A DNA stretch of 26,300 nt from Syntrophaceae bacterium UBA6109 (GTDB taxonomy: Bacteria > Desulfobacterota > Syntrophia > Syntrophales > UBA6109). Where the stretch lies: positions 1-26,300 of the forward strand of contig DIWJ01000078.1 of the NCBI GenBank assembly GCA_002428445.1, given 5' to 3'. Shown piece by piece: positions 1 to 26,300 of the stretch (positions are counted from its first letter, which is position 1; every line of letters starts with the position of its first letter). Under the pieces are notes generated by a model, which was not told where the DNA came from, made no database searches, and saw nothing but the letters and a program-made list of their open reading frames with translations. The position numbers and the translations under genes are program-made.

Positions 1-113
1 TTTTTTCAATCATAGGACCTGCGTAGGCGGGGACCCAGCTCTCTACTCTACACGGAAGTCACAGAACAAACCCAAGACCCTGGATTCCCGCTTGCGGGGA
101 AATCACAAAGAAT

Positions 114-203
114 GCGTCACCCTGCGACGTTCGACGTACTTCCAGGACGCCTCGCGGCTCAATTTTCCGGGAGCTCCGCATCGGGGCGCTTTTGAGCAGC
201 CTA
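114..203. repeat. decayed half copy of the palindromic intergenic repeat
   Basis: The stretch resembles the inner and right halves of the complete copy at 3811-3936. Shared blocks in order are TTCGACGTAC, GACGCCTC, GGCTCA, GCATC, and an end like TTTTGAgCAGCCT. The left terminal arm is missing. The right end runs into the stop codon of the minus-strand regulator gene (stop 201-203). Identity was judged by eye and is clearly lower than between the complete copies. Nothing else was recognised in the first 200 bases. Confidence 0.55.
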
Positions 204-887
204 ATCCAGTTTCCGGCGGCCCGCGCCTATGTCTTCCAGCGGACGGCGCTTCAGGAGCGTGATCCGTTTGCCCTGGACTTCGATGAGCCCGGCTTCGGAC
301 ATCCGGGCCAGGGTGCGGGAGACGGATTCTCCCGTCGTTCCCAGCAGATTGGCCAGCACGCCTTTCTTGATCTCCAGATCAAAAGTCGCCGCGCCGTTCC
401 TCAATCCCTGCAGGTGGAGCAGATAGGTTGCCAGGCGTTCGGGAACGCCCCGCAACGCTAGGTTCTCGATGGTCTGCGCGAATTCCCTCAGGCGCGACGA
501 GAGGACCGCCAACATATTCATCGCCAGGTAGGGGTCGCTCTTGAATTTCCGGATCAGGGCCGCGGCCGGGAAAAAAACCGCCCGGCTCTGTTCGAGCGCC
601 TCGGCATTCGCCGGGTACCTCCCGCCTTCGAAAACCGTGATTTCCGCGAATGACTGTCCCGGTTCGATGATGTGGAGGATCTGTTCCTTTCCGTCCGGAG
701 AGAGCTTGAAGATCTTCACCTTGCCGGAAAAGAGGATGTAGAAGCCGCTGGCCGGCTCCTCTTCCACGAAGACAGTTTCTCCTTGATGGAAGGACCGCAG
801 CGTTGTAATCTTAGCCAGTTCGTCCAGCCCGCGCGGCGGCAGCCCCTTGAAAAGGGAAAGCCTCGCCAGGAAATTCGCGACGTTCAT
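201..887 (-). CDS. hcpR: Crp/Fnr-family regulator, HcpR-like (nitrosative stress)
   Basis: Predicted transcription factor of 228 residues. It has an N-terminal cyclic-nucleotide-binding-type beta-roll (about residues 10-125), a long dimerisation helix, and a C-terminal winged helix (about 150-220). The recognition helix contains ESVSRTL, the E..SR pattern that in FNR-type proteins reads TTGA half-sites. No N-terminal cysteine cluster is present, so it is not an FNR-type Fe-S oxygen sensor; a haem/NO-sensing role as in DNR or HcpR fits better. The start at 887 is chosen over an upstream ATG at 1022 because GGAGGAG precedes it closely and the fold begins there. It is divergent from hcp, the classic HcpR arrangement in anaerobic deltaproteobacteria. 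A matching box lies between the genes. Membership of the Crp/Fnr family is certain; the HcpR label rests on context. Confidence 0.88.
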   Translation of the reverse strand: MNVANFLARLSLFKGLPPRGLDELAKITTLRSFHQGETVFVEEEPASGFYILFSGKVKIFKLSPDGKEQILHIIEPGQSFAEITVFEGGRYPANAEALEQSRAVFFPAAALIRKFKSDPYLAMNMLAVLSSRLREFAQTIENLALRGVPERLATYLLHLQGLRNGAATFDLEIKKGVLANLLGTTGESVSRTLARMSEAGLIEVQGKRITLLKRRPLEDIGAGRRKLD

Positions 888-929
888 CTCCGTCTCCTCC
901 TCTCCGGATCGGTCAAGGATCGGATTCGT

Positions 930-957
930 ATTGTAACAGATTTTCCTCTTTTTGACA
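930..957 (-). promoter_or_regulatory. candidate sigma70 promoter of hcpR
   Basis: On the minus strand a TACAAT -10 hexamer lies at 935-930, with a TGTCAA -35 candidate 16-17 bp upstream. The predicted start is near 923, giving a leader of about 35 nt before the ATG at 887. The -35 region overlaps the FNR/HcpR-type box at 952-965, which would allow autoregulation. The -10 is good; the -35 is only fair. Confidence 0.5.
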
Positions 958-965
958 CAGATCAA
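952..965. promoter_or_regulatory. FNR/HcpR-type operator between hcpR and hcp
   Basis: TTGACACAGATCAA is an interrupted palindrome, TTGAC-N4-ATCAA, matching the TTGA..TCAA half-site logic of Crp/Fnr regulators that carry an E..SR recognition helix. Its centre is about 81 bp before the hcp start codon. It also overlaps the predicted hcpR -35 element, so one bound dimer could activate hcp and control its own gene. For hcp no good -10 is visible; TGTAGC at 986-991 would give class II spacing but is weak. Confidence 0.65.
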
Positions 966-1039
966 GGAATTGCAGGGGGGGACGGTGTAGCGTCGGGGCA
1001 AACAAAGAACGATCGATTTCATCGCAAAGGAGGTTTCTC

Positions 1040-2671
1040 ATGTTCTGTTATCAGTGCGAGCAAACGGCAAAAGGCGAGGGGTGCACCAAGGTTGGTGTCT
1101 GCGGGAAGCAGCCCGATGCGGCGGCGATGCAGGATCTGCTGGTTCTGGCCCTCGTGGGGCTCGCTCAACCGGCCGTCGAGGCGCGCAGTCTCGGGATCAC
1201 CGTCGACCGCGAAATCGGCGTCTTCACCTCGGAGGCCCTGTTTTCCACGCTCACGAACGTCAACTTCGACCCGGCGCGGTTCGTCCCCTTCCTGAAGAAG
1301 GCCGTCGAATACCGGGAACAGCTCGCCGCGAAGGTCAAGGCCCGGGGCGGCAAGGCCGCTTATCCGGGCGAGGCATCGGCCTTCCGGCCGGCCGGCACGA
1401 TTCCCGAACTCGTCGCGCAGGGGGAGAAGGCGGGGGTGAAGTCCTATCCGGGCGCGAATGCCGACGTCGTTTCGCTGAAGCACACGTTCCTCTTCGGAAT
1501 GAAAGGCATCGCCGCCTATGCAGACCACGCCCAGATCCTGGGGCAGGAGGACGATGCGGTCTACGCCTTCCTGCACAAGGGACTGGCGGCCCTGGCCGAC
1601 GAATCCCTCGACCTGAGCGCCTGCCTGGGGCTGGTCCTGGAGTGCGGCAAGACGAACCTGCGGGCCATGGAGCTTCTCGATGCGGGCAACACGGGCCGCT
1701 ACGGCCATCCCGTCCCGACGAAGGTTCCGCTCGGCGTGAAGAAGGGCAAGGCCATCCTCGTCTCCGGGCACGATCTCCGCGATCTCGAAGAGTTGCTCAA
1801 GCAGACCGAGGGCAAAGGGATTTCCATCTACACCCACGGCGAGATGCTGCCCGCCCACGGCTACCCCTTGCTCAAGAAATACCCCCATTTCTACGGCCAT
1901 TACGGCACGGCCTGGCAGAACCAGTTGAAGGAATTCTCAGCGTTCCCCGGCCCGATCCTGATGACCACCAACTGCATCCAGCGTCCCCAGTCGGCCTACA
2001 AGGAAAGGATCTTCACCTCCGGCGTTGTGGGATGGCCGGACACCGTCCATATCGCCGACCGCGATTTTTCAGCCGTCGTCGCCAAGTCCCTTCAGATGCC
2101 CGGGTTTTCCGAGGACCGGGAAGGCAAGACCGTCATGACCGGCTTCGGCAGGAATGCCGTTCTCGGCGTCGCTGGCAAGGTTATCGAACTGGTCAAGAGC
2201 GGAAAGATCCGCCACTTCTTCCTCGTGGGCGGGTGCGACGGGGCAAAACCGGGACGCGACTACTACACGCGGTTCGTCGAGCAGGTTCCGAAGGACTGCA
2301 TCGTCCTGACGCTGGCCTGCGGAAAATTCCGCTTCTTCGACAAGGAACTCGGCGACATCGACGGCATCCCGCGTCTTCTGGACGTCGGGCAGTGCAACGA
2401 CGCCTTCTCGGCCGTGCAGATCGCCCTGGCCCTCGCCGGAGCGTTCAAGACCGGCGTGAACGACCTGCCGCTTTCGCTGGTCCTGTCCTGGTATGAGCAG
2501 AAGGCCGTGGCGATTCTCCTGAGCCTGCTGGCGCTGGGGATCAAGGATATCCGCCTGGGGCCGTCGCTGCCCGCGTTCGTGACGCCGGCGGTTCTGGACG
2601 TTCTGGTGAAGAATTACGGGATCAAACCGATTTCGACGCCGGAGGCGGACCTGAAGGCGATCCTTGGATAA
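1040..2671 (+). CDS. hcp: hybrid-cluster protein (hydroxylamine/NO reductase)
   Basis: Cytoplasmic Fe-S-O protein of 543 residues, the usual length. Family members reduce hydroxylamine and nitric oxide and are linked to protein S-nitrosylation. The N-terminus carries C3, C6, C15 and C21 (C-X2-C-X8-C-X5-C), the spacing of the Desulfovibrio-type [4Fe-4S] site rather than the enterobacterial [2Fe-2S] type. Hybrid-cluster ligands are visible in order: His and Glu in YTHGEMLPAHG, Cys in TTNC, the persulfide Cys in VGGCDGAKPGRDYY, Cys in TLACGK, Cys in VGQCNDAFSA, and Glu/Lys in WYEQKA. AAAGGAGG at 1026-1033 supports the start. No hcr reductase gene is adjacent, as is usual in strict anaerobes. The upstream divergent regulator and its box imply induction by nitrosative stress. 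Confidence 0.97.
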   Translation: MFCYQCEQTAKGEGCTKVGVCGKQPDAAAMQDLLVLALVGLAQPAVEARSLGITVDREIGVFTSEALFSTLTNVNFDPARFVPFLKKAVEYREQLAAKVKARGGKAAYPGEASAFRPAGTIPELVAQGEKAGVKSYPGANADVVSLKHTFLFGMKGIAAYADHAQILGQEDDAVYAFLHKGLAALADESLDLSACLGLVLECGKTNLRAMELLDAGNTGRYGHPVPTKVPLGVKKGKAILVSGHDLRDLEELLKQTEGKGISIYTHGEMLPAHGYPLLKKYPHFYGHYGTAWQNQLKEFSAFPGPILMTTNCIQRPQSAYKERIFTSGVVGWPDTVHIADRDFSAVVAKSLQMPGFSEDREGKTVMTGFGRNAVLGVAGKVIELVKSGKIRHFFLVGGCDGAKPGRDYYTRFVEQVPKDCIVLTLACGKFRFFDKELGDIDGIPRLLDVGQCNDAFSAVQIALALAGAFKTGVNDLPLSLVLSWYEQKAVAILLSLLALGIKDIRLGPSLPAFVTPAVLDVLVKNYGIKPISTPEADLKAILG

Positions 2672-2675
2672 AAGG

Positions 2676-2722
2676 AAACCGGGACAGCGCCCGTTTTAAA
2701 AATGGGCGCTGTCCCGGTTTTT
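2676..2722. terminator. bidirectional intrinsic terminator after hcp
   Basis: A perfect 17-bp stem, AAACCGGGACAGCGCCC (2676-2692) against GGGCGCTGTCCCGGTTT (2704-2720), with an 11-nt AT loop. It ends in a T run on the plus strand and has T-rich sequence past the other arm. It sits between the convergent hcp and the gene at 2740-3732 and can stop both transcripts. Confidence 0.9.
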
Positions 2723-2739
2723 ATGCCTCGGCTTTCGGT

Positions 2740-3732
2740 TCAGAAATGCCCCGGGGGAAAGTCCCGGCCGTCGAAGACCGTCCGGTCGTCCTGCCGGCGG
2801 AAGCGCAGGATCTCGATGTTCAGCAGGCGGAGTCTTTCCTGGAATTCCCCCGGCGTGCCGGCGGGGAGGACAAGATATCGACCCAGCGCCGGGCCGATAC
2901 CAGCCCCGCCGAGCACAAGGCGCCCCACGGCCGTCTGGATGTCGCCGGGGGACGCGGTGTCTGCAACGGCAAAGCCGGCGCGAATCTCGCCGCGGCCGTC
3001 GACGGCGGAAAGATCCCAGCGGTCGTCGTTTGCCGCCCCATAACCCTGCTTTTTCAGCGTGTCCGCCAGGTCGCGAACGACCAGCGCGCGTTCGCAGGCG
3101 GCGGCAAGATCCGTTTCGCAAGCCGGCTCCTTCCCGCCATATTCTTCTTCCCGGAACCGCACCTCGCCCAGGCCGAGTTCCATCTGGGGATCCGGCGGGG
3201 CGGCGGACTCTTTCAGATGGACCACTTTGTGAACGAACTGCGCCATCTGCCGGGCAAACGATGGAGAGCTGAGGCATCCGATCACGGCCGCCGTCGTTTC
3301 GACGCCGCCGTCGTCGGCAAAGGCCCAGGTCCCCCGGTAGCACTCCTCGAAGAGGGATTTCCCGACCCCCCGCCTCCCGCCGCCGAGCTTTCCCCGGTGC
3401 AGGACGAAGATCCGGCCGGAGCCGTCTTTGGCGAAGGCGCCGCCGATCCTGCGGTCGATTCCCTGCAGCGGGAAATTGACCTCGCAGGTCATGGGAACGC
3501 TTGTTTTCGCCCGCGGCCGGCCGACGCCGAAGGCGTTCCAGTACTTGCCGTCGGTCTTTTTTGTGTAGACCCAGATTCCGAGGCGATTCGACCAGGCGAT
3601 CCGGGCCCGGAAACTGGCGCCGGGATGGCTCAATTCGACGGCAATGCGCTCGTCGAGGCTGGCTCTGAGGCTGCGAAGGAACCGGCGGTAGCTCCCGCGG
3701 ATCGCCGCTTCGTCGGTGAGGATTTTCAGCAT
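2740..3732 (-). CDS. hypothetical protein, possible degenerate nuclease-like fold
   Basis: Not recognised. The product has 330 residues, is soluble, and shows no signal peptide or membrane segment. The start at 3732 is preferred over 3759 because GAGAGGAG lies about 11 nt upstream and the protein begins naturally as MLKILTDE. The N-terminal half is basic and aromatic (WSNRLGIWVYTKKTDGKYW, and FGVGRP). The C-terminal part from about W239 reads WDLSA, EIRAGF, then a helix-like block with TAVGRL, the strand RYLVLP, and LNIEILRF. That order resembles PD-(D/E)XK-type proteins (Glu-x-Lys strand, a helix with tAvGQL, a strand with VLP, and gIeVl), but the Lys expected after Glu249 is missing. This resemblance is inference by eye. 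The gene faces hcp across the shared terminator and is followed upstream by the repeat at 3811-3936. Confidence 0.8.
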   Translation of the reverse strand: MLKILTDEAAIRGSYRRFLRSLRASLDERIAVELSHPGASFRARIAWSNRLGIWVYTKKTDGKYWNAFGVGRPRAKTSVPMTCEVNFPLQGIDRRIGGAFAKDGSGRIFVLHRGKLGGGRRGVGKSLFEECYRGTWAFADDGGVETTAAVIGCLSSPSFARQMAQFVHKVVHLKESAAPPDPQMELGLGEVRFREEEYGGKEPACETDLAAACERALVVRDLADTLKKQGYGAANDDRWDLSAVDGRGEIRAGFAVADTASPGDIQTAVGRLVLGGAGIGPALGRYLVLPAGTPGEFQERLRLLNIEILRFRRQDDRTVFDGRDFPPGHF

Positions 3733-3810
3733 GAAGGTCGGTGCTCCTCTCTTCTGCAAAAGCGACTTTCTCGGGCGGCCGTTTAGCAGGTTGTTGAAAA
3801 GTCGCTAAGC

Positions 3811-3936
3811 GCAGGCTGTTCAAAAATGTCCGGATGCAAGGCTTCTGAAATCCTGAGCCATGAGGCGTACTTGACGGTACGTCGAATGGCGAAGGATGAA
3901 GAAAACGCAGCAGACGGGCGTTTTTCAACAGCCTGC
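3811..3936. repeat. complete palindromic intergenic repeat (copy 1)
   Basis: Its ends are perfect inverted repeats, GCAGGCTGTT and AACAGCCTGC. Inner blocks also pair: GCGTAC/GTACGtC around TTGACG, and AtCCTgaG/CttcGccAT-type segments. The whole 126 bp could therefore fold into one imperfect hairpin. Its right end shares a base with the TAG stop codon (3936-3938) of the minus-strand permease. An extra solo end resembling the terminal arm (CAGGTTGTTGAAAAG) lies just left, at about 3787-3801. The 3733-3935 gap holds nothing else recognised. Confidence 0.85.
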
Positions 3937-5057
3937 TAGTCGAGGCGCTTGCGGAAGAAACCGATCGCGCCGCTGAAAACGACAATGCCGAGGGCGGTGA
4001 GCGCCGCAAACTGGGGCCAGAGAATCTCCATGCCCACTCCCTTGAGGAAGATCCCTCGGATGATGACGAGAAAATAGCGCAAAGGATTGAGGTATGTCAA
4101 CAACTGGACGACGAAGGGCATATTGGCGATGGGAAAGACAAAGCCGCTCAGCATGAAGATGGGAAGGATGAAAAAGAACGTCGTCATCATCGCCTGCTGC
4201 TGTGTCGAGGAGACTGTCGAGATGAAGAGCCCGAGGCCGAGGGTGCTCAGGAGAAAGACCAGCGTCGCCAGGAGCAGGCAGGCCGCGCTTCCCGCCATGG
4301 GGATGGCAAACCAGTAGACGGCGAGGATCGTGACCGCGATCATCTGGACGATGGAGATGATGATGTAGGGGATCGTCTTGGCGGCGATCAGCTCGACGAC
4401 CGTCAGCGGCGTCACGATGAGCTGCTCCATGGTCCCGGCCTCCTTCTCCTTGATGATGGCGATGGAGGTGAGCAGAAACGAGATCAGCATGACGATGAAG
4501 GCGACGATGCCCGGGACGAAGAAGTGCTGGCTGTCGAGATTGGGATTGTACCAGGTCCGCAGGCGGAGGTCGATCCGGCCGTAATCGAGGCGCGCCGCGT
4601 ACAGTTCCCCCAGCAGCTGGCGGTTCAGCCGGTCCAGGACGGAACTCGTGTAGGCGATCCGGATGGAGGCCATGTTGCTCATGCTGCCGTCGGCGAGGAT
4701 CTGGATGTCGGCGGTCCGGCGCTCCCGGATCCGGCGGGCGAAGTCCGGCGGCACCTTGACGCCCATGTCGACTTTGCCGTGGATCAGCGCCTCTTCCATC
4801 TGCCGTTCGTTGTCCACGGGGTGCGTAATGCGGAAGATGCCGTTGCCGGTCAGCGCCCGGGCGAATTCGCGGCTCTCGGCGGTGCGCGACTGGTCCAGCA
4901 TGGCGACACGGATGTCCCGGATGTCGTAGTTGACGACGTAGCCGAAGACGAGGATCTGGATGATCGGCATGACGATGAGGACGCGGCGGCTTTTGGGGTC
5001 GCGGAAAAGCTGGATGAATTCCTTGCGGACGAATTCGCGGATGCGGAGCCGGTTCAT
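3936..5057 (-). CDS. ABC-2 type exporter permease (second permease)
   Basis: Inner-membrane subunit of 373 residues, last gene of the tetR-led efflux operon. The N-terminus is cytoplasmic and basic (RKEFIQLFRDPKSRR). It is followed by one membrane segment (VLIVMPIIQILVFGYVV), a periplasmic domain of about 140 residues (DQSRTAESREFARAL onward), then five C-terminal membrane segments including IVAFIVMLISFLLTSIAII. The cytoplasmic KEKEAGTMEQL matches the E-G-T-M-E coupling motif of ABC-2 permeases of the YbhR/YhhJ type. Its ATG is one base after the TGA of the preceding permease, so translation is coupled. The two permeases are homologous and probably form a heterodimer. The stop codon touches the repeat at 3811-3936. 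Family assignment is firm; the substrate is unknown. Confidence 0.93.
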   Translation of the reverse strand: MNRLRIREFVRKEFIQLFRDPKSRRVLIVMPIIQILVFGYVVNYDIRDIRVAMLDQSRTAESREFARALTGNGIFRITHPVDNERQMEEALIHGKVDMGVKVPPDFARRIRERRTADIQILADGSMSNMASIRIAYTSSVLDRLNRQLLGELYAARLDYGRIDLRLRTWYNPNLDSQHFFVPGIVAFIVMLISFLLTSIAIIKEKEAGTMEQLIVTPLTVVELIAAKTIPYIIISIVQMIAVTILAVYWFAIPMAGSAACLLLATLVFLLSTLGLGLFISTVSSTQQQAMMTTFFFILPIFMLSGFVFPIANMPFVVQLLTYLNPLRYFLVIIRGIFLKGVGMEILWPQFAALTALGIVVFSGAIGFFRKRLD

Positions 5058-5058
5058 G

Positions 5059-6192
5059 TCACAGCCCCTCCTTCTTCAGCAGAACGACGTTGATCGCCCC
5101 GAGCAGGGCGACCATGAAACCGAGGACGGCGAAATCCCGCCAGAGATCGACGAAGCCGAGGTTCTTCAGATAGATGCCGCCGAGGATGTCGATATAGTAG
5201 GTGGCCGGTACGATGTAGGTCAGGAGCTGCAGGACCTTCGGCATGTTGATGATGGGGAAGACGAAATTGGATAAAAGCAGCGAGGGCAGGTACGTGATGA
5301 GGATCGCCCCCTGATTGGCGATGAGCTGCGATTTCGTGACCGTGGAGATGAGCAGGCCGAGCGCGAGGGCCACGGCGATGTACAGGGAGGAAGCCGCGAC
5401 CATGAGACCGAAGCTGGACTTCATGATCACGCCGAAGAGCGTCTGGCCCATGAGGATCGCGATCAGCACGTCCGTGAGGGCGATGAAGAAATAGGGGATC
5501 GACTTCCCCGCGAGCAGATCGGCCGCCGTGACGGGCAACGAACGCAGGGTTTCCATGGTCCCGTTCTCGTACTCGCGGGCGATGACCAGCGAGGTGAGGA
5601 TGGCCCCCACGATCATGATGATGAGGGCGATGATCCCCGGGACGATGAAATTCCGGCTTTCCAGGTCTTCGTTGAACCAGACGCGGATCCTCCCGTCGAT
5701 GGGCGGGTTCATCGGCTCCAGTCCCCGGCGGTCGAGGAACGCCTCGAGCAGCTTCCGGTTGAAGCGTTCTACGAAGGCGTTCATGTAGGCCCTGGAGATG
5801 TTCGCGAAGTTCGGATCGCTTCCGTCCAGAAGGACCTGGAGCGGCGCCTCCCGGTCCGACCGGATCTTGTCCGTCCATCCCGGCGGGATGACGACCGCCA
5901 TGGTCGCGCCGCTCCGGTCGATCATGGCGCCGGCGGCCTTTGCGTTCTCCGGGTGGGCGACGATCCGGAAATAGGGGGAGGCGTCGAGACGGAGCAGGAA
6001 GTCGCGGCTCAAATCGGTCCGGTCGTGGTCCACGACGACGACCTCGACGTTGTCGACATCGAGGCTCAGGGCGTAGCCGAAAAGGAGGATCAGGATGATC
6101 GGGATCGCGAAGGCCAGGAAGAGGCTGCGGAAATCGCGGATCAGGTGATAGATTTCCTTGCGGGCGATCGCCGCGACGTTTCTCAGCTGCAT
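5059..6192 (-). CDS. ABC-2 type exporter permease (first permease)
   Basis: Inner-membrane subunit of 377 residues, paralogous to the following gene. It opens with ARKEIYHLIRDFRSL, then a first membrane segment (FLAFAIPIILILLFGYALSL), a large periplasmic region, and five membrane segments from about residue 185. The coupling motif AREYENGTMETL lies between the second and third segments. Its start overlaps the upstream ATPase gene by 10 bp (6183-6192). Together with the next gene it should form the channel of a tripartite YbhFGRS-like exporter that passes substrate to the HlyD-type adaptor and TolC-type duct encoded upstream in the operon. The transported compound cannot be told from sequence. 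Confidence 0.93.
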   Translation of the reverse strand: MQLRNVAAIARKEIYHLIRDFRSLFLAFAIPIILILLFGYALSLDVDNVEVVVVDHDRTDLSRDFLLRLDASPYFRIVAHPENAKAAGAMIDRSGATMAVVIPPGWTDKIRSDREAPLQVLLDGSDPNFANISRAYMNAFVERFNRKLLEAFLDRRGLEPMNPPIDGRIRVWFNEDLESRNFIVPGIIALIIMIVGAILTSLVIAREYENGTMETLRSLPVTAADLLAGKSIPYFFIALTDVLIAILMGQTLFGVIMKSSFGLMVAASSLYIAVALALGLLISTVTKSQLIANQGAILITYLPSLLLSNFVFPIINMPKVLQLLTYIVPATYYIDILGGIYLKNLGFVDLWRDFAVLGFMVALLGAINVVLLKKEGL

Positions 6193-6944
6193 GAGCCGCT
6201 CCGGGACATGAGTTTCACGAAGGCGTCGTCAAGGTCGGCATCGCCTTTTTCCGGACAGGCCGCCGCGACGATCTCCTCCGGGCTGCCTGTGGCGACGATC
6301 TTCCCCTCGTTGATCATGACGATGCGCTGGCAGTTGGCGGCCTCGTCCATGTAGTGCGTCGTCACGAAAATCGTGATCCCGCTCCGGGCGAGTTCGGCGA
6401 TGAAGCTCCAGAAATGGCGGCGGGTGACGGGGTCGACGCCCGAAGTCGGCTCGTCCAGAAAGAGGATGTCCGGTTTGTGGAGGAGCGAACAGCCCAACGC
6501 GAGGCGCTGTTTCCATCCGGGCGGCAGGTCCATCGTCAGGCGGTCGCGGACCTCATGCAGACGAGCCATGCCGAGGACCCAGTCGATCCGCTCTTTCCAG
6601 GAGTTTTCCGGAACGTTATAGATGCCGAGGTAGAAGCGGAGATTTTCGAAGGGTGTGAGGTCTTCGTAGAGCGAGAATTTCTGCGACATGTAGCCGATGG
6701 ACTGCTTGATGCCCTCCGGATCGGTGAAGATATCGTGGCCGGCAACGGTCCCTTCGCCCGACGTGGGCGCGAGGATGCCGCAGAGCATGCGGATCGTCGT
6801 GGACTTGCCGGAGCCGTTCGAACCCAGGAAACCGAAGATCTCCCCGCGCCGGACGGAGAAGGTGACCGCATCGACGGCCGTGAAATCGCCGAAACGCTTC
6901 ACGAGATTCCGGACGACGATCGCATCACCGTTGGTAAGGCTCAT
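6183..6944 (-). CDS. ABC exporter ATPase subunit with variant signature motif
   Basis: Cytoplasmic nucleotide-binding subunit of 253 residues. Walker A GSNGSGKST is at about residues 41-49, the Q-loop is in YMSQKFSLYEDLT, Walker B is ILFLDEPTSGVDP, and the switch His is in VTTHYMDEA. The signature reads LPPGWKQ instead of LSGGQ. Similar variants occur in the second ATPase half of YbhF-like proteins, so this copy probably supplies the non-canonical half of an asymmetric ATP site pair. The start at 6944 (MSLTNGD) is supported by AAGGAG upstream and by the fold; the in-frame extension to 6995 lies inside the preceding gene. It overlaps the preceding ATPase by 20 bp and the following permease by 10 bp, indicating tight translational coupling. 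Confidence 0.93.
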   Translation of the reverse strand: MSLTNGDAIVVRNLVKRFGDFTAVDAVTFSVRRGEIFGFLGSNGSGKSTTIRMLCGILAPTSGEGTVAGHDIFTDPEGIKQSIGYMSQKFSLYEDLTPFENLRFYLGIYNVPENSWKERIDWVLGMARLHEVRDRLTMDLPPGWKQRLALGCSLLHKPDILFLDEPTSGVDPVTRRHFWSFIAELARSGITIFVTTHYMDEAANCQRIVMINEGKIVATGSPEEIVAAACPEKGDADLDDAFVKLMSRSGSCS

Positions 6945-7725
6945 GAGCGAGCTCCTTGTCCGCGGCCTGCAGGCGGTCGATGATCGCCTCCTCAAGCGTC
7001 GGGAATTTTTCCCGGAGTTCTCCCGGCGCCGCCTCGTCCAGCAGCCGCGAACGATGTATGAGGGCGAGCCGGTCGCACTTTTCCCCCTCGTCGAGATAGG
7101 CGGTGGAAACCAGGATCGTCATGCCGCCGCCCCGCATCTCGCCAAGGATCTCCCAGAATTCGCGGCGCGAGACGGGATCGACGCCGTTGGTCGGCTCGTC
7201 CAGGATGAGGACGGCCGGTTCATGGACGAGGACGCAGGCAAGACCCAGTTTCTGCTTCATGCCGCCGGAGAGCTTCCCCGCCGGGCGGTCCTTGAAAGGC
7301 AGGAGATGGGAAAAGCCCAGGTAGCGCTCCTTGCGCTGCACCCGGTCTTTTCCCCGGATGCCGAAGACGTTGAGAAAAAAATCGATGTTCTCCTCCACGG
7401 TGAGATCCTGGTAGAGGCCGAAGCGCTGGGGCATGTACCCGATCATGTCCTTGACGGCCGCACGGTCGGCGGCGACGTCCCGCCCGCCGATCCGGATGTT
7501 TCCCGAAACGGGCCGGATCATCGTCGCGATCATGCGCAGCAGGGTGGACTTGCCCGCACCGTCGGAGCCGACGAGGCCGAAGATCGTTCCCCGGGCCGCG
7601 CTGAAACTGACGTCCCGCACGGCCTCGACCGTTCCGAAGCGCATGGAGACGTTCTCGACGCGGATGAAGGAGTCTCCGCCGGGCGCGGCCCGCTCGCCGC
7701 CGCCTGTTGTCTTGCCGCTTTCCAT
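6925..7725 (-). CDS. ABC exporter ATPase subunit, canonical motifs
   Basis: Nucleotide-binding subunit of 266 residues. Walker A GSDGAGKST is at about residues 53-61, the Q-loop is in YMPQRFGLYQDLT, the signature is LSGGMKQK, and Walker B is AVLILDEPTNGVDP. The switch position reads STAYLDE, so the usual His is replaced by Ala. With the next ATPase it corresponds to the two halves of the fused YbhF-type protein, here encoded as two genes. One partner has a normal signature but no switch His, and the other has a switch His but an altered signature. The gene starts 6 nt after the adaptor gene's stop. About 18 Gly-rich residues precede the ATPase fold. Confidence 0.93.
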   Translation of the reverse strand: MESGKTTGGGERAAPGGDSFIRVENVSMRFGTVEAVRDVSFSAARGTIFGLVGSDGAGKSTLLRMIATMIRPVSGNIRIGGRDVAADRAAVKDMIGYMPQRFGLYQDLTVEENIDFFLNVFGIRGKDRVQRKERYLGFSHLLPFKDRPAGKLSGGMKQKLGLACVLVHEPAVLILDEPTNGVDPVSRREFWEILGEMRGGGMTILVSTAYLDEGEKCDRLALIHRSRLLDEAAPGELREKFPTLEEAIIDRLQAADKELAHEPYQR

Positions 7726-7731
7726 GACAGT

Positions 7732-8901
7732 TCAGTCCTTCAGCCAGGCGTCGGCCGGCATCCCCGGCTTGAGTTCCAGGTCCGGGTTGGGAACGGCCAC
7801 CTTGACGAGGTACACGAGCTTGACCCGCTCCTTGTGGGTCTGGATGATCTTGGGGGTGAATTCCCCTTCCGGCGACACGAAGGCCACCCGTCCCTTGAAG
7901 ACTTTTCCGGGGAAGGTGTCGACGCGGACCTCCGCCTCCTGTCCCGGTTTCACCTGGCCGATGCGGGTTTCCTCCACGAAGATCTTGAGGTCGACGGAAC
8001 TCAGATCGGCCAGCGTCAGCACCTCGCGTCCAGGCGTGACGACCTCGCCCGGCTCGATGTTGCGGCTCGTGATGATGCCCGTATATGGCGCCTTGAGCTG
8101 TCCGTACTCGAACTGGATCCTTGCCTGCTCAAGGGAGGCCTCCGCCAATTTCACCTGTGAGGCTGCGACATCCACGTCCTTCTGCGCGGTTTCGATTCTG
8201 CGAAGGTTGCTGCGGGCCTGCCTGGCCAGGGCCTCTCCCTCCTCGACACGCGCCTCGGCGGTCCGGACCGTCTCCTTGCGGGAGCCTTCCCGGGCGAGTT
8301 CGTAGGCCTCGCGGCTGCGCTCAAATTCCCGCAGCGCCGTTTCGTACCGGAGCCGCACGGCGTCCGCTTCCCGCTCGGAAACGACCGACTTGCGAAAGAG
8401 GGTTTCGTATTTGTCGCGGTTTTTGGCGGCGTCTTCCAGGGTCGCCTTGGCGGCCAGCATCCCCTGGCGCGCCCGCTCGAGGTCCTGCGGGCGGGTCCCG
8501 GCGCGGAGTTCGGCCAACTGCGAACGCAGCGCCCGGACGGATGCCTCCGCCCGCTCGAGTTCCGCGGGCAGGGCCTGGCGGTACATCTCCAGCACCGTCT
8601 GCGCCTGCTCCTTGGCCCGGACGGCCCGCTCGAGGCCGGCCTTCGCCTGATCAAAACGGGCCTGGAATTCCTGGCGATCCAGTTCCGCCAAGATGCTTCC
8701 CTTCACGACCCGCTGGCCTTCGCGGGCCGGCACGGCGACGACCTTCCCTCCCACCTGGAAGGCGAGATTCGACTGCGTCGCTTCGATCGTGCCGGAGTAA
8801 TAGCTTTGCCCCCGCTTGGACTTCCACTGCCCCACGTACACGAGCACGGCGACGCCGATGAGAAGACTCAGGAAGATGATGATGATGGTTTTGCGTTTCA
8901 C
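7732..8901 (-). CDS. HlyD/YbhG-type periplasmic adaptor of ABC exporter
   Basis: Membrane-fusion protein of 389 residues that would bridge the inner-membrane permeases to a TolC-type duct. It has an N-terminal anchor (TIIIIFLSLLIGVAVLVYVG), the first lipoyl half (GTIEATQSNLAFQVGGKV to LAELDRQEF), a long alpha-helical hairpin of about 190 residues rich in Glu, Ala and Arg, the second lipoyl half (KAPYTGIITSRNIEPGEVV), and a beta-barrel domain with the YbhG-like block TPKIIQTHKERVKLVYLVKV. The start is a GTG at 8901 (protein begins VKRKTIIII), preceded by GGAGGGG; the in-frame ATG at 9006 lies inside the repeat and has no ribosome site. It is separated from the upstream tolC-like gene by the composite repeat at 8952-9149. 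Confidence 0.92.
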   Translation of the reverse strand: MKRKTIIIIFLSLLIGVAVLVYVGQWKSKRGQSYYSGTIEATQSNLAFQVGGKVVAVPAREGQRVVKGSILAELDRQEFQARFDQAKAGLERAVRAKEQAQTVLEMYRQALPAELERAEASVRALRSQLAELRAGTRPQDLERARQGMLAAKATLEDAAKNRDKYETLFRKSVVSEREADAVRLRYETALREFERSREAYELAREGSRKETVRTAEARVEEGEALARQARSNLRRIETAQKDVDVAASQVKLAEASLEQARIQFEYGQLKAPYTGIITSRNIEPGEVVTPGREVLTLADLSSVDLKIFVEETRIGQVKPGQEAEVRVDTFPGKVFKGRVAFVSPEGEFTPKIIQTHKERVKLVYLVKVAVPNPDLELKPGMPADAWLKD

Positions 8902-8951
8902 GTTCCCCCTCCCTCTTCGGCCTGCGGTAAATTGCGGAAAAAATCCTCTTG

Positions 8952-9149
8952 CCAGGCTGTTCAAGAATGCCCGTATGCAAGGCCCCCGATGCTTCGACAG
9001 GCTCACCCTTCGACAGGCTCAGGGTGACAAATCTTTTTGGGGCTGCCCTGTGCCATGTCACGGTGCGCTTGTCGAACCGCGAACGGTGAAGGACGAGGGC
9101 CCTTCGATGGACTCAGGACGCCGCAGACGGGCGTTTTTGGACAGTCTGG
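8952..9149. repeat. palindromic intergenic repeat with extra central DNA (copy 2)
   Basis: Ends pair as in the other copies: CCAGgCTGTtCAA at the left, and an arm ending ACAGTCTGG at the right. The element is about 198 bp against 122-126 bp for the other complete copies. The middle carries the tandem CTTCGACAGGCTCA at 8992-9005 and 9008-9021, a different short repeat of a type common in bacterial intergenic DNA. The right end is 2 bp from the stop codon of the tolC-like gene (9152-9154). It lies inside the efflux operon, between the tolC-like and adaptor genes. Confidence 0.75.
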
Positions 9150-9151
9150 CG

Positions 9152-10498
9152 CTATTCCTTGCGGACGCCCATCGCCCGGTCCAACCGGGCCCGGTAGATG
9201 GAGTAATCCCCCAGCGCCTGGACGTAATCGGATTTCGCTTTCGTCAGCAGGGTCTGGGCGTCGAGCACTTCCGTGGATGTTGCCACCTGCTCGCGGTAGC
9301 GTTCCACGTTCATCCTGTAATTCTCCTCCGCCTGCGAAACGGACTGCTGCGTCACCTCGACCCGGCGGATCATCTCGCCGGTCGCGAGCCAGGTGTTCTT
9401 GATCTCCAGGGTAACCTGGTCTTTGAGGTTCTGCTGGACTTCGAGGGCCTGCCGCTCGCGGCTGAGGCCGCCGTCGACGCGCGCGTTCGTGCGGCCCCAT
9501 TCCCAGAACGTCCAGTTCGCCACCAGCATGCCGTACCAGCTCTCCTGGTCCTTGTACCGGGTGCCGCCGACGGAAGGCGTATCGCCGTAACGGCTGTAGT
9601 TGCCCACCGCCGAAACCTGCGGATAGTATTCGCTCTGCAGCGCCTTGATCTGCTTACGAAGCTGTTCGATCCGCAGTTCCATGGCCTTCAGTTCGGGCCG
9701 CCGCTCGAGTCCCTGCGCCAGGGCTTCATCCAGCGAGATGGGAAAAGGGTCCAGCGACAGGATGTCCTCGAGAAGGACAGGGTCCGTGAGGCCGCGCCGC
9801 AGGACCGTGTTGAAGCGCGAACGGGCCATCTCGAGTCCGTTTTCGGCGCGGAGCAGGAGCTGCTCGCCGTTGGAGAGTTCCACCTCCGCAAACAGGAGGT
9901 CGCTCTTGGGGATCATGCCGACGTCAAAGAAACCGCGCGCCGTTTCGTGGTGGGCCTTCAGGCGCTCGCGGGACTGCCGGGCCACGTCGAGGTAGCGCTC
10001 GGCCTTGAGGACGCCGTAATAGGCCTCCTTGACTTCGCGGATCACGTCCAGGATCGCGGCGCGCTCCTCGGTGCGGGATACCTCGATTCCCACCAGGGAG
10101 GCGTCATAGTTGGCCTTGATGCGGCCGCCCGTGAAGAGCGGCTGCTGCGCCTCGAGAGACCAATTGTAGTTGTCCTTGGTTCCCGTTCGCATCTGCTGGG
10201 CCGGGATCGCCGGCGGGACGCCGGGGAAGTTGAACGTCGGCTCCTCGTTGAGCCGGGTGTATCCGTAGGATGTGCTGAGCTTCGGGAGGAATCCTGTGAA
10301 TGCCTCTTTCCGCTGGGCCTCCGCCCCCTTCACTCCTTCGCGTGCGCCCTTGAGGACGGCGCTTCGATCGAGGGCCTGGCGGATACACTCCGATAGACTG
10401 AGCGGCTTGGCCTCGGCGGCCGGCAGCGGGGATCGCGGGAAGACCGCAAGAATCACGGCCAGCGCGAAAAGGATGCGACAAAGGGCTCTGCTCTTCAT
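9152..10498 (-). CDS. TolC-family outer-membrane efflux protein
   Basis: Outer-membrane/periplasmic duct protein of 448 residues. A signal peptide is visible: basic MKSR, hydrophobic ILFALAVILAVF, and likely cleavage after PLPAAEA. Two similar halves follow, each with an amphipathic strand pair (for example LPKLSTSYGYTRL and YPQVSAVGNYSRYGD) and long coiled helices. The C-terminus has the family pattern TEVLDAQTLLTKAKSDYVQALGDYSIYRARLDRAMG. Its ATG overlaps the tetR stop in an ATGA (10495-10498). As the second gene of the operon it should complete the tripartite pump. The repeat at 8952-9149 follows immediately after the stop. Confidence 0.94.
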   Translation of the reverse strand: MKSRALCRILFALAVILAVFPRSPLPAAEAKPLSLSECIRQALDRSAVLKGAREGVKGAEAQRKEAFTGFLPKLSTSYGYTRLNEEPTFNFPGVPPAIPAQQMRTGTKDNYNWSLEAQQPLFTGGRIKANYDASLVGIEVSRTEERAAILDVIREVKEAYYGVLKAERYLDVARQSRERLKAHHETARGFFDVGMIPKSDLLFAEVELSNGEQLLLRAENGLEMARSRFNTVLRRGLTDPVLLEDILSLDPFPISLDEALAQGLERRPELKAMELRIEQLRKQIKALQSEYYPQVSAVGNYSRYGDTPSVGGTRYKDQESWYGMLVANWTFWEWGRTNARVDGGLSRERQALEVQQNLKDQVTLEIKNTWLATGEMIRRVEVTQQSVSQAEENYRMNVERYREQVATSTEVLDAQTLLTKAKSDYVQALGDYSIYRARLDRAMGVRKE

Positions 10499-11202
10499 AT
10501 TGCCCCCTTTTTCTTCGTCCGGCGCGATGCTGTTTCCTTTTTCCCCTCGGTTTCGGGAAGAGGAACCGGCTGCGCGGACAGGGCCCGCAGGATCAGCTCT
10601 TCGATTTCCCCGGACATGACCTTCGTGACGTCCTCTCCGATCGGCAGGAAGACGTCGGCGAATTCCTTTCGCCTCGCCCGGATCGGCGCGCTCGACTTGT
10701 ACAGGAGCAGGGCGCCGATCACCATGAAGTGGACCAGAAAGGGCGTTGCCGGGACAAAGACGCCTTTTTCCCGCCCCCCCTCCATGATCTCGGTCAGCAT
10801 GCCGATGATCCGGCCGAGGTCCTCCGGCACGACATCGGGGAGGTTTCTGCCGCCGCCGGCGACTTCACGCAGCATGAGCGGGGGGAGTTGGGGATTTTCC
10901 TCGACCGTGCGGGCGAGATTGCGGATAAAAACGCGAAGCTTGTCGGCTGGCGAGACTGCGGAACGGATATCGCGGGAGATGCGTTCTGCCGTGTTGCCGA
11001 GAACGCGGTGAATCACCTCGGCGTACAGGGTCGCCTTGTCGCCGATGTGGTAGTAGATGGTGGCCTTGTTCACTCCGGCGCGCCGGGCGATCTCGTCCAC
11101 GTGGGCGCCCTCGTAGCCGACCTCAGAGAAGACCTGCTTGGCGACCTGCAGGATGTGACGGCTCGTGTCCTGTCCCTTTTCCTTTACCGCTTCACTGGCC
11201 AT
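10495..11202 (-). CDS. TetR-family repressor of the efflux operon
   Basis: Predicted DNA-binding repressor of 235 residues. The helix-turn-helix spans about residues 15-60, with the typical block VDEIARRAGVNKATIYYHIGDKATLYAEV; the remainder is a helical ligand-binding and dimerisation domain. A Lys/Arg-rich tail (GKKETASRRTKKKG) ends the protein. The start at 11202 (MASEAVKEKG) is chosen because the helix-turn-helix then lies at the usual distance from the N-terminus and GGGGAG lies upstream. Starts at 11226 or 11298 are possible but less likely, since 11298 would put the operator inside the gene. It is first in the operon and coupled to the tolC-like gene by ATGA, so it probably represses itself and the pump until an effector binds. 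The effector is unknown. Confidence 0.92.
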   Translation of the reverse strand: MASEAVKEKGQDTSRHILQVAKQVFSEVGYEGAHVDEIARRAGVNKATIYYHIGDKATLYAEVIHRVLGNTAERISRDIRSAVSPADKLRVFIRNLARTVEENPQLPPLMLREVAGGGRNLPDVVPEDLGRIIGMLTEIMEGGREKGVFVPATPFLVHFMVIGALLLYKSSAPIRARRKEFADVFLPIGEDVTKVMSGEIEELILRALSAQPVPLPETEGKKETASRRTKKKGAI

Positions 11203-11246
11203 TCCTTTCTGTCTCCCCAATTTCATCCGCAACCGATATTTATACC

Positions 11247-11271
11247 AACCGGTAAGTTTAACTATACGGTT
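11247..11271. promoter_or_regulatory. 25-bp palindromic operator for the TetR repressor
   Basis: Imperfect palindrome with outer arms AACCG/CGGTT and inner arms AGTT/AACT around a single central base; 18 of 24 paired positions match. It lies 45-69 bp upstream of the chosen tetR start. A TATAAA -10-like element follows it on the minus strand (about 11239-11244), so bound repressor would block the promoter. Size and symmetry suit a TetR-family operator. Confidence 0.75.
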
Positions 11272-11320
11272 AATAGATAAGGCCATGAAATCTGTCAAGA
11301 AGTTTTTCGGGGGACTGTGC

Positions 11321-11367
11321 AGGAAAACAGACTGTGCCCTTCGCCCGCCGGGCGAGGGGGCGCAGTC
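11321..11367 (-). terminator. likely intrinsic terminator of lon
   Basis: On the minus strand, 15 bases after the lon stop, an interrupted stem begins with GACTG and closes with CAGTC. The core TCGCCC/GGGCGA is GC-rich, and GTTTTCC follows. The T run is short, so termination may be partial. Confidence 0.6.
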
Positions 11368-11381
11368 CGTCGAACGGCAGC

Positions 11382-13727
11382 TCAGCCGAGAGCGATCTTC
11401 AGGACCTCCATCATCTCGTCCACGAAATGAAAACGGATTTCCTTGCGGACCTTCGCGGGCACATCGAACAGGTCCTTTTCGTTCCAGCGGGGCATGATGA
11501 TCGTTTTCACCCCGGCCCGGTGCGCCGCAAGGACCTTCTCCTTGATCCCGCCGACGGGCAGGACCAGACCGCGGAGAGTGATCTCACCGGTCATGGCGAG
11601 TTTCTTGTGGATCGGTTTTCCCCGGAGCAGCGAGGTCAGGGCCGTCAGGATCGTAACTCCGGCGGACGGGCCGTCCTTGGGAATCGCGCCGGAGGGGACG
11701 TGGATGTGGATGTCCGTTCCCTCGAAGAAATCTTTCGGAATGCGGAGCGCGTCCGCGTTGGCCCGGACGAAGCTCAACGCCGCCGTTGCCGATTCCTTCA
11801 TGACATCGCCGAGCTGTCCCGTAAGCGTGAGCCCGCCCTTCCCCTTCATGGCTGTCGCCTCGATGAAGAGAAGGTCTCCGCCCGAGGGCGTCCAGGCGAG
11901 CCCCAGGGCTACCCCGGGTTTGCTGACGCGGATTCCGATCTCCGGGCTGATGCGGACCGGTCCGAGGTAGAGCTGGAGGTCCTTCGCCTCGACGGAAGCC
12001 TTCTTGATGGCTCCCTCGGCGATCCGGCTGGCGACGCCGCGACAGACGGAGGCGATCTCCCGTTCCAGATTGCGGACCCCCGCCTCCCGGGTGTAGCCCG
12101 AGATGATCCCGCGGATCGCACTCTTGCCGATCCGGATCTGCGCCGCCTGGAGACCGTTGGCCTCGCGCTGGCGGGGGATCAGATAGCGCACGGCGATCTC
12201 GATCTTTTCGTCCAGGGTGTAGCCGGGCAGTTCGATCACTTCCAGACGATCGTGGAGCGCCGGGGGGATCGTCTCCAGGACGTTCGCCGTCGTGATGAAC
12301 ATCACCTTCGACAGGTCGAAAGGCACGTCCAGATAGTGGTCTGAAAAGGAGAAGTTCTGCTCCGGGTCCAGGACTTCCAGCAGCGCCGAGGACGGATCGC
12401 CGCGGAAGTCGCTGCCGACCTTGTCGATCTCATCCAGCATGAAGATGGGATTCCTGGATTCGGCGCGCCGTATTCCCTGGATGATCCGGCCCGGCAGCGC
12501 CCCTACGTAGGTCCGCCGGTGCCCGCGGATCTCCGCTTCATCGTGGACGCCGCCCAGGGACATGCGGATGAACTTGCGGCCCATCGCCCTCGCGATGGAG
12601 TGCCCCAGCGAGGTCTTTCCCGTGCCGGGAGGACCGGCAAAGCAGAGGATCGGTCCCCTGGAGTCGGGTTTGAGTTTGCGGACGGCCAGGTACTCGATGA
12701 TCCGCTTCTTGGGTTTTTCCAGGCCGTAATGATCCTCGTCGAGAACGCGCCGGGCTTTGGCGATGTCCAGGTTGTCCTCCGTAGCCTCGGTCCAGGGCAG
12801 CGACAGGAGCCAGTCGAGATAGGTGGCCGAGACGGTATATTCGGCCGAGGAGGGATGCATCCGTGAGAGACGCTCCAGCTCCCGCAATGCCTCTTTTTTC
12901 GCCTCCGCCGGCAGGTTCTTCTTCTCGATCTTGGCCCGGTAGTCCTCGACCTCGACCCGCGGCTCATCGGTCTCGCCGAGTTCCTGGCGGATCGCCTTGA
13001 GCTGCTGGCGCAGGTAATACTCCCGCTGGGATTTGTCGATGTCGCTCTTCACCTGGGTCTGGATCTTGTTTCCCAGTTCCAGGATCTCCACCTGGTGGTT
13101 GACGAGTTTCGTCACCTCCCGCAGGCGTTCCTTCACGTCGAGGATCTCCAGGATCTTCTGCTTCTCATCGCCGTCCGCATTGATAACGGATGCGATCATG
13201 TCCGCCAGGGTTCCCGGGTCGCCGATGGACTTCGCCATCATGCCGAATTCCTGGGGCAGGAAGGGCGAAAGCTTTACGATCCGGTCGAAGAGCGTCAGGA
13301 GGTTCGCCACCAGGGCCTCCACTTCGAGGTCTTTCACGGAGACGTCCTCGAGCGGCGCCACCTTTGCCTTGAGGTAGGGTTGAACTTCCGTGACCGAGAG
13401 GACCTTGAAGCGACTGACGCCCTGCACGAGCAGCTGGGCTTTGTTCTCGACGGTTTTGGCCATGCGGAGAATCACGCCTGCGGTTCCCACGGTATGAAGG
13501 TCCTCTGCAGCCGGGGCGGTCTCCCCTTGGGGTTTTTTCGCCTTCACGAGACCGATGAGGCGGTCCCTTGCCATGGCGTCGTCAACCAGCTTCATCGATT
13601 CCTCGCCGACGACCTCCATGGGAAGCATCATCTTCGGGAAAACGAAGACGTTGTAGAGAGGCAGGATGGGAAGGACCTCGGGCAACGTCAATGTCTTGAT
13701 TTCTTCAGGCGGTTTGGATTCCGTCAT
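11382..13727 (-). CDS. lon: ATP-dependent Lon protease (LonA)
   Basis: Cytosolic AAA+ protease of 781 residues, normal LonA length. The N-terminal substrate-binding domain (LPILPLYNVFVFPKMMLPMEV onward) is followed by a coiled region, then the AAA+ module with Walker A GPPGTGKTS and Walker B PIFMLDEIDK. The C-terminal protease domain carries the catalytic Ser (about S688, in KDGPSAGVTI) and Lys (about K731, in GGIKEKVLAAHR). GGAGG five bases before the ATG supports the start at 13727. It lies 36 nt after the small heat-shock gene on the same strand, so the two are probably co-transcribed from a heat-shock-type promoter. It degrades misfolded and specific regulatory proteins. Confidence 0.97.
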   Translation of the reverse strand: MTESKPPEEIKTLTLPEVLPILPLYNVFVFPKMMLPMEVVGEESMKLVDDAMARDRLIGLVKAKKPQGETAPAAEDLHTVGTAGVILRMAKTVENKAQLLVQGVSRFKVLSVTEVQPYLKAKVAPLEDVSVKDLEVEALVANLLTLFDRIVKLSPFLPQEFGMMAKSIGDPGTLADMIASVINADGDEKQKILEILDVKERLREVTKLVNHQVEILELGNKIQTQVKSDIDKSQREYYLRQQLKAIRQELGETDEPRVEVEDYRAKIEKKNLPAEAKKEALRELERLSRMHPSSAEYTVSATYLDWLLSLPWTEATEDNLDIAKARRVLDEDHYGLEKPKKRIIEYLAVRKLKPDSRGPILCFAGPPGTGKTSLGHSIARAMGRKFIRMSLGGVHDEAEIRGHRRTYVGALPGRIIQGIRRAESRNPIFMLDEIDKVGSDFRGDPSSALLEVLDPEQNFSFSDHYLDVPFDLSKVMFITTANVLETIPPALHDRLEVIELPGYTLDEKIEIAVRYLIPRQREANGLQAAQIRIGKSAIRGIISGYTREAGVRNLEREIASVCRGVASRIAEGAIKKASVEAKDLQLYLGPVRISPEIGIRVSKPGVALGLAWTPSGGDLLFIEATAMKGKGGLTLTGQLGDVMKESATAALSFVRANADALRIPKDFFEGTDIHIHVPSGAIPKDGPSAGVTILTALTSLLRGKPIHKKLAMTGEITLRGLVLPVGGIKEKVLAAHRAGVKTIIMPRWNEKDLFDVPAKVRKEIRFHFVDEMMEVLKIALG

Positions 13728-13763
13728 GTCGACCTCCGCGGCACGATTTTCTGCCGATGGGGA

Positions 13764-14210
13764 TTATCCCCGGGTGATTGAAATTTTGCGGGAGCGCTCG
13801 GCGGGGAGCTTGGAGAGCCGGATCGCCAGAAGTCCTTCCGCGTACGTCGCTGTGACGGAGTCCGTGTCGATCGGCGCGGGGAGTGCCAGATTCCGTTCAA
13901 AGGGCCCGTACGGAATCTCGGCGATCCGGTAGCGGACGTCTTCGGTCATCATGCATGTCCGGCGGTATCCTGCAATCCGGATCGTCTTTGTGCTGACTTC
14001 GACGTGCAGGTCTTCGCGGTTGACTCCCGCCAGCTCCGCGCGGATGAAAATGTTCCCCTCCGTTTCATACATGTCCAGCGCCGGCTGCCAGGAATGAACG
14101 GAAAGCATGAAACGCGGATGCGAAAGCCGGACCATCTCGTCGATCTTCCGGCACAACTCTCTGTCCCTCTGTCCGCTCTCTTCTTCGAGCGTGATGCGGA
14201 TAAATTCCAT
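13764..14210 (-). CDS. Hsp20/alpha-crystallin family small heat-shock protein
   Basis: ATP-independent holdase of 148 residues. The alpha-crystallin domain starts near WQPALDMYETEGNIFIRAELAGVNREDLHVEV and continues through IPYGPFERNLALPAPIDTDSVTATYAEGLLAIRLSK. The A-x-x-x-x-G-L-L signature is present as ATYAEGLLAIRL. The C-terminal I-x-I anchor reads ISI in RKISITRG, close to the very end. The start at 14210 has AGGAG six bases upstream. Placement directly ahead of lon suggests coordinated capture and degradation of unfolded proteins. A sigma32-like promoter with an inverted repeat precedes it. Confidence 0.94.
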   Translation of the reverse strand: MEFIRITLEEESGQRDRELCRKIDEMVRLSHPRFMLSVHSWQPALDMYETEGNIFIRAELAGVNREDLHVEVSTKTIRIAGYRRTCMMTEDVRYRIAEIPYGPFERNLALPAPIDTDSVTATYAEGLLAIRLSKLPAERSRKISITRG

Positions 14211-14238
14211 GGCGGGCTCCTGAAATCCTCGCAGCGTT

Positions 14239-14268
14239 ATCGATGGCCGTCTGGGCCATCAATTCAAG
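14239..14268 (-). promoter_or_regulatory. heat-shock-type promoter overlapped by an inverted repeat
   Basis: On the minus strand CTTGAATT (14268-14261) resembles the sigma32 -35 consensus, and GGCCATCGAT about 13-14 bp further on resembles its C-rich -10. An inverted repeat, ATTGATGGCC/GGCCATCGAT with a CAGAC spacer (14263-14239, 9 of 10 pairs), spans the spacer and -10, so a repressor could act here. It is not a CIRCE element. The predicted start is about 25 nt before the ATG. No other feature was recognised in 14211-14496. Confidence 0.45.
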
Positions 14269-14496
14269 ATTACGGACTGTCGAAAGACCTTCTTCGGCCA
14301 AAGGTTCCGGATCGAGTCGTCGATTTTCGCGGACAGCGATTCCCGGCGCTTCATCGCGGCCCGGTCACTGGATAATGTAGTCATGCGGGGAGGAACGTCA
14401 AGGGTAACGCTTCTCCATCAATGCGGGAATATGGCCGTCGACGAGCGGAGGCGGCCGGTTGCAGGGGTCACGAAAGAATTTCGGGTGTGCGGTCGA

Positions 14497-14571
14497 TGGA
14501 GCCGGAGAAGGGAATCGGACCCTTAACCTCACGATTACGAATCGCGTGCTCTACCGTTGAGCTACTCCGGC
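14497..14571 (-). tRNA. tRNA-Thr (anticodon CGT)
   Basis: Full cloverleaf of 75 nt including an encoded CCA end (14497-14499). The acceptor stem is GCCGGAG/CTCCGGC with discriminator T, and the D arm is GCTC/GAGC. The anticodon stem-loop CGCGA-TTCGTAA-TCGTG carries anticodon CGT, which reads the ACG threonine codon. The T arm AAGGG/CCCTT has loop TCCGATT, in which the second base is C instead of the usual T, so position 55 could not be pseudouridine. The gene stands alone, divergent from the adenylate cyclase gene. Confidence 0.93.
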
Positions 14572-14644
14572 GCCTCGACAGGCTTGCCAACCCGTTTCCA
14601 ATCCCGACGGGTACTTGCGGGAGGAAACTTCTGAAAACGTGCGG

Positions 14645-14673
14645 TATGTAGCGTATCCGCATCTCCTTGTCAA
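14645..14673 (-). promoter_or_regulatory. candidate sigma70 promoter for tRNA-Thr
   Basis: On the minus strand a perfect TTGACA -35 (14673-14668) is followed after 17 bp by TACATA (14650-14645), a weak -10. Transcription would begin near 14638, leaving a leader of about 67 nt for RNase P processing. Confidence 0.5.
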
Positions 14674-14722
14674 GGTCTTGCCCCAAATGCCCGGGACCGG
14701 TGTTTTTTCGAAGCCTGCCGGC

Positions 14723-14750
14723 TTGACATTCCCCGTTGCTCTGATAGAAT
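14723..14750 (+). promoter_or_regulatory. strong sigma70 promoter for the adenylate cyclase gene
   Basis: TTGACA (14723-14728) and TAGAAT (14745-14750) are separated by 16 bp, and the -10 is preceded by TGA. Transcription would start near 14757, about 20 nt before the ATG at 14778, with GGAAGGAG at 14762-14769. It could drive the alr gene too. Confidence 0.75.
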
Positions 14751-14777
14751 CCGCCCATATTGGAAGGAGAGCGGACC

Positions 14778-17027
14778 ATGCGCGAGAAAATCAAGAAGAT
14801 CCTGACGGTAACGCCGCTGAAGATTGCCCTGTTCGTCATTTTTCTTGCCCTTGTCTTGTTTTTCATGGACGTCTCCTTCCTCCGTTTCATGGAACTGGAG
14901 AGTCTCGACCTCCGGATGATATCGCGCGGGAAGATCGCCGCCGGAGGGGAAACGGTCATTGCGACAATCGACGAGAAAAGCCTCAGTGAACTGGGCCGCT
15001 GGCCCTGGCCGCGGACGACGATCGCCCGTCTCGTCGACACCTTGAAGCGGAACGGCGCCAAGGCCGTCGGTTTCGATATCGTCTTTGCGGAACCCGATGA
15101 GAATTCCAGCCTCAGGACCGTCGCCGAACTCGACCGGGAGTTCAGGCAGATGGGGATCGCCGATAAACGGCTGATGCGGGTGCTGCGGGAGAAGAAAGAC
15201 ACCGCCGATACGGACGCCGCTCTTGCGAAAGCCGTCAAGAAGGCCAGGAATGTCACCCTCGGGTATTTCTTCCATCTGTCGGAACGCGATGCGGGCCATT
15301 TGACGGAAAAGCAGATCCAGCAGGCGGCGGAGCTGATCGGTCCTTCGAAGTACCCTGCGGTTCAATCGAGCAGCCCCACGGACGACGTTCTGATGATCGA
15401 GGCCTTTGCGGCGGTTCCCAATCTCCCCGCGCTGGCCAGATCGGCCGAGAATGCGGGATACTTCAACGCCCTCCCCGACGAAGACGGGACGATCCGCTGG
15501 GCGCCGCTCGTCATGAAGTTTCGGGGCAATGCCTATCCGTCCCTGTCCGTCGCAATTCTGATGCAGTACCTGGACTGGCCGATGTCGGCGCTCCGGGTTG
15601 CGGAATACGGCGTCGAAGGCATCCGGATCGGGGACATCGACATCCCGACGGACGAGGTGGGACGTCTGCTCGTCAACTACCTGGGACCGGCCAAGACTTT
15701 TCCGCATTACTCCATCGCCGATATCCTGAAGGGTCGCGTCCCGCCGGAAGCCTTCAAGGGGAAAATCGTCCTGATTGGGGCGACTGCCACGGGAATCTAT
15801 GACCTGCGGGTCACGCCCTTTTCGACGGTGTATCCCGGGGTGGAGATCCACGCGACGGTGATCGACAACATCCTTCACCGGAACTTTCTCACCTACTCCG
15901 GCTGGATCCGCTTTCTGGACATGTGCGTCATCATGGTCCTGGGGCTCCTGGCCGGCATCGCGCTGCCCCGGTTCGGAGCGATCGCCGGGATCGGCATCAT
16001 CCTCGGCCTCCTCGTTTCCTTCTTTCTGGTGAACACGTTCATCTTCTCGCATTTCAATGTCTGGATGAACCTGATCTATCCGCTGCTGACGGTGGTGACG
16101 ATTTACCTGGGGATCTCGGTCTACCGGTACGTCACGGAGGAAAAGGAGAAGAAGAAGATCCGCGGCGCCTTCCAGTATTACCTTACCGCTTCGGTCATCA
16201 ACGAGATGCTCAAGGATCCCTCCAAGCTGAAGCTGGGCGGCGACAAGAAGGACCTCTCCGTCTTGTTCTCTGATATACGCGGCTTCACGACCGTCTCTGA
16301 AAAACTGTCGCCGGAAGAGCTGGTCCGCCTGCTGAACGAATACCTGACGGCCATGACCAACATCGTCTTCGAATACGAGGGTCTTCTGGACAAGTACATG
16401 GGCGATGCCATCATGGCGGTGTACGGCGCGCCCCTGGACCAGCCGGATCACGCCCTGCGGGCCTGCCGCACGGCGCTGAAGATGCGGGAGGAGCTCAAGC
16501 GCCTCCAGAAGAAATGGTCCGAAGAGGGCCGGCCGGTGCTCAACATCGGCGTCGGCGTCAACACCGGCGACATGGTGGTGGGCAACATGGGTTCGGAGAT
16601 GCGCTTCGATTACACGGTCATGGGGGACAGCGTGAATCTCGGATCCCGCCTGGAGGGCATCAACAAGGAATACGGGACCGGCATCGTGATCAGCGAATTT
16701 ACGTACGAGCGGGTCAGGGACGCGCTCCTGGCCCGCGAGTTGGACTGGGTCCGCGTGAAGGGCAAGAAACTTCCCGTCAAGATCTACGAGCTTCTGGGAG
16801 AGCGATCGGAAGCGGGGGCGCTGGAGCCGGTCGTGAAATTGTTTGAAGAAGGGTTCGCCCTGTACCGCCAGAGCCGGTGGGACGAGGCCATCGCCATATT
16901 CCGGAAGGTCCTGGAAGCAAGACCGGGCGATCCGCCGTCCGAAATCTATATCCGTCGCTGCCAGGATCTGAAGGAAAATCCGCCCGAACCCCCCTGGGAC
17001 GGCGTTTACACCATGACAAAGAAATGA
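14778..17027 (+). CDS. CHASE2-domain class III adenylate cyclase
   Basis: Membrane-bound cyclase of 749 residues that would make cAMP from ATP in response to an extracytoplasmic signal. A first membrane segment (IALFVIFLALVLFFMDVSF) is followed by a CHASE2 sensor (about 40-370), three close membrane segments (about 380-455), and the catalytic domain. Metal-binding residues are D499 (FSDIRGF) and D543 (GDAIMA). The purine-site pair is K539 and D611, as in adenylate rather than guanylate cyclases, and the transition-state pair is N620 and R624. The C-terminus holds a TPR-like helix pair (FEEGFALYRQSRWDEAIAIFRKVLEARPG). The ATG at 14778 is used rather than the TTG at 14760 because GGAAGGAG lies between them. 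It is 73 bp ahead of alr on the same strand. Confidence 0.94.
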   Translation: MREKIKKILTVTPLKIALFVIFLALVLFFMDVSFLRFMELESLDLRMISRGKIAAGGETVIATIDEKSLSELGRWPWPRTTIARLVDTLKRNGAKAVGFDIVFAEPDENSSLRTVAELDREFRQMGIADKRLMRVLREKKDTADTDAALAKAVKKARNVTLGYFFHLSERDAGHLTEKQIQQAAELIGPSKYPAVQSSSPTDDVLMIEAFAAVPNLPALARSAENAGYFNALPDEDGTIRWAPLVMKFRGNAYPSLSVAILMQYLDWPMSALRVAEYGVEGIRIGDIDIPTDEVGRLLVNYLGPAKTFPHYSIADILKGRVPPEAFKGKIVLIGATATGIYDLRVTPFSTVYPGVEIHATVIDNILHRNFLTYSGWIRFLDMCVIMVLGLLAGIALPRFGAIAGIGIILGLLVSFFLVNTFIFSHFNVWMNLIYPLLTVVTIYLGISVYRYVTEEKEKKKIRGAFQYYLTASVINEMLKDPSKLKLGGDKKDLSVLFSDIRGFTTVSEKLSPEELVRLLNEYLTAMTNIVFEYEGLLDKYMGDAIMAVYGAPLDQPDHALRACRTALKMREELKRLQKKWSEEGRPVLNIGVGVNTGDMVVGNMGSEMRFDYTVMGDSVNLGSRLEGINKEYGTGIVISEFTYERVRDALLARELDWVRVKGKKLPVKIYELLGERSEAGALEPVVKLFEEGFALYRQSRWDEAIAIFRKVLEARPGDPPSEIYIRRCQDLKENPPEPPWDGVYTMTKK

Positions 17028-17100
17028 TGTCCGGTTTCCGGGCGTACGCGTGGCTCCCGGCGGGTGTCCCGTTGCCGTCCAGGTCCGTGAAAGAGCATCC

Positions 17101-19053
17101 ATGAGAGAAGCGCAGAGGTATCGAAGCTGGGTGGAGGTCGATCTCGACAACTTCACCCGCAACTGGGACGAGATGAAGCGGCTGGTCGGTCCGGGGGTCC
17201 GGATCCTGCAGGTCGTCAAGGCGGACGCTTACGGCCACGGCGCCATGGAGATCTCCAATGTGGCCCTGAAAAACGGCGCCGACTGCCTGGGCGTCGCCAA
17301 TGCCGACGAAGGAGCGCAGTTGCGGGTCAGCGGGATCTCGGCGCCGATCATCATCCTGTCTCCCGCCACGGAAGGGGAAATCGACCAGATCCTGAAGTAC
17401 AACCTGACTCCTTCGGTGTCCGATATCGGCTTTGCCCGGGAGCTTCAGCGGCGCGGGCGCAAGACGGCCTGCCGCATCCCCGTCCATATCGAGGTGGATA
17501 CAGGGATGGGACGCGTCGGGACGCTTTACGCGGACGCCTTCGACATGATCCGCGAGGTGATGGAACTGCCGAATCTCACGGTCGAGGGAATCTACACGCA
17601 CCTGGCGGTCAGCGAGATCCGCGACGATTACAACCTCCGCCAGCATGCCCTTTTCGCGGAACTTCTGGAGCGCCTGGAAGACTGTCATATCCGCATCCCC
17701 GTCCGCCACATGTCCAACAGCGGCGCCGTCCTCAACTACCCGGAATTCCATTTCGACATGGTTCGGCCCGGCATCATGTCCTATGGCATCTATCCGTCGG
17801 CGGAGACGGCCTCGCAGGCGGCGCTGAGCCCCGTCATGGCCTTCAAGACGGCGATCGTCCTGATCAAGGATTTCCCCAAAGGCGCCAGCATCGGTTACGG
17901 CCGCACCTACACGACGGACCGCCCGACGAAGATCGCGACGATTCCCGTGGGATACGGGGACGGCTACGGCTGGGTCCTCTCCAACCGCGGCGAGGCGCTC
18001 GTCCGCGGTCGCCGGGCGCCGATCGTCGGGCGCATCTCCATGGACATGTGCGCGCTCGACGTCGGGCACATCCCCGACTGCGAAGTGGGGGACGAGGCGG
18101 TGCTGATGGGAAGGCAGGGAGAGGAGTACATCTCCGCCAACGAGATCGCCGAAAAGGTGGGAACGATCAGCTACGAGATCCTCTGCGCCCTGGGCAAACG
18201 CGCCCCCCGCGTCTTCCTCCACAAAGGGAAGACCGGCACGGTGGAACCGCGGCTGCGGAGGATCTTCATTGCCGACGAGGAGAAGTCGATCGCCCGCATC
18301 GACAATATCATCCGGAATTGCTTTCAGGCCCGCGCTCGCAACGAGGAACTGGGCGACGCCATCTATTACGAAATGTTCGAAACCCTCTTCGGCAAGGAAG
18401 ACCGGCAGCTCGAACTTCGTACGAATTTCCGCTACGACATCAACGTGCGGCCGGCCTCGGAAGAGGCACAGCCGCACGGAGGCAAGACGCCCGACTATTT
18501 CAACGTGAGCACGCACATTGAGTACGTCAAGACGCTGCGGAACCCGGTTTTTCTGATCGGGTGCGCCACGAACAACGAGCAACTGGAGGCCTTTTTCGAC
18601 GACAAACGGTGCGAGTACCGCTGGATTCTCAACCGGGGTGAAGACCTGGTCGTCGAGCGGGATTTCCAGGTGGCGCGCGTTCGCATCGACCGCGAGGATG
18701 TTCCGGTTCTCCGCACGGAGCATACCAAACGGGGCTACGAGGTCTGGTGCGGAGGCGACGATCTGCGGCGGAAGCTGAACCGTCCCGTCAAGGTCGAGAT
18801 CGAAATCCGGACCAAGAAATCCAAGAGCAACCGGAACTTCTCCGTCTATCTCGTTTACCCGACGCGGGGCCTCGATATCCTCTTTGACTACCGCGGGATG
18901 AATTTCCGGAACGTCAAGGAAGTGAGCTTCTTCGCCGGCCGCCACCCCTATCCCCAGGTGATCCGCGAGAAGGGGAAATCGGTCCGGATCAAGATCAGCG
19001 ATGAAGAGTGGATTTTTCCCAACAGTGGGGTGAGCTTTATATGGGACGTCTGA
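17101..19053 (+). CDS. alr: alanine racemase with long C-terminal extension
   Basis: The enzyme interconverts L- and D-alanine for peptidoglycan. The product has 650 residues, whereas ordinary racemases have about 370. Residues 1 to about 375 are a complete racemase: the PLP lysine K40 in VVKADAYGHG, VDTGMGRVG, MSNSGA, the catalytic Tyr near 266 in SIGYGRTY, VGYGDGY, RISMDM, and the usual ending GTISYEILCAL. About 275 further residues follow that I cannot assign. They show a charged helical part (RRIFIADEEKSIARIDNIIRNC), then strand-rich sequence with YRWILNRGEDLVVERDFQ, KVEIEIRTKK and IKISDEEWIFPNSGVSFIWDV at the end. There is no membrane segment and no frameshift at the junction. The ATG at 17101 is chosen because homology starts there; a GTG at 17050 is possible, and the ribosome site is weak. 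It is followed by a repeat and a ligase gene. Confidence 0.93.
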   Translation: MREAQRYRSWVEVDLDNFTRNWDEMKRLVGPGVRILQVVKADAYGHGAMEISNVALKNGADCLGVANADEGAQLRVSGISAPIIILSPATEGEIDQILKYNLTPSVSDIGFARELQRRGRKTACRIPVHIEVDTGMGRVGTLYADAFDMIREVMELPNLTVEGIYTHLAVSEIRDDYNLRQHALFAELLERLEDCHIRIPVRHMSNSGAVLNYPEFHFDMVRPGIMSYGIYPSAETASQAALSPVMAFKTAIVLIKDFPKGASIGYGRTYTTDRPTKIATIPVGYGDGYGWVLSNRGEALVRGRRAPIVGRISMDMCALDVGHIPDCEVGDEAVLMGRQGEEYISANEIAEKVGTISYEILCALGKRAPRVFLHKGKTGTVEPRLRRIFIADEEKSIARIDNIIRNCFQARARNEELGDAIYYEMFETLFGKEDRQLELRTNFRYDINVRPASEEAQPHGGKTPDYFNVSTHIEYVKTLRNPVFLIGCATNNEQLEAFFDDKRCEYRWILNRGEDLVVERDFQVARVRIDREDVPVLRTEHTKRGYEVWCGGDDLRRKLNRPVKVEIEIRTKKSKSNRNFSVYLVYPTRGLDILFDYRGMNFRNVKEVSFFAGRHPYPQVIREKGKSVRIKISDEEWIFPNSGVSFIWDV

Positions 19054-19055
19054 GA

Positions 19056-19177
19056 GGACTGTTGAAAAACGCCCGTCTGCTGCGTTTCCTTCATCCTTCG
19101 CCATTCGCCGTACATCGCGGTACGACTCATGGCTCAGGATTTCAGGAGCCTTGCATCCGAGTATTTTTGAACAGTCC
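19056..19177. repeat. complete palindromic intergenic repeat (copy 3)
   Basis: Terminal arms GGACTGTT and AACAGTCC pair perfectly, and inner blocks match copy 1 (for example CGCCCGTCTGCTGCG, CATCCTTCGCCATTCG and GGCTCAGGATTTCAG). Compared with copy 1 two arm positions differ, and both changes are compensated on the other arm. The element begins 2 bp after the alr stop codon (19051-19053). It lies between alr and the first ligase gene. Confidence 0.85.
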
Positions 19178-19222
19178 TTTTGAAAAAGAAGTACAGGCTG
19201 GGAAAGGCATGACGGACAGAGC

Positions 19223-20284
19223 ATGACGGAAAGACTGAAGGTCGGTGTTTTTATGGGCGGCATGTCCTCGGAACGGGAGGTGTCGCTCAACAGCGGGAGA
19301 AATGTCCACGACAACCTCGACCCGGAGTTGTACGAGGGGAAACCCGTTTTTCTGGACGAGCGCAGCCGCTTCTGGGTGCTTCCCTGGCAGCTCGTTTCAC
19401 AGAACACGACGGTAGACATCTTTGAAAGACTGGAGCGCGATGCGCGCAGGATCTCCTACGAGGCCCTCCGGGAGGAAGTCGATTTCGCCTTCCTGTGCCT
19501 GCATGGAAAATTCGGCGAGGACGGATGCGTCCAGGGACTGCTGGAGCTTCTCGGCATCCCGTTCACCGGACCGGGGGTCCTGGCCTCGGCGATCGGCATG
19601 AACAAACAGGTCCAGCAGAAGATCCTGAAGGCCGCCGGATTGGATGTTCCCGAGAGCGTTCTGGTCGAGGAGCGCCGGTGGCGGCAGAATGCCGGCGAGA
19701 TCCGCAAACAGCTTTTCGGGAGGTTCGGAGGCCGGCCTCTTGTCACGAAACCGATCCGGGAGGGGTCCAGCGTCGGCGTCACCATCGTCCGGGATGCGGA
19801 TTCCCTGGACCGCGGCATGGAGGAGGCGTTCCGCTGGGACGCGGCGGCCCTTGCCGAGGAGTACCTGGAGGGGACCGAATTCTCCTGCATCGTCCTCGAG
19901 GAAGACGGGTTGCCCCGGCCGCTGGACCTGACGGAGATCCACCCCCAGAGCGAGTACTATACCTACGACGACAAATACATGCCCGGCCGCTGCCGGAAAT
20001 TCACCCCGCCCAAGGGCATTTCGCCCGAACAGGTCGCACGCATCAAGGAGCATGTCGTCCGGGCCTTCGTCGCCCTGGGCTTCCGCTCTTACGGACGCAT
20101 CGATGGATTCCTTCTGAAGGACGGGCGGATCCTTGTCACCGACCCGAACTCATCGTCGGGCATGGCGCCGTCGTCCTTCTTCTTCGAACAGGCGGCCTGC
20201 GCGGGGTTGCTCCCGTCGATGGTCATCTCCCGCCTGATCGAGAATGCCCTCGCGATCCACCGGGGGAAACGCGGACCGCTGTAG
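19223..20284 (+). CDS. ddl: D-alanine--D-alanine ligase homologue 1
   Basis: ATP-grasp ligase of 353 residues, family length, expected to join two D-Ala residues for the peptidoglycan precursor. The N-terminal block GVFMGGMSSEREVSL contains E17. The ATP-site block KPIREGSSVG has K176 and S182, and the omega loop YYTYDDKY has Y252; E17, S182 and Y252 form the usual Glu-Ser-Tyr triad. The second metal-ligand region reads VTDPNSSSGM (D307, N309) where most ligases have LEANTSPGM, so the metal-binding Glu is Asp and the Pro of the loop is lost. A five-codon open frame (19209-19226) ends in the TGA overlapping this ATG and may couple translation. The C-terminus, HRGKRGPL, resembles that of the second ligase. 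Confidence 0.92.
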   Translation: MTERLKVGVFMGGMSSEREVSLNSGRNVHDNLDPELYEGKPVFLDERSRFWVLPWQLVSQNTTVDIFERLERDARRISYEALREEVDFAFLCLHGKFGEDGCVQGLLELLGIPFTGPGVLASAIGMNKQVQQKILKAAGLDVPESVLVEERRWRQNAGEIRKQLFGRFGGRPLVTKPIREGSSVGVTIVRDADSLDRGMEEAFRWDAAALAEEYLEGTEFSCIVLEEDGLPRPLDLTEIHPQSEYYTYDDKYMPGRCRKFTPPKGISPEQVARIKEHVVRAFVALGFRSYGRIDGFLLKDGRILVTDPNSSSGMAPSSFFFEQAACAGLLPSMVISRLIENALAIHRGKRGPL

Positions 20285-20344
20285 AACGGGGAATTCCTGC
20301 GGGGCGGCGGCAGCCCGGATTTCCGGCGTCCGGGTGCAAGCGGC

Positions 20345-20373
20345 TTTACAAATCGGGCGATTCACATTATACA
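20345..20373 (+). promoter_or_regulatory. sigma70 promoter for the beta-barrel/ddl2/mla operon
   Basis: TTTACA (20345-20350) and TATACA (20368-20373) are separated by 17 bp. The start would be near 20380, about 45 nt before the ATG, with GAGGAGGA just ahead of the gene. A small GC hairpin (CCCGGA/TCCGGG, 20314-20334) just upstream has no T run and may only weakly end the previous transcript. Confidence 0.7.
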
Positions 20374-20424
20374 GAATTGAAGTATTTCAGCCTTCATCGT
20401 ATCTCTTGAGAAGAGGAGGATTCC

Positions 20425-21207
20425 ATGAAAAAGACCGGAGGACTTAAAGGATGGATCGTGTTGGCCGCGGCAATCGCGCTTGCCCTTTCGGCCGTGCCGG
20501 CATCGGCGCTGGAGTTCGGCGTGCGCGGGTATTACTGGTTCCCCGGCTATAAAGCCGACGGGCGTCTCGACGCCTCCGGCATCAACGGCACGGAAACGAA
20601 TTACAAGGATGTCCTGGATGTCGGCAATAAGGCGATCCCTTCAGTCGAGGCCTTTGCCGGCCTGGGCAAGAACCACCTCAGCTTCATGTATACGCCGCTG
20701 GACTACAACGGATCGACGGCCCTGTCACAGAACGTCACGTTCAAGGGGAAGACCTACACGGCCGGTACGCAAACCGAGTCCGATCTCAAGATGAAGATGT
20801 ACGATTTCGAGTACCAGCGCGACCTTGTCAATCTGGAGAACATCCTTGCCGGATTCTCGATCGGCGTCATCGGCAAGATCAAGTACATTGACGGCGAGAC
20901 GCGGATGAATGCCCCGTCGCTGGGATTTGACGAAAAGCAGACCTACTCCGTCGTGATGCCTATGGTCGGCGTCGGCGCCCATGTCGGCATTCTGCTCAAC
21001 ATCCTGGAGGCGAGAGCCAAGGTCACCGGCATGGGCTACTCGGGGAACGCTTTCATCGAAGCCCTGGCCGATCTCTCCTGGACGCCCTTTCCGTTTCTGG
21101 ATATTCATGGCGGGTACCGGTACTTGAAACTCAATGTCGAGCGCGGCGACCTCACCCTCAATTCGACCTACAGCGGGCCCTTCGTGGCCCTTACGGTGGG
21201 CTTCTGA
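20425..21207 (+). CDS. outer-membrane beta-barrel protein, function unknown
   Basis: Exported protein of 260 residues. A clear signal peptide is present (basic MKKTGGLKG, hydrophobic WIVLAAAIALALSAV, cleavage near PASA-LEF). The mature part alternates short amphipathic strands (LEFGVRGYYWF, HLSFMYTPLDY, KMYDFEYQRDL, AGFSIGVIGKIKYI, FLDIHGGYRYLKL) and ends in Phe (FVALTVGF), the usual outer-membrane barrel signal. About eight to ten strands are expected. It is the first gene after the promoter at 20345 and is 28 bp before the second ligase gene. Being in one operon with mlaEFD, it could be an outer-membrane partner of that transporter, but nothing in the sequence proves this. Confidence 0.9.
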   Translation: MKKTGGLKGWIVLAAAIALALSAVPASALEFGVRGYYWFPGYKADGRLDASGINGTETNYKDVLDVGNKAIPSVEAFAGLGKNHLSFMYTPLDYNGSTALSQNVTFKGKTYTAGTQTESDLKMKMYDFEYQRDLVNLENILAGFSIGVIGKIKYIDGETRMNAPSLGFDEKQTYSVVMPMVGVGAHVGILLNILEARAKVTGMGYSGNAFIEALADLSWTPFPFLDIHGGYRYLKLNVERGDLTLNSTYSGPFVALTVGF

Positions 21208-21235
21208 TCCGGGAACCGGGATGGAGGTTTTGTCA

Positions 21236-22300
21236 GTGGGGACCGGAGAACAGAAACGACCGCGCGTCGGCGTCATCATGGGAGGCTTGTCCTCGGAGCG
21301 GGAGGTCTCCCTTGAGAGCGGCCGCAACATCTTCAGCAAGATCGACCGGCGCAAATATGACCCGGTCGCCATATTTCTCGACGGGCAAGCGGGGTTCTGG
21401 GAAATCCCCGTCAAGCTCCTGATGCGGAACAGCACCCGGGACGTCGAGGAGGATCTGGAAGGCGAGGCCGTCCGGATCCGTTACGAAGACCTTGCGAAAA
21501 GAGTCGATGTGGCCTGCCTCGCCCTCCACGGCAAGTACGGAGAGGACGGCTGCATGCAGGGATTGCTGGAACTGCTGCGCATCCCTTACACGGGATCGGG
21601 CGTCCTCGCCTCCGCCCTCGGCATGGATAAGCTCATGTGCCGGAGGCTGCTCTCGGCTTCCGGCATCGACGTCCCCAGGACGATTCCCATCGAAAAGCAG
21701 AAATGGGAAGCGGATGCGGGGGCGATGGCTGCCGCCGTTGAAGCCGAGATCGGGTTTCCCTGTGTCGTCAAGCCCACTCGCGAAGGCTGCAGCACGGCGG
21801 TGAAGAAGGTTGTCTCTCCCCAGGGCGTAGCCGCCGCCGTCGAGGGGGCGCTCCAGTGGGACAACGTGGTTCTCGTGGAGGAGTTTCTCCAGGGAACGGA
21901 GGTGACCTGCGGCGTGCTCGGCGCGGAAGAGCCGGTCGCTTTGATCCCTTCCGAGACGGTGCCGACGGACGACATCCTCTCGCTGGAAGACAAGTTTCTG
22001 TACGGCCAGGGGGAAAACAAGACGCCCGCCCGTCTGCCGGAGGAGGTCCTGACCAGGATCCGCGAAACGGCGGTCGCTGTTTTCCGCGCCCTCGATCTGA
22101 AAGGATACGCACGCATCGACATGTTTGTCCGCGGGGACGGACGCGTCGCCGTCCTGGAGCCCAATACCCTGCCGGGGATGACGCCTTCGACCGTCCTCTT
22201 TCACCAGGCTGCGGCAGCCGGCATCACCCAGTCGGGACTGATCGACCGGATCCTCGAAACCGCCCTTGCCGTTCACGCTTCCAAAAGGGGTCCCCTGTAA
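21236..22300 (+). CDS. ddl: D-alanine--D-alanine ligase homologue 2, altered catalytic triad
   Basis: ATP-grasp ligase of 354 residues, paralogue of the gene at 19223. Shared blocks are GVIMGGLSSEREVSL (E21), LHGKYGEDGCMQGLLELL, TGSGVLASALGMDK, and the C-terminal KRGPL. Metal ligands are canonical (VLEPNTLPGM, with E308 and N310). The ATP-loop reads KPTREGCSTA, placing C185 at the triad Ser, and the omega loop reads ILSLEDKFLYG, placing F254 at the triad Tyr. Tyr-to-Phe at this position is known from D-Ala-D-lactate ligases of Leuconostoc type. The GTG at 21236 is favoured because GGAGG (21223-21227) lies 8 bases upstream; ATG 21221 would contain that site. The stop TAA is directly followed by the mlaE ATG, so this ligase is coupled to lipid-transport genes. 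Confidence 0.92.
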   Translation: MGTGEQKRPRVGVIMGGLSSEREVSLESGRNIFSKIDRRKYDPVAIFLDGQAGFWEIPVKLLMRNSTRDVEEDLEGEAVRIRYEDLAKRVDVACLALHGKYGEDGCMQGLLELLRIPYTGSGVLASALGMDKLMCRRLLSASGIDVPRTIPIEKQKWEADAGAMAAAVEAEIGFPCVVKPTREGCSTAVKKVVSPQGVAAAVEGALQWDNVVLVEEFLQGTEVTCGVLGAEEPVALIPSETVPTDDILSLEDKFLYGQGENKTPARLPEEVLTRIRETAVAVFRALDLKGYARIDMFVRGDGRVAVLEPNTLPGMTPSTVLFHQAAAAGITQSGLIDRILETALAVHASKRGPL

Positions 22301-23080
22301 ATGGATCGGTTCGTCGCTTCCCTGGACAGAATCGGCCGCCGCATGCTCTCCTATGTCGAGGAGATGGGGCAGATCCTGCTCCTCTTTCTGTCCGCCCTTT
22401 CATGGATGGTCCGGCCGCCGCTGAAGGCGAAACTCATCTTCAAGCAGCTGGAATTCGTCGGCGTGAAATCCATCGTGGTGGTCGTGCTGACGGGGACCTT
22501 CACGGGGATGGTCCTGGCCCTCCAGAGCTACCACGGATTCCGCCTCTTCAGTGCCGAGAGCCTGGTCGGTTCGACGGTCGCGCTGGGGATGACGAGGGAA
22601 TTGGGGCCGGTCCTGACGTCGCTCATGGTGACGGCCCGCGCGGGCTCCGCGATGGCGGCGGAGCTCGGCACGATGCGCGTCACCGAGCAGATCGACGCCC
22701 TGTACGTGATGGCGGCCAACCCGATCAAACACCTGATCGTGCCGCGGATCATCGCGAGCGTCGTCATGGTGCCGCTGCTCACCGTTGTTTCCGATTTTAT
22801 GGGGATCCTCGGGGGCTACTTCGTCGGGGTACACCTCCTGTTCATCAACGAGGGGGCTTTTCTCAAGAACATCACCAAGCTCGTTGAGCTTGACGACATC
22901 TACAACGGCCTCATCAAGGCCGCGTGTTTCGGCTTGATCCTGTCCGTGGTAGGATGCTACAAGGGGTTCAATACGAAGGGGGGCGCCGAGGGCGTCGGGC
23001 GGGCGACGACGGAAGCCGTCGTGCTGGCCTCCATCTCGATCCTGATCAGTGATTACTTCCTGACGGCCATCATGTTCTAG
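22301..23080 (+). CDS. mlaE: MlaE-family lipid ABC transporter permease
   Basis: Inner-membrane permease of 259 residues, normal for MlaE. An N-terminal amphipathic helix (LDRIGRRMLSYVEEMGQILLLFLSALSWM) is followed by five membrane segments. Family signatures are FTGMVLALQSYHGFRLFSAESLVGS, ELGPVLTSLMVTARAGSAMAAELGTMRVTEQIDAL and the C-terminal CYKGFNTKGGAEGVGRATTEAVV. As a dimer it moves phospholipid between the inner membrane and the MCE protein. It starts on the base after the ligase stop codon. No MlaB (STAS) or MlaC gene is present in the set. Confidence 0.96.
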   Translation: MDRFVASLDRIGRRMLSYVEEMGQILLLFLSALSWMVRPPLKAKLIFKQLEFVGVKSIVVVVLTGTFTGMVLALQSYHGFRLFSAESLVGSTVALGMTRELGPVLTSLMVTARAGSAMAAELGTMRVTEQIDALYVMAANPIKHLIVPRIIASVVMVPLLTVVSDFMGILGGYFVGVHLLFINEGAFLKNITKLVELDDIYNGLIKAACFGLILSVVGCYKGFNTKGGAEGVGRATTEAVVLASISILISDYFLTAIMF

Positions 23081-23126
23081 CGCGGACCCCGGAAGAAATG
23101 TTTGCGCAGGCTGTTGACGGTGCAAG

Positions 23127-23873
23127 ATGATCAAATTGGTTGAGGTCCACAAGTCGTTCGGAAAGCAGAAGGTCCTCGACGGACTCGATCTGCAGATCGA
23201 GGACGGCAAGACGACGGTCATCATCGGCCGCAGCGGCGGGGGTAAGAGCGTCCTCCTGAAGCATATCATCGGCCTTCTGAAGCCCGACAGCGGCGAGGTC
23301 TGGGTGGACGGCGACGACATCACGAAGATGAACGACAAGGATCTCAACGAGGTCCGCAAGAAGTTCGGCATGCTTTTCCAGGAGGCAGCCCTGTTCGACT
23401 CCATGGATGTTGGCGAGAACGTGGCATTCCCCCTGCGCGAGCATACGAAGATGAAGGATGCGGAGATCCGCGCGATCGTTGCCGACCGCCTGAAGGCTGT
23501 CGGCTTGACGGGCGTCGAACCGAAGCTGCCGGCGGAACTCTCCGGCGGCATGCGCAAACGCGTGGGGCTGGCGCGGGCGATCGCGCTTCGTCCGCAGATC
23601 GTGCTCTTCGACGAACCGACGACGGGGCTCGACCCGGTGATGACGGAGGCGATCAACCAGCTGATTCTGGAAACGCAGCGCCTGTTCAACCTGACCTGCG
23701 TCGTGATCAGCCACGACCTCGAATCCATCTTCAAGATCGCCCATCAGATCGCCATGCTCCACGAAGGCAAGATCATCGAGCACGGCACGCCGGAGACCAT
23801 CCGCTCTTCGGAAAACGCGGTGATCCGCCAGTTCCTTTCAGGGAGTATCGAGGGGCCGATTTCGGTGACGTAA
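23127..23873 (+). CDS. mlaF: MlaF-family lipid ABC transporter ATPase
   Basis: Nucleotide-binding subunit of 248 residues. Walker A is GRSGGGKS, the Gly-rich form typical of MlaF; the Q-loop is in MLFQEAALFDSM, the signature is LSGGMRKRVGLARA, Walker B is IVLFDEPTTGLDP, and the switch His is in VISHDLES. It powers MlaE. It sits 46 bp after mlaE without an obvious ribosome site. The gap includes GCAGGCTGTTGA (23106-23117), identical to the end arm of the palindromic repeat, perhaps by chance or as a relic. Confidence 0.96.
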   Translation: MIKLVEVHKSFGKQKVLDGLDLQIEDGKTTVIIGRSGGGKSVLLKHIIGLLKPDSGEVWVDGDDITKMNDKDLNEVRKKFGMLFQEAALFDSMDVGENVAFPLREHTKMKDAEIRAIVADRLKAVGLTGVEPKLPAELSGGMRKRVGLARAIALRPQIVLFDEPTTGLDPVMTEAINQLILETQRLFNLTCVVISHDLESIFKIAHQIAMLHEGKIIEHGTPETIRSSENAVIRQFLSGSIEGPISVT

Positions 23874-23916
23874 AAGCGACGGGCATCGGCAGGGGCCCCG
23901 AACAGGAGGTTTTTTC

Positions 23917-25395
23917 ATGCGGCTCAGTACCGAGGCAAAAGTCGGGCTGTTCGTCCTGGTGGGACTGATTATCCTGGGATACATGTCCTTCCGCGTCGGC
24001 CAGAAAGGCATCGGGCTGAAAAAAGGCTATATGGTCGAGGCCGTCTTTGACAATGTCGCCGGTCTCAACAAGGACGCTTCGGTGCAGATCGCCGGTGTCG
24101 AAGTCGGGCGCGTCGAATCCATCAGGCTCAAGGACGGCAAAGCCGTCATCCAGATGCGGATCACCCCGGAAGTGAAGCTTGAAAAGGACGTCCGCGCCGC
24201 CGTCAAGACGCATGGTGTTCTGGGGGACAAATACGTCGAGATCATGCCCGGACACAAGTCGCAGGGATACATGGAATCCGGGGACTCGATCCAGCAGGTC
24301 GAGCGGGCGGCCGACATCGACCGTCTCCTGCAGCAGTTCTCCGTTATCGCGGACGATATCCGCGGCGTGACCGGTTCCCTGAACCGCGTCCTGGGCGGCC
24401 AGGCCGGCGTCGACGCCCTCAATGACATCCTCGACAACACCCGTCAGCTCACGAAGAACCTGAACGCGGTCGTCGTGAACAACGAGGCGACGCTCAAGGC
24501 GATGCTCGAGAACACCCGCCAGCTTACCGGCAACCTGAACCGTGTCGTCCTGCAGAATGACGAGAAGGTGGGGCAGGTCTTCGACGGCCTGAAGAACGCG
24601 GCGAGCCAGATGGAGAAGACCTTCGCCTCATTGAACGAGATCACGGAAGGCGTCCGCCGGGGCGAGGGGTCCGTCGGCCAGCTCCTCAAGGATCCCACGA
24701 CGACGGAACGGCTCAACAAAACGCTCGCTTCCCTGCAGCAGATTTCCGACAAGATCAACGAGGGCAAGGGGACGATCGGCAAGCTCATCAACGAAGAAGA
24801 AACGGTCAACAACCTCAACGCGGGCCTGTCGGGGATCAACCGGTATGTCACCAAGGCCGAGCAGTTTCGCACCTACCTGAGCTACCGCGGTGAGTACCTT
24901 TTCCAGAAGAGCGACATGAAAAGCTACCTGGACCTCCGCATCCAGCCCAAGGAGGACAAGTTCTACATCCTCGGGATCGTCAGCGACCCGCGCGGCCGGA
25001 GGACGTCCAGGGAATCCACCACGGGCGGGGTCACCACCCGGACGGAGGAGTGGGACCGCAGCGGGCTCCTGTTCAACGTCCAGATCGGGAAGCGCTACCG
25101 CGACGTGGTTCTGCGCGGTGGTTTGCTGGAGTCGACGGGGGGGGTCGGAGTCGATTACTTCGCCATGAAAGACCGTCTCCGGTTTTCGTTCGAGGCCTTC
25201 GATTTCAGCTATGACCGCAAGGCCCATCTGAAGGCGACGGCGGAATACCAGCTGTTCAAGCACCTCTACCTGACAGCGGGCTGGGATGACTTTATCAGCG
25301 ACCAGGGCAACAGTTCGGTCTTCGGCGGCATCGCCATCCGCTTCGAGGACGATGATCTGAAGTACATGCTGACGTCGACGCCCATCCCGAAATGA
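23917..25395 (+). CDS. mlaD: MlaD-type MCE protein with long helical and beta-rich C-terminus
   Basis: Periplasmic lipid-tunnel subunit of 492 residues; enterobacterial MlaD has about 180. An N-terminal anchor (VGLFVLVGLIILGYMSF) precedes one MCE domain (about 38-115, with VAGLNKDASVQIAGVEVGRV and THGVLGDKYVEI). Residues about 130-325 are helical and Asn/Gln-rich, including a tandem 25-residue unit (LDNTRQLTKNLN.. then LENTRQLTGNLN..) and the blocks GSVGQLLKDP and GTIGKLINEE. From about 330 onward, alternating strands (YLDLRIQPKEDKFYILGIV, LLFNVQIGKRY, LRFSFEAFDFSYD, LKATAEYQLFKHLYLTAGWDDFI, SVFGGIAIRFEDDDL) look like a beta-barrel or barrel segment. The shape suggests a bridge from inner to outer membrane, as described for Veillonella MlaD. 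AACAGGAGG precedes the ATG. Confidence 0.94.
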   Translation: MRLSTEAKVGLFVLVGLIILGYMSFRVGQKGIGLKKGYMVEAVFDNVAGLNKDASVQIAGVEVGRVESIRLKDGKAVIQMRITPEVKLEKDVRAAVKTHGVLGDKYVEIMPGHKSQGYMESGDSIQQVERAADIDRLLQQFSVIADDIRGVTGSLNRVLGGQAGVDALNDILDNTRQLTKNLNAVVVNNEATLKAMLENTRQLTGNLNRVVLQNDEKVGQVFDGLKNAASQMEKTFASLNEITEGVRRGEGSVGQLLKDPTTTERLNKTLASLQQISDKINEGKGTIGKLINEEETVNNLNAGLSGINRYVTKAEQFRTYLSYRGEYLFQKSDMKSYLDLRIQPKEDKFYILGIVSDPRGRRTSRESTTGGVTTRTEEWDRSGLLFNVQIGKRYRDVVLRGGLLESTGGVGVDYFAMKDRLRFSFEAFDFSYDRKAHLKATAEYQLFKHLYLTAGWDDFISDQGNSSVFGGIAIRFEDDDLKYMLTSTPIPK

Positions 25396-25398
25396 AGC

Positions 25399-25420
25399 GG
25401 GCCTTCAGTGTGCTAGGCCC
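25399..25420 (+). terminator. weak hairpin after mlaD
   Basis: GGGCCT and AGGCCC pair across a 10-nt loop right after the mlaD stop. The only T-rich stretch (CCTTTT) lies about 15 bases further on, so intrinsic termination is uncertain. Nothing else was recognised in 25396-25524. Confidence 0.3.
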
Positions 25421-25524
25421 CGGAACGAAGCTTGCCTTTTGCAGCAGCAGTGCGGCCTGAAGAAAGCACCGACGTCTTTCCGCCGCCGGCACGCGATCGG
25501 CAGCCTGGATCGGAAGCGGATGCG

Positions 25525-26190
25525 ATGATTAAAATTGCCAGTGCGACGCAGATGACTGTTCAGCATCTGCGCGACCTGATCATCACGGGTGAGTTGAAAC
25601 CCGGCCAGAAAATCAATGAAACCGTCCTGGCGAACAGCATCGGATTGAGCCGCCCGCCCGTTCGGGAGGCGCTCCGAATGCTGGAAGCAGAATCGCTTGT
25701 GGTCAACATTCCCAGGAAATCAAGCCAGATCAGCGATATTTCCCTGAAGGATTTCGAGGAAGTCTTTCAAACGAGGGGGATGATCGAATGCTATGTGCTC
25801 GATCTGATCAGGAAAAAGAGAGTGAATGATTTTTCCTCCCTTGATGCTGCTTTGGCGGACTCGAAAGACTGCAAGATCGAAAAGGGCGAGGATCCACGGA
25901 AGGTTCTTGGATGCCTGAAGACGTTTGCGGATTTCCACATCAAACTGGTCGCCTTGGCTGACAATTCTCACATACTGAAGCTCTACAAAGCCACTCTCGG
26001 AAATGTCTGGCGGTACCAGTTCATGTATTTTTCCAAGCGTGCCGCTCAACCCCTTTTTGAGGCGCATTATCAGATTGTCGAAAACATCAAGTGCGGCGAT
26101 TTCGACCAGGCCAAGAAAGTCCTCATGGAACATATGAGTTACAACTACGAGCAGATCATCAACAGCGAGGGTGTCAACATCCCCGGTTGA
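25525..26190 (+). CDS. GntR-family (FadR/FCD subfamily) transcriptional regulator
   Basis: DNA-binding regulator of 221 residues. The N-terminal winged helix (about 8-70) has the family block LRDLIITGELKPGQKINETVLANSIGLSRPPVREALRMLEAESLV. The C-terminal FCD domain (about 80-210) is all-helical and shows candidate metal/ligand histidines in FADFHIKLVALADN, EAHYQIVENI and LMEHM. Members sense small carboxylates, sugar acids or fatty acyl compounds. The start at 25525 (MIKIASATQ) is chosen because family homology begins there, although the frame stays open upstream to 25432; the ribosome site (GGAAGCGG) is poor. It is 129 bp beyond mlaD and 47 bp ahead of another gene, more likely linked to what follows than to mla. 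The effector is unknown. Confidence 0.93.
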   Translation: MIKIASATQMTVQHLRDLIITGELKPGQKINETVLANSIGLSRPPVREALRMLEAESLVVNIPRKSSQISDISLKDFEEVFQTRGMIECYVLDLIRKKRVNDFSSLDAALADSKDCKIEKGEDPRKVLGCLKTFADFHIKLVALADNSHILKLYKATLGNVWRYQFMYFSKRAAQPLFEAHYQIVENIKCGDFDQAKKVLMEHMSYNYEQIINSEGVNIPG

Positions 26191-26237
26191 CCTTTCGCCA
26201 CAGACGTCCGGCGTTCATTCTCAGGGGAGGATCTGCG

Positions 26238-26300
26238 GTGACGATCAATATGCAGTCAAGAATTTTAAAGTACTTATCTGTAAGAAAATCGAGCGTTGTT
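26238..26300 (+). CDS. start of a gene cut by the window end
   Basis: A GTG at 26238 is preceded by AGGGGAGG at 26223-26230, and the frame stays open for 21 codons to the window edge (reading MTINMQSRILKYLSVRKSSV if the GTG is read as Met). An ATG at 26250 is an alternative start. Too short to name. It lies 47 bp after the GntR-type regulator, which may control it. Base composition is more AT-rich than in the preceding genes. Confidence 0.5.
   Translation, partial: MTINMQSRILKYLSVRKSSVV

Follow-up and report, generated by a model that had tools for sequence, protein, structure and literature searches.

Complementary D-alanine ligase paralogues in Syntrophales and Patescibacteria: a candidate two-component replacement of Ddl

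Background

D-alanine-D-alanine ligase (Ddl) is essential and is regarded as a single self-sufficient enzyme. In the window analysed here, a stretch of 26,300 nucleotides from Syntrophaceae bacterium UBA6109 (contig DIWJ01000078.1), two genes of this family, named Ddl1 and Ddl2 below, lie close together and each departs from the usual active site in a different place (Table 1). The question is whether they are separate enzymes, an enzyme and a decaying copy, or components of one ligase. A literature search, mainly of papers outside subscription, found no account of paired or heteromeric Ddl.

Table 1. Coordinates of genes and active-site features in the window (DdlB, E. coli numbering)
Feature	Position	Strand	Remarks
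Alanine racemase	17050..19053	+	PF01168 and PF00842; D-alanine supplier; immediately upstream of Ddl1
Ddl1	19223..20284	+	Ddl paralogue; E-S-Y triad intact, metal/carboxylate loop altered
Ddl1 Ser182 codon	19766..19768	+	Place of DdlB Ser150; canonical
Ddl1 Tyr252 codon	19976..19978	+	Place of DdlB Tyr216; canonical
Ddl1 D307-P-N-S-S-S-G-M	20141..20164	+	Asp replaces metal-ligand Glu270, Ser replaces Pro275
Predicted outer-membrane beta-barrel	20425..21207	+	TIGR04219 match weak, below cut-off
Ddl2	21221..22300	+	Ddl paralogue; metal site intact, triad Ser/Tyr replaced by Cys/Phe
Ddl2 Cys190 codon	21788..21790	+	Place of DdlB Ser150
Ddl2 Phe259 codon	21995..21997	+	Place of DdlB Tyr216, in the omega loop
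Ddl2 E313-P-N-T-L-P-G-M-T-P-S-T324	22157..22192	+	Metal site intact; Thr replaces Ser281
MlaE-type permease	22301..23080	+	Begins directly after the Ddl2 stop

Results and discussion

Two true Ddl paralogues with complementary active sites

Both proteins scored above the curated cut-offs of Dala_Dala_lig_N and Dala_Dala_lig_C (94.4 and 129.8 bits for Ddl1, 95.6 and 168.4 bits for Ddl2) and passed TIGR01205 D_ala_D_alaTIGR (249.7 and 275.9 bits; cut-off 245.65). Likewise, the source database labels both pair members D-Ala-D-Ala ligase. VanA/VanB and VanC/VanG ligases share fold and superfamily with the pair, but Van NCBIfam models remained far below their cut-offs among the best 25 of 45 rows (for Ddl2, VanG 220.6 bits against 495 and VanA 170.3 against 775). 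Neither protein displayed the complete set that we take to define an ordinary one-chain Ddl (E15, S150, Y216, R255, D257, E270 and N272 in DdlB numbering): Ddl1 lacked E270, and Ddl2 lacked S150 and Y216. This distinguishes them from DdlA/DdlB (PF01820 and PF07478), a self-sufficient enzyme, since here two diverged paralogues occur per genome, each without part of the standard set. Pfam domains and alignment thus upheld the sequence-only reading, which had proposed two Ddl paralogues with complementary active-site changes.

For Ddl1, that reading had listed E17, S182, Y252, D307 and the loop NSSSGM, all of which were found in the translated frame and in the alignment. The E-S-Y triad was present in all Ddl1 rows with a residue there (n = 168; one gap at E and one at Y), and Asp stood at the Glu270 place in 167 of 168 aligned rows. 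A further change was Thr278 to Ala. Since Asp for Glu270 is a mild change and Syntrophales Ddl1 retains Lys97, Lys144, Arg255, Asp257 and Asn272 in the alignment, this protein may be active by itself.

The probable start of Ddl2 is ATG 21221, giving 359 residues, the same length as the 95%-identical P0001. The key residues are then C190, F259, E313 and N315; the earlier numbers (Cys185, Phe254, Glu308, Asn310) hold only when counted from GTG 21236. The assignments themselves, Cys and Phe at the triad places and intact equivalents of Glu270 and Asn272, agreed with the alignment: Cys/Phe occurred in 184 of 184 aligned Ddl2 rows, as did Asp257, Glu270 and Asn272. Tyr212 was replaced by Leu, and Val152/Gly153 by Thr/Ala. 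No other Tyr takes the place of Tyr216 in Ddl2: among the remoter Ddl2 proteins examined, most have Pro (KFLPG or KFMPG) where KFLYG has its nearby Tyr. The ending common to both ligases, given earlier as KRGPL, is indeed shared but reads KxGPL in general, with exact KRGPL in 35 of 168 Ddl1 and 140 of 184 Ddl2 rows.

The predicted Ddl1 model displayed an ordinary Ddl fold (mean pLDDT 89.7), with values of 69 and 65 for blocks 241-250 and 311-320. In the Ddl2 model (mean 88.7), omega-loop residues 256-259 fell below 50. Because of this low local pLDDT in both proteins, the omega-loop lid and the altered loop are the least certain parts of the models.

As for the neighbours, the racemase carries a C-terminal extension of 274 residues with no Pfam match. 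The beta-barrel gene lies between both ligases in many relatives, but other loci gave no match at that place, so the pair does not require it. The MlaE-type permease gene adjoins Ddl2 in many relatives and is no part of the ligase mechanism.

One ancient duplication and shared constraint

In the final tree, Ddl1 (98/88) and Ddl2 (100/97) joined in one clade (100/100), separate from the ordinary Ddls sampled. This supports a single ancient duplication as the source of both paralogues, in line with the common origin suggested earlier. Support for Ddl1 was only 65 in a first quick tree; the final one includes six additional Patescibacteria rows and omits one long row (can_L141). The Ddl1 of L067 forms a long branch, and the labels _Chl, _NC10 and _c given to tree proteins that lack a source name are putative.

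Purifying selection was alike on both genes, with median dN/dS of 0.101 (Ddl1) and 0.096 (Ddl2) over 40 genome pairs picked for similarity from the 43 loci where neither gene was incomplete; saturation affected one Ddl1 pair, and the genome pairs share branches and are non-independent. Among 52 Ddl1 genes, 45 were intact, five were cut by contig ends and two ended early; the 72 Ddl2 genes comprised 62 intact, seven cut by contig ends, two with early ends and one split. Early ends were recorded in L052 (both genes, apparently frameshifted), L059 (where match and contig stop together) and L073, which is an ordinary Ddl (33%). Conservation, intact frames and dN/dS led us to reject a chance pattern or a decaying copy; chance is excluded because the signature is conserved across one order and in a second phylum.

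Distribution in Syntrophales and beyond

Pair-type ligases occurred in 86 of 155 Syntrophales genomes, only ordinary-scoring Ddl in 55 and neither in 14, the ordinary class being score-based (E 1e-53 to 1e-84), with sequences inspected for eight of the 55 (G055, G040, G071, G030, G047, G039, G063 and G602). Not one of the 155 combined the pair with an ordinary Ddl. According to the match lists, 76 of the 86 pair-type genomes held both members, some as fragments, five only Ddl1 and five only Ddl2. Five one-member genomes (G002, G716, G052, G705, G718) have a contig end less than 1 kb away on the expected partner side, and in G715 two pieces on two contigs are different parts of one ligase; in G026, G723, G035 and G061 contig ends do not explain the absence of the partner. 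In G693 the second member was only a fragment. Nine pair-type genomes gave a third match. In G022 this was a weak match (127 bits), in G710 another, incomplete copy of the pair type, and in the others a fragment or a split piece. Both members were still retained where they are unlinked (G027, G033). A seemingly natural fusion of Ddl1 and Ddl2 (G042, open frame of 772) was rejected on account of stop codons between the genes, and no true fusion was found.

Across Desulfobacterota the pair was found in five of 297 genomes, all within the Syntrophales list. None of 299 Pseudomonadota genomes gave a match at E 1e-90, a search that scored few candidates per genome and had no internal positive control. 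With Ddl2-type queries on plasmids, 609 and 606 records matched, none of which reached 60% identity at its best place; the matches listed (10 of 609 and 60 of 606) were ordinary Ddl and Van ligases. Viral contigs gave a single match, at 36% identity.

One sequence set had been gathered with peptide patterns containing the Phe motif, and homologue lists comprised the best 120. A check by profile search recovered 35 ligases (19 Ddl1, 16 Ddl2) from 20 regions, all with the signature; seven Ddl1 and four Ddl2 lay on contigs that, by their length, were outside the peptide-pattern set. A motif search over these regions missed five of 40 expected sequences.

Seven Patescibacteria genomes also carried this pair and its complementary pattern, and the complementary residues were present in all eight pairs tabulated. 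Gene order was Alr-Ddl1-Ddl2-FtsQ-like in L152 and L153, and Mur ligase domain-Ddl1-Ddl2-FtsQ-like in L154, where the ligase genes overlap by 4 nt. An ftsQ-like gene thus directly follows the pair in three of the seven genomes, the FtsQ matches being weak but above cut-off. Alr also adjoins Ddl1 in L136, and MurA-type genes lie near the pair in L137/L138. In two genomes (L096, L097) the same kind of racemase precedes one ordinary Ddl where the pair would stand. The Ddl1 loop was not alike in all lineages: five pairs had Asp270 and three had His272/Ile276. The main Ddl2 changes, by contrast, were constant across all pairs tabulated, a difference that suggests Ddl2 as the catalytic member.

A two-component ligase and its alternatives

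The pair replaces ordinary Ddl, since the two kinds were never found together in the 155 genomes, the pattern is conserved, the duplication is ancient and purifying selection is similar. This replacement, together with the position of some Patescibacteria loci beside alr and an ftsQ-like gene, makes D-Ala-D-Ala, the usual dipeptide of the cell wall, the most likely product of the two proteins taken together. The explanation we favour, and hold to be probable if far from settled, is that Ddl1 and Ddl2 jointly serve the cell as its D-alanine ligase, a two-component enzyme into which homodimeric Ddl would have been turned by that duplication and which displaced the ordinary form. The two proteins would form a heteromer in which the activation and joining of D-Ala fall to Ddl2, whose Mg-ATP site is complete (Asp257, Glu270, Asn272); Ddl1, bearing the Ser-Tyr omega-loop lid without a normal metal/carboxylate loop, would be a structural or regulatory partner or, alternatively, might contribute one half of the catalytic cycle. 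Divided roles, as the sequence-only reading proposed, are therefore likely, and one member is possibly non-catalytic, an option it had also raised. In trypanosomes, S-adenosylmethionine decarboxylase (AdoMetDC) needs a catalytically dead paralogue, prozyme, as activator, according to the part of PMC5201418 available; that enzyme is unrelated to Ddl, and a dead paralogue turned activator is a parallel by analogy only.

In a stricter form, the pair would be an obligate two-subunit D-Ala-D-Ala ligase that arose by one ancient duplication, with Mg-ATP chemistry and Ser-Tyr lid split so that neither protein is self-sufficient, transferred whole between Patescibacteria and Syntrophales (perhaps also NC10 and Chloroflexi) and displacing, or displaced by, Ddl. 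We put this forward tentatively, as slightly more apt to fail than to hold. In Ddl structures a single subunit houses each active site, and a composite site therefore does not follow from complementary loss alone.

A division of labour, in which Ddl1 makes D-Ala-D-Ala and Ddl2 another dimer (D-Ala-D-Lac, D-Ala-D-Ser or other) for two precursor types, would fit the nearly full site of Syntrophales Ddl1 and the distinct, invariant acceptor-side set of Ddl2 (C150, L212, F216, T281). The ligase LmDdl2 probably keeps the triad Ser and, in its remaining active site, resembles ordinary Ddl. Phe at the Tyr216 place accompanies depsipeptide activity in lactic acid bacteria, as far as the available part of PMC5996685 goes; Ddl2 has it in 184 of 184 rows, in common with the D-Ala-D-Lac ligase LmDdl2 (1ehi), but shows Cys150, Leu212, Thr281 and a conserved partner besides. 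DdlB Y216F (1iow, solved structure) carries the same single change at 216, yet it is a one-residue laboratory mutant and Ddl2 has several more changes. A D-Ala-D-Lac ligase is possible, yet Ddl2 is without triad Ser, Tyr212 and Ser281, and the six window neighbour proteins scanned by Pfam gave no vanH- or vanX-like match. Moreover, three Patescibacteria Ddl1 have His at the metal-ligand Asn272 and Ile at Gly276 and are hardly active ligases, the pair was never found beside an ordinary Ddl in the 155 genomes, and both members are retained in genomes of about 1 Mb. We therefore consider a division of labour unlikely.

Ddl2 acting alone as D-Ala-D-Ala ligase, with Ddl1 as a separate enzyme or sensor and no complex, is less probable again. 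Its Asp257, Glu270 and Asn272, conserved throughout, would allow it, and Ddl2-type proteins are numerous in groups seen without gene context; yet Ddl1 is under similar constraint and its retention parallels that of Ddl2 in both phyla, and the ligase genes overlap in L154. The converse, a working Ddl1 that tolerates Asp270 with Ddl2 as altered accessory, agrees with the Ddl1 triad but is very improbable: three Patescibacteria Ddl1 lack Asn272 and Gly276, four lack His63, and the metal site of Ddl2 is intact in all pairs tabulated. That the pair serves another pathway while an unrecognised ligase makes the wall dipeptide is the least credible: extra weak Dala_Dala_lig_C matches do occur elsewhere in pair-type genomes, some as adjacent pairs, but they score far below Ddl, one such weak pair also occurs in an ordinary-Ddl genome (G055, L143), and the pair adjoins alr and ftsQ-like genes and was never found with ordinary Ddl.

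Conclusions

The pair occurs in this bacterium and some distant relatives and is not a single-genome quirk. Ddl is a target of D-cycloserine, according to the available part of PMC5717164. If the two-component reading is true, two diverged subunits replace this enzyme, the annotation of Ddl genes would need revision, and paralogues would be able to divide Ser-Tyr triad and metal site between them. Uncultured groups would also be expected to show unusual wall chemistry or an unusual response to drugs.

Two ligases with complementary losses

The closest named relatives of both ligases (among database proteins and pattern-search loci, i.e. loci retrieved with peptide patterns that include the Ddl2 Phe motif) were MAGs of Syntrophales and Syntrophaceae, which makes membership of Syntrophales very likely for the host. 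In E. coli DdlB numbering, where residue roles are general knowledge unless a paper is cited, Ddl1 retained E15, S150, K215, Y216, R255, D257 and N272, with Asp, Ser and Ala replacing E270, P275 and T278, respectively. Ddl2 retained E15, R255, D257, E270, N272, P275, G276 and T278; in place of S150, Y212, Y216 and S281 it carried Cys, Leu, Phe and Thr.

Features of the window and of related loci
Feature	Location	Strand	Remark
CHASE2 adenylate cyclase	window 14760-17027	+
Alanine racemase	window 17050-19053	+	long additional C-terminal part
Racemase C-terminal extension	window 18229-19053		274 residues, no Pfam match
116-nt sequence	window 3816-3931 and 19059-19174		inverted copies, 89% alike
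Ddl1	window 19223-20284	+	both Ddl domains, passes TIGR01205
Predicted outer-membrane barrel	window 20425-21207	+	between Ddl1 and Ddl2
Ddl2	window about 21221-22300	+	both Ddl domains, passes TIGR01205
MlaE, ABC ATPase (putative MlaF), MlaD	window, downstream of Ddl2	+	in this order
Barrel plus MlaE/F/D	window 20425-25395
Peptide deformylase	L136 6443-6979; L137 5628-6182		between the ligase genes
Other ATP-grasp ligase pairs	L142 4598-7032; L143 3777-5740		adjacent; weak Dala_Dala_lig_C hits

These patterns were extended to 168 Ddl1 and 184 Ddl2 rows (the window, 120 database proteins each, and 47 or 63 proteins from pattern-search loci, sets that may overlap). Cys150, Phe216, Thr281 and Glu270 were present in all 184 Ddl2 rows. 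All 168 Ddl1 rows had Ser150; 167 had Tyr216, the remaining row being a gap, 167 had Asp270, with Glu in the other, and 166 had Ser275. The single Glu may belong to L073, a pattern-search locus encoding an ordinary Ddl at 33% identity. The sequence-only reading, which gave Ddl1 an intact triad with Asp at the metal-binding Glu and an altered loop, and Ddl2 Cys and Phe at the triad Ser and Tyr with the metal-site Glu kept, was thus borne out. Further Ddl2-type proteins listed all displayed the GCS motif (118/118) and, in 117, K-F (P0355 was unread by motif); the names that sources attached to some of them included Uhrbacteria, NC10, Anaerolineae, Chloroflexi and Syntrophales, and it is from these names that membership of NC10 and Chloroflexi is putatively assigned.

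The same division was observed when the window pair was compared with seven pairs from Patescibacteria. All eight Ddl1 kept S150 and Y216 and were altered at 275 and 278, columns that are alignment-dependent in L152-L154 owing to a small insertion around them; a further lesion was Asp270 (5/8) or His272 with Ile276 (3/8), and His63 was lost in four. All eight Ddl2 displayed Cys150, Phe216 and Thr281 and retained positions 270, 272, 275, 276 and 278. Each member's losses are residues retained by the other. The N-domain GEDGxxQG motif was shortened in three Patescibacteria Ddl2 (GEECLPG in L136_B, GEDCLPA in L137_B, GEDCFPG in L138_B), an extra loss absent from their Ddl1 partners.

Distribution and gene context

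The Ddl2 profile (A1) was run against the 155 genomes of Syntrophales, where complete proteins separated cleanly into Ddl2 type (above 550 bits), Ddl1 type (about 428-467) and ordinary Ddl (below 300). The pair type was found in 86 genomes, only an ordinary-band match in 55 and neither in 14, the named genomes being mostly MAGs, whose gaps can account for absences. In none of the 155 did this search, including second and third matches, find pair type and ordinary Ddl together. In two-match genomes the second match either lay within the Ddl1 band or underwent a separate check; of the third matches, checked in nine genomes, that of G022 was weak (127 bits, outside both bands), and the other eight were fragments, parts of split ligases or an additional copy of the pair type. 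From the match lists, both members were present in 76 of the 86 (some as fragments), Ddl1 only in five and Ddl2 only in five. In five of these ten one-member genomes a contig end lay less than 1 kb away on the expected partner side, and in a sixth two pieces were parts of one ligase. Likewise, a TIGR01205 search of 60 genomes gave, by hand count, 41 with two pair-type hits, four with one, ten with one ordinary Ddl and five with none. Both genes were retained in G027 and G033 though far apart or on separate contigs.

Where other genomes have the pair, loci L096 and L097 displayed a long racemase (656-663 residues) directly followed by one ordinary Ddl, so the extension goes with the racemase rather than with the pair. 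The second 116-nt copy lies just upstream of Ddl1, and the repeat may be a REP-like sequence or a small mobile element. The ABC ATPase between MlaE and MlaD was read as MlaF. In many loci of Syntrophales the barrel and Mla genes adjoin Ddl2, a persistent association of lipid-transport genes with the gene for a cell-wall ligase. Within Syntrophales, other ATP-grasp pairs accompanied the Ddl pair in G014 and ordinary Ddl in G055.

The same pair was carried by a Candidatus Uhrbacteria contig (L067, a pattern-search locus). Adjacent pairs were found in G023, G080, G142 and G102 (286 Patescibacteria genomes searched), and a search of 285 genomes from the same class as G023 added G779, G984 and G817. 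Beyond the two members, no further match appeared in these seven genomes at E thresholds of 1e-60 and 1e-50. Gene order was Alr-Ddl1-Ddl2-FtsQ-like in L152 and L153, Mur ligase domain-Ddl1-Ddl2-FtsQ-like in L154 (ligase genes overlapping by 4 nt) and Alr-Ddl1-deformylase-Ddl2 in L136. In L137, a PBP, a MurA-type gene and a Mur ligase domain preceded Ddl1-deformylase-Ddl2, and in L138 a MurA-type gene lay farther upstream. The deformylase thus separates the ligase genes in two Patescibacteria lineages. FtsQ matches were weak (PF03799 at 25.2, 21.2 and 23.9 bits, cut-off 21; POTRA_1 at 37.4 in L153). Since ddlB precedes ftsQ in the standard dcw cluster, the pair occupies the ddlB place.

Origin and constraint

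In a maximum-likelihood tree of 79 rows, Ddl1-type (D1, 18 rows, 98/88) and Ddl2-type proteins (D2, 33 rows, 100/97) were sister groups within one clade (100/100), separate from the 28 ordinary Ddls sampled. This supports the common origin suggested earlier. After midpoint rooting, the neighbour of this clade was five Patescibacteria Ddls. The tree is explained by a single duplication whose two products were then inherited and transferred together. Median dN/dS values were nearly equal (0.101 for Ddl1, 39 pairs; 0.096 for Ddl2, 40 pairs), indicating similar constraint.

Possible mechanism

No account of a paired or heteromeric Ddl was found among the open-access papers searched, the scope on which novelty rests; what is said here on function is inference wherever it goes beyond co-retention, gene context and sequence. 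In ordinary Ddl, Mg-ATP phosphorylates D-Ala1, which is joined to D-Ala2 beneath an omega-loop lid held by the Glu-Ser-Tyr triad. Ddl2 has the metal and ATP ligands and lost the lid tie; Ddl1 has the lid tie and lost the usual metal- and carboxylate-binding loop. In the simplest model, both would form a heteromer, with Ddl2 as the subunit that carries out the reaction and Ddl1 as its stabilising or activating partner, much as a dead paralogue is reported to serve trypanosome AdoMetDC (PMC5201418). A truly composite active site, built from both subunits, is no more than conceivable. The proposal that Ddl2 is a D-Ala-D-lactate-type ligase draws on its Phe216, the residue at this position deciding between depsipeptide and dipeptide activity in lactic acid bacteria (PMC5996685), but the additional changes of Ddl2 and the presence of a partner make direct carry-over of this rule unsafe. 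The Ddl1 lesion differs by lineage and the main Ddl2 changes are constant, which suggests that catalysis would fall to Ddl2, its site having been retuned, and that Ddl1 would be a partner whose chemistry may have been relaxed while its structure remained constrained.
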